Below, piece by piece: positions 1 to 43,908 of a stretch of 43,908 bases of DNA (positions are counted from its first letter, which is position 1; each line of letters begins with the position of its first letter). The stretch is from Candidatus Symbiothrix sp. (GTDB lineage: Bacteria > Bacteroidota > Bacteroidia > Bacteroidales > Azobacteroidaceae). A program made the translations under genes and the position numbers. Under the pieces are notes generated by a model that did not search any database, was not told the origin of the DNA, and saw only the letters and a list, made by a program, of their open reading frames with translations. The stretch spans positions 1 through 43,908 of the forward strand of contig JAISKT010000253.1 of assembly GCA_031261295.1 (NCBI GenBank), given 5' to 3'.

Positions 1-1
1 G

Positions 2-295
2 GATGTTACAAATCCAAGAGTAGGAATTCCTACAGACAGCGTGGAAGTAAAAGACGCTACGGGTGTGATTTCAAAAGATAATGAATTTAAACGCTGGATA
101 AGATATGCAACTCAAATCAGGGATGATGCCCGGAAGGAAAACTCGGATATGTCTGAATTACAGCTTGCTATTAAAGCCGATAAACAAACCGCCTATCCGG
201 TTATCAAAAAAGTAATGGATGACTTGAGATCGAAGGAGCTGCGTAAAAATCGTTATTTATTGATTACAAATTTGAAAACGGCTTCCAGCGATTGA
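2..295 (+). CDS. exbD: ExbD/TolR-type biopolymer transport protein, C-terminal part (5' end outside window)
   Basis: The reading frame is open from base 2, so this is the C-terminal 97 residues of a longer protein. The end of the protein (LQLAIKADKQTAYPVIKKVM, then a short DDLRSKEL segment) is the periplasmic ExbD/TolR fold, where a conserved helix follows a KAD..T.Y..V pattern. In the family, ExbD works with ExbB and TonB to pass proton-motive force from the inner membrane to outer-membrane TonB-dependent transporters. A second ExbD starts 34 bp downstream, followed by two TonB genes, which supports the call. The single N-terminal membrane helix expected for ExbD lies upstream of the window. 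The GTG at 41 is internal and not a likely start. Confidence 0.85.
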   Translation, partial: DVTNPRVGIPTDSVEVKDATGVISKDNEFKRWIRYATQIRDDARKENSDMSELQLAIKADKQTAYPVIKKVMDDLRSKELRKNRYLLITNLKTASSD

Positions 296-329
296 AGTTA
301 AGTGTTTAATCTTATTAAACTGAAAATAA

Positions 330-1028
330 ATGTCAGAAGTACAAGTTAAGGAAAGTGGCGGTGGTGGAAAAAATAAACAGAAAAAACAGACGTTGCGTGT
401 CGATTTCACCCCCATGGTGGATATGAACATGTTGTTGATTACGTTTTTTATGTTTTGTACTACGCTTTTGAAGCCGCAAACAATGAATATCAATATGCCT
501 TCTAACGAGAAAAGTGATACAGAAGATGGATCTGATGTAAAAGCATCCGGAGCTATCACCCTTTTGTTAGCCGGAGATGATCAGCTTTATTATTATGAAG
601 GGATGCCCAAAGATGAAAAAACAGGCGAAGATCATTATGATGATCCTAACTTCTTACATGTTTCTTCATACGATCCGAATGGAATTGAGGAGTATTTGAT
701 CAAAAGGAATGTAGGCACGTATGAACAAATCCAGGAATTGAAAGTCCAATTACAGAATCAGGAGATTCCGGATTCCATATTCAGGCAAAAATCCAAGGAA
801 ATATACGATAAGGCAAAAGAGGGATCAAGAACGCCTCCTACCGTGATGATTAAACCTACGGATTTTTCGTCCTACAAAAACTTGGTGGATGTGTTAGATG
901 AAATGTTGGTTACCAACATTGGCGCCTACGCAGTGATAGATATAACTGATGGTGACCGGTATTTGTTGTACAAGAAAACAAATGACGGTAAATATCTTAC
1001 ACCGGAACAGGTTGCCCAAGGTAAATAA
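330..1028 (+). CDS. exbD: ExbD/TolR-type biopolymer transport protein, second paralogue
   Basis: The 232-residue protein begins with a Gly/Lys-rich cytoplasmic tail (about 1-22). It then has the hallmark ExbD stretch VDFTPMVDMNMLLITFFMFC (about 25-44), a single membrane helix carrying the conserved Asp thought to carry protons. The rest is periplasmic and longer than in E. coli ExbD (about 140 residues), with a charged insertion around 80-175. The end (PTDFSSYKNLVDVLDEMLV, then NIGAYAVIDIT) fits the ExbD periplasmic fold. It lies between another ExbD and two TonB genes, so it very likely energises TonB-dependent uptake. Two consecutive, divergent ExbD proteins are common in Bacteroidota, where they may form heteromers; that is inference here. 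Confidence 0.9.
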   Translation: MSEVQVKESGGGGKNKQKKQTLRVDFTPMVDMNMLLITFFMFCTTLLKPQTMNINMPSNEKSDTEDGSDVKASGAITLLLAGDDQLYYYEGMPKDEKTGEDHYDDPNFLHVSSYDPNGIEEYLIKRNVGTYEQIQELKVQLQNQEIPDSIFRQKSKEIYDKAKEGSRTPPTVMIKPTDFSSYKNLVDVLDEMLVTNIGAYAVIDITDGDRYLLYKKTNDGKYLTPEQVAQGK

Positions 1029-1045
1029 CGATAAAAAAGAAAATT

Positions 1046-1861
1046 ATGGCACAAGATTTTGATTTAACCGCTCAGAGATGGTTAGACCTTGTTTTTGAGG
1101 GTAAAAACAAACAATATGGAGCTTATGTAATGCGTGAGGAATCATCCAATCGCCATTTGAAATCTCTGATTATTGTGGCTGTTGTGGGTTTGGCTTTGAT
1201 ATTTCTTCCCAAGATAATCAGTTCGGTAATACCTAAGGCTCCCGAAGTTACTCAGACTGATGAAGTTACTATGGTTGAAATTAATCAGGAAATCCCTGAA
1301 GAGGATCAAGTGAAGCAAATAGAGAATGTTCCTCCTCCACCCTTATTGAAGGAAACCGTACAATTCACCCCTCCGGTCATCAAAAGGGATGAAGATGTGA
1401 AGAATGAAGTGATAACCCAAACGGAGTTGACGGATAATAAAGCGGATATTTCCGTTAAAACCGTAGAAGGCGTAAAAGAAGGCGGTGTGGATATTGCCGA
1501 TCTTCAAGATCATAAAGTAGTGGTTCAGGAAGAGAAAAAACCGGAAATCTTCTCGCACGTAGAAGTACCTCCCTCCTTCCCGGGCGGAGAAAAAGAGTTG
1601 ATGAAATGGTTAACGGAAAATATCTCTTATCCGGTTATTGCAGCCGAACAAGGTATTCAAGGCCGTGTAATTTTGCGTTTCGTAGTAGGTCCCGACGGAT
1701 CGGTAGGAAATGTGGAAGTACAACGCTCTTTAGACCCCAGTTGCGATAAAGAAGCCGTTCGCGTAGTGAAAAAAATGCCGAAATGGATTCCGGGTAAACA
1801 AAACGGGAATGCGGTGTATGTTTATTACACCTTACCCGTATTATTTAAATTGCAAAATTAA
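1046..1861 (+). CDS. tonB: TonB family protein (energy transducer), copy 1
   Basis: This is a 271-residue TonB protein. A short cytoplasmic N-terminus (RWLDLVFEGKNKQYGAYVMR, about 11-30, typical of Bacteroidota TonB) leads to one membrane helix at about 39-60. A Pro/Glu-rich periplasmic spacer (about 65-170, with a PPPP run) follows, and then the TonB C-terminal domain (about 171-271) with FPGGEKELMKWL, YPVIAAEQGIQGRVILRFVV and a terminal LPVLFKLQN. TonB contacts the TonB box of SusC-type outer-membrane transporters and transmits energy from ExbB/ExbD. The ATG is 17 bp after exbD, so the two are probably co-transcribed. The next gene is a close paralogue. Confidence 0.93.
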   Translation: MAQDFDLTAQRWLDLVFEGKNKQYGAYVMREESSNRHLKSLIIVAVVGLALIFLPKIISSVIPKAPEVTQTDEVTMVEINQEIPEEDQVKQIENVPPPPLLKETVQFTPPVIKRDEDVKNEVITQTELTDNKADISVKTVEGVKEGGVDIADLQDHKVVVQEEKKPEIFSHVEVPPSFPGGEKELMKWLTENISYPVIAAEQGIQGRVILRFVVGPDGSVGNVEVQRSLDPSCDKEAVRVVKKMPKWIPGKQNGNAVYVYYTLPVLFKLQN

Positions 1862-2002
1862 AATTGATTATTCTCTAAATTTCAGAAATTTCAACGTTGT
1901 CACTATTATAAGCTAGCTCGTGAAGTCTTAAATTTCTTACGGAAAAAACCACATTTTTGAGTGTAAGTAATTTTATTGTATCACAATTAAAAAAAGAAAC
2001 TC

Positions 2003-2827
2003 ATGGCTAGTAACATTGATTTAACTTCAAGAGAATGGTTAGACCTCGTTTTTGAGGGTAGAAACCGGGAGTATGGCGCTTACGAATTACGCGAAAGTTC
2101 TTCCGACCGCCATATAAAGGCTTTGATGATTGTAACAATTGTGGGTTTGGCATTTATTTTCCTCCCGCGAATCGTTAAATCTGTGGCGCCGCAACAGCAA
2201 GTGGCTGTTACGCAATACGGAGCAGTGGAGATTACTGACTTTGACAAGACTCCTCCGGCGAAAGCGGAAGAAGAAGTGAAGGTAATTACACCTCCTGCTA
2301 TGGAAGTGAAGAAAGCAATTCAGTTTGTACCTCCGAAAATAGTGATAGATTCGGAAGCAAGGAATGAAATGGCCACTCAAATAGAATTGAGTGACAAGAC
2401 AGCTGTTATTTCTGTTGCTACAGTATTGGAAGGTGTAACAGTTGGAGGTATAGATCCGGCAGAATTTCATGAAGTAACTCAAACGCCTGCAGTGAAACCG
2501 GCGGGGCCAACGATTCTTATTGCTCCTGAAGTTCCGGCCGCGTTTCCGGGTGGAGAAAAAGAGCTGATGAAATGGTTGTCTGAAAATTTGGTTTATCCTG
2601 CAATTGCTATTGACAATGGAATCGAAGGTCGTGTCATCTTGCGTTTTGTGGTGGCTCCCGACGGGTCTGTCAGTAATGTAGAGATACAGCGTTCGTTAGA
2701 TCCCAGCTGTGACAAGGAAGCCGTTCGCGTGATTAAGAAAATGCCGAAATGGGTTCCGGGAAGACACAATGGGAATACGGTATATGCTTATTTCACATTG
2801 CCCATATTGTTTAAATTGCAAAAATAA
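2003..2827 (+). CDS. tonB: TonB family protein (energy transducer), copy 2
   Basis: This 274-residue protein has the same layout as the gene before it: N-terminal REWLDLVFEGRNREYGAYEL, a membrane helix at about 39-60, a proline-poor spacer and a TonB C-terminal domain from about 175 (AFPGGEKELMKWLSENL to LPILFKLQK). The N- and C-terminal parts are nearly the same as in copy 1, while the spacer differs strongly, which points to tandem duplication and divergence of the periplasm-spanning segment. The 141-bp gap before it is unusually long for this operon and shows no good promoter match. It probably serves TonB-dependent transporters, perhaps with a different subset of partners (inference). Confidence 0.93.
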   Translation: MASNIDLTSREWLDLVFEGRNREYGAYELRESSSDRHIKALMIVTIVGLAFIFLPRIVKSVAPQQQVAVTQYGAVEITDFDKTPPAKAEEEVKVITPPAMEVKKAIQFVPPKIVIDSEARNEMATQIELSDKTAVISVATVLEGVTVGGIDPAEFHEVTQTPAVKPAGPTILIAPEVPAAFPGGEKELMKWLSENLVYPAIAIDNGIEGRVILRFVVAPDGSVSNVEIQRSLDPSCDKEAVRVIKKMPKWVPGRHNGNTVYAYFTLPILFKLQK

Positions 2828-2835
2828 AATTAGTT

Positions 2836-3063
2836 ATGCGCTCTGAAAATTCTAATAAATTCGACGGACAGAAATTAGGGTGGTTCATTTTTGAATCGGC
2901 AATGGCTGTTTTGTATCTGGTTTTTGCGGTGATTCTTATTTTTCCTTCGCTGTTTCACATTCAATTTGCAGCTCAATTTGAAAAAATAATGCTCCCGTTA
3001 GGAATCGTACTGGGAATATACGGAATATTCAGAGTTTTCCGGGCAATTAAAAAAATGCGTTGA
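2836..3063 (+). CDS. small membrane protein of unknown function, two predicted helices
   Basis: The 75-residue protein has two hydrophobic segments (about 17-37 and 48-67) separated by a short amphipathic loop and a basic C-terminus (FRVFRAIKKMR). The start lies 8 bp after the tonB stop, so it belongs to the TonB operon. I do not recognise a family beyond small inner-membrane protein. Proteins of this size between TonB and PstS-like genes occur in Bacteroidales genomes, but I cannot name a function. The short length and operon spacing favour a real gene over a chance frame. Confidence 0.7.
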   Translation: MRSENSNKFDGQKLGWFIFESAMAVLYLVFAVILIFPSLFHIQFAAQFEKIMLPLGIVLGIYGIFRVFRAIKKMR

Positions 3064-3067
3064 TGTG

Positions 3068-3103
3068 CACCGTCATTGTGAGTGGAACGAAGCAATGACG
3101 GTG
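3068..3103. repeat. short dispersed-type inverted repeat (hairpin) between genes
   Basis: CACCGTCATTG at 3068-3078 is perfectly complementary to CAATGACGGTG at 3093-3103, with a 14-nt loop (GTGAGTGGAACGAAG region). There is no T-run, so it is not a normal intrinsic terminator. The GTCATTG.GAG...CGAAGCAATGAC pattern resembles a short palindromic repeat that I recall as scattered through many bacterial genomes. Confidence 0.7.
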
Positions 3104-3119
3104 TTCCAACTGTATCATT

Positions 3120-4055
3120 ATGAAACGAATCATCTATTTAAGTGTATTTTTCCTGCTGCTGCTTTCGGTTGTTTCTTGTAAAAAAGATGCAAAAGTAGAG
3201 CGGTGGGACGATACGCTAAGTTCGGGCCTGATACGGATTGCCTGCGATGAAAATCTCAAAACGTTGATGGATGCGGAAATCCGGGTGTTTGAAGCCCATA
3301 ATCCGGAAGCAACCATTATTCCGATCTATACGAATGAGGTGGAAGCCATCCGGTTGTTGACCGAAGATTCGGTTCGTTTTGCATTGACCACCCGGGATTT
3401 GAATTCAAAAGAACGGGCAGCCCTGAAAGAACGTTCTTTGGAAGTGCGGAAAAGTTTGATTGCTTTTGATGGAATCGCTTTGATTGCCAACCGGCTGAAT
3501 ACGGATTCCGTCATCGGGCTTCCTGCTTTGAAAAAAATACTGACAGGTGAAATGACGGAATGGTCGCAACTCAATCCGAAATCTCCGTTGGGAGCCATTC
3601 GGGTGATATTCGACAATAAAGAATCCGGTATATTGCGTTATGCCATTGATTCAATTTCTCAGGGAGAATCGCTTTCTTCCAATTTATACGCATTGAACAA
3701 TCATACGGAAGTGATTGAAAAGGTGATTCAAATGCCGAATGCCTTGGGTTTGATTGGCGTCAATGTGTTAGGCGACACTGCCGGAAATATTCGATTGATA
3801 AGAATCAGTAACGAAGAACCGGCTACGGTAGCTAACGGTTATTTGCCGTATGCAGGAGACATTATGCAAGAAAATTATCCTTTGTGGCGGCCGGTATATA
3901 TATTATTATCGGATCCCAAAAGCGGGTTATCTTCCGGTTTAAGCATTTTTCTTGCACATGAAATCGGGCAAAAAATCCTGTTGAAATCGGGTTTATTGCC
4001 TGTTACCGATCCGCAAAATATATCGGTAAATATTACAGATGAATATCCAAAATAA
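3120..4055 (+). CDS. PstS-like substrate-binding lipoprotein
   Basis: The 311-residue protein has a lipoprotein signal peptide with the lipobox Cys at residue 20 (LLSVVSCKKD). The body follows the PBP-like-2 fold of PstS: an opening sentence (GLIRIACDENLKTLMDAEI), RFALTTRDLNSKER, and GLIGVNVLGD near the hinge. The family binds phosphate for the Pst transporter. No pstC, pstA or pstB is present here, and members beside ExbD/TonB and TPR genes are common in Bacteroidales. Its ligand is therefore uncertain and phosphate should not be assumed. It starts 56 bp after the small membrane gene, across the hairpin repeat at 3068-3103. Confidence 0.85.
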   Translation: MKRIIYLSVFFLLLLSVVSCKKDAKVERWDDTLSSGLIRIACDENLKTLMDAEIRVFEAHNPEATIIPIYTNEVEAIRLLTEDSVRFALTTRDLNSKERAALKERSLEVRKSLIAFDGIALIANRLNTDSVIGLPALKKILTGEMTEWSQLNPKSPLGAIRVIFDNKESGILRYAIDSISQGESLSSNLYALNNHTEVIEKVIQMPNALGLIGVNVLGDTAGNIRLIRISNEEPATVANGYLPYAGDIMQENYPLWRPVYILLSDPKSGLSSGLSIFLAHEIGQKILLKSGLLPVTDPQNISVNITDEYPK

Positions 4056-4076
4056 ACAACATAAAAAATAAGATAA

Positions 4077-5768
4077 ATGAAAATGAATAGCAAAAAAGTG
4101 CTGGGTTTGGCAATAGCTGTCTTCTTCTCTGTTACGGGAGTATTTGCCGGCAGCAATGAAAAAGGAATTGATCTTTACAGGGCTGAATTATATGAGGCCG
4201 CTAAGTATTTCTTTCTCCAACAACGCAATCAAACGCCTCAGGAACAAGCTGAAAATCAGTATTATTTAGGACAAACGTACTATCAACTTCAAAAACCGGA
4301 TTCGGCTGCTTATTATTATGCAAAAGCCATTGAAACGGCTCCCGAATATCCTTTTGGTTATATCGGCGAAGGTGAATTGACTTTGAAAAAAGGCGATACA
4401 AAAGGTGCGGATGCTTTGTTCAAAAAAGCGATCGGTTTTGCCAAAAAAGACGCTTCGGTACAAACTACGATAGCCGAAGTGTATGCGAATGCCGGGTTGT
4501 ATCCGCAAGCGGAAGAAGCCTTGGAGAAAGCGCAAAAAGTAAATAAGAAATATTCCGGTATCTATTTGGTTAAAGGGGATATCGCTTTGAAAACCGGGAA
4601 CCGCGACCAGGCTTACGGATGGTACGACCAAGCTATTTATTTCGATAAAAATGATAAAGCGTCCTATTTGAAATTGGCGCGCGGTTACAAGGATAACAAC
4701 GAGACCGTAGCGTTGGATTATTTGGATAAATTGGTGGCTATTGATCCGGATTATATTCCGGCTTATGCGTTAATCGGCGACATCAACCGTGATAACGGGA
4801 TGTACCTTCAAGCTTTAAAAGCGTACGAAAAATTCATTTCCATACCGGGAGTGCCTGTGCTTCAACATGAAAGATATGCTCAATTGTTGTATTTTACCGA
4901 TCAGTATGAAAAATCGTTGCAACAGATTGATTATGTATTACAACAAGATCCTGCAAATCCGGTCATGCACCGTATCCAGGCTTATGACAATTTCAAATTG
5001 GACAATTCCGCTTTGGCTCTGCAACAATTGGGCCAATTCCTGCAAGACAATCCGGCTGATAAACATATTTATTTGGATTATACCACTTATGGACGCCTCT
5101 TGTTGAAAGAAAAACAATCGGCAGCCGCTGTGGATGCTTTTCAAAAAGCCGCTGCATTGGATCCTACAAAATCGGAAGTTTATAAAGAACTGGCCACTGC
5201 TTATGAAAAGGCAAATAATTATCCGGAAGCCGTCAAACAATATGATAAATATTTTGAAGTGGAACAAACGCCGGTGGTATTTGATTATTTCTATTATGGA
5301 CAAAATAATTATTCGGCCGCTTCCAAATATATTGATCCGGCCTATTTAGCAACGGTTACCAGCCCGGAACAAAAACAATTGGATAATGAAGCTTTCCAAG
5401 GTTTTATTAATAAAGGGGATGGCGCTTTCTCAGAAGTGATCAGCCGTTCGCCCGACTCTTATTTAGGCTATATTTGGAGAGCGCACCTGCACGCCTTGGT
5501 TGATGCTAAATCGCAAGAAGTGAAAGGCGCTGCCATGCAAGGAGACGCTAAACCGTATTATGAAAAAGCGTTGGAAGTCATGGTAAACAATAATGCAGAC
5601 GGCAAAAGAAACAATGATATTTTGGATGCTTACCGTTATTTGGGATCATATTATTTGTTATTGGACGATAAAGCCAATGCAGGTGACTATTACAAGAAAA
5701 TCTTGGAAATAGATCCCGAAAATACAGATGCAAAAACAGTATTGACAACCCTGAAAATTAAATATTAA
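4077..5768 (+). CDS. exported tetratricopeptide-repeat protein
   Basis: This is a 563-residue protein with a cleavable signal peptide (about 1-25, ending VTGVFAGS) followed by TPR units over almost the whole length. Clear TPR signatures include YYLGQTYYQLQKPDSAAYYY, AAVDAFQKAAALDPTKSEVY and ANAGDYYKKILEIDPENTDA. It is probably periplasmic, or attached to the envelope as a scaffold. It starts 21 bp after the PstS-like gene and closes the ExbD-TonB operon, an arrangement I know from Bacteroidales, so a role in TonB-complex assembly or envelope function is plausible but not shown. Its stop codon abuts the heptamer repeat element at 5769. Confidence 0.88.
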   Translation: MKMNSKKVLGLAIAVFFSVTGVFAGSNEKGIDLYRAELYEAAKYFFLQQRNQTPQEQAENQYYLGQTYYQLQKPDSAAYYYAKAIETAPEYPFGYIGEGELTLKKGDTKGADALFKKAIGFAKKDASVQTTIAEVYANAGLYPQAEEALEKAQKVNKKYSGIYLVKGDIALKTGNRDQAYGWYDQAIYFDKNDKASYLKLARGYKDNNETVALDYLDKLVAIDPDYIPAYALIGDINRDNGMYLQALKAYEKFISIPGVPVLQHERYAQLLYFTDQYEKSLQQIDYVLQQDPANPVMHRIQAYDNFKLDNSALALQQLGQFLQDNPADKHIYLDYTTYGRLLLKEKQSAAAVDAFQKAAALDPTKSEVYKELATAYEKANNYPEAVKQYDKYFEVEQTPVVFDYFYYGQNNYSAASKYIDPAYLATVTSPEQKQLDNEAFQGFINKGDGAFSEVISRSPDSYLGYIWRAHLHALVDAKSQEVKGAAMQGDAKPYYEKALEVMVNNNADGKRNNDILDAYRYLGSYYLLLDDKANAGDYYKKILEIDPENTDAKTVLTTLKIKY

Positions 5769-5856
5769 TTATGAGTTATGAGTTATGAGTTATGAATTAT
5801 TGTTATCAGCGTCAGCCAATTCATAACTCATAACTCATAATTCATAACTCATAATT
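5769..5856. repeat. inverted heptamer-array element with GCGTCAGCCAA core (copy 1)
   Basis: The left arm has four 7-bp units (TTATGAG three times, then TTATGAA) at 5769-5796. The core, TGTTATCAGCGTCAGCCAA, is at 5801-5819. The right arm has five complementary units (TTCATAA/CTCATAA) at 5820-5854. The arms can pair into a long AT-rich hairpin. The element fills the gap between the convergent TPR gene and folB, and the folB stop codon (5835-5837) lies inside the right arm. A second element with the same plan and core is at 24384-24486. Confidence 0.9.
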
Positions 5857-6194
5857 ACAACGGCTGTTTCTTTGAGGTCTCCACCGAAGGGTGGATTTTT
5901 TTTTGCCAACCGGATTTCCAGGTTTTCGATTTGAGGGAAAACCTCTTGGATGTGCCGGATAATTCTGCCGGCTACGTGTTCAATTAAATAAGACGGAATA
6001 GCCATCTCCTGTTTTATTATTTCGTAAACAGAAGCATAATTGATGGTATCCTTCAAATTGTCGGTAAGCATCGCTTGTTTGAAATCAAAATAGATTTTCA
6101 AATCTACCGTATAAGCATTTCCGACTTTCCGTTCCTGTTCCATCACTCCATGATACGCATGGAAAATCATCTCTTTTAGTTCCAAATATTGCAT
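5835..6194 (-). CDS. folB: dihydroneopterin aldolase
   Basis: FolB converts 7,8-dihydroneopterin to 6-hydroxymethyl-dihydropterin and glycolaldehyde in folate synthesis, as a cytoplasmic oligomer. The 119-residue protein has the family pattern: LKEMIFHAYHGVMEQERKVG at the N-terminus (with HAYHGV and the E-E-R segment), NYASVYEIIKQEM, LIEHVAGRII and RLAKKNPPFGGDLKETAVVI (K-P-x-A/F region near the active-site Lys). I start at the ATG at 6194; a TTG seven codons upstream is less likely. The last residues (MSYEL) and the stop are encoded by the right arm of the heptamer element. It has its own minus-strand promoter at about 6213-6245, overlapping the bactofilin promoter. Confidence 0.92.
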   Translation of the reverse strand: MQYLELKEMIFHAYHGVMEQERKVGNAYTVDLKIYFDFKQAMLTDNLKDTINYASVYEIIKQEMAIPSYLIEHVAGRIIRHIQEVFPQIENLEIRLAKKNPPFGGDLKETAVVIMSYEL

Positions 6195-6212
6195 AATAAA
6201 AATTTTAATAGA

Positions 6213-6245
6213 CAAAAATACAATTTACTTTGCTTTTTTTACAAA
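6213..6245 (-). promoter_or_regulatory. folB promoter, Bacteroidota type
   Basis: On the minus strand TATTTTTG (CAAAAATA at 6213-6220) matches the -7 consensus TAnnTTTG. TTTG (CAAA at 6242-6245) lies 21 nt upstream. The predicted start is about 10 nt before the folB ATG at 6194. Confidence 0.6.
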
Positions 6246-6260
6246 CAAATTGTACTTTTG
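6229..6260 (+). promoter_or_regulatory. bactofilin promoter, Bacteroidota type
   Basis: TTTG at 6229-6232 and TACTTTTG at 6253-6260, 20 nt apart, match the -33/-7 consensus of the Bacteroidota primary sigma factor. The bactofilin ATG at 6282 follows with a short leader. It overlaps the folB promoter on the other strand. Confidence 0.65.
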
Positions 6261-6281
6261 TGACAAAAATTGCTTACCCTA

Positions 6282-6623
6282 ATGAAAATAAAAGATTCAG
6301 GTTCTTCGGGAATTGCGCATAATGCGTTGGCGCCCGGCACAATGGTGAAAGGAAATATCCAGGCAGAAGAAGATCTGCGTATTGATGGAAGAGTCGAAGG
6401 ACTCATTGAGTGTGCCGGAAAGGTGGTCGTTGGGCCTCAGGCAGAAATTATTGGAGACATTCATTGCACAAATGCCGATTTATTAGGCACGGTAAAAGGG
6501 AATGTGGTGATAAAAGAGACATTGAGTATGAAGACCTCCGGATCTTTTACAGGAGATGTAATTGCCGGAAGTCTGGAAATTGAACCGGGAGCTATCTTCA
6601 ACGGAACCTGCAAAATGCAGTAA
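6282..6623 (+). CDS. bactofilin family cytoskeletal protein
   Basis: The 113-residue protein is almost entirely a bactofilin (DUF583) domain: a right-handed beta-helix with GTMVKGNIQAEEDLRIDGRV, VVVGPQAEIIGDIHC and GNVVIKETLSMKTSGSFTGD repeats. Bactofilins polymerise without nucleotide on the inner face of the membrane and in other bacteria position envelope or cell-shape enzymes. I start at ATG 6282 (MKIKDSGSSG); an upstream TTG at 6270 would overlap the expected transcription start. Monocistronic transcription from the promoter at 6229-6260 is likely, since yajC has a separate -7 box at 6641. Confidence 0.92.
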   Translation: MKIKDSGSSGIAHNALAPGTMVKGNIQAEEDLRIDGRVEGLIECAGKVVVGPQAEIIGDIHCTNADLLGTVKGNVVIKETLSMKTSGSFTGDVIAGSLEIEPGAIFNGTCKMQ

Positions 6624-6640
6624 AATTGAAGATAAATTGC

Positions 6641-6648
6641 TATATTTG
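6641..6648 (+). promoter_or_regulatory. -7 promoter box for yajC
   Basis: TATATTTG matches TAnnTTTG and lies 34 bp before the yajC ATG. No convincing TTTG is found about 20 nt upstream, so the call rests on the -7 box. Confidence 0.45.
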
Positions 6649-6681
6649 CTTCCGGAAAATTAAACATTAAAAAATAGTAAA

Positions 6682-6996
6682 ATGAATTTATTGAGTATTT
6701 TATTGCAAGCAACTACAGGTGGATCCGGATGGAGCGGAATGATTATGATCGTTCTGTTGTTCGTTATCATGTATTTTTTTATGATTCGTCCGCAGCAAAA
6801 ACAACGGAAAGAAGTCGAAAAACAACGGGCAGGCCTTAGGACAGGGGACAAAGTGATAACAGCAGGCGGTGTTCATGGCAAATTGAAAGAAATAAATGAT
6901 ACCAATTACGTCATTGAAATTGCTGAAGGAGTAAAAATTAAAATAGATAAAGCTTCGGTATTCGCCGTTCGTGAAGAATCTCAGTCCAATAAATAG
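6682..6996 (+). CDS. yajC: preprotein translocase subunit YajC
   Basis: YajC is a small single-pass membrane protein associated with SecDF and the SecYEG translocon. The 104-residue sequence has a periplasmic N-terminus, one membrane helix (MIMIVLLFVIMYFFMIRPQQ, about 21-40, followed by the diagnostic QKQRKE basic segment) and the C-terminal domain with GDKVITAGGVHGKLKEI. Length and motifs are normal. The next gene overlaps its end by 26 bp in another frame, suggesting translational coupling. Confidence 0.95.
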   Translation: MNLLSILLQATTGGSGWSGMIMIVLLFVIMYFFMIRPQQKQRKEVEKQRAGLRTGDKVITAGGVHGKLKEINDTNYVIEIAEGVKIKIDKASVFAVREESQSNK

Positions 6997-7960
6997 AAAT
7001 CAAATAAAGCGGAAGACCAAAATCTATTTCCATAGTCAGCATTGGAAAAATCTTTTGGTCTTTCTCTCTTTTGTTGCGCTCGCTTCCTGCTTTTGGTTAT
7101 TACAATATTTCCAACAGAAAATTGAGCGGGATATTTCTATACCTATTTATTATACCCAGGTTCCGGATGAAATTGTACTGACCGACTCCTTGCCGGACAA
7201 AATGACTATCCGCCTGGAGGACAAAGGAACTGTATTTTTAAGATACCTGTTCGATGAAAATTTTACGGCTATCCATATAAACCTGAAAGACATTTCTTTA
7301 GATAAAAATACATACACGGTTGACCGCTCGGTTTTAAATTCCCAAATACAGGATTTTTTACTGAATACGACTCAGTTAGTATCTTTTAAGCCGGAAGTCA
7401 TCCGGATTCATTATTCCCCTTTGAAAAGAAAGGAAGTTCCCGTCAAAATTGAAGGAAAAATAACGACTGCAGCCGGTTATATGTTTGTAGATAGTTTGCA
7501 TATAAGTCCTTCAAAAGTATGGGTTTATGGAGATCAGGGCGCTTTGGATACGCTCCAATTTGTCAAGACCGGTATTGCAAAAGAAGAAAATATACAAAAG
7601 AATTTGGATTTGACTCTTGCCCTGAATGTTCCTCGAGGCCTGCGGTTGTCGGTCGAAAAAGTGCGAATAACTTCTGAAGTAGAAGAATATACCGAGAAAA
7701 AATTTGAATTGCCGGTTGTTTGCCGGAATCTGCCTGAAAATGTTCAAATTCGCTTTTTTCCCTCTACCGTAGAAGTCATTTGCCAATTGGCATTGAGCAA
7801 ATATCCGCATCTCACCGAAAGTGCCTTGGAAGTGCAAGTCGATTACAATGCCTTGTCCCAAAGTCCGGGCATGAATGTTCCGTTGGAGTTATCCCGCAAA
7901 CCCCAGTGGTTGCTTAATTACCGGATCGTTCCCGAAACCGTCGAATACCTCATTGAGTAG
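6971..7960 (+). CDS. YbbR-domain membrane-anchored protein
   Basis: This 329-residue protein has one N-terminal membrane helix (NLLVFLSFVALASCFWLLQY, about 27-46) and then tandem beta-rich YbbR-like units on the outside (for example PIYYTQVPDEIVLTDSLPD, VPVKIEGKITTAAGYMFVDS and LPVVCRNLPENVQIRFFPST). YbbR/CdaR proteins in Firmicutes regulate the cyclic-di-AMP cyclase CdaA. No cdaA is next to this copy, so that role is not shown. The only start consistent with the membrane anchor is GTG at 6971, inside the end of yajC; no ATG exists before the helix. The yajC-ybbR-coaE order looks like an operon. Confidence 0.85.
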   Translation: MKNLSPINRNQIKRKTKIYFHSQHWKNLLVFLSFVALASCFWLLQYFQQKIERDISIPIYYTQVPDEIVLTDSLPDKMTIRLEDKGTVFLRYLFDENFTAIHINLKDISLDKNTYTVDRSVLNSQIQDFLLNTTQLVSFKPEVIRIHYSPLKRKEVPVKIEGKITTAAGYMFVDSLHISPSKVWVYGDQGALDTLQFVKTGIAKEENIQKNLDLTLALNVPRGLRLSVEKVRITSEVEEYTEKKFELPVVCRNLPENVQIRFFPSTVEVICQLALSKYPHLTESALEVQVDYNALSQSPGMNVPLELSRKPQWLLNYRIVPETVEYLIE

Positions 7961-7963
7961 GTT

Positions 7964-8548
7964 ATGAAAGTACTGGGAATAACCGGAGGAATCGGAAGCG
8001 GGAAATCCGTAGTTTCCAAACTGTTGGAAATACAGGGAATACCGGTCTATAATACCGATAAAGAAGCGAAAAAAATCACTGCATTTTCACTTGTCGTGCA
8101 AGAAAAATTATCCGGCAAATTTGGCGCCGCCCTTTACAAGGAGGGTGTCCTGGACAAAGCGATGCTTGCGTCATTGATTTTCAACCATCCGGAGTATCTG
8201 GCTTTTACCAATTCCGTGATTCATCCGGAAGTACAGAAAGATTTTGAGGAATGGAAAGAAAGACAGCTTGGAAAGAGTTGGGTAGGGATAGAATCGGCTA
8301 TTTTATTTGAATCCGGATTCGACCGGTTGTCGGACGAATGTATTACCGTTTCGGCTCCTTTGGAAATCCGGATTCAGCGGGTACAGAAAAGGGACGGCCT
8401 GAACCGGGATGCTGTTTTAAGCCGTCTCAATAACCAGCTGTCTGACAAAGAAAGAAGCCGTTTGGCAAACTGCACGATAGTCAACGATGAAAAAAAAGCC
8501 TTGTTGCCGCAAGTAGAAAATTTGCTGAAAATGATAAAATTCCAATAA
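7964..8548 (+). CDS. coaE: dephospho-CoA kinase
   Basis: CoaE phosphorylates the 3'-OH of dephospho-CoA with ATP, the last step of coenzyme A synthesis, in the cytoplasm. The 194-residue protein opens with VLGITGGIGSGKSVVSKLL, giving a P-loop GGIGSGKS (8-15). It continues with the family features VYNTDKEAKK, the NSVIHPEV motif, VGIESAILFESG and CITVSAPLEIRIQRVQKRDG. Length matches the family (about 200). It starts 4 bp after the YbbR gene, so it is probably co-transcribed. Confidence 0.95.
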   Translation: MKVLGITGGIGSGKSVVSKLLEIQGIPVYNTDKEAKKITAFSLVVQEKLSGKFGAALYKEGVLDKAMLASLIFNHPEYLAFTNSVIHPEVQKDFEEWKERQLGKSWVGIESAILFESGFDRLSDECITVSAPLEIRIQRVQKRDGLNRDAVLSRLNNQLSDKERSRLANCTIVNDEKKALLPQVENLLKMIKFQ

Positions 8549-8556
8549 TAATTGCT

Positions 8557-8564
8557 TATTTTTG
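8557..8564 (+). promoter_or_regulatory. -7 promoter box for the DUF5606 gene
   Basis: TATTTTTG matches TAnnTTTG and lies 33 bp before the ATG at 8597. No clear TTTG is seen at the expected upstream distance. Confidence 0.4.
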
Positions 8565-8596
8565 TAGCCTGAATAAAAACACAATCTATTTTTATT

Positions 8597-9064
8597 ATGT
8601 TGAAAGAAATCTTGTCTGTATCCGGTAAACCCGGACTTTTCAAATTGATTTCCAAGGGAAAGAATATGTTTATTGCAGAGTCTTTAATTGATCGTAAAAG
8701 AATACCTGTTTATATGCGGGATAAAGTGGTGTCATTAGGCGACATATCCATATATACAACCGAAGAAGAAGTCCCTTTGGCGGTAGTCCTCAATAATATA
8801 AAGGAAAAAGAAAACGGGCAGGCGATTGCTTTTGATAAAACCATCAAGCCGGAAGAATTGAAAGCGTACTTTGAAACGGTTCTTCCCGATTTTGATAAGG
8901 AACGGGTATATCCTTCCGACATTAAAAAACTAATGAATTGGTACAATCTGCTTGTACAAGAAGGATTAACGGACTTTAGTGTAGAAAATGAGGAGAATGA
9001 AAAAAATGAAGACAATGAAAATAATGAACTAAATGAAAATAATGAAGGGACTGAAGAAAAATAA
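8597..9064 (+). CDS. DUF5606-type protein of unknown function with acidic repeat tail
   Basis: The 155-residue protein has a conserved Bacteroidota N-terminal part (LKEILSVSGKPGLFKLISKG, about 2-21, then MFIAESLIDRKR and YTTEEEVPLAVVL) that I match to DUF5606. Its function is unknown. A central segment (IKPEELKAYFETVLPDFDKE) is helical. From about residue 128 the protein becomes a run of Glu-x-Asn triplets encoded by a 9-bp tandem repeat (8992-9057), a likely disordered acidic tail. No signal peptide or membrane helix is visible, so it is probably cytoplasmic. Confidence 0.8.
   Translation: MLKEILSVSGKPGLFKLISKGKNMFIAESLIDRKRIPVYMRDKVVSLGDISIYTTEEEVPLAVVLNNIKEKENGQAIAFDKTIKPEELKAYFETVLPDFDKERVYPSDIKKLMNWYNLLVQEGLTDFSVENEENEKNEDNENNELNENNEGTEEK
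8992..9057 (+). repeat. 9-bp coding tandem repeat (Glu-x-Asn)
   Basis: At least six degenerate units of the form GAANNNAAT follow one another (encoding EEN, EKN, EDN, ENN, ELN, ENN and then EGT). Unit length is a multiple of three, so copy-number change would keep the frame. Confidence 0.75.
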
Positions 9065-9109
9065 ATTTTTTCATTTCCTTCCTTCTTTCATTTTTTAATT
9101 TTTACAATT

Positions 9110-9406
9110 ATGTTTGAATACGATGAAGAAACTGCAGTAAAATTTATCCTGAATTATCTTCCGCAGGATTTGAAAGACAGATTTACGGATGATGACATCT
9201 ACTATATATTGGATGTTATCTGTGAATTTTATGAAAAAAGTGATTGGCTCAGTGAAGACGACGAGGAACAGGAAGAAAAAGAATTGATTCAATTCATTAT
9301 CAAGCAAGCCGCAAAAGATGAAATCGGTACATTTACCGAAGAAGAAGTGAAACTCATTTTAGTGGCGGAATCCGCTTATTCGGATACGTTGGATATTCCG
9401 GATTGA
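9110..9406 (+). CDS. small acidic protein of unknown function
   Basis: This is a 98-residue, strongly acidic protein (FEYDEETAVKFILNYLPQDL at the start, a DDEEQEEKE cluster near the middle, ending LDIPD). Two helix-rich halves look alike: FTDDDIYYILDVICEFYEKS and FTEEEVKLILVAESAYSDT, suggesting an internal duplication of a short helical module. No signal peptide or membrane segment is seen. I do not recognise a named family, but the codon pattern and its position after the DUF5606 gene are those of a real Bacteroidales gene. The 45-bp gap before it is pyrimidine-rich. Confidence 0.75.
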   Translation: MFEYDEETAVKFILNYLPQDLKDRFTDDDIYYILDVICEFYEKSDWLSEDDEEQEEKELIQFIIKQAAKDEIGTFTEEEVKLILVAESAYSDTLDIPD

Positions 9407-9508
9407 TTTTTTTAAACCTAAAAGGGTCTAAAACTGTTGTATGGTATGAAATTTGTTAGTAATTTAACAAACATATCTCTGTTTATAATAATTTTAAAAT
9501 TGATAAAT

Positions 9509-10189
9509 ATGAAAAGGGTAAACTTATTTGCAAGTTTGGTTTTATGCATTGCTTTAATTTTTTCAGGATGTAATGCAAGTAACACAGTGAAAGGTACCGG
9601 AATTGGTGCAGGTGCCGGTGGTGCACTTGGAGCAGGCATTGGGGCGTTGATCAATGGAGGTAAAGGTGCAGCTTGGGGCGCCGGAGTGGGCGCTGTAGTA
9701 GGTGGCGCTGCCGGTGCGTTGATTGGTAATAAAATGGATAAACAAAAGAAAGAATTGGAAGCAATCAATGGCGCTCAAGTTGAATCTGTTAATGACGGAC
9801 AAGCAATTAAAGTTACTTTTGATTCCGGTATTCTTTTTGCAACAAATTCCAGCACATTGAATGCGGCTTCTAAAACCTCATTGACTCAATTTGCTAATTC
9901 ATTGAAAGCCAATCCGGACACGGATGTTGAAATTTACGGTCATACCGATAGTTCCGGTAGCGATAAGATCAATATTCCGCTTTCAAAAGAAAGAGCAGGA
10001 TCTGTAGAAAAATACTTAGAAACCCAAGGGATAACCGCTACCCGTATGGTTACGGATGGTTTTGGATCTTCCCAACCGGTTGCCGACAACGGTACTTCTG
10101 CTGGTAAAGCACAGAACCGTCGCGTGGAAGTCTATATTCTTCCGAATGAAAAGATGATTCAAGATGCTCAAAACGGCACATTGAAATAA
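9509..10189 (+). CDS. OmpA-family outer-membrane lipoprotein with glycine-zipper region
   Basis: The 226-residue protein starts at ATG 9509, with a lipoprotein signal peptide (FASLVLCIALIFSGC, lipobox Cys21). A glycine-zipper stretch (about 30-75; GTGIGAGAGGALGAGIGALI and GAGVGAVVGGAAGALIGNKM) can pack in membrane. It is followed by an OmpA C-terminal peptidoglycan-binding domain (about 100-215) with VEIYGHTDSSGSDKINIPLS, KERAGSVEKYL and AQNRRVEVYI. It resembles the YiaD/OmpA-like lipoproteins that tether the outer membrane to peptidoglycan. Upstream ATGs would add residues before the signal peptide and are unlikely. A strong terminator follows at 10209-10241. Confidence 0.93.
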   Translation: MKRVNLFASLVLCIALIFSGCNASNTVKGTGIGAGAGGALGAGIGALINGGKGAAWGAGVGAVVGGAAGALIGNKMDKQKKELEAINGAQVESVNDGQAIKVTFDSGILFATNSSTLNAASKTSLTQFANSLKANPDTDVEIYGHTDSSGSDKINIPLSKERAGSVEKYLETQGITATRMVTDGFGSSQPVADNGTSAGKAQNRRVEVYILPNEKMIQDAQNGTLK

Positions 10190-10208
10190 GAATTGCAAGA
10201 AAATAAAA

Positions 10209-10241
10209 AACAGGCGTTCATAAAACGAACGCCTGTTTTTT
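10209..10241 (+). terminator. intrinsic terminator after the OmpA lipoprotein
   Basis: AACAGGCGTTC (10209-10219) pairs perfectly with GAACGCCTGTT (10227-10237) around a 7-nt loop. A T-run follows and an A-run precedes it. Confidence 0.93.
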
Positions 10242-10263
10242 ATTATTAGTCAAATTTTATATT

Positions 10264-10271
10264 TACATTTG
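10264..10271 (+). promoter_or_regulatory. -7 promoter box for the HicB-like gene
   Basis: TACATTTG matches TAnnTTTG, 33 bp before the ATG at 10304. Confidence 0.4.
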
Positions 10272-10303
10272 CAGTATAATTCTAACAACAATAAATATAA
10301 TTT

Positions 10304-10672
10304 ATGGAACAACTTGCTTTCTCCGGAGGATTTGATCATAAGAATAATTCCATAAGGGTTAATCTTAACATGTATATCTTCAAAGAAGAAAGCTCCTATA
10401 TTGTTTATTGTCCTGCTTTGGATTTATCTGCTTATGGAGATACGGAAATTCAGGCAAAAAAAGCTTTTGAAGATATATTTGAAATCACTTTTAAATATAT
10501 GCTTAATAAAAACACATTGAAAGAAGATTTAACCAAACACGGATGGGAACAGAAAAATCTGATGGAGGCTATAGAAAATTATTTAAATAGGTCTGAATGT
10601 GTCCCTGTACGAACAAAAGTAATTTCATCATCAGAAACATACCATATCATCAACCAATCCGGTTTAATATGA
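10304..10672 (+). CDS. HicB-like antitoxin homologue, orphan, with antisense-overlapping C-terminus
   Basis: The 122-residue protein has the HicB N-terminal fold: SIRVNLNMYIFKEESSYIVY (about 17-36), then CPALDLSAYGDTEIQAKKAF, which is the standard HicB pattern of P-LD--GDT--EA-. HicB proteins neutralise HicA mRNA interferases and often bind DNA. No HicA-like gene is adjacent and no C-terminal DNA-binding domain is evident. The last about 31 residues, from codon 92 onward, are read antisense to the end of the YafQ-type toxin gene. They may be a by-product of readthrough into a neighbouring module rather than native sequence. Confidence 0.75.
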   Translation: MEQLAFSGGFDHKNNSIRVNLNMYIFKEESSYIVYCPALDLSAYGDTEIQAKKAFEDIFEITFKYMLNKNTLKEDLTKHGWEQKNLMEAIENYLNRSECVPVRTKVISSSETYHIINQSGLI

Positions 10673-10848
10673 CATTCCCAATCGACATAATTAGTTCCTT
10701 TCAAAGGATGTGGAAGATATTCAGGAGGCAAATATCCATTTTCCAACAAAAATTTCATGGCTTCATTTAGTAAATTCATGTCATAATTACGCTTTAGGCA
10801 TAATTTTACATCCCTTTTAAATTTTCCTGTAAAATGTGATTTGTACAT
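10579..10848 (-). CDS. YafQ-family type II toxin (mRNA interferase)
   Basis: YafQ toxins cut mRNA on the ribosome. The 89-residue protein carries the family signatures: HPLKG (His47), ECHIKPDWLMIW (His60, Asp64) and VRTGTHSDLF (His84, Phe88). These correspond to the catalytic His/Asp/His/Phe set described for E. coli YafQ. Length is normal, so the toxin looks intact. It starts immediately after the antitoxin stop, in the usual antitoxin-toxin order, and would be co-transcribed from the promoter near 11105. Its last 94 bp overlap the end of the HicB-like gene on the opposite strand. Confidence 0.92.
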   Translation of the reverse strand: MYKSHFTGKFKRDVKLCLKRNYDMNLLNEAMKFLLENGYLPPEYLPHPLKGTNYVDWECHIKPDWLMIWYVSDDEITFVRTGTHSDLFK

Positions 10849-10849
10849 A

Positions 10850-11086
10850 TTAGCTATATAAATCCGCTAAAAGGGCATCGGCATTTTCGTAAGTTTTTAG
10901 TTTTTTTGTATGAGCTTCTCTTAACGCAGCATTCGTTTCATCGTTAAGTGATTCTTCTATTATTGTAACGCCTACTTCTTTGAAAAAAGGCATAAGGCGT
11001 TCGCCATATTTCGTCAAGTCAATGCGGGCAAAAACAGGTGTTCCTTTAGCATTGTGTTCGATATATATTCCTGCTGTCTGTGTCAT
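10850..11086 (-). CDS. antitoxin of the YafQ-type module
   Basis: The 78-residue protein starts at ATG 11086 (MTQTAGIYIEHNAKGTPVFA); a further upstream start would overlap the promoter. It is followed at once by the YafQ-type toxin, so the assignment rests mainly on position, size and the acidic, helical C-terminal half (NDETNAALREAHTKKLKTYE, then NADALLADLYS). That half would wrap the toxin. The N-terminal half (TPVFARIDLTKYGERLMPFF) may be the DNA-binding part used for autoregulation. I do not match it firmly to RelB/DinJ. Confidence 0.82.
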   Translation of the reverse strand: MTQTAGIYIEHNAKGTPVFARIDLTKYGERLMPFFKEVGVTIIEESLNDETNAALREAHTKKLKTYENADALLADLYS

Positions 11087-11104
11087 AATTACAAATTTAC
11101 AATA

Positions 11105-11135
11105 CAAAAGTAGTTATTTTATTTTTAAGTAGCAA
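11105..11135 (-). promoter_or_regulatory. promoter of the toxin-antitoxin operon
   Basis: On the minus strand, TACTTTTG (CAAAAGTA at 11105-11112) matches TAnnTTTG and lies just upstream of the antitoxin ATG. A TTG (11133-11135) is 20 nt further upstream. Confidence 0.55.
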
Positions 11136-11201
11136 TTCCTATTCAACTGATTTTTCTACAGATTTTTTCTTAAATAAGTAGGCTTTTTCCCTTTTTTAGA
11201 C

Positions 11202-11209
11202 TACTTTTG
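11202..11209 (+). promoter_or_regulatory. -7 promoter box for corA
   Basis: TACTTTTG matches TAnnTTTG, leaving a leader of about 55 nt to the ATG at 11272. The -33 element is not clear. Confidence 0.45.
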
Positions 11210-11271
11210 CACAGCCTTTGGTAGGTGTGCGATTGTCAACGGTATGTTTTTCCTTTTAATCTTTGTAATTT

Positions 11272-12213
11272 ATGTCGGAATTCAAACTTTTTTATCACAA
11301 AGATGGTGCGATTAAAGTGAGCCGCAGTTTAGAATTTCTTAAACAAACACCTACAGATCAGTTTCTTTGGATTGATTTGAATGACGTAGATGAAGAAGTA
11401 GAACTTCAATTGGAAGATTTCCTTAAAATTTATATACAGGAAGAAGAAGAGATGATCGAAATCGAAACTTCGTCCCGCTATATCGAAACGCGCGATACGC
11501 TGGTGGTCAATACCAACTTCCTGATAGGCGATTCCGGGAAAAGTCCCGTTTCCTTTATCCTGAAAAACAACATATTGATTTCGGTTCGCAAAGAAGAATT
11601 AGGCTCTTTTACGGAAACGGTCAAAAAAGTGTTTGCCAGTCCCGAAAATTATCCGACTGGGTACCATGTGTTCCTTACGCTGTTGGAAACGCGAATCGAA
11701 TTTGATGCGGATATGATTGAGGACATCACGCGGGAAATTACCCATTTGAGTAACAGCATTCAGGAAGCGGATGAAGACGCCTTGTTGGATATCAAGAACT
11801 TACAGGAAAAGACCATGATGTTTCGCGAAAATACCATCGACAAACAGCGGGCCGTTTCCAATATGTTGCGGAGTAATCTTGTCCCGAACGATTTGCGTCC
11901 CAAACTGACCATTCTGATTAAGGACATCAATTCCCTTTTGGAACATATCCGGTTCAGTTTCGACCGTTTGGATTATTTGCAAGATACATTCCTCGGTTTT
12001 TTGAACATCGAACAAAATAAAATTATCAAGATATTTACCATTGTTTCCGTTGTCTTCATGCCGCCAACGCTTATCGCAAGTATTTACGGTATGAACTTTC
12101 CGGGGATGCCGGAGATGAATCTGGGCGGCTGGGGATATGTATTGTCCCTTTTTATGATGGCCGCCTCTGTTATCGCGATTCTGATATTCTTCAAGAAGAA
12201 AAAATATTTATAA
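11272..12213 (+). CDS. corA: CorA-family magnesium/divalent cation transporter
   Basis: CorA pentamers carry Mg2+ (or Co2+/Ni2+) through the inner membrane. The 313-residue protein has a long soluble N-terminal domain with a helical stalk (about 130-245). Two C-terminal membrane helices follow, with the signature YGMNFPGMP between them (GMN at 273-275) and a basic end (FFKKKKYL). Length matches the family. It probably starts a three-gene operon: the symporter begins 1 bp after its stop, and the epimerase 5 bp after that. Confidence 0.93.
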   Translation: MSEFKLFYHKDGAIKVSRSLEFLKQTPTDQFLWIDLNDVDEEVELQLEDFLKIYIQEEEEMIEIETSSRYIETRDTLVVNTNFLIGDSGKSPVSFILKNNILISVRKEELGSFTETVKKVFASPENYPTGYHVFLTLLETRIEFDADMIEDITREITHLSNSIQEADEDALLDIKNLQEKTMMFRENTIDKQRAVSNMLRSNLVPNDLRPKLTILIKDINSLLEHIRFSFDRLDYLQDTFLGFLNIEQNKIIKIFTIVSVVFMPPTLIASIYGMNFPGMPEMNLGGWGYVLSLFMMAASVIAILIFFKKKKYL

Positions 12214-12214
12214 A

Positions 12215-13690
12215 ATGGACTTTCCCGAGTTAATCGCAACTATAAGTTCCTGGATTTGGGGATGGCCGTTCATTGGCCTTTGCATGGCTACCGGTTTGTA
12301 TTTTTCTTTTCGAACGCGTTTCCTCCAGTTGCGTTATATCAAGCCGATGGTGACCTTGCTTTTTCATGGAAAATCTTCCCAATCGGGAATATCGTCTTTG
12401 CAGGCTTTCATGCTTGCCTTGTCAGGGAGAGTGGGAACCGGGAATATCGCGGGAGTGGCTACGGCTATTGCTTTAGGCGGCCCCGGCGCTGTTTTTTGGA
12501 TGTGGACCATCGCTTTCTTTGGCGCCGGAAGCGCTTATATCGAGGCTTCCCTCGGACAAATTTACAAGGAAAAAATCGACGGCAATTATCGTGGAGGGCC
12601 TGCTTATTATATATTGAAAGGTCTTGGCGTTAAATGGTATGCCTACGCTTTCGCGGTGATTGCTATTGTATCCCTCGGAATTTTCATGCCGGGCGTGCAA
12701 GCCAATGCTATATGCAATGCTTTCAGCAATGCCTTTTCGATGGATAGCCGCCTGACAGCCGGAATTATCGTTGTACTCTTGTCGTTGATAGTTTTCGGAG
12801 GAGTCAAGCGAATTGCCAAAGTGGCGGAAATTGTCACGCCTTTTATGGCTATCGGATATGTTTTGATTGCGCTGGTGATATTGGCGCTCAATTATCAACA
12901 CATTCCGGCCATGTTTATGTTGATTATCAAAAGCGCCTTTGGAATTCATCCTGCGCTGAGCGGCGTAGTGGGAGCGGCTATCAGTATGGGCATCAAACGG
13001 GGAGTGTTTTCAAATGAAGCAGGGCAGGGGACAGCTCCCCATGCTGCTGCCGCTGCGGAGGTTTTGCATCCGGTAGAACAAGGACTTGTGCAGGCTTTTT
13101 CGGTATATGTGGATACACTTTTGGTTTGTTCGGCAACGGCTTTTATCATCCTTGCTACGGGAATGTATCGCGTCTATGATTCGGTTGCGGCTACCAACAT
13201 ACTAATGGATGGCATGGGGCTTCCGGCTGGCATGAACGAATACGGGCCAATTAATACGCAATTGGCTGTCGATGCACACATCCCCGGTTTTGGTTCTGCA
13301 TTTGTGGCGTTTGCTCTTTTCTTTTTTGCGTTTACCACCATTATGAGTTATTATTTTCAGGCGGAAACCAACGTGTATTTTCTTTTCCGGAAAAAACGAA
13401 TCAACTTTTATGCCGTCAATATATTGCGGATAGTCATGCTCTGCGTCATTTTTTTTACCGCCATCAACACGATGACTTTGGCCTGGGACATGGCCGATAT
13501 CGGAGTCGGATTAATGGCGTGGGCGAACTTGATTGCTATTCTTTTATTACAAAAAGTGGCAATCAAAACGTTTGATGATTATGAAAAACAATTGAGAGGC
13601 GGCATTCCAACACCTGTTTTCAATCCTGAAAAATTGAAAATCAAGAATGCCGGAGAATGGAATACTATTAACGAACAATTAAAAAATTAG
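12215..13690 (+). CDS. sodium:alanine symporter family protein (AgcS)
   Basis: The 491-residue membrane protein has about ten to eleven hydrophobic helices and the AGCS signatures: GRVGTGNIAGVATAIALGGP, YRGGPAYYILKGLG and KRGVFSNEAGQGTAPHAAAA. Members import alanine or glycine with Na+; the exact substrate cannot be read from the sequence. The start is 1 bp after the corA stop. The gene is full length, with a soluble C-terminal tail. The link with corA and an aldose epimerase is not an obvious pathway, but the tight spacing suggests one transcript. Confidence 0.93.
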   Translation: MDFPELIATISSWIWGWPFIGLCMATGLYFSFRTRFLQLRYIKPMVTLLFHGKSSQSGISSLQAFMLALSGRVGTGNIAGVATAIALGGPGAVFWMWTIAFFGAGSAYIEASLGQIYKEKIDGNYRGGPAYYILKGLGVKWYAYAFAVIAIVSLGIFMPGVQANAICNAFSNAFSMDSRLTAGIIVVLLSLIVFGGVKRIAKVAEIVTPFMAIGYVLIALVILALNYQHIPAMFMLIIKSAFGIHPALSGVVGAAISMGIKRGVFSNEAGQGTAPHAAAAAEVLHPVEQGLVQAFSVYVDTLLVCSATAFIILATGMYRVYDSVAATNILMDGMGLPAGMNEYGPINTQLAVDAHIPGFGSAFVAFALFFFAFTTIMSYYFQAETNVYFLFRKKRINFYAVNILRIVMLCVIFFTAINTMTLAWDMADIGVGLMAWANLIAILLLQKVAIKTFDDYEKQLRGGIPTPVFNPEKLKIKNAGEWNTINEQLKN

Positions 13691-13695
13691 ATAGA

Positions 13696-14751
13696 ATGAA
13701 AAGAATACTGTTTGTACTTGCAGCGCTTTGCCTGTTAGCTGTTTCTTGTAAAAAAGAAGTTTCCGAAACCCAAACGCTATCGGGCTTATGGCCTTCCAAG
13801 TTTGAATATAGTACGGAAAACGGAGAAACCAACCGGTTATATACAATGAAAAATGCGAAAGGCATGGAAGTTACGGTAATCAATATTGGCGCGCGCATCG
13901 TTTCCATCGTGGTTCCCGATAAAGACGGCAACGGACAAAATGTGGTTTTGGGATACGACAGCATCGAACCGTATTTGCAATTAAACAACTATTTCGGAGC
14001 GGTGGTAGGCCGTTATGCCAACCGCATTGCAGACGGAACGGTTGAACTTGACCGGGTGACTTACCGTTTAAGGCAAAACAACGGAAAGAATACGCTTCAC
14101 GGTGGCCCCCGCGGTTTCAGTACCCAATATTTCACTATCGAACAACCCAACACACAAAGTGTGGTTTGTTCTTATTTTTCCAAAGCGGGCGAAGAAGGTT
14201 TCCCCGGAAGTTTGAATCTGACGGTGACTTATACGTTAACCGATGATAATGCTCTCGACATTGATTATCAAGCGACTACCAATCAGGCAACGTATGTTAA
14301 TTTTACCAATCATTCGTATTTCAATCTGGCGGGCGCAACATCCAAGAGTATTGAGGGGCAACAATTGTATATCGATGCTTCGAGCTATACGCCTGTCAAC
14401 GAAAATAAAATTCCGACCGGGGAAATAGCCAAAGTGCAGGGTACACCATTCGATTATACCATATTGAGACCGATGGATGTCAATTATCAATATGACATTA
14501 ATTATGTATTGAACGCTCGTGAAAACGATGCTCCGGCAGCGAAAGCCGTTAGTCCTTCCACCGGCATCCGCATGGAAGTCTATACCACAGAGCCGGGATT
14601 GCAATTTTATACCGATAAATCACAGCCATCTTTTTGTTTAGAGACACAGCATTTTCCCGATTCTCCGCATCAGGCTAATTTTCCAACCACCATTCTCCGG
14701 GTGGATTCTGTTTTCAATAGCAAGACTGTTTATAAGTTTGGAGTAGAATAA
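13696..14751 (+). CDS. aldose 1-epimerase (mutarotase), lipoprotein form
   Basis: The enzyme interconverts alpha and beta anomers of aldoses such as galactose or glucose. The 351-residue protein carries a lipoprotein signal peptide (lipobox Cys18, LAVSCKKE), so it is exported and lipid-anchored, unlike cytoplasmic GalM. Catalytic regions are present: NGKNTLHGGPRGF (substrate His), YVNFTNHSYFNLAG (catalytic His) and the C-terminal PSFCLETQHFPDSPHQ (catalytic Glu). It starts 5 bp after the symporter gene. A surface or periplasmic mutarotase fits glycan breakdown by this group; the substrate is unknown. Confidence 0.92.
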   Translation: MKRILFVLAALCLLAVSCKKEVSETQTLSGLWPSKFEYSTENGETNRLYTMKNAKGMEVTVINIGARIVSIVVPDKDGNGQNVVLGYDSIEPYLQLNNYFGAVVGRYANRIADGTVELDRVTYRLRQNNGKNTLHGGPRGFSTQYFTIEQPNTQSVVCSYFSKAGEEGFPGSLNLTVTYTLTDDNALDIDYQATTNQATYVNFTNHSYFNLAGATSKSIEGQQLYIDASSYTPVNENKIPTGEIAKVQGTPFDYTILRPMDVNYQYDINYVLNARENDAPAAKAVSPSTGIRMEVYTTEPGLQFYTDKSQPSFCLETQHFPDSPHQANFPTTILRVDSVFNSKTVYKFGVE

Positions 14752-14802
14752 AGAGTTTAGTTTATTCATTATTTGAATGAATGGTTGCCTATACCCTAAA
14801 AA

Positions 14803-14877
14803 GGACGGACGTCTTCAACCGACTAAAAAAAGAGAGGGTAAATGATTGAAATAAAACGCCCGTCCAAATTTTTATGT
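14803..14877 (+). terminator. terminator-like hairpin with large loop after the epimerase gene
   Basis: GGACGG (14803-14808) pairs with CCGTCC (14860-14865). The stem extends by CGT/ACG after one mismatch and is followed by an AAATTTTTATGTTTTTTT stretch. The loop is long (about 45 nt). TACCCT (14792-14797) can also pair with AGGGTA (14835-14840), which would make a pseudoknot. Confidence 0.55.
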
Positions 14878-14949
14878 TTTTTTGTAAACTATGGAATGTG
14901 TTTGCTGAAACACACCTGACTTGTTCTGCCTATTTGTAGAATTGTTTAA

Positions 14950-15152
14950 TGCCTCCAAGTCCCTATGAAGCGGTTATTTAAAATGAAAAACGTGGGACTC
15001 ATAACTTTATTCGCCTTAGAGGTTATCGACTACCCATGTATGCAAATAAGTTAATCCCACGATTCTACGTGAGTGTTTACTAACTTACTCTTGCATACAT
15101 TGAAATTGTCGATATTTCTAAGGCAAGAATAAAAGCTAACGCTTTTTCTTTT
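14950..15152 (+). ncRNA. candidate structured noncoding RNA, rod-shaped (6S-like?)
   Basis: The region has no coding frame but many nested complementary segments. A long rod forms from TTTATTC/GAATAAA (15006-15012 with 15127-15133), GCCTTAG/CTAAGGC (15013-15019 with 15118-15124), TATCGAC/GTCGATA (15024-15030 with 15108-15114), TGTATGCAA/TTGCATACA (15037-15045 with 15091-15099), TAAGTTA/TAACTTA (15047-15053 with 15081-15087) and CACG/CGTG (15058-15061 with 15068-15071). A 5' hairpin forms from AGTCCC/GGGACT (14958-14963 with 14994-14999). A terminator, AAAAGC-TAAC-GCTTTT plus T-run, follows at 15131-15150. The rod with internal loops recalls 6S RNA, but I cannot confirm the family; tmRNA is excluded. 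Ends are approximate. Confidence 0.6.
15131..15152 (+). terminator. intrinsic terminator of the candidate ncRNA
   Basis: AAAAGC (15131-15136), loop TAAC and GCTTTT (15141-15146) are followed by T-rich sequence. The left arm partly overlaps the outermost helix of the rod. Confidence 0.6.
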
Positions 15153-15335
15153 AATGAATTATGTCTTTATAAACTGTTTTCTATTTTGTTATAAAAGCTT
15201 TTTTCGTTTATTTAATTGGCAAAAATAATATCTTTTTTTATATAAACCAAGGAATTATCAAAATTTAACGAACCGCAGATCCCTTTGGAAGTTCAAATAG
15301 TAAATTAGTATTTCCATGACCTAATAATTATTTTC

Positions 15336-15437
15336 TTAGTTTATACGCTAAACTTTTAGTTAAAACAGGAAAAGTTTAGTTTATAAAAGAAACTTTTGTA
15401 TCTTTGCATAAATATTTATCGTATAAACTAAACTTTT
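15336..15437 (+). promoter_or_regulatory. promoter with repeated operator-like boxes upstream of the AAA ATPase
   Basis: TATCTTTG (15399-15406) with TTTA 20 nt upstream (15375-15378) forms a Bacteroidota-type promoter. It is flanked by a perfect 16-bp inverted repeat: AAAAGTTTAGTTTATA at 15370-15385 and its complement at 15422-15437, which touches the ATG at 15438. TTAGTTTATA also occurs at 15336-15345, and CTAAACTTTT at 15348-15357. Each half-motif is thus present three times. The right arm lies in the leader and covers the ribosome-binding region. Confidence 0.7.
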
Positions 15438-16643
15438 ATGCAGGAAGATGTGATTGTTCGCAGTAAATATGATAACAAGATCGCTCCGTTTGTTGGAAAA
15501 CAACTGATTAAAGTATTAACCGGCCAGCGCCGTGTGGGGAAAAGTTATATACTGAAACAGATCGTTTTAGATATAAAAAAAGCAGATATTTCAGCCAATA
15601 TTCTCTATATAAATAAGGAAGACATGCTGTTTGATAGGATTAAAACAGCTTCCGATTTGAACGAATATGTGCTTGAAAATACGAAAGAGGGAGTAAAAAA
15701 CTACGTTTTTATTGATGAAATTCAGGAAATTGCACAGTTTGAAAAAGCCATGCGCAGTCTGTTATTGAATCCGGTTTATGATTTGTATTGCACAGGAAGT
15801 AATGCCAATATGTTGTCGGGAGAGCTATCTACCTTTTTGAGTGGAAGATACATCGAAATTCCTGTGTATAGCTTGTCATATAATGAATTTCTCCTTTTTC
15901 ATCAATTGGAGAGTAGCAATCTTTCGCTCATGTTATATCTCAAATACGGAGGTTTACCCTATCTAAAACATCTTGAATTGAAAGATGAAATTGTATATGA
16001 TTACCTGAAAGGGGTTTACAATACAGTCATTTACAGGGATGTAATTATGCGCAATGACATACGGAATACCGCCTTTTTGGAAAATCTGGTGCTTTTTTTA
16101 GCGGATAATATCGGCCATCTTTTTTCGGCAAAAAAGATTAGTGATTATTTAAAAACGCAACAGGTCAACATTGCGACAACACAAATTATCAACTACTTAA
16201 ATCATTTGTTTAACGCTTTTCTTATTTACAAAGTGAGGCGCATGGATATTGTCGGGAAAAAGATTTTTGAGATAGGTGAAAAATTTTATTTTGAAGACTT
16301 GGGACTTCGCAATGCTATTTTTGACTATAAGCAATCCGATATTGGGAAAATAATAGAAAATGCAGTCTATAACCATTTGTTATACAATGATTATGAAGTT
16401 AAAGTTGGTCAGGTAGGCGCTTATGAAATTGATTTTGTCGGCAAGCGGAAAGGTGAATATATTTATGTTCAGGTTTGTTACTTGCTTCAGGAGCAAGCGA
16501 CTATTGACCGGGAATTTGGCAACTTGGAGAAAATCAACGACAATTATCCCAAAATGGTGGTTTCGATGGATGAATTTGCCGGAAATACGCGCAATGGCAT
16601 CCAACACATTTATTTGCGGGATTTTTTGGAAATGGAGTTATAG
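15438..16643 (+). CDS. AAA-family ATPase with DUF4143 domain
   Basis: The 401-residue protein has an N-terminal AAA_14 domain with Walker A (GQRRVGKS, 29-36), Walker B (FIDEIQE, 91-97) and a sensor-type CTGSNANMLSGELSTFLSGR (118-137). A C-terminal DUF4143 domain follows, with the nuclease-fold-like EIDFVGKRKGEYIYVQVCYL motif (E-D-F...E/Q-V). The family is widespread and variable in Bacteroidota and archaea; its cellular role is unknown. The ATG directly follows a repeat-rich promoter. It stands alone between a noncoding region and murF-alr, as expected for an accessory gene. A truncated relative lies at 26025-26999. Confidence 0.9.
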   Translation: MQEDVIVRSKYDNKIAPFVGKQLIKVLTGQRRVGKSYILKQIVLDIKKADISANILYINKEDMLFDRIKTASDLNEYVLENTKEGVKNYVFIDEIQEIAQFEKAMRSLLLNPVYDLYCTGSNANMLSGELSTFLSGRYIEIPVYSLSYNEFLLFHQLESSNLSLMLYLKYGGLPYLKHLELKDEIVYDYLKGVYNTVIYRDVIMRNDIRNTAFLENLVLFLADNIGHLFSAKKISDYLKTQQVNIATTQIINYLNHLFNAFLIYKVRRMDIVGKKIFEIGEKFYFEDLGLRNAIFDYKQSDIGKIIENAVYNHLLYNDYEVKVGQVGAYEIDFVGKRKGEYIYVQVCYLLQEQATIDREFGNLEKINDNYPKMVVSMDEFAGNTRNGIQHIYLRDFLEMEL

Positions 16644-16662
16644 AAGTTCGCTTAAAATTGAC

Positions 16663-16670
16663 TACATTTG
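16663..16670 (+). promoter_or_regulatory. -7 promoter box for murF-alr
   Basis: TACATTTG matches TAnnTTTG and lies 28 bp before the ATG at 16699. The upstream element is not clear. Confidence 0.45.
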
Positions 16671-16698
16671 TACTTCCTAATCATTCTTGATTTTAAGT

Positions 16699-19164
16699 AT
16701 GAAACAATCTATTCTTGATATTGCCCGGGTAATTGATGCGCAACCGTCCTCTTGGCAGGATGTGGATATTCAGATATTGTTGACGGACAGCCGTTCTTTG
16801 TCGGAACCGGCTGTGACTCTGTTCTTTGCTTTGTGTACCGAACACAACGACGGGCACCGTTATATCCTTGATTTGTACGAAAAAGGCGTACGCAATTTTG
16901 TCGTTCAACACGATTTTACTGGTCAAGACCGGATTCCCGAAGCCAATTGCCTTTGGGTAAAAGATACGCTGGGGGCTTTGCAGGAACTGGCGGCATCGCA
17001 TCGCAAACAATTTGCTATTCCCATCATCGGGATTACCGGAAGTAATGGCAAAACCATTGTGAAAGAATGGCTTTACCAATTGCTTCACGATACTTTTTCC
17101 ATTGTCCGTTCGCCCCGGAGTTACAATTCCCAAACGGGCGTTCCGCTTTCCGTCTGGCAGTTGAATGAACAAACCCAATTAGGAATTTTCGAAGCGGGTA
17201 TTTCTTTACCCAAAGAAATGGAACGGCTGGAATCCATTATACTGCCTACGGTTGGCATTTTTACTACTATTGGCGAAGCTCATCAGGAAAATTTCTTTTC
17301 ACAGGAAGAAAAATGTTTGGAAAAACTCACTTTATTTGAATCGGCAGAGAAAATTATCTACAACGAAGACCAAATGCTGGTGAAATACTGCATGGAAAAG
17401 AAAGGTTTTTTGAATAAAACATTCTCCTGGTCAACGAAAAACGAAGAGGCTCCGCTTTTCATATCCAAAATAGAAAAAGAAATCGACCATACGGTTATTA
17501 GTGGAAAGTGGAAAATGGAAAGTGGAAAATGGAAAATTCCTTTCACCGATGATGCTTCGATTGAGGATGCCATTCATTGTCTGGCGCTTATCCTTTATTT
17601 GGCTCCCGATTTGACGGATTTGTCCATGCGGTTTGAAAAATTAGACCCTGTGGCCATGCGGTTGGATGTAAGCAAGGGTGTCAATGGAAATATTCTTATC
17701 AACGATACATACAATTCGGATATCAATTCTTTGTCGATTGCGCTGGATTTTATGGCGCGCCGTTCGGTGGATAACCAGTTGAAGCGGGTTTTGATACTTT
17801 CCGATATCCTCCAGTCGGGAATGGTTCCGGCGGCTTTTTACCGTAAAGTAGCGGAACTGGTACATCAAAAGCAAGTGCAGCATATTGTTGGAATCGGCCC
17901 CAATCTGATGTCTCATTCCAATCTTTTCAGTATGGATAAGGATTTTTATCCTACAACGGAAAGTTTCTTAGATTCAGGTATTTGGCGAAAATTGAAAGAT
18001 TCTATCATCCTGATTAAAGGTTCCCGGAAATCACGGTTTGAACGGATTTCCGAACAATTGGAGGAAAAAGTTCACCAAACCGTTTTGGAAGTTAATTTGG
18101 ATGCGGTGATTTACAACCTTAAATATTTTCGTTCAAAATTAAAGTCAAGTACCAAAGTCATTTGTATGGTAAAAGCCTTTGGCTACGGAGTCGGTTCATA
18201 CGAGTTGGCCAAAACCTTGCAGGAACGCGGCGCCGATTATCTTGCGGTGGCTTTGGCTGACGAAGGAGCCGAATTGCGGCGCGAAGGAATTACGATGCCT
18301 ATCATGGTGATGAATCCGGAAGAACATGCTTTCAATACTTTATTTGAATACAATCTGGAACCGGAAATTTACAATTTGAATATGCTGGATGCCATTATTC
18401 GCGAGACCGAACGCCGCGGGATTCTCCGTTATCCGATTCATATTAAATTGGATACGGGAATGCATCGTTTGGGTTTTGATGCACGGGATATTCCGGTAGT
18501 GGCCGAAAAATTGAATGTACAAACCGGCGTGGTGGTCAAATCGGTCTTTTCCCATTTGGCCGGAAGCGATTCGCCGTTGTTGGATGATTATACGCAAACG
18601 CAAATTGAGCTATTTACCCAAACTTCCAATCAATTGGAAAAATTATTGGCTTATCCGGTGATGCGTCATTTGTTAAATTCGGCCGGAATCGAACGTTTTC
18701 CACAAGCCCAATTTGACATGGTTCGCTTGGGAATCGGCTTGTATGGCATTTCAGTTGTGGATGAAAAGGTGTTGAAACCGGTAGCTTCCCTCAAAACAAG
18801 GATATTGCAAATCCGGGAAGTCAAAAAAGGCGAAACGGTCGGATACAGCCGCAAAGGAATCGTGACGCGGGATTCCCAAATTGCCTGCCTGCCTATCGGT
18901 TATGCCGACGGATTGGACCGCCGCTTGGGAAACGGCAACGGAAAAGCGCTCATCAACGGCGTTTTATGCCCGACAACCGGTACTATTTGCATGGACATTT
19001 GCATGGTCGATATTACGGATGCCAAAGCGGAAGAAGGAGACGAAGCCATCATCTTTGGAGAACAAATCACTATCAGTGAATTAGCGGATCAATTACAAAC
19101 CATTCCTTATGAAATACTGACGTCTATTTCGCCGCGCGTAAAACGGATTTATTATAAAGAATAA
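16699..19164 (+). CDS. bifunctional MurF (UDP-MurNAc-tripeptide:D-Ala-D-Ala ligase) / alanine racemase
   Basis: The 821-residue fusion joins two peptidoglycan-precursor activities. The first part (about 1-455) is a Mur ligase with the ATP-binding loop GITGSNGKTIVKEW (Lys118) and later NDTYNSDINSL and KGSRKSRFE. The second part (about 460-821) is a fold-III alanine racemase with the pyridoxal-phosphate Lys492 in CMVKAFGYGVGSYEL, HIKLDTGMHRLGF, and the catalytic Tyr in ETVGYSRKG. The racemase makes D-Ala that the ligase uses as D-Ala-D-Ala. This fusion is known in Bacteroidetes. I use ATG 16699 rather than the upstream TTG. A heptamer repeat (17501-17535) is embedded in the MurF part at residues 268-279. 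Confidence 0.95.
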   Translation: MKQSILDIARVIDAQPSSWQDVDIQILLTDSRSLSEPAVTLFFALCTEHNDGHRYILDLYEKGVRNFVVQHDFTGQDRIPEANCLWVKDTLGALQELAASHRKQFAIPIIGITGSNGKTIVKEWLYQLLHDTFSIVRSPRSYNSQTGVPLSVWQLNEQTQLGIFEAGISLPKEMERLESIILPTVGIFTTIGEAHQENFFSQEEKCLEKLTLFESAEKIIYNEDQMLVKYCMEKKGFLNKTFSWSTKNEEAPLFISKIEKEIDHTVISGKWKMESGKWKIPFTDDASIEDAIHCLALILYLAPDLTDLSMRFEKLDPVAMRLDVSKGVNGNILINDTYNSDINSLSIALDFMARRSVDNQLKRVLILSDILQSGMVPAAFYRKVAELVHQKQVQHIVGIGPNLMSHSNLFSMDKDFYPTTESFLDSGIWRKLKDSIILIKGSRKSRFERISEQLEEKVHQTVLEVNLDAVIYNLKYFRSKLKSSTKVICMVKAFGYGVGSYELAKTLQERGADYLAVALADEGAELRREGITMPIMVMNPEEHAFNTLFEYNLEPEIYNLNMLDAIIRETERRGILRYPIHIKLDTGMHRLGFDARDIPVVAEKLNVQTGVVVKSVFSHLAGSDSPLLDDYTQTQIELFTQTSNQLEKLLAYPVMRHLLNSAGIERFPQAQFDMVRLGIGLYGISVVDEKVLKPVASLKTRILQIREVKKGETVGYSRKGIVTRDSQIACLPIGYADGLDRRLGNGNGKALINGVLCPTTGTICMDICMVDITDAKAEEGDEAIIFGEQITISELADQLQTIPYEILTSISPRVKRIYYKE
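17501..17535 (+). repeat. in-frame heptamer array inside murF
   Basis: Five 7-bp units in a row: GTGGAAA, GTGGAAA, ATGGAAA, GTGGAAA, ATGGAAA. They encode SGKWKMESGKWK within the MurF part. Unit length equals that of the intergenic arrays at 5769 and 24384. Confidence 0.85.
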
Positions 19165-19193
19165 TGAGATAATACATTGACACATTTAACAAT

Positions 19194-20717
19194 ATGAAAA
19201 AAATCAAAGTATTTATTAGTAGTGTCCAATCGGAATTTGCTGAAGAACGGCAAATCCTTTCGGATTATTTGACCTCCGATGCTTTACTTGGAAGATTTTT
19301 TGAGCCTTTCCTATTTGAAAATTTGCCGGCCGTCAATCAGTCTATATTCCGTACGTATCTGACTGAAGTAGAGCATTGTGACGTTTATATTGGATTATTC
19401 GGTAAAGAATACGGATATGAAGATAAAGAAGGTATTTCTCCCACCGAAAGAGAGTTTGACCACGCTTGTTTGTATCACAAAGTTCGGTTGATTTTTATTA
19501 GCAGGCACGATTCGAAAGAAAGAAATCCGAAAGAACTGAATTTGATTCAAAAAGCCGAACAAGTGATTGTCCGGAAAGCATTTTCATCTGTATTTGAATT
19601 GAAATCATCGGTTTATGCCTCTTTGATTCATTATTTGGAAGAAAAAGAATACATCCGAACTCTTCCTTTTGATGCGACATTGAACCGGAAAGCGACGATG
19701 GATGATTTGGACGTTCAAAAGATAGAAAACTTTGTCAAATTGGCTAATCAAAGGAGAGATTTCCCGTTGTCTATTGAATCTTCGCCGGATGCAATCTTAA
19801 CACATTTGAATTTATTGCAGGAAAATCGGATTACCAATGCCGCTATTCTCCTGTTCGGAAAACAGCCTCAGCGTTTTTTTATTACATCTGAGGTAAAATG
19901 CGCTCATTTCCACGGAAGGGATATAACCAAACCCATTCCTTCCTATCAGGTTTACAAAGGAGATGTATTTCAATTGGTTGACCAAGCGGTCGATTTTGTC
20001 CTTTCCAAAATTGATGTAGAAACAGGAACGCGCGACAAAAGTAATGCTGTGGAAGTAAAATATGAGATTCCACGGGGTGTGGTTACGGAAGCGATTGTAA
20101 ATGCGATTGCGCATAGGGATTATACCAGCAATGCGAGTGTGCAAGTGATGCTTTTCAAAGACCGCCTTGAAGTTTGGAATCCGGGGTATTTGCCTTATGG
20201 CCTGACACCGGCCAAATTGCGGAAACCTCATAATTCGATTCCGGCCAATCCCATGCTGGCCGAACCAATGTATTTGGCCGGTTATATTGAACGAATGGGG
20301 ACCGGCACCGGTGATATTATTCGCTTAAGTAAAGAAGCGGGACTACCCAAAGAACCGGAATTTGTTCAAGAAGAATTTTTCAGGACAATTATTTGGCGGA
20401 AAGAAAAAAATGAACCTACCGGACAAGTGGACAACCCGACAAGTAACCCGACAAGTAACCCGACAAGTATTTCAGAAGAAATGGAGTTTATAGGAAAAGT
20501 ACTTCTTGTCGTGAATGGAGAAGTGAAAAGGTCTGAAATACAAGAAGCTCTTGGATTAAAAGATAGAGAGAATTTTGCGGATAATTATTTGAATCCTTCT
20601 TTGCAAAAAGGATATATTGAAATGATTTATCCGGAAAATCCGAAACATCGTCACCAGCGTTATCGTTTGACGAAAAAAGGATTGGAATTACTATCTCAAT
20701 TAAACAAAGAACGTTGA
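19194..20717 (+). CDS. DUF4062 - GHKL-type ATPase fusion protein with winged-helix tail
   Basis: This is a 507-residue protein. Residues 1-90 are a DUF4062 domain (KKIKVFISSVQSEFAEERQI, then CDVYIGLFGKEYGYEDKEGI and SPTEREFDHA), a fold related to TIR-like and nucleoside-processing domains. Residues about 165-400 match the ATP-binding part of AlbA_2/RecG-like regulators: ITNAAILLFGKQPQRFF, an N-box EAIVNAIAHRDYTS, and YIERMGTGTGDIIRL. A linker with repeats (TGQVDNPTSNPTSNPTS, about 408-424) leads to a winged-helix-like C-terminus (KRSEIQEALGLKDRENF to RYRLTKKGLELL). DUF4062 sits where the AlbA_2 domain usually lies. Regulatory or defence roles are possible; none is shown. Confidence 0.85.
   Translation: MKKIKVFISSVQSEFAEERQILSDYLTSDALLGRFFEPFLFENLPAVNQSIFRTYLTEVEHCDVYIGLFGKEYGYEDKEGISPTEREFDHACLYHKVRLIFISRHDSKERNPKELNLIQKAEQVIVRKAFSSVFELKSSVYASLIHYLEEKEYIRTLPFDATLNRKATMDDLDVQKIENFVKLANQRRDFPLSIESSPDAILTHLNLLQENRITNAAILLFGKQPQRFFITSEVKCAHFHGRDITKPIPSYQVYKGDVFQLVDQAVDFVLSKIDVETGTRDKSNAVEVKYEIPRGVVTEAIVNAIAHRDYTSNASVQVMLFKDRLEVWNPGYLPYGLTPAKLRKPHNSIPANPMLAEPMYLAGYIERMGTGTGDIIRLSKEAGLPKEPEFVQEEFFRTIIWRKEKNEPTGQVDNPTSNPTSNPTSISEEMEFIGKVLLVVNGEVKRSEIQEALGLKDRENFADNYLNPSLQKGYIEMIYPENPKHRHQRYRLTKKGLELLSQLNKER
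20435..20470 (+). repeat. 12-bp tandem repeat encoding an Asn-Pro-Thr-Ser linker
   Basis: CCCGACAAGTAA occurs at 20435-20446 and 20447-20458, and once more with one change at 20459-20470. A degenerate unit at 20419-20430 precedes it. Unit length keeps the frame. Confidence 0.9.
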
Positions 20718-20749
20718 ACAACAGTTATATATATTAATACACTTGCAAA

Positions 20750-21634
20750 ATGAAAGCAATTCAAACGATTCTATTATTTAGTCTATTCTCTGTCACGGGC
20801 GTTTTTGCCCAACAGCCGGATAATGATTTTCCGAAAGACGAACAGATTGTGAGAGGCTACTTTAACTCTTTGCTTCCTGCTCCCGAAGATACTGTTCAAT
20901 CCAATTATTCTCCGGATGAACTGATGCTGAAAGCGGCGTTTTTTCTTTTGAAGACTCCCTATGTAGCACAAACATTGGAGGGAAATGCGGAGGAAGAATT
21001 GGTCGTTAATCTGCACGAATTGGATTGTATGACTTTTGTAGAGAATTGTTTAGCCTTGAGCCGGGCGGCGCAATATCCTTTTCCCGATTCCGATTATTTT
21101 GTCCGCCAATTGAAATACATCCGTTACCGGAGCGGGATTATTCACGGATATACTTCCCGTTTGCACTATACTACCGATTGGATTGCTGATAATGTGGGCA
21201 AAGGAACAATTGAAGATATTACCTACGCTTTGGGCGGGAAACGGTTTCAACCGCATCTGGGATTTATGTCTTCTCATCCGGATTTGTATCCGGGGTTGAG
21301 CGAAAATTCGCAGGATGTGGAAGTGATGATTTCCATTGAACGAGCCATCAATCAGCGGAATACCTACTATTATATTCCTCAGAATGAAATCAATGACAAG
21401 CAAGCGCTGATTAAAAGCGGCGATATTATTTGTTTCACAACCAATCTTCCCGGATTGGATATTTCCCATTTGGGAATTGCCTGTTGGAACAAAGGACAAT
21501 TGAGCTTTATCCATGCTTCCAGCAAATACAAAAAGGTAATAATCAATCCCGAATCATTGGCGGATTATTGCGGGACGATTAAAGGCAATACCGGGATAAT
21601 GGTGCTGCGGCCTTTGTCTGTTAATAGTAAATAA
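20750..21634 (+). CDS. exported DUF1460 protein (NlpC/P60-like amidase/peptidase fold)
   Basis: The 294-residue protein has a signal peptide (about 1-20, SVTGVFAQQ). The DUF1460 core contains ELDCMTFVENCLALSRA, with the presumed nucleophile Cys in the DCMTFVEN motif, and later GDIICFTTNLPGLDISHLGI, with the presumed catalytic His (ISHLGI). Structures of this family from Bacteroides show an NlpC/P60-like fold, and a cell-wall peptide or N-acylated substrate is presumed. It lies 32 bp after the DUF4062 gene and before hisC, which has its own promoter. Activity is inferred from the family, not shown. Confidence 0.87.
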   Translation: MKAIQTILLFSLFSVTGVFAQQPDNDFPKDEQIVRGYFNSLLPAPEDTVQSNYSPDELMLKAAFFLLKTPYVAQTLEGNAEEELVVNLHELDCMTFVENCLALSRAAQYPFPDSDYFVRQLKYIRYRSGIIHGYTSRLHYTTDWIADNVGKGTIEDITYALGGKRFQPHLGFMSSHPDLYPGLSENSQDVEVMISIERAINQRNTYYYIPQNEINDKQALIKSGDIICFTTNLPGLDISHLGIACWNKGQLSFIHASSKYKKVIINPESLADYCGTIKGNTGIMVLRPLSVNSK

Positions 21635-21656
21635 AATCAAAAAATTGTATATCAAA

Positions 21657-21688
21657 TTTGCTTGTTCCGGTTGAATAACGTAATTTTG
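21657..21688 (+). promoter_or_regulatory. hisC-hisB promoter, Bacteroidota type
   Basis: TTTG (21657-21660), a 20-nt spacer and TAATTTTG (21681-21688) match the -33/-7 consensus fully. The ATG of hisC follows at 21713 with a short leader, so no long attenuator fits here. Confidence 0.75.
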
Positions 21689-21712
21689 TGGGCAAAAATA
21701 AAACAATTTGAT

Positions 21713-22747
21713 ATGATACATTTGGAACAATTTGTTAGACCAAACATTTGGAAACTCAAGCCTTATTCTTGTGCAAGGGATGAATTCAAAGGCGAGGCCT
21801 CCGTTTATTTGGATGCCAATGAAAGTCCTTACAATCAACCCTATAATCGCTATCCCGATCCTTTGCAGGTATCCCTTAAAGAGAAAATCGCCCAAATCAA
21901 AAAGGTGTCTCCTTCTCAAATTATGATTGGCAATGGCAGCGACGAACCGATTGATTTGGTCTTCCGTATTTTCTGTGAGCCGAAAATGGACAATGTGGTA
22001 ACCATCGAACCCACCTATGGCATGTACAAGGTGGCTGCCGATATAAATAACATTGAATACCGCCCCGTTTTATTGGATGCAGATTTTCAATTGAATGCCG
22101 GTAAACTTCTGGCTGCAACGGATGAACATACGAAGGTGATTTTCCTTTGTTCGCCCAATAATCCGTCAGGAAATTTGTTGAAACGGACGGAAATGCAAAA
22201 GGTGCTGGAAACTTTCCCCGGAATCGTGGTCATTGACGAGGCGTATATTGATTTTTCAAGCGAACCCTCCTGGTTGAATGATTTGGATAAATACCCGAAT
22301 CTGATTGTTCTTCATACCTTTTCAAAGGCATGGGGATTGGCTTCCATGCGTTGCGGCCTGGCTTTTGCTTCCGAAGAAATAATCGGTTTTTTCAATAAAG
22401 TAAAATATCCTTATAATATTAGCGAACTCACCCAACGCTACGTCAGTGAACAATTGTTTGAGAAAGATGCAATTAAAAACCGGTGGGTTGAACTGATTTT
22501 AGGAGAAAAGCAACCGTTTATCAATGAATTAAATACATTGGATTTAGTTGAAAAAATCTATCCTTCGGATGCTAATTTTCTTTTAGTCAAAGTAAAAAAT
22601 GCCGATAAAGTCTATAAATGGTTAGTTGAAAAAGGAATCATAGTTCGTAATCGCAACAATATTTCGCTTTGTAACAATTGTTTACGGATTACAATCGGCA
22701 CAAAAGAAGAAAACAAAGCTTTAATCAACGCATTAAAATTAATATGA
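21713..22747 (+). CDS. hisC: histidinol-phosphate aminotransferase
   Basis: HisC transfers the amino group of glutamate to imidazole-acetol phosphate to give histidinol phosphate, using pyridoxal phosphate. The 344-residue protein has the family layout: [19 protein letters not shown] near the start, [45 protein letters not shown] and [20 protein letters not shown], with the PLP Lys in the SKAWG motif. I start at ATG 21713 ([18 protein letters not shown]); the frame is open upstream but would overlap the promoter. Its stop overlaps the hisB start (ATGA), indicating translational coupling. Confidence 0.95.
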
Positions 22748-23865
22748 AAAAAAGAGCATTATTTATTGATCGAGACGGAACGCTGATTGTGGAGCCTCCC
22801 GTTACTTTTCAGGTGGACAATCTGGAGCAATTGGAGTTTCTTCCCGGGGTGATCCGCAATTTATATTATATCCGTAAAAAATTGGATTTTGAATTGGTAA
22901 TCGTTACGAACCAGGATGGTTTGGGAACTCCCGTTCATCCGCAAGAGAATTTTGATATTGTTCAAGGGAAAATGCTGGCTGTTTTCAGAAATGAAGGCAT
23001 CCTGTTCGATAATATTCTGATAGACAAATCGTTTCCGGAAGATAAACTCCCTACCCGTAAACCCGGAACGGCTTTGCTTACGCAATACTTAAATGGTGAC
23101 TATGATTTGGAAAATTCGTATGTAATCGGCGACCGTTTGACGGATGTGGAATTGGCTAAAAACCTGGGATGCAAGGCAATTCTCCTGGACAAAGAAAATC
23201 TTTTGGAAGACCGGCCGGAATTAAAACCGTATTGTGTGTTAACTACTGCCGGTTGGGACCAAATAGTTGAATTTCTTATCTCCAAAGAGCGGAAAGCCAT
23301 TGTTCAACGGACAACAAAAGAAACCGATATTTACATCGAAGTCAATTTGGATGGGACCGGAAAAACGGATATTTCCACCGGATTGCACTTTTTCGACCAT
23401 ATATTAGAGCAAATCGGTAAACATTCCGGTATAGATTTGGTTATTAAGGTGAAAGGTGATTTGCATGTGGATGAACATCATACGATAGAGGACACAGGTA
23501 TTGCTTTGGGTGAAGCTTTGTTACACGCTTTGGGCGATAAAAGGGGAATGGAACGATACGGTTTCTGCTTGCCGATGGATGATTGTTTATGTTCGGTAGC
23601 TTTGGATTTCGGCGGGCGGCCGTGGTTAGTTTGGGATGCGGAATTCAACCGGGAAAGGGTAGGGGATGTGCCTACGGAAATGTTTCTTCACTTTTTTAAG
23701 TCGTTGAGTGATGCGGCAAAAATGAACCTGAATATCCGGGCGGAAGGACAAAATGAGCACCATAAAATAGAAGGAATATTCAAAGCTTTTGCCAAAGCAA
23801 TCAAAATGGCTGTTCGCCGGGATGTATTCAATTCGGAATTACCCAGCACAAAAGGCGTATTATAA
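22744..23865 (+). CDS. hisB: bifunctional histidinol-phosphatase / imidazoleglycerol-phosphate dehydratase
   Basis: The 373-residue protein catalyses two steps of histidine synthesis. The N-terminal HAD-type phosphatase (about 1-165) has [15 protein letters not shown] with the nucleophile Asp, [17 protein letters not shown] and [15 protein letters not shown]. The C-terminal dehydratase (about 178-373) has [20 protein letters not shown], the metal-binding [17 protein letters not shown], and [16 protein letters not shown]. The start codon overlaps the hisC stop. hisG and hisD, which often precede hisC in Bacteroidales, are not in this window. Confidence 0.95.
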
Positions 23866-23876
23866 AAATTAATAAC

Positions 23877-23884
23877 TATATTTG
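23877..23884 (+). promoter_or_regulatory. -7 promoter box for the SPOR lipoprotein gene
   Basis: TATATTTG matches TAnnTTTG and lies 32 bp before the ATG at 23916. No clear upstream TTTG is seen. Confidence 0.45.
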
Positions 23885-23915
23885 TCGGCAAATTCAAACG
23901 TTTAAACATAATATT

Positions 23916-24380
23916 ATGAAGTCAAAAATTTATTTATTCGGCTTGGTAGTTGTTCTTTTGTTTTCATTGAGTGCATGTAAATCTAAACAAAGTGCATATA
24001 AGCAAGTGTATGAAGCGGCACAATCCAGATCAATTGCAGAAGACAGAACGGTTCCGGTGGAAAAAACAAAACCCGCCACTACGAATACCGCCTCCGGTAA
24101 TTTTCAAAGAGAAAAACTGACGTCGGTCGATGGAAACGGTATTCAACGGTATAGCGTAGTCATCGGCAGTTTCCTCAACCAGACAAATGCCAAATCGTTG
24201 AAAGATCGGATGCAACGCGAAGGCTATAGCCCCGTATTGGCTCAGAACGAAAGAGGAATGTACCGGGTTATCGTCGCTACTTTCAATGACCGTTCTCAAG
24301 CGGTTGCCGAAAGAGAAGAACTCAAAGAAAAATACGCTCCGGACTTTTCAGACGCCTGGCTTCTCGAACAAGACTATTGA
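23916..24380 (+). CDS. SPOR-domain lipoprotein
   Basis: The 154-residue protein has a lipoprotein signal peptide (lipobox Cys21, FSLSACKSKQ), a Thr/Lys-rich spacer (about 40-75) and a C-terminal SPOR domain (about 78-150: QRYSVVIGSFLNQTNAKSLK, then GYSPVLAQNERGMYRVIVAT). SPOR domains bind peptidoglycan with denuded glycan strands, often at division sites. A role in septal or envelope maintenance is therefore likely. The stop is 3 bp before the second heptamer element. Convergent to the HsdR-N gene. Confidence 0.92.
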   Translation: MKSKIYLFGLVVVLLFSLSACKSKQSAYKQVYEAAQSRSIAEDRTVPVEKTKPATTNTASGNFQREKLTSVDGNGIQRYSVVIGSFLNQTNAKSLKDRMQREGYSPVLAQNERGMYRVIVATFNDRSQAVAEREELKEKYAPDFSDAWLLEQDY

Positions 24381-24383
24381 GAG

Positions 24384-24486
24384 CTAAAAACTAAGAACTA
24401 AAAACTAAAAGTTGCGCGAAGCGCAGATAACAGGCGTCAGCCAACTTTTAGTTTTTAGTTTTTAGTTCTTAGTTCTTAGTTCTTAG
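24384..24486. repeat. inverted heptamer-array element with GCGTCAGCCAA core (copy 2)
   Basis: Four left units (CTAAAAA, CTAAGAA, CTAAAAA, CTAAAAG) span 24384-24411. The core at 24412-24444 includes a small hairpin TGCGC-GAA-GCGCA, then GATAACAGGCGTCAGCCAA. Six right units (CTTTTAG, TTTTTAG twice, TTCTTAG three times) span 24445-24486. As in copy 1, it fills the gap between convergent genes. The stop codon of the minus-strand gene (24469-24471) lies inside the right arm. Confidence 0.9.
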
Positions 24487-24933
24487 TTCATCATAAGGGG
24501 GAATATCTTTTAGGAAGGTGTATTCTCCTTTTTCTTTGTCTATATGGCAACAAAAATGCTGTAAGCCATTGGAAACGATGAGCCAGGGTACTTGCAGGCT
24601 CATGTTGTACCGGGCTATCTGGTCAAAAATAGTTTGATTAATTGCAATGACCGGCGCTTTATACTCAATAATCATTTGCGCTTGTAAATGCTTGTCGTAT
24701 AGGACTGTATCGCAACGACGGTTCACATTTCCCAATTCGATAGAAACTTCATTGGCCAGTAAACCTTCCGGATAACCCTTATATACAATGAGATAATGAA
24801 TGAAATGCTGGCGCACGAATTCTTCGGGAGTCAGGCGTACATATTGTTTGCGTAAACGGTCGAAAACATAGTCTTTTTCCCCCTGTTTTCGAATATGTAG
24901 GTCAGCCGATGGAAGATTTAAGCCGGACATCAT
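24469..24933 (-). CDS. solo type I restriction HsdR N-terminal domain protein
   Basis: The 154-residue protein corresponds only to the nuclease-type N-terminal domain of HsdR-like proteins: RLTPEEFVRQHFIHYLIVYK, ANEVSIELGNVNRRCDTVLY and MIIEYKAPVIAINQTIFDQI, with the D...EYK motif of PD-(D/E)XK nucleases. No helicase part, HsdM or HsdS is present, so it is not a restriction system. A solo copy beside holA is a pattern I recall from Bacteroidales, and its role is unknown. The last residues (ELRTKN) come from the heptamer array. Two adjacent ATGs (24933, 24930) are possible starts. Confidence 0.87.
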   Translation of the reverse strand: MMSGLNLPSADLHIRKQGEKDYVFDRLRKQYVRLTPEEFVRQHFIHYLIVYKGYPEGLLANEVSIELGNVNRRCDTVLYDKHLQAQMIIEYKAPVIAINQTIFDQIARYNMSLQVPWLIVSNGLQHFCCHIDKEKGEYTFLKDIPPYDELRTKN

Positions 24934-24955
24934 GTGTTTTAATTCTATTTTTGCT

Positions 24956-24963
24956 TAACTTTG
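24956..24963 (+). promoter_or_regulatory. -7 promoter box for holA
   Basis: TAACTTTG matches TAnnTTTG, 50 bp before the ATG at 25013. The -33 element is weak. Confidence 0.4.
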
Positions 24964-24975
24964 TAATTTCTGCTT

Positions 24976-25006
24976 CAAAAGTACAGAAATAGGATGACAA
25001 AACAAG
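24976..25006 (-). promoter_or_regulatory. promoter of the HsdR-N gene
   Basis: On the minus strand, TACTTTTG (CAAAAGTA at 24976-24983) with CTTG about 19 nt upstream resembles the -33/-7 pair. It sits between the two divergent genes. Confidence 0.45.
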
Positions 25007-25012
25007 AAATTT

Positions 25013-26035
25013 ATGGCTAAAGAATTAAGTTTCCAGGAAATAAAAGGCAGTATTCAATTGAAAAAATTCATGCCTGTGTATCTTTTCCAAGGAGAAGAAA
25101 GTTATTATATCGACCAATTGACCGACTTGCTGATTGAATCGGTTTTGGATGAATCGGAACGGGATTTTAACCAAACCATTGTGTATGGCTTGGAAACGGA
25201 TGCCGCTACGATTATCAACGCTTGTCGGAGGTATCCGATGATGTCCGAAAGGCAATTGGTGGTTGTGAAAGAAGCGCAAGGCCTGAAAAATATCGACGAT
25301 TTGGTTCATTATGTCAAAAATCCGTTGAGTTCGACCGTCCTTGTGATTAATTACAAATACGGAAAATTGGATGGACGGAAAAAACTTTCCGGGGAAATAG
25401 CCAAAGTCGGTATTGTATTTGAATCTAAAAAGATATACGAAAATAGAGTTCCGGATTTCATTATCAGTTATTTGCGGGAAAAACAAATCGGAATAGATAT
25501 TCCTACCGCTCAAATCTTAACCGATTATCTGGGAAACGATTTGAGCAAGATTACCAATGAGCTGGATAAACTTTCGATTGCTTTGCCGGCCAATCAGAAA
25601 CGAATCTCCGCCGATTTGATTGAAAAAAATATCGGCATCAGCAAAGATTTTAATAATTATGAATTGCAAAAAGCGGTTGCTTACCGGGATATATTGAAAG
25701 CCAACCGTATCGCCAAGTATTTTGAACAGAACCCTAAAAATAACCCCTTGATACTGTCGCTGAATGTATTGTTCTCGTTTTTTACCAACCTGATGATTTG
25801 TCAATTTGAAAAAGATCAGTCCAAAGCGCACCTGATGCAGGTGTTGGGTTTTAAATGGGATTTGCAAATAACGGATTATATGGAAGCTATCCGGAATTAC
25901 AAGCCCGTCAAAACCATGAAAAACATCGCCCTCATCCGCGAATACGATGCCAAAGGCAAAGGAGTCGGCAGTAACTCGACTTCGGTTTCCCAAGGCAAGT
26001 TACTTATCGAACTGCTTTACAAAATCATGCACTAA
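25013..26035 (+). CDS. holA: DNA polymerase III subunit delta
   Basis: HolA is the wrench of the clamp loader: it opens the beta clamp for loading at primed DNA. The 340-residue protein has the family layout: MPVYLFQGEESYYIDQLTDL near the start, ACRRYPMMSERQLVVVKEAQ, the mid-region DYLGNDLSKITNELDKLSI and a helical C-terminal collar domain (NPLILSLNVLFSFFTNLMIC). Length is normal. Its end overlaps the convergent ATPase pseudogene by 11 bp. Divergent from the HsdR-N gene. Confidence 0.93.
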   Translation: MAKELSFQEIKGSIQLKKFMPVYLFQGEESYYIDQLTDLLIESVLDESERDFNQTIVYGLETDAATIINACRRYPMMSERQLVVVKEAQGLKNIDDLVHYVKNPLSSTVLVINYKYGKLDGRKKLSGEIAKVGIVFESKKIYENRVPDFIISYLREKQIGIDIPTAQILTDYLGNDLSKITNELDKLSIALPANQKRISADLIEKNIGISKDFNNYELQKAVAYRDILKANRIAKYFEQNPKNNPLILSLNVLFSFFTNLMICQFEKDQSKAHLMQVLGFKWDLQITDYMEAIRNYKPVKTMKNIALIREYDAKGKGVGSNSTSVSQGKLLIELLYKIMH

Positions 26036-26999
26036 GTCCTTGTTTTTTTCGATCTTCAAAAAAGTATTTCCAAACAGGTACGACTTCAATATCGCCTGCC
26101 TGCTGTTGCTGATTGTAGGTAATAATGGTTTTTCGACTTAGTTTTATATCCTTTTCTATATTGCTAAAACCGGCAAATTCCCGTGTGCTATTTTCGGGTG
26201 TAAGTTCATAGCAAACTTGAACTGCCTGATAATCAAAACCATTTTTCATCACAAAATCACATTCACCGCTACCTGTGGCAAAAGTAATTTCTTCATGATT
26301 CTGTTTTTGCAATTCGTTAAAAACGAAATTTTCAAAAAGGGCTCCCTTGTTGTCGAAAAAACGATAGGAGACGGCATTCATCAAGCCGGTATCTGCCGCA
26401 TAAATTTTATGATTGTTGCGCACATTCTCTTTCAGCGAAAATGCAAAGTTTGAAATATCTTGAATTATATAGCTGTCGTTCAATATATTAATGTATTTTT
26501 TGGCCGTATGTTCATTCGTCCCTGTCGCTACTCCCAAACTCTTGTACGAAAAAATCGCACCTGCATTTGAAATAGAATAAAGCAACAATTTTTTGAAAGT
26601 GCCAATATCGGCAATCTGATAGCGTGATACACAATCTTTCATGATAATGGAATCAAAATAACTTTTCAGCAACTTTGATTTTATTTCATCGTTTTTCTGC
26701 AATTTGATTTCCGGAAAACAGCCCCACTCCAAGCAATCATCTATAATTCTCAATGCGGTGGCTCTTTCTTTGATTAAATTTAAATAATCTGTCAGTCCGT
26801 TATTGGCAAACAACTCTTTCAGTGAAAACGGAAAAATATCGTTGGCTAAATATCTGCCGGAAAGCAATGTAGAGTATTCACTGTTCAAAAAAGAAGAGTT
26901 GGAACCGGTAACGAAAATTTTCTTGAAAATTTCGCTGTCATAGGTGCTTTTCACAAAATTTTCCCATCCAATGCGGATTTTGCTGAATGATTGCCTGTT
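26025..26999 (-). pseudogene. AAA/DUF4143 ATPase remnant, P-loop region deleted and frame broken
   Basis: The intact 3' part (from about 26969 down) codes for GWENFVKSTYDSEIFKKIFV, then TGSNSSFLNSEYSTLLSGRY and a full DUF4143 C-terminal half (ECDFVMKNGFDYQAVQVCYE). Upstream, in another frame, an ATG at 26999 opens MEQAIIQQNPHWDGKIL and stops, which looks like the family's N-terminus. Walker A and Walker B are missing. Compared with the intact relative at 15438, roughly 80-90 codons were lost, with a frameshift at about 26960-26970. The remaining long frame (GTG at 26954) would give a product without nucleotide binding. The promoter is still recognisable. Confidence 0.82.
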
Positions 27000-27020
27000 C
27001 CATATCTATCAATTTTTTTG

Positions 27021-27028
27021 CAAAGATA
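27021..27028 (-). promoter_or_regulatory. -7 promoter box of the ATPase pseudogene
   Basis: On the minus strand, TATCTTTG (CAAAGATA) matches TAnnTTTG and lies 21 bp upstream of the ATG at 26999. The same -7 octamer serves the intact ATPase at 15399. Confidence 0.5.
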
Positions 27029-27064
27029 TAACATTTTATCGAAATGCAATTCGCTAAATGCACT

Positions 27065-27092
27065 TATTTAACGCAATCGATTGCGTTAAATA
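27065..27092. repeat. perfect 28-bp palindrome
   Basis: TATTTAACGCAATC followed at once by its complement GATTGCGTTAAATA, with no spacer. It lies about 65 bp upstream of the ATPase pseudogene start and about 270 bp upstream of susC1. It has the form of a dimeric-regulator operator; related GCAATT/AATTGC words occur on both sides (27046, 27112). Confidence 0.85.
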
Positions 27093-27216
27093 TATGCTTT
27101 TGACGAAATTAATTGCGTATTTTCGTACCGCCAAGTACTCTATGATTATTTGTTATCAGGGTCTTGAACGTGAACGTAATTTTTTAATCCCTGAATCGCT
27201 ATTTTTTAAGATTTAT

Positions 27217-27247
27217 TTTGGATAATTAAAAAAACGTTTTAACTTTG
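27217..27247 (+). promoter_or_regulatory. susC1 promoter, Bacteroidota type
   Basis: TTTG (27217-27220), a 19-nt spacer and TAACTTTG (27240-27247) match the consensus. It gives a leader of about 110 nt, AT-rich, before the ATG at 27366. Confidence 0.65.
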
Positions 27248-27365
27248 CATTTGTTTTTTTAACATGAAAATAATAGATATTATTTATTTTTATCTGATAA
27301 AATATAAATTTATCTGAAAATTGTATAAGCAAAAAGATAATGGTTTTAATTTATAAAGAAAGTTT

Positions 27366-30300
27366 ATGAAGAAATTGATTTTAATGTTAACATGTTTTTT
27401 TATAAGCATGGGATTAGCGCTTGCACAAAGCAGGCAAGTGTCCGGTACGGTAACGGATGAAACCGGCGAACCTGTGATTGGTGCATCTGTGATTGCCAAA
27501 GGGACAACCATTGGAGCTGTGACCGACATTGACGGTTCATTTCGATTGGCGGTACCCGCCGATGTAACAACGATCGTTGTGAAGTACATCGGATATTTCG
27601 ATGCTGAAGTAGCGGCAGGAACGAATGTGCAAGTATCACTTACACCGGATGCGAAAGCGCTGAGTGAAGTAGTGGTAACAGCCTTGGGTATCACCCGGGA
27701 AAAGAAAGCGCTGGGTTACAGCGTTACGGAAGTATCTGGAGATGAGTTAGTTAAGTCGAGGGGGGGGGTATCTAACCCTATCAATGCGCTGCAAGGAAAG
27801 GTCGCCGGGCTGCAAATATCAAGCGGTAGCGGTAATATCGGTGGTTCCTCCAAGATTAATATCCGTGGTAATCATTCTATCTCCGGAAGTAATCAACCTT
27901 TATTTGTTATTGATGGTGTGCCTATTGAAGGATCGGATTACAACAGTACCGAAACCGCAAGAGGCGCCGGAGGTTATGACTATGGTAATCTTATTCAAGA
28001 TATTAACCCGGATGATATAGAAAGTATCTCGATATTGAAAGGCGCTAACGCTTCGGCATTATACGGTTCGCGCTCTACCAACGGGGTGATTTTGATTACG
28101 ACCAAATCGGGGAAAAAAGGGGAAGGATATAATGTATCGTTCAATTCTTCGGTGGGCTTTGAAGTAGTCAATAAATTACCTAAGATGCAAAAGTTGTATG
28201 GCGGTGGGTATGGTTCGGATTTTGAACAAGTGACAATCAATGGTAAGACTTATAACTATCCCGATTATGCAACGGATGAAAGCTGGGGGCCTAAATATGA
28301 AGGACAAACGGTTCTTTCCTGGTATGACTTAGCTAAATGGGAAGCCGGCGGCCGGGTAGGCGATCCTACCACCTCTCTCTGGCAAACGCCTAAACATGAC
28401 ATCGATGCTTTCTTTGAAACAGGTGTCTCGTTTACCAATAATGTCTCTGTCTCTCAAGCGACAGACCGGAATGCGGTGCGTATTTCTTATACCAATACGG
28501 ACTTGAAAGGCTACATTCCGAATAGTTCCTTGAAGAAAAATGTTCTCAATCTATCGGCTTCTACTACCAGTGAAGATAAGAAATTGGAAGTTTTTACGAA
28601 TATTACTTACTTCAACTCCGCAGCCAAAGGACGTAGTGAAACCGGTTATGGGGATAATAACATCATGCAGAAATTCATCCAATGGGGACACCGGGACTTG
28701 GATATGCAAGATTCTAAGAACTTATACCAATTCCCGGATGGTACACAAGCCACTTGGAACCGCGTTGGTTGGGATGATCCTGATCCTGCTTATAGCAACA
28801 ACCCTTATTGGAGTCGTTATATGAATTATCAAAACGACAGTCGTAACCGGGTTTATGGCAATGTGGGTTTCAGCTATCAGATCTTGCCGGTATTGAAATT
28901 CCAATACAAATCCAATCTCGATTTTTGGGTGGACAAACAATACGAACGCAATGCGGTGTTCTCTCAAGAGCAATCCAAATACAGGGAAATTTCCCGCCAA
29001 CAGTATGAATTGAATAATGAAGTGCTGTTGTCCTACAATAACACTTTCGATGACTTTACCTTAAATGCTAACTTAGGGGGCAACTTAAGGAAAAGTCGCT
29101 ATGAATATGTGTTTGGGGTTACCAGTGGTGGATTAGCGATCCCTGAATTTTACAATTTGAAGAATTCTATTTCGGCTCCTACTTCTGAAAACCTCTTACG
29201 CGAAAGAGCGGTCAATTCGGTGTTTGCGAATGCCATTTTAGGTTACCAAAATACGTTCTATCTGGAAGCATCTGTACGTAATGATTGGGCATCCACCCTG
29301 CCTAAAGGCAAAAATTCCTATCTTTACCCATCTATCACAGGCAGCTTTATTTTCTCTGAACTTACGAAAGAAAGCGCTCCTTGGCTGTCTTTCGGTAAAG
29401 TGCGTGCCGGTTATGCTTACGTAGGGGGAGATACCGAGCCGCATCGCATTATTGATGTGTATTCTCAATACACGAACATTGACGGAGACACAGGCACTCC
29501 GGGTTATATTGTGGCTACAACGCTCAACAATAGGATCTTGAAACCGGAAACTACCGGTTCTTTTGAAGTGGGTTTGGAAATGAATTTCTTGCATGACCGT
29601 GTCGGGTTTGAGGCTACTTATTATTCTACGGAAACGAAGAATCAAATTATTCCGCTGTCCGTATCCGGAACTACCGGTTACCTGTACCGGGTAATCAACG
29701 CCGGTTTAATTACCAATAAAGGTTTTGAATTGGCGCTCCATGGCTCACCGGTAAAAACAAAAGATTTTGAATGGTCGTCCATCCTTACGCTTAGTTCCAA
29801 TAAGAATAAAGTGGTGCAATTGATTGATGATACAGACTATTATCGTTTGGTAAATGCACCTTTCAAAGTAGAAGTAGGTGCGGTGAAAGGACAGGCGTAT
29901 GGCATCATCATGGGTACAGACTATATTTATGACGACAATGGTAATAAAATGGTGGATGAGGACGGACTTTATCTGGCTACGGATGGCAATAAAAACATCG
30001 GACAAGTTTTCCCCGATTTCACCGGTGGCTGGAGTAATACGTTCCGGTACAAAAATTTGGATTTGAATGTGCTGTTGGATTTCTCCAAGGGCGGTCATTT
30101 CTTCTCTACGTCTTATATGTGGGGTATGTATTCCGGTATGTTGGAAGAAACAGCGGCCAATAATATCCGTGAAGACGGTATTGTCCTTCCAGGAGTAAAA
30201 GAAGACGGCAGTAAAAACGACATCGTAGCGGACGGACAATGGTATGGCGAAAGCATCTACACCGGACCCGCTGCACAAAGCGTTTTCAAATCGGATTACT

Positions 30301-30530
30301 TGAAATTACGTGAAGTGGCTATCGGTTATACTTTTCCGTTGGCAAGTAAATATTTTGTAAAATCACTCCGTTTATCTGCTTATGGACGCAACTTAGCTGT
30401 ATGGGGACCCGATACCAAACATTTTGATCCTGAAACCGTGATTACCAATTCCGGTAATATTCAGGGGATTGAAGGAGGAGCATTGCCTTCTGTGGCTAAC
30501 TTTGGCGTGAATGTAAGTTTGAAATTTTAA
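27366..30530 (+). CDS. SusC/RagA-type TonB-dependent outer-membrane transporter 1
   Basis: The 1054-residue protein has a signal peptide (about 1-20, GLALAQS) and a CarboxypepD_reg-like domain (about 23-105: VSGTVTDETGEPVIGASVIA). A TonB-box-like ALSEVVVTALG (about 98-108) and a plug domain (about 115-240: PLFVIDGVPIEG, NPDDIESISILKGANASALY) follow, then a large beta barrel ending in VSLKF. SusC proteins import oligosaccharides or peptides captured by their SusD partner. A G9 tract (27760-27768) lies within the plug at codons 132-135. It is followed 18 bp later by its SusD. Confidence 0.95.
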   Translation: MKKLILMLTCFFISMGLALAQSRQVSGTVTDETGEPVIGASVIAKGTTIGAVTDIDGSFRLAVPADVTTIVVKYIGYFDAEVAAGTNVQVSLTPDAKALSEVVVTALGITREKKALGYSVTEVSGDELVKSRGGVSNPINALQGKVAGLQISSGSGNIGGSSKINIRGNHSISGSNQPLFVIDGVPIEGSDYNSTETARGAGGYDYGNLIQDINPDDIESISILKGANASALYGSRSTNGVILITTKSGKKGEGYNVSFNSSVGFEVVNKLPKMQKLYGGGYGSDFEQVTINGKTYNYPDYATDESWGPKYEGQTVLSWYDLAKWEAGGRVGDPTTSLWQTPKHDIDAFFETGVSFTNNVSVSQATDRNAVRISYTNTDLKGYIPNSSLKKNVLNLSASTTSEDKKLEVFTNITYFNSAAKGRSETGYGDNNIMQKFIQWGHRDLDMQDSKNLYQFPDGTQATWNRVGWDDPDPAYSNNPYWSRYMNYQNDSRNRVYGNVGFSYQILPVLKFQYKSNLDFWVDKQYERNAVFSQEQSKYREISRQQYELNNEVLLSYNNTFDDFTLNANLGGNLRKSRYEYVFGVTSGGLAIPEFYNLKNSISAPTSENLLRERAVNSVFANAILGYQNTFYLEASVRNDWASTLPKGKNSYLYPSITGSFIFSELTKESAPWLSFGKVRAGYAYVGGDTEPHRIIDVYSQYTNIDGDTGTPGYIVATTLNNRILKPETTGSFEVGLEMNFLHDRVGFEATYYSTETKNQIIPLSVSGTTGYLYRVINAGLITNKGFELALHGSPVKTKDFEWSSILTLSSNKNKVVQLIDDTDYYRLVNAPFKVEVGAVKGQAYGIIMGTDYIYDDNGNKMVDEDGLYLATDGNKNIGQVFPDFTGGWSNTFRYKNLDLNVLLDFSKGGHFFSTSYMWGMYSGMLEETAANNIREDGIVLPGVKEDGSKNDIVADGQWYGESIYTGPAAQSVFKSDYLKLREVAIGYTFPLASKYFVKSLRLSAYGRNLAVWGPDTKHFDPETVITNSGNIQGIEGGALPSVANFGVNVSLKF
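27760..27768 (+). repeat. G9 homopolymer tract inside susC1
   Basis: Nine G in a row encode part of SRGGV early in the plug. A one-base slip would truncate the transporter. Confidence 0.85.
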
Positions 30531-30548
30531 TTTAATAGGATATATAAG

Positions 30549-32120
30549 ATGAAAACAAAAATATATAAGTTATTCTTATTGTCTGTTATCGCTTCTTTTT
30601 CTTTCTCTTGTCAGGATTTTGAAGAACTCAATACAGACCCCAACAATCCTTCGAGCGTACCCTCCAACATGTTGTTTGGCGGCGCCCAGAAGAAAGCAAT
30701 GGATTATGTTTATGATGCGTGGTTTAGCGGTCGCCAATGTTTGGTGTATTCTCAATATTGGGGACAACGCAACTATACGGAAGAAGATCGCTACCAGATT
30801 CGTGAAAGTGTTAACAACAGTTACTTCAATGTCTTTTATACGTTGATAAAAAATTTTGATCGAGTAATTACACTGAATACCGATCCGGAAACAGCCGCCA
30901 AAATGTCGGCTTACGGCTCCAATGACAATCAGATTGCAGCGGCTAAAATCATGAAAGTCTGGTTGTATAGCGTAATGACCGATACGTGGGGTAACATTCC
31001 TTATTTTGAAGCGGGTAAACTCACCGAAGGGCTGTATTATCCGAAGTATGATGATCAACAAACGATTTATGCGGAATTGATCAAGGAATTAACCGAGGCG
31101 GCTAATTTGATTGATGAATCGGAACCTGCCTTTACAGGGGGCGACCGTATTTATAGTGGGGATGCTTCGCAATGGAAAAAATTTGCCAATTCACTGAAAG
31201 CGCGTCTGGCGCTCCACACTTCTAAAGTAGCCGGTTCCAAATGGAAAGAAACGATCGCCGAAGCGCTTGCTTCCGGGGTTTTTGAAAGCAATGACGATGT
31301 AGCTGCTTATCATTATGGCGCTGCACCGGAATATAGCTACTACTATGAAGCTTGGTTTGTGAGCGGTCGTAATGACTTTACAATTACCCGGCCCTTTGTG
31401 GACATCCTGAAAGGACAGCGGGATACATTGAATAATAAAACGCACCCTTGGGAAAATACGGTCGATCCGCGTTTAGCTGTCTATACTACTCCGCGCAATA
31501 ACGAGTATGTGGGTATTCCTTACGGCATTCCATCCGGTAGTATGACTTCCGCCTACCGTAATACAGCGCCTAATTGGTACACTACTTCTCCTCCCATCAC
31601 CTTGGCTCCGGACTTCCCTGTGCCTTTGATGACTTATGCGGAAGTGCAATTCATCATCAGTGAATACAAAGGTTACTCGAAAGCGGAATATGAAGAAGGA
31701 GTGGCAGCTTCGCTTGATTATTGGGCTGGACTTGAGGGTACATCATTCGATGCCGACGAAGTAGCCGACTATCTTACGACTGTTAGTCAAAATGTAAATG
31801 CCGAAGCAGTTGCTTTACAAAAATACATTGATTTGTATTTGAACGGTACGGAAGCATGGACGGAAATCCGGCGTACAGGTTATCCGGATCAGATTTTGAA
31901 ACCGGGAGAACTGTCGGTTGGAACGCTTAAGTTTACAACGCTCTCCGATACAAAAGACCTGATTATTGCCCGCGTGAAATACCCAACCAATGAAAGTACT
32001 TTGAATGGCGCCAGTTTTGATGAAGCAGTAAGTAAATTGGAAGATGGTACGAATAATTATTACACACCGATGTTCTGGGATAAACGCAGAACGGAAGGAC
32101 CTCATCCGGTGAATAAGTAA
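30549..32120 (+). CDS. SusD/RagB-type surface lipoprotein 1 (SusD-like-2 group)
   Basis: The 523-residue protein has a lipoprotein signal peptide (IASFSFSCQDFEE, Cys21) followed by acidic residues typical of surface export in this phylum. The body is helical and TPR-like with SusD features: ELNTDPNNPSSVPSNMLFGG, IMKVWLYSVMTDTWGNIPYF, and WKKFANSLKARLALH. The C-terminal TEAWTEIRRTGYPDQI and FWDKRRTEGP are typical of the SusD-like-2 (PF12771) group. It caps SusC1 and binds the nutrient to be imported; the ligand is unknown. Starts 18 bp after susC1. Confidence 0.94.
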   Translation: MKTKIYKLFLLSVIASFSFSCQDFEELNTDPNNPSSVPSNMLFGGAQKKAMDYVYDAWFSGRQCLVYSQYWGQRNYTEEDRYQIRESVNNSYFNVFYTLIKNFDRVITLNTDPETAAKMSAYGSNDNQIAAAKIMKVWLYSVMTDTWGNIPYFEAGKLTEGLYYPKYDDQQTIYAELIKELTEAANLIDESEPAFTGGDRIYSGDASQWKKFANSLKARLALHTSKVAGSKWKETIAEALASGVFESNDDVAAYHYGAAPEYSYYYEAWFVSGRNDFTITRPFVDILKGQRDTLNNKTHPWENTVDPRLAVYTTPRNNEYVGIPYGIPSGSMTSAYRNTAPNWYTTSPPITLAPDFPVPLMTYAEVQFIISEYKGYSKAEYEEGVAASLDYWAGLEGTSFDADEVADYLTTVSQNVNAEAVALQKYIDLYLNGTEAWTEIRRTGYPDQILKPGELSVGTLKFTTLSDTKDLIIARVKYPTNESTLNGASFDEAVSKLEDGTNNYYTPMFWDKRRTEGPHPVNK

Positions 32121-32142
32121 ATAAATTTTTCTTTACATACTG

Positions 32143-32190
32143 TCCCGTCCTGATGAACTTGTAACGGTTTTTTTAGGACGGGATGTTATT
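32143..32190 (+). terminator. hairpin terminator between convergent susD1 and the regulator gene
   Basis: TCCCGTCCT (32143-32151) pairs with AGGACGGGA (32175-32183) around a 23-nt loop, followed by TGTTATTTT. Symmetric stem and T-rich flanks on both strands would allow a bidirectional role. Confidence 0.65.
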
Positions 32191-32201
32191 TTAAACTAAA
32201 C

Positions 32202-35200
32202 TCAATCATCGCTTTCATCATTCGGTTTATTCGTATCCACATATTCCGAGGGTGACATGCCGAATTGCTCTTTGAATATGTTGCTGAAATACGCATGCGA
32301 AGAAAATCCCACCGCATACGCCACTTCCGCAATCGACATTTTTTTGGTTACCAATAACAAGGCCGCTTGTTTCAACCTGAAGTTACGAATGTAATTCCCC
32401 GGCGATTCATTGGTAATGGCTTTCAACCGGCGGTTGAGGTGTACGCGGCTTAAGCCCAATTCGCGACTGATCGATTCCACACTCAGATGCGGATTGCTGA
32501 TTTCTGTCCGTAATTTATCATTAAATTTTTGCAACAGCTTTTCGTCTGCAGAAACTACTTTTATTTCCATCTCCTCGCTATTTCCATCTACACGGTATTT
32601 CCCTTTTAATTTTTTCCGCAATTCAATGAGTTTCTCTATTCTCGTTTCCAAGTGCTTCAGATTAAACGGTTTGGGAATGTATGAATCCGCGCCCATTTCA
32701 ATTCCTTCAATTCGTTGCTCCACACTGGTTTTCGCCGTTAATAGAATAATCGGAATATGGCAGGTTTTATCATTGCTTTTCAGTAATTTACACAAAGTCA
32801 GCCCATCCATTTCGGGCATAACGATGTCGCTGACAATTATGTCCGGTATATATTTCAATGCTTTGCTTAATCCCTCTTTCCCATTATTGGCTTTATAAAT
32901 CTTGTATTTGGGAGATAATTCGGAATCCACATAATTCAAAATATCGACATCGTCTTCCACCAATAAAATCGACCGGGTATTTCTTTGATGGGTATCCGTT
33001 CCCTTTTTTTCATCTTCCGGATCCGTTTCCTCCGTTTCCTCCGTAAACTGGAACGACGGTTGAACCATCATGGCCGTTGCATCCCCGTTGGTAACCCCAA
33101 ATTCTTCCGGTTTATATTCATTTTTATCCAACGGCAGGAGAATCTTGAATTTACTGCCTTTATCGGGTTCACTTTCCACTGAAATTTCCCCGTGGTGCAA
33201 CTCTATCATCATTTTAGATAGATGCAACCCGATTCCGGTGCCCATTTTGGTATTCACTTTTCCATCCCGCACCTGATAAAAACGGTCAAAAATATGCGTC
33301 TGATTTTCTTTGGGAATGCCGATTCCGGTATCTTCCACGTCTATTTCTACCTGGCCTTCTTTTATATGTATAAAAATGGTGATACTTCCGCCTTTGTTGG
33401 TAAATTTGAACGCATTGGAAAGTAAATTAAAAATCACTTTATCGATACAATCCCGGTCAATGTAAATTTCCGGCAATGTATCTTCCATAATCAGATTGAA
33501 ATCAATGTGCTTGGTAGTTGCCAAATCCTTGAAAGAATCCATTATCTTGTTGATAAATTCTTCCAAAGACGTTTGTTCTATTTTCAGTTTCAATTTGCCT
33601 TTGTCCACCGCCCGCAAATCCATCAATTGATTGACTAAACGAAGAATACGTAAGGCATTCTGATGTATGATTTTATAGACGGAAAGCGTTTTTTCGTCCT
33701 TCGTATCGTCTTCCAATTTTTCAATCGGCCCCAAAATCAGCGTCAAAGGCGTGCGTATTTCGTGGGAAATATCGGTAAAGAACTGTAATTTGCTTTCAGT
33801 CAATTGCTTTTGCTGTTCTTTTTCCATCAAGGCCTGTTTTTGCTTTATCCGGTTTTCTAAATAATAGTAAATGAAATAAATCACCAGCAAAACCAGTATG
33901 GCATAAATAATTTTGGCCCAAATACTTAACCAGAAAGGCGGTTCAACAATCACTTTGACTTCCCTTTCCAAGAAATTCACGCCGTCTAAGGTTGCTTTTA
34001 CTTTGAAAATATATTTACCCGGATTTAAATTCGTGTAGGTGATGCTCCGGTTAGGATCGTTGACTAGGCGCCAATGTTTGTCGAAATTTTCCATTTGCGT
34101 GTAATACAAAACCCGCTGAGGCATACTGAATTCCAATGCGGCAAACCGGAACGTAAAACTCCGCTGGTTGTATTTCAAATGGATGCTTTCCGATTCATCC
34201 AACGATTTTTCAAGGACAGAAGATTTCCCTACCTGAACCGGTTCATTATATACCAACAAATCGGTAAAAGCCAGGTAGAGAAGGGAATTGCTATATGTAA
34301 TATGCGATGGAGTGAAGCCGGTCAATCCGTTGATGCCGCCAAAATACAAGCGGTCTTTTTTCCCTTTGTAATGACTGCCCCGGCGAAATTCGTTGCTTTG
34401 GATGCCGTCTTCCGCATAAAAATTCAGGCAATCGCCCGTTTCCGGATTGTACCGGCACAACCCGTTTCCGGTACTCAACCATAAAAAATGGCTGTTGTCT
34501 TCTTCCACGCCATTGATCATATTATCCGGAAGCCCGTCCAGCGTTGTTTTTTGGGTAATCGCTCCGGTTTCTTTATGGATGCAGTAGAGTCCGGAAAAAC
34601 CGCCTAACCAGATATTTCCCTTATAATCCTGATTGATACTATAGATAAGCTTGGAATCCAACGGGGTATTGATAAAAATGGAATTAGCGAACGTTCCTGT
34701 TTCCGGATCAAATAAATTCGCACCGCTGTAAGTCCCGATCCATATTTTATTGTCGCGGTCCATATATAAGGTATAAATCCAATTGCTGGACAATTGCGCT
34801 TTTTTGGAATTTATATTATCCGATTTATAGTGTTTGATTTGCCGGGTCTCCAAATTCAAGCTGTTCAATCCGCCGCCGTCCGTTCCAATCCAAAGAATCC
34901 CGTTTTTATCCTGGACAAATGAAGAAATATGATCATAACTTAATTTGCCGGCAGTACTGAAACTATCGTAATGCGAATCGAAACGGTTGGTTTGCCGGTT
35001 GTACCGGAATATCCCGTTTACGTACGTTCCAATCCAGATATTTTTGTCTTTATCCTCAAACAGAGCCGTAATCACATCCCCGGCAAACCCGCTTGTATGG
35101 GTAATGGAAAAATGTTCCATCTTTTGGGTTTCCAAATCAATCTTGTACATCCCGCCGCCGTCCGTTCCAATCCAAAGATTATCAAAACTATCCTCCAAGA

Positions 35201-36287
35201 CGGAAATCACACAATTGGTACCGATACTCTGTTGAGGCTCAAAGGGATTGAATCCGTAATTTTTAAAATTATCCCCGGCGGAAGGAATAAACAGGATGCC
35301 TTTTTGATAAAGCGCCACCCACATGTTTCCCTGTTTATCCTCAAAAAAATGATGAATCTTCGCTTTTGACAAATCGGATGTTCCTAATACCGGATAAATC
35401 GGAGGTAACTTTTTGTTTTCCATATTGTAACGGATAATTCCGGCGCCATCCGTTCCTAACCATAAGTTATCGTTTTTATCCAATTTCATACAGAAAATTT
35501 GATTTTCCAGCACCGAATGACCGGTTTTTATCGTTGTAAAAGTTTGGGTAGGCCGGTCAAAAATGTTGACACCGCCCCCCAAAGTACCCACCAAAACCCG
35601 ACCGTATGAATCTTCGCAGATAGAAAACACCCGGTCGTCGCTCAAGCTGCCCGGTATCAGTGCGTTGTATTTGAAATGTTTTACGGCTTTCGTTTCCGGA
35701 TTGAACAGATACACGCCGTTCACTTTGGTTCCTAACCACAAATTGCCGAAACTGTCTTCATAAGCGCAATCGATGTTATCGTCTTTTATACCGCTATTAT
35801 TTTTATTATAAAAAGTCGGCTCCAAAGTTTCCGCATCCAAACAGATGGTCCCGTGATTGGGATACGAAACCCAGATATTTCCGGCCCGGTCTTCGAGGAG
35901 CCAGGTGACCCGGTCTAAATAAAAAGGAATCCGGTCTTGGATCAGGAAGGGATGAAAACGGTCTTTTTCCCGGTCGTATTGCAACAATCCGCCCATGGAA
36001 CCCACCCAGAAAATTCCCCGTTTATCTTCCAATACGGTATAAACATAATTTCCCCGGAGGGAAGTCGAATCATTTGGCTGTTCCGAATAAACCGTAAAAT
36101 TGTAACCGTTGAATTTATTCAGGCCGTTTTCGGTGGCAATCCAGATATAACCTTGCGAATCCTGGTAGATTTGGGAGATATGGCTATTGGAAAGACCCTC
36201 ATTGGGAGTCCACAGTTGCACTTTTTCCGCTTTAAGAAAAACAGGAAGAATGAATAAGAGTATTAAGACCGTTTGAATTTTCCGCAT
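32202..36287 (-). CDS. hybrid two-component system regulator (sensor kinase, receiver and AraC-type DNA-binding domain in one chain)
   Basis: The 1361-residue protein is a typical glycan-sensing hybrid regulator. It has a signal peptide (1-21) and a periplasmic part made of repeated WxGT beta-propeller units (about 25-700; GYIWIATENGLNKFNGYNF is the first). A Y_Y_Y-type domain (about 705-780), a membrane helix (about 786-808), a histidine kinase with His842 in DISHEIRTPLTLILGP, and an ATPase part with NLLSNAFKFTNKGG and DTGIGIPKEN follow. The receiver starts about 1105 (VEDDVD), with phospho-acceptor Asp1154 in VSDIVMPEMDG. An AraC helix-turn-helix (about 1260-1355) ends the protein. It should sense a breakdown product in the periplasm and activate the flanking susCD genes. 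Confidence 0.95.
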   Translation of the reverse strand: MRKIQTVLILLFILPVFLKAEKVQLWTPNEGLSNSHISQIYQDSQGYIWIATENGLNKFNGYNFTVYSEQPNDSTSLRGNYVYTVLEDKRGIFWVGSMGGLLQYDREKDRFHPFLIQDRIPFYLDRVTWLLEDRAGNIWVSYPNHGTICLDAETLEPTFYNKNNSGIKDDNIDCAYEDSFGNLWLGTKVNGVYLFNPETKAVKHFKYNALIPGSLSDDRVFSICEDSYGRVLVGTLGGGVNIFDRPTQTFTTIKTGHSVLENQIFCMKLDKNDNLWLGTDGAGIIRYNMENKKLPPIYPVLGTSDLSKAKIHHFFEDKQGNMWVALYQKGILFIPSAGDNFKNYGFNPFEPQQSIGTNCVISVLEDSFDNLWIGTDGGGMYKIDLETQKMEHFSITHTSGFAGDVITALFEDKDKNIWIGTYVNGIFRYNRQTNRFDSHYDSFSTAGKLSYDHISSFVQDKNGILWIGTDGGGLNSLNLETRQIKHYKSDNINSKKAQLSSNWIYTLYMDRDNKIWIGTYSGANLFDPETGTFANSIFINTPLDSKLIYSINQDYKGNIWLGGFSGLYCIHKETGAITQKTTLDGLPDNMINGVEEDNSHFLWLSTGNGLCRYNPETGDCLNFYAEDGIQSNEFRRGSHYKGKKDRLYFGGINGLTGFTPSHITYSNSLLYLAFTDLLVYNEPVQVGKSSVLEKSLDESESIHLKYNQRSFTFRFAALEFSMPQRVLYYTQMENFDKHWRLVNDPNRSITYTNLNPGKYIFKVKATLDGVNFLEREVKVIVEPPFWLSIWAKIIYAILVLLVIYFIYYYLENRIKQKQALMEKEQQKQLTESKLQFFTDISHEIRTPLTLILGPIEKLEDDTKDEKTLSVYKIIHQNALRILRLVNQLMDLRAVDKGKLKLKIEQTSLEEFINKIMDSFKDLATTKHIDFNLIMEDTLPEIYIDRDCIDKVIFNLLSNAFKFTNKGGSITIFIHIKEGQVEIDVEDTGIGIPKENQTHIFDRFYQVRDGKVNTKMGTGIGLHLSKMMIELHHGEISVESEPDKGSKFKILLPLDKNEYKPEEFGVTNGDATAMMVQPSFQFTEETEETDPEDEKKGTDTHQRNTRSILLVEDDVDILNYVDSELSPKYKIYKANNGKEGLSKALKYIPDIIVSDIVMPEMDGLTLCKLLKSNDKTCHIPIILLTAKTSVEQRIEGIEMGADSYIPKPFNLKHLETRIEKLIELRKKLKGKYRVDGNSEEMEIKVVSADEKLLQKFNDKLRTEISNPHLSVESISRELGLSRVHLNRRLKAITNESPGNYIRNFRLKQAALLLVTKKMSIAEVAYAVGFSSHAYFSNIFKEQFGMSPSEYVDTNKPNDESDD

Positions 36288-36315
36288 GTAACCTAATCAT
36301 TTAATTATCAAGTTG

Positions 36316-36347
36316 CAAAAATACAAAAAATGTACATAAGTTACAAA
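36316..36347 (-). promoter_or_regulatory. promoter of the hybrid regulator gene
   Basis: On the minus strand TATTTTTG (CAAAAATA at 36316-36323) and TTTG (CAAA at 36344-36347), 20 nt apart, match the consensus and lead to the ATG at 36287. Confidence 0.65.
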
Positions 36348-36679
36348 TCTTACAATTCTAAGTTACATATTTTATAGCAGTGTTTAATAATTATAAAAAT
36401 ATGTTTCATTTTTCTCTATAAAAATGTAAATTAAATACTAATTTTGTGAAATCATTAGTGAAAAACAGCATCTCATACGATAGATTTGTTTTAAAAAGTT
36501 AAAACAATAATTTAAATCTAATAAAGATTTTGTGAAACATAGAAAAACGTTAGCCTATGGTATAATGAATGACGAGAATTGAAGTTAACAGTTGTTATGA
36601 TAAAATTTAGGCGGTTTATAACAGCTTTGAGAATCTTTTTTTAGAGCCTTATTTCAAACTAACAAATTAAAAAACAGTT
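36324..36679 (+). promoter_or_regulatory. intergenic control region upstream of susC2
   Basis: This AT-rich, gene-free stretch separates the divergent regulator and susC2 (its first 24 bases belong to the regulator promoter). TAATTTTG (36439-36446) is the best -7 match; TAGATTTG (36481-36488) is an alternative. The 11-bp word ATTTTGTGAAA occurs twice, at 36441-36451 and 36527-36537, 86 bp apart. It may be a regulator site, but I cannot assign it. Confidence 0.45.
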
Positions 36680-39600
36680 ATGAATTCAAAAAGGGAATTT
36701 AAATGGCGAGTATTCGCTGAAAAAACTAACAATCTCATGCGTGTCTGTGCGTTGCTATTGGTTTGCAGTCTATCCATGACTGCATTTGCACAAACAAGCA
36801 TTAAAGTAACAGGTACTGTTACCGACCCATCGGGAGAAACACTTATCGGCGCCAGCGTAGCTGAGAAAGGAACCACCAACGGTACAGTCACCGATTTGGA
36901 CGGGAATTTCTCCTTAACCACTTCGCCGGGAGCAACTTTGACAATAACCTATATAGGTTATTTTACTGCGACCGTACCGGTCGCAGTAAATAAAACACAC
37001 TATGACATCACTTTGAACGAAGACCGGCAATCGCTGGACGAAGTGGTAGTGGTAGGTTACGGTGTGCAAAAGAAAAAATTGGTAACCGGAGCTACGGTAC
37101 AAGTTTCCGGTGATAATCTTCAAAAATTAAGTACAACTACTGCTTTAGGCGCTTTGCAAAGCCAATCTCCCGGTGTGAATATTACACAACAATCAGGGGA
37201 ACCGGGCGCCGGATTTAATGTAATTATTCGCGGTATGGGTACTATGGATAATTTTGCACCTCTTTACGTAATTGACGGAATACCGGGAGGAGATATTAAT
37301 AATTTGAACCCTTCGGATATTGAATCCGTTGACGTTTTGAAAGATGCCGCTTCTGCTGCTATTTATGGTGCGCGGGGCGCTAATGGTATCATCATGGTAA
37401 CCACCAGACAAGGTAAAGCAGGTAAAACTCAAGTTACTTATGATGGTTTCTATGGTGTACAAAACGTATATAAAATGCCGGATTTATTAGATGCCAAACA
37501 ATATATGGCTATTCAGGACGAAACTCGTTTCAACGAAGGTAGCGGTGTGTATAATTGGGCAAATGAAATTCCGGGTTATTTATTGGAACAAATTAATAAT
37601 GGTACATGGAAGGGTACCAATTGGTTGGATGCTATTCGTAATGAAAATGCTCCTATTCAAAACCACAGTATTAATATTACCGGAGGGAATGAATTGTCTA
37701 AATTTGCGATGGGATTTTCTTATGCCGGTCAGGAAGGTATTTTAGGTAAACCGGTTGCTTCCGATTATGATCGCTATACCGGACGTATCAACTCCGATCA
37801 TGTAATTTTGAAAGGAAACGGTTTTGATGTCATTAAAATAGGTGAAAATTTAACTTTTGTACAAAGTAGCAAACACGGTATTGGTACAGGTAACCAATAT
37901 TGGAATGATGTTCACAACGCTATTCGGACTACCCCTTTATTACCCATTTATAATGAAGCCGGCGGTTATTACAGTCAAGATGATAAAACAGCTGAAGGAT
38001 GGAACTTGCAAGGTTCTATCGGTAATCCGATCATGGATATGGCTTTAGGTTCTCGTGGGTTAAATGAATCTACTAATTACAATTTGGGTGCAACAGCTTA
38101 TATTGAAATACAACCGATCAAAAACCTGAAATACCGTTCGGTATTCAGCTATAATAATTGGGCTTGGGCTTCCCATTCTTATGATGGTATCCGTAATGTT
38201 TCTACAACCAATCAGGTTATCCAGGACAATATTACACAACAAGCCGGTAGCGGACATAGTATCACCTGGCAAAATACAATAAATTATATTTTTGATATTA
38301 ATAAAGAACATAATTTTGATGTTTTAATTGGACAAGAACTTGGAAAATCAGGCTGGGGTCAAGATTTGGAAGCCCAAGGAAAAAACAGTTTTTTCCCGGG
38401 TTCATTCAAGAATGCCTATATTGATAATGCCAAACCTACTGACTTGTCACAGGTCAAAATATTCGGTACACCGAATGGAAAAGCCAGTTCGGTTTCCTTT
38501 TTTGGTCGGGCTAATTACAACTACAAAGAAACGTACTTGTTGACAGCTATTATACGGGCAGATGCTTCTTCTACTTTTGATCGAGGTCATCGCTGGGGTT
38601 ATTTCCCTTCTGTATCAGCAGGATGGGTGCTTACCAATGAAGCTTTTATGGAGTCTGCTGTTGAAAGTGGTTTTAATTTCTTCAAAATACGTGCCGGTTG
38701 GGGACAAAACGGTAATAATCAGATGCCTTTTTTCCGGTATTTGGCTAATATAGTATCGAATGATCAAAATGCTTATTTTTTTGGAGATGATAAAGGTACT
38801 CCCACCACGGGCGCTTATCCTGAAAATTTAGCTAATCCATTGGTTACATGGGAAACGAATGATCAAGTGGATATAGGTTTTGATTCCCGCTTCTTAAATC
38901 AACGTTTAGGTGTCGTTTTCGACTGGTATCGAAGAACAACTATTGATTGGTTGGTTCAACCTCAAGGATTAGGCACCGACGGAACCGGACCTGCTTGGAA
39001 AAATGCCGGTGAAGTTCGTAATCAAGGTGTCGAATTGGGTTTGGACTGGAATGATCGCATGGGTGACTTTTCTTATGGGATCAATTTAAATGGCGCTTAT
39101 AATAAAAATAAAATGGTTCACTATCCCAATGATAAAGAAATCCTTGATGGACCCGCTAATGTATTAAGTCAGGGTACAACTCAGGTATTCCGCATTCAAT
39201 CCGGTTATCCGATGGGTTATTTTTATGGTTATAAAACAGAAGGTGTATTTCAGAATCAAGCTCAAATTGATGAGTACAAGGCTGCCGGTAAAGGTGTTTT
39301 GTCAACTGTTCAACCGGGTGATTTAATTTTTGCCGATACCAATGATGACGGCGCTATTGACGATTCCGACAAAGTGATGTTAGGCAAAGGACTTCCTGAT
39401 TGGACAACCGGTTTAACGATTACATTGGGATACAAAGGATTTGATTTTGCTGCAACTGCTTATGGAAACTTTGGTTTGCAAGTGTTGAAATCGTATCGTT
39501 CGTTTGCTGATAGCCCATTACAAAATTACACAACGGATATTTTGGGTCGCTGGTATGGAGAAGGCACTTCCAATAAATTGCCCCGTTTAACTTCCGGTAG

Positions 39601-39901
39601 CAACTCCAACTGGCAAAATATTTCCGATATTTACATGGAAGATGCTGATTTTGTGAAAATATCAAATGTTACCTTAGGTTATGATTTCAAAAAGATATTG
39701 CCTAAATTGCCTTTGGGACAAGCTCGTTTGTATTTTACAGTTCAAGGTTTGTGCACGTTTACGAAATATTCCGGTATGGATCCTGAAATTGGTTATCATT
39801 ATAGTGATAATGATGGTAGTTACAATTGGGCAACCGGTATTGACTTGGGTTTCTATCCGAGTGCACGGACTTATTTGGTTGGTGTTAATCTTAAATTTTA
39901 A
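36680..39901 (+). CDS. SusC/RagA-type TonB-dependent outer-membrane transporter 2
   Basis: The 1073-residue protein has a long N-terminal signal region (about 1-38; VCSLSMTAFAQT). A CarboxypepD_reg-like domain (about 40-115: VTGTVTDPSGETLIGASVAE), a TonB box (LDEVVVVGYG, about 120-129), a plug (FAPLYVIDGIPGGDINNLNP, VDVLKDAASAAIYGARG) and a barrel ending GVNLKF follow. It is only distantly like SusC1, so the two pairs probably handle different ligands. A 13-bp inverted repeat lies in the coding region at 36962-36990. The susD2 gene follows after 9-15 bp. Confidence 0.95.
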   Translation: MNSKREFKWRVFAEKTNNLMRVCALLLVCSLSMTAFAQTSIKVTGTVTDPSGETLIGASVAEKGTTNGTVTDLDGNFSLTTSPGATLTITYIGYFTATVPVAVNKTHYDITLNEDRQSLDEVVVVGYGVQKKKLVTGATVQVSGDNLQKLSTTTALGALQSQSPGVNITQQSGEPGAGFNVIIRGMGTMDNFAPLYVIDGIPGGDINNLNPSDIESVDVLKDAASAAIYGARGANGIIMVTTRQGKAGKTQVTYDGFYGVQNVYKMPDLLDAKQYMAIQDETRFNEGSGVYNWANEIPGYLLEQINNGTWKGTNWLDAIRNENAPIQNHSINITGGNELSKFAMGFSYAGQEGILGKPVASDYDRYTGRINSDHVILKGNGFDVIKIGENLTFVQSSKHGIGTGNQYWNDVHNAIRTTPLLPIYNEAGGYYSQDDKTAEGWNLQGSIGNPIMDMALGSRGLNESTNYNLGATAYIEIQPIKNLKYRSVFSYNNWAWASHSYDGIRNVSTTNQVIQDNITQQAGSGHSITWQNTINYIFDINKEHNFDVLIGQELGKSGWGQDLEAQGKNSFFPGSFKNAYIDNAKPTDLSQVKIFGTPNGKASSVSFFGRANYNYKETYLLTAIIRADASSTFDRGHRWGYFPSVSAGWVLTNEAFMESAVESGFNFFKIRAGWGQNGNNQMPFFRYLANIVSNDQNAYFFGDDKGTPTTGAYPENLANPLVTWETNDQVDIGFDSRFLNQRLGVVFDWYRRTTIDWLVQPQGLGTDGTGPAWKNAGEVRNQGVELGLDWNDRMGDFSYGINLNGAYNKNKMVHYPNDKEILDGPANVLSQGTTQVFRIQSGYPMGYFYGYKTEGVFQNQAQIDEYKAAGKGVLSTVQPGDLIFADTNDDGAIDDSDKVMLGKGLPDWTTGLTITLGYKGFDFAATAYGNFGLQVLKSYRSFADSPLQNYTTDILGRWYGEGTSNKLPRLTSGSNSNWQNISDIYMEDADFVKISNVTLGYDFKKILPKLPLGQARLYFTVQGLCTFTKYSGMDPEIGYHYSDNDGSYNWATGIDLGFYPSARTYLVGVNLKF
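36962..36990 (+). repeat. 13-bp perfect inverted repeat within susC2
   Basis: TTTACTGCGACCG (36962-36974), spacer TAC, then CGGTCGCAGTAAA (36978-36990). It codes for YFTATVPVAVNK in the N-terminal extension domain and would form a strong mRNA hairpin about 280 nt after the start. Confidence 0.85.
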
Positions 39902-39910
39902 TTGACAATA

Positions 39911-41623
39911 ATGAGTATGAAAAAAATAGTTTATATCATAATTGCAGCTCTTGTATGTGTGAGTTGTGAAGATTTTTTGGATTCGGAAAATTTAGTAGGA
40001 AAAGACTCTACTAATTTTCCAAAAACAGCCGATGATGCGGATCAGATGATTAATGGTATTTATTCTACCTTGAGTTCTGCTATTTCGGATGTTCCCTCTC
40101 ATTACTATTTCGTTTCAGAATTGGCTTCTGATGACCGTTTCGGTGGCGGTGGAGAAAACGATAAAGTTTTTCAAGGTGTTGATAAATTGATGAATGTGGG
40201 TCCGGATTGGACACAACCTTTTTGGGAAACTCGATATACCGGAATTTTCCGTGCCAATATGGCTTTGGAAACCTTGGATAATTGCGACGTGGACGAAGCT
40301 ACTTTGAATAAATACAAAGGGGAAGCTCATTTCCTTCGGGGCTTTTTCTATCATGAATTGGCAGAAATGTTTGGACCGGTTCCTATGCGGATTGTTACGA
40401 CACCTGAAAATAATCCAAGAGCGGATGTTGATTTGGTTTATGGTCAGATAGCTTATGATTTGAAAAATGCAATTGAAAAATTGCCGGCTGTAAACTACAG
40501 TACAATTGTATCCGGACATGCTACGAAATGGGCTGCTGAATCTTTGATGGCTCGCGTATTTTTGTTCTATACCGGTTTTTATAACAAAACTGAATTACCT
40601 TTAGGTGATGGCACCGGTGAAACCGTTGTGGGTTCTGTTACAAAATCTGAAGTTATCGCATGGATTGATGATTGCGTTGCTAATTCAGGACACGGCTTGT
40701 TGGATGATTTTCGTCAACTTTGGGCCTATTCCAATGAATATACCGCTAAAGAATATGACTTTGTTTCTGATTTGGCAGCTCAAGGTAAATATTGGGTGTT
40801 GGACGGAAGTGGTAATAAAGAACACGTATTTACCGTTAAATGTTCTAAAATGGCTGACTGGGGAACCATTATCGGTTATTCCAATCAATTCGTACTTTTC
40901 TTCGGCTTGCGCTCAGATAACGGTGGTGAAGATACTTTCCCATTTGGTGTGGGTTGGGGAGCTGGTGGCGTTAGTCCGCAATTGTGGAATGATTGGTCAA
41001 ACGATGACCCTCGTAAAGAAGCATCTATCCTGGATGTGAACACTGACGTGAAAAAATACATTTGGGGTGCCGACAAACAAGTGGAAGAAAGTGGTTTCTG
41101 GCAAAAGAAATTGTTGGCTATTCGTGCGCATGATGCTGATGGTAACTTAAAAAACTCATTCTCTTCTTTAATTTGGGAAAGTGATGATAACTTCCAATTG
41201 CGACAACTTCAAGATCACATTGTTGTTCGTTTTGCAGATGTATTATTGATGCAATCCGAATTGAAAGAAAACGCAGAGGGTATCAACAGAGTCCGTACTC
41301 GTGCCGGTTTGGGTAATATAGCTTATTCGTTGGATAATTTGAAAAAAGAACGTCGCTTTGAGTTAGCTTTTGAAGGCCGTCGTTGGGCGGATATTCGTCG
41401 TTGGCACATTGCAGAAGCATCTTTGGATAAACAGAAAGGTACAGCTATCTGGGTAAGGGGTCTTCCGGAAATAATGAAAGACTTTGGCGGCGGTTATAGC
41501 AAACGCTATCAAGAAACCCAAGGATTTTTTCCGGTTCCTGTTTCTCAAATTAGCATATCCGGAGGAGTATTGGAACAAACACCGGGCTGGGGAAATGTTT
41601 CAAACGAATTCCAAGGTTGGTAA
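39911..41623 (+). CDS. SusD/RagB-type surface lipoprotein 2
   Basis: The protein (570 residues from ATG 39911, or 568 from ATG 39917) has a lipoprotein signal peptide (ALVCVSCEDFLDSE, about residue 20). SusD features follow: FLDSENLVGKDSTNFPKTAD, the MINGIYSTLSS helix, ARVFLFYTGFYNK, RFADVLLMQSE near the C-terminus, and the terminal KKERRFELAFEGRRWADIRR. These are classic features of SusD family 3/RagB proteins, which bind the ligand at the cell surface and close over SusC. It is 9 or 15 bp after susC2. Confidence 0.94.
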   Translation: MSMKKIVYIIIAALVCVSCEDFLDSENLVGKDSTNFPKTADDADQMINGIYSTLSSAISDVPSHYYFVSELASDDRFGGGGENDKVFQGVDKLMNVGPDWTQPFWETRYTGIFRANMALETLDNCDVDEATLNKYKGEAHFLRGFFYHELAEMFGPVPMRIVTTPENNPRADVDLVYGQIAYDLKNAIEKLPAVNYSTIVSGHATKWAAESLMARVFLFYTGFYNKTELPLGDGTGETVVGSVTKSEVIAWIDDCVANSGHGLLDDFRQLWAYSNEYTAKEYDFVSDLAAQGKYWVLDGSGNKEHVFTVKCSKMADWGTIIGYSNQFVLFFGLRSDNGGEDTFPFGVGWGAGGVSPQLWNDWSNDDPRKEASILDVNTDVKKYIWGADKQVEESGFWQKKLLAIRAHDADGNLKNSFSSLIWESDDNFQLRQLQDHIVVRFADVLLMQSELKENAEGINRVRTRAGLGNIAYSLDNLKKERRFELAFEGRRWADIRRWHIAEASLDKQKGTAIWVRGLPEIMKDFGGGYSKRYQETQGFFPVPVSQISISGGVLEQTPGWGNVSNEFQGW

Positions 41624-41658
41624 TCTATTTAATTTATAAATAATAAAAATTAAAAAAT

Positions 41659-43026
41659 ATGAATAAATCAATCATATATTCTATTTTATTTGGAGCCATA
41701 TTGTTTTTTGCAGCTTGCGATCCTATAGAAAATAGAGAAGAAATGACGGGTCACATTACAGAAGACCAATTAGATGTTTCGGCTACTTTGGTAGTGGTAG
41801 ATGGTATCCAGTCCAATAAAATTATTTTGGAAAATCACAGTCCCGTATTATCTAATTGGTATGTCATCACAGATCCGAAGAAAGGTACACGAAATTTACT
41901 GAGTATTAAAGCACAAGATGAAGTCTTATTAACAAGCGTAGGTGAAAATACGATTATCTTTGAAGGTAGAAACGGAGATGGTTCCACAATAACAAAAACA
42001 ATCTTAGTAACTGTTGACGATATTGTATTCAAAATTCCGGGTCTTGAGTTATTTATTGGAAATGACACTTCTAAAACCTGGGTTTGGGATGCATTTACGG
42101 ACAAAGGCACTCCATGGGGTATTGGAGGCGCTATCAATGATAAATCTCCTTCTTGGTGGGGACCGGGTTACGATAACTTTACCGAAAGTGATGCAACAAT
42201 GACTTTCGCTTTGGATGGCGGTTTGGTTTTCACAAAAACGTTAGGAGATGGTACTAAAGAAGTAGGATCGTTTAAATATGAATTGACTTACAGAGTTAAA
42301 AATAAAGATGACGGAAAAGAATCGCCATGGGTAGTAGGTAAACTAATATTTGATAAGAATACAAAAGCTACAGTTCCTCATCCTCAATCTGCTAATTATC
42401 CTACTAATGCAGCTAAGCCTGATGCTTATGAGTTTTATATTCTCGCATTGGATGAAGATCAGATAATTCTGGCAACTCTTCCGGATAATATTCTTTCTGA
42501 TGAAGTAGGCCCCGGTGGTGAAGCTAATTTCTGGATGTTCCGTCCGGAAGGATTTGAGCTTGCACCAAATGATGAACAAATTGCTGCCTTAACAGGTGGT
42601 TCTTCAAAAGTTTGGTCATGGGCTACCGGTGCTGTTTTTGGTAATGGTGGAGCAAACGGTTCCGGACCAGCTTGGTGGACAATGGATGCTGCTGATGTAA
42701 ACGATCAAAAACCGGGTGAAGGTGCAGGCGCAACCATGACATTCAATATTGACGGCACCATGTTATTGACAAAAAATACCGGTGAAACTATCGATCAAAC
42801 CTATAAAGTAAATATGGGTAAGTTTATTGCAGATTATTCTATTGGTACTTTAACTGTTAGCGATCACGTTTTGGCTGGTTATTCTCCCAATGATGAAGCC
42901 GGAGGCAAACCTTGGGTTCAAGATTATAACATTCTTGTATGTAACGATAATAGTTTAGTATTGCAATATATATGGTCAGGCGAAGATGGAACCGGTTGGT
43001 TCTGGGTATTTGCTCCTGTTCAATAA
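41659..43026 (+). CDS. surface lipoprotein with duplicated domain, SusE-position glycan-binding candidate
   Basis: The 455-residue protein has a lipoprotein signal peptide (FFAACDPIE, Cys20) and an Ig-like N-terminal module (about 30-122). Two homologous units follow (about 138-297 and 316-455). They share SKTWVWDAF/SKVWSWATG, SPSWWGPG/GPAWWTMD, ATMTFALDGGL/ATMTFNIDGTM and FWMFRPEG/FWVFAPVQ. The aromatic content fits carbohydrate binding. Position directly after susD2 is that of SusE/F-like surface glycan-binding proteins. No enzyme motif is seen. The ligand is unknown. A terminator follows at 43049. Confidence 0.85.
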   Translation: MNKSIIYSILFGAILFFAACDPIENREEMTGHITEDQLDVSATLVVVDGIQSNKIILENHSPVLSNWYVITDPKKGTRNLLSIKAQDEVLLTSVGENTIIFEGRNGDGSTITKTILVTVDDIVFKIPGLELFIGNDTSKTWVWDAFTDKGTPWGIGGAINDKSPSWWGPGYDNFTESDATMTFALDGGLVFTKTLGDGTKEVGSFKYELTYRVKNKDDGKESPWVVGKLIFDKNTKATVPHPQSANYPTNAAKPDAYEFYILALDEDQIILATLPDNILSDEVGPGGEANFWMFRPEGFELAPNDEQIAALTGGSSKVWSWATGAVFGNGGANGSGPAWWTMDAADVNDQKPGEGAGATMTFNIDGTMLLTKNTGETIDQTYKVNMGKFIADYSIGTLTVSDHVLAGYSPNDEAGGKPWVQDYNILVCNDNSLVLQYIWSGEDGTGWFWVFAPVQ

Positions 43027-43048
43027 TGTAAATAGCTTATTAATCTCT

Positions 43049-43084
43049 AAAAAAGGGACAGGCTTTCGAGTCTGTCTCTTTTTT
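43049..43084 (+). terminator. intrinsic terminator after the duplicated-domain lipoprotein gene
   Basis: AAAAAAGGGACAG (43049-43061) pairs with CTGTCTCTTTTTT (43072-43084), with G-T pairs, and is closed by a T-run. It lies 13 bp before the next ATG. Confidence 0.88.
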
Positions 43085-43096
43085 AACTTTATATCA

Positions 43097-43714
43097 ATGA
43101 AAAAAATAACTTTATTTTTAACTGTTATTTGCATCGCTTTTTCAGCTTGCAACAAAAAACAACCCTTGACCATTCAAGGTACAGTCAATCCAAGCAAAGA
43201 TTTTACCGGCGAAATGCTCTATGTCATTTCGATGGATGCCGTCAATAATGCCGTTGTGGATTCCGTAGCAATAAAAGACAAGACTTTCTCTTTATCCATT
43301 CTTCCATCCGATTCTTTCAATATCGTGAGAATCACTCCCCGAAATGGACTGTTAACTTATTTTATGCAACCCTTATTAGTGGTAATTGAACTGGGTACTT
43401 TATCGGCCGATTTAAATCTCTCCAGTTCTTCGCATGGCGCTCCTTTAAACGATAAATTGCAACAGTGGAAAGAAAAGAAAGAAGCAGATAATCAAACTTT
43501 TATAACATTGCACAAAAAACTGGGAGAAAGCAAAGAGGAGGCTGAAAAAGAAATGATCAAGCAAGAAATAGAAACTCAGAAAACACTAAGCGGCGAATAT
43601 AATTATCTCTTTGTAACGGAAAATAAAGGGAATGCCTTGGGGAAATTCTTTTACAAGATGCTGAAAGAAAGCTTTACTCCCGAGCAAGTTGCCGCCCTGA
43701 AAATGGAAGAATAG
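43097..43714 (+). CDS. DUF4369-type lipoprotein without a thioredoxin domain
   Basis: The 205-residue protein has a lipoprotein signal peptide (ICIAFSACNKK, Cys18). A domain that I match to DUF4369 (about 22-130) follows: LTIQGTVNPSKDFTGEMLYV, VDSVAIKDKTFSLSI and MQPLLVVIELG. A charged coiled-coil-like segment (about 130-175) follows. In many Bacteroidota proteins DUF4369 precedes a thioredoxin/TlpA domain with a CxxC; none is present here and the frame ends with KMEE, so this is a short form. It follows a strong terminator by 13 bp, so its promoter is unclear. Confidence 0.8.
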   Translation: MKKITLFLTVICIAFSACNKKQPLTIQGTVNPSKDFTGEMLYVISMDAVNNAVVDSVAIKDKTFSLSILPSDSFNIVRITPRNGLLTYFMQPLLVVIELGTLSADLNLSSSSHGAPLNDKLQQWKEKKEADNQTFITLHKKLGESKEEAEKEMIKQEIETQKTLSGEYNYLFVTENKGNALGKFFYKMLKESFTPEQVAALKMEE

Positions 43715-43763
43715 AAATATAAAAAGTTGACAGTATCTTGTCCATTTATTGAAAGAAAAGATA

Positions 43764-43771
43764 TATCTTTG
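43764..43771 (+). promoter_or_regulatory. -7 promoter box for the nucleotidyltransferase gene
   Basis: TATCTTTG matches TAnnTTTG, 29 bp before the ATG at 43800. Confidence 0.45.
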
Positions 43772-43799
43772 TATTGTTGAGAAATAAATAGATGTAATC

Positions 43800-43908
43800 A
43801 TGAGGCGGCCGGAAATAGTTCAAGCATTAAAACTTATCCTTCAGCGAGTAGCACCGAATGCTACGGCTATTCTATATGGAAGTGAAGCGCGTGGTGATGC
43901 ACGTCCTG
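43800..43908 (+). CDS. MNT-type nucleotidyltransferase, N-terminal fragment (runs off window)
   Basis: Only the first 36 codons are in the window. They include the nucleotidyltransferase signature LYGSEARGDARP (GSxARGDA), in which the G-S helps bind nucleotide and the Asp binds metal. Such small proteins often pair with HEPN proteins as toxin-antitoxin modules; the partner would be outside the window. The start ATG is the first in frame. Its promoter -7 box is at 43764. Confidence 0.8.
   Translation, partial: MRRPEIVQALKLILQRVAPNATAILYGSEARGDARP

Follow-up and report, generated by a model that had tools for sequence, protein, structure and literature searches.

Hairpin dimers of tipped heptamer arrays form a dispersed repeat family at gene junctions of a Candidatus Symbiothrix genome

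Related repeat systems

Intergenic direct repeats of the heptamer TAACTGA were described by MacGregor in 2015 as 169 direct sets and one inverted set, and that source already notes that such arrays, read one way, have a stop in every frame (PMC4679880). The element considered here shares this feature and resembles the TAACTGA arrays in consisting of tandem 7-nt units that are intergenic and lie near start codons or overlap gene ends, and in a patchy spread, which for TAACTGA includes five Bacteroidetes, with shorter repeat-free gaps in some relatives. It differs in its units (RAACTAA / GARTTAT) and in their arrangement as inverted pairs rather than in a single direction; as described, TAACTGA arrays have neither GC-rich tips nor dispersed hairpin dimers of recurrent build (PMC4679880).

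In its build the element is closer to REPs. Like the REP dimers of the GTAG and CGTC families, as described, it occurs in high copy as inverted dimers at both convergent and same-direction junctions, near 3' ends, and sometimes supplies the stop codon (PMC3733652). Each REP there is a short palindromic unit marked at one end by a tetranucleotide tag, whereas each half of the present element is an array plus a tip, and its same-direction copies also lie close to the downstream start. With REPINs, as described, it shares an inverted-half doublet that makes one long hairpin, about 100 copies, and a presumed non-autonomous nature, but its halves are tandem arrays and no associated transposase locus was found (PMC3116915). 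The element is an inverted, high-copy, extragenic hairpin doublet with neither a tagged-palindrome unit nor flanking by a RAYT, and because these two REP features fail it was not filed as a REP dimer. Inverted arms give it the terminal inverted repeats of a MITE.

Porphyromonas gingivalis, a member of the Bacteroidales, carries the BrickBuilt MITE. BrickBuilt is likewise dispersed and intergenic, with tandem repeats and inverted ends, but consists of 23-nt units between small inverted ends in 19 copies that lie 49-591 nt from coding sequences (PMC4596501). The closest kinds are REP dimers and REPINs in build and placement and TAACTGA arrays in unit. Our literature searches found no description of this combination of features. 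What is added beyond the known three-frame stops is the two-way hairpin, the tips, a tight two-ended fit to genes, a case of overlap splitting and the pattern of substitutions within the unit.

Anatomy and copy number

The window, by which we mean the whole 43,908-nt stretch of DNA analyzed, is contig 150 of a 388-contig, 4.15-Mb genome (completeness, 87.75; contamination, 5.33). The initial annotation had placed in it two copies of an element with inverted 7-bp arrays around a conserved core, and both were recovered (Table 1), with strong predicted single-strand RNA folds (copy 1, z = -11.6; copy 2, z = -10.2; 0 of 200 shuffles as good). No structured RNA of Rfam 15 matched within the window at gathering score. 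The two copies have in common only the right-hand 11-mer GCGTCAGCCAA; the left half of the copy 2 loop, AGTTGCGCGAAGCGC, is not present in copy 1. Matches of relatives to FolB mostly finish at residue 121-124 of 126 and those to HSDR_N at residue 148-152 of 154, and since these stop short, the last residues of the two ORFs here are arm-encoded. Elsewhere in the window, AATGAAA/AATGAAGAG-type repeats at 8983-9062 terminate an ORF (8597-9064), opposite an inverted TTTCATTTCC-type tract at ~9065-9100, an arrangement that repeats the plan of the element with another unit and no tip. A stop-codon-free heptamer array (TGGAAAG/TGGAAAA) lies at 17502-17537 within the long ORF 16687-19164.

Table 1. 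Positions of the two element copies and their neighboring ORFs in the window
Feature	Position	Strand	Description
Copy 1 left arm	5769..5800	+	TTATGAG, ~4.6 units (register GAGTTAT)
Copy 1 tip H2	5809..5819	-	TTGGCTGACGC on minus, GCGTCAGCCAA on plus
Copy 1 right arm	5821..5854	-	Inverted units, ~4.9
TPR-repeat protein ORF	4077..5768	+	Stop codon immediately adjoins copy 1 left arm
Dihydroneopterin aldolase (FolB) ORF	5835..6215	-	Copy 1 right arm encodes last residues and stop
Copy 2 left arm	24380..24410 (also placed 24384-24410)	+	Units CTAAAAA/CTAAGAA
Copy 2 tip H1	24410..24423	+	AGTTGCGCGAAGCG
Copy 2 tip H2	24434..24444	-	GCGTCAGCCAA on plus
Copy 2 right arm	24445..24489 (units also given from 24448)	-	Inverted units, ~6
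SPOR-domain ORF	23916..24380	+	Ends at copy 2 left arm
HSDR_N_2-domain ORF	24469..24933	-	Copy 2 right arm encodes last residues and stop

The motif GCGTCAGCCAA occurs 97 times in the genome of the window, compared with 2 for the reversed-pattern control, and a degenerate tip-plus-arm pattern occurs 95 times, again with 2 for its control. In a rule-based scan, 95 of the 97 copies had a repeat arm on the right side and 86 had two arms of one class, so the proposed search for motif copies flanked by inverted arrays returned an abundance of them rather than none, or cores bare of arrays. The element is dispersed, as the initial annotation had anticipated: about 100 related copies are scattered through this single genome, and they share a short motif that hardly varies and have arms of several unrelated types. 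Each of 33 other genomes of the genus has 0-4 copies of GCGTCAGCCAA, and GCGTCAGCCAACTTTTAG, present 64 times here, has 0 in the 392 other genomes drawn from the order. A longer form was found 10 times in 8 contig stretches of four MAGs labeled Prevotellaceae (two), Dysgonamonadaceae and Tannerella; isolate codes like theirs presumably denote termite-gut samples. Tip H1 was counted 74 times in the own genome, 40 in G016 (another species), 5 in G014, 4 in G012 and 0-2 in the rest, and the array pattern CTAARAACTAARAACTAA was present in 14 of 38 genomes of the genus (263 in the own genome, 0 in its control). In 443,908 bases of the genome, 32 inverted repeats were detected, with arms of period 7 in 9, of period 9 in 4 and of neither in 19; a block-shuffled control covering 10 of the 21 stretches gave 0. 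A phage or plasmid carrier was rejected, since GCGTCAGCCAACTTTTAG had no exact match in viral contigs and copy 2 had no plasmid match by BLAST, a test that the low-complexity filter may weaken.

The family is built as a hairpin dimer, in which two inward-pointing arrays, mostly of heptamers with the consensus RARYTAW, are terminated at their inner ends by two short GC-rich tips, H2 (TTGGCTGACGC) and H1 (AGTTGCGCGAAGCG). The element is ~95-105 bp long, with a median of 94 bp among the 64 heptamer-armed copies for which both edges were defined. Some dimers have other combinations of tips, which rules out a central fixed core: GCGTCAGCCAA is a single tip (H2) seen as its reverse complement and not the core of a loop. 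Class A copies carry H1 (AGTTRCGCRAAGCG) on one arm and H2 on the other, but H2 occurs on both arms in L052 and, less exactly, in L082, and H1 on both arms in 6 of 20 loci fetched from G016 (strict pattern). Tip variants GTGTCAACCAAC, GCGTAAGCCAAC and GCGTCAGCTAAC also occur. The 11-mer is therefore not strictly fixed, and its constancy among the 97 copies is only apparent because the exact search selected it. The tips themselves could form tiny stems only (GCGC-RAA-GCGC and GGC-TGAC-GCC), the second of which, by eye, is not kept in classes B and C.

Arms were assigned by rule to class A (CTAARAA units), class B (TTATGAR units) or class C (CCCCTAAATCCCCTAAAGGGGACTT-type arms), of which A and B together make one broad heptamer, RARYTAW. 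The left/right combinations among the 97 copies were A/A in 56, C/C in 22, B/B in 8 and none/A in 8, with one each of C/AATGAAA (L014), none/none (L033, which resembles a decayed A) and A/none (L038, though by eye its right arm is A-like). The unit patterns of the two arms of a class A copy agreed at 0.451 versus 0.446 when permuted (53 copies), which gives no support to arm copying within one element.

Several loci depart from this plan. Among 20 class C copies that passed a filter, 14 have hundreds of bases of flank in common with L026, and the class C element at these 15 loci sits in a repeated segment of several hundred bases; L010, L011, L028, L042 and L049 have only ~80-100 bases in common with L026. 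L025, L038 and L070 have larger loops that contain the palindrome AACTTTCCAGGTTTT..AAAACCTGGAAAGTT, which looks like a nested member of another repeat family. A ACAATAATGCAACGGCTCCGCCGTAAGC-like sequence replaces the left arm in L019, L021, L022, L065 and L085 and resembles, by eye, repeats near the Y1 transposase locus L098. Inverted heptamer arrays of GGTGCAC without a tip were seen at L237 (16747-16822), and L114 of G014 has inverted CTAAAAA arrays with a different loop directly 5' of a tRNA-like sequence.

Placement at gene junctions

Placement was assessed with the 64 heptamer-armed copies having both edges defined, 59 of which had both neighboring ORFs within 400 nt, the ORFs being mechanical calls. 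Heptamer arrays start at stop codons and finish a few bases 5' of start codons. On 75 stop sides, the ORF stop lay within -2..+4 nt of the array edge in 36, and in 29 the ORF ran into the array and closed within its first 21 nt, 26 of these ORFs finishing precisely with unit 1, 2 or 3; these ends cluster at -21, -14 and -7, corresponding to a stop from unit 3, 2 or 1. On 43 start sides, the ATG was 1-14 nt off in 34, with medians of 7 and 7.5 nt beyond the array. Copies outside classes A and B, mostly with class C arms, were loosely placed (median ORF gap, 425; n = 16), although many class C copies belong to the one repeated segment. The outermost unit was GAGTTAA on 19 of 40 start sides and 3 of 70 stop sides, and the wider class RAGTTAW was found on 25 of 40 versus 12 of 70 (P = 2e-6). 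The outermost unit is locally set and varies with the kind of codon, stop or start, on its side of the element. Tip orientation was independent of gene direction (35/35 and 20/20), and the GAGTTAA end unit marked start sides whatever the tip orientation. TTAACTC was found 0 times in the 25 nt 5' of 228 element-free ORF starts.

Both copies in the window lie between convergent ORFs, as originally annotated for copy 1, but genome-wide the commonest location is between same-direction genes (41 of 59 copies, 22 and 19), followed by convergent (17) and divergent (1) junctions. Against a baseline of 307 gene pairs that includes element-bearing junctions (same-direction, 234; convergent, 38; divergent, 35), convergent junctions were enriched (P = 0.0025) and divergent ones depleted (P = 0.017). 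No more than 15 nt of other spacer was left in 28 of 42 cases at same-direction junctions and in 14 of 18 at convergent ones; uniform insertion into intergenic DNA, which predicts ~2%, was rejected. Length-blind choice of junction was not rejected for same-direction copies (P = 0.42) and was mildly rejected for convergent ones (P = 0.02).

The convergent enrichment and divergent depletion, together with the strong predicted folds, would suit a selected functional RNA hairpin, such as a two-way transcription terminator or an mRNA 3' protector, and in some relatives the same genes are followed by ordinary short hairpins, as judged by eye and, for example, at L208-L210. Most copies, however, lie between same-direction genes, including the thyA-folA pair that overlaps in relatives, and A.C mismatches are as frequent as G.U pairs (53 versus 49 in 53 copies), so that RNA pairing is not visibly maintained and a constraint on it finds no support. 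We regard a selected RNA role as quite improbable.

The thyA and folA genes overlap at GTATGA in 14 of 29 relatives fetched; in the own genome they do not overlap, 105 extra nucleotides lie between them and both ORFs are open. In this one empty-site comparison, the element has separated the two genes and left both ORFs open. Counted from the state with a 2-nt overlap, the added length is 7 in G014 (one heptamer, ATAATAT), 21 in G016 and 105 in the own genome (both array-like), all multiples of 7, and the array-free separations of G031, G018 and G015 are 31, 39 and 41 nt longer, none a multiple of 7. By eye, the two genes are separated in G002, and no thyA tail was seen in nine relatives. Downstream of hsdR_N, among 29 relatives, long period-7 inverted arms as in copy 2 were found in G003 (GAGTGAA/GAGTTAA), G022 (AAAGGTG) and G016 (GAATTAT with an H1-like tip); the inverted repeats at L222, L223 (G018) and L225 are shorter or of other kinds, and most remaining relatives have little. 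On the far side, a SPOR gene end is recognizable in G003 and G022, and the G016 neighbor looks different (by eye). The proposal that arms are locally chosen within the genome failed, because two genome-wide heptamer families (CTAARAA and TTATGAR) stand beside the motif and left and right arms agree no better than permuted ones; what does vary is the outermost unit and, between species, the heptamer at the same junction.

These junctions also bear on an origin without transposition, in which arrays at gene ends lengthen in place through slippage in 7-nt steps, template switching produces the second arm and gene conversion spreads the tips from array to array. Such growth would fit the additions at thyA-folA in multiples of 7 and the arms of other heptamers downstream of hsdR_N, as well as single arrays without a tip or partner arm at several of the loci examined in the genus, a class A tip with class B arms (once, L084), mixed arms (L144, L149 and L151) and lag-7 self-similarity in intergenic DNA after removal of tip-bearing gaps (z = 6.8 in the own genome, 4.7 in G025 and 4.0 in G017). 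The lag-7 signal is weak, however (2.0 in G003 and 0.4 in G005), with the shortest lags scoring equal or higher, and across 400 kb from G003, G025, G017 and G005 none of the 16 inverted repeats had period-7 arms at the threshold used. Moreover, there is no sign of within-copy arm copying, arm length is mostly 4 units (50 of 70 stop sides, 21 of 40 start sides), and the same heptamer families and tips at ~95 loci require dispersal. We consider growth in place an unlikely account of the family.

Heptamer stops and spread

In 314 units of 53 class A copies, from which 4 units with at least 3 mismatches had been dropped, 142 bases were non-consensus, counts that are non-independent since the copies share ancestry. 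These fell at R1 (106), Y4 (26, all T) and R3 (10), with 0 at A2 and 0 in TAA. The Y4 changes were solely C to T, and a stop (TAG/TAA) on the opposite strand stays. Inward three-frame stops come from the TAA of each unit, and Y4 as C or T preserves TAR on the opposite strand; since 7 is not divisible by 3, three units close every frame. The pattern favors stop-keeping and is suggestive, not proof: A2 is unchanged though outside any stop codon, which stop-keeping alone does not account for, and R1 stands out as a hot spot.

No mobilizing enzyme was found, and no target-site duplication was detected (mean longest direct repeat, 3.64 versus 3.59 shuffled; 64 copies, with power limited by boundary uncertainty). 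The genome has 7 Y1_Tnp (PF01797) matches, and a true REPIN family mobilized by one of these RAYT-like transposases would share with the element the doublet hairpin build, the copy number and the placement near 3' ends attributed to REPs (PMC3116915, PMC3733652). A tip or two-unit run was found, however, in 0 of the 7 Y1 loci (2.3-3.3 kb fetched; the genome is ~88% complete and one locus may be missing), and no GTAG or CGTC tag was identified at the palindrome foot. We consider a Y1-mobilized REPIN very improbable, and a RAYT-flanking repeat was rejected because none of the Y1 loci carries a tip or arms. Membership in the CGTC REPs was likewise discarded, as the CGTC within GCGTCAGCC is not at the palindrome foot as in described CGTC REPs, and an integron attC was set aside, the motif being at odds with GTTRRRY. 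One Y1 locus (L099) contains a doubled GTTTTTA stretch.

Our preferred reading, to which we give an even chance, is that the element is a REP/REPIN-like, non-autonomous, non-coding interspersed repeat that spreads as a unit and whose arms act as three-frame translation stops. Two heptamer arrays head to head, each ended by a tip, would fold into one long hairpin, and the element would spread as a unit, probably as this hairpin, by an enzyme. Each arm would halt any reading frame entering from outside, because a stop-bearing 7-nt unit shifts the frame by one with each copy, and the three-frame stops would let the element settle right where a gene finishes, and even within an overlap of start and stop codons, at little cost. 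Such a stop-cassette role would account both for the unit length of seven and for the inverted arms, one cassette facing each way. Against a mobile unit count the lack of target duplication, the result at the Y1 loci, the P value for same-direction junctions and the context-dependent end units; insertion of a fixed unit alone does not explain the start-side GAGTTAA ends. A bolder proposal, which we put forward tentatively and with some doubt, is that the seven-base unit is itself an adaptation of mobile or self-propagating intergenic DNA, in which stops close all three frames from each side, copies enter overlaps and pry ORFs apart, and the same architecture is renewed at corresponding junctions from heptamers that differ between species.

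The thyA-folA junction offers a testable empty site. The start-side TTAACTC unit suggests that the repeats also become the region in which translation of the downstream gene starts. If the preferred reading is right, it would provide a concrete reason for the seven-base units in the intergenic repeats of some lineages and a route by which repeats may spread in compact genomes, lengthening gene junctions.
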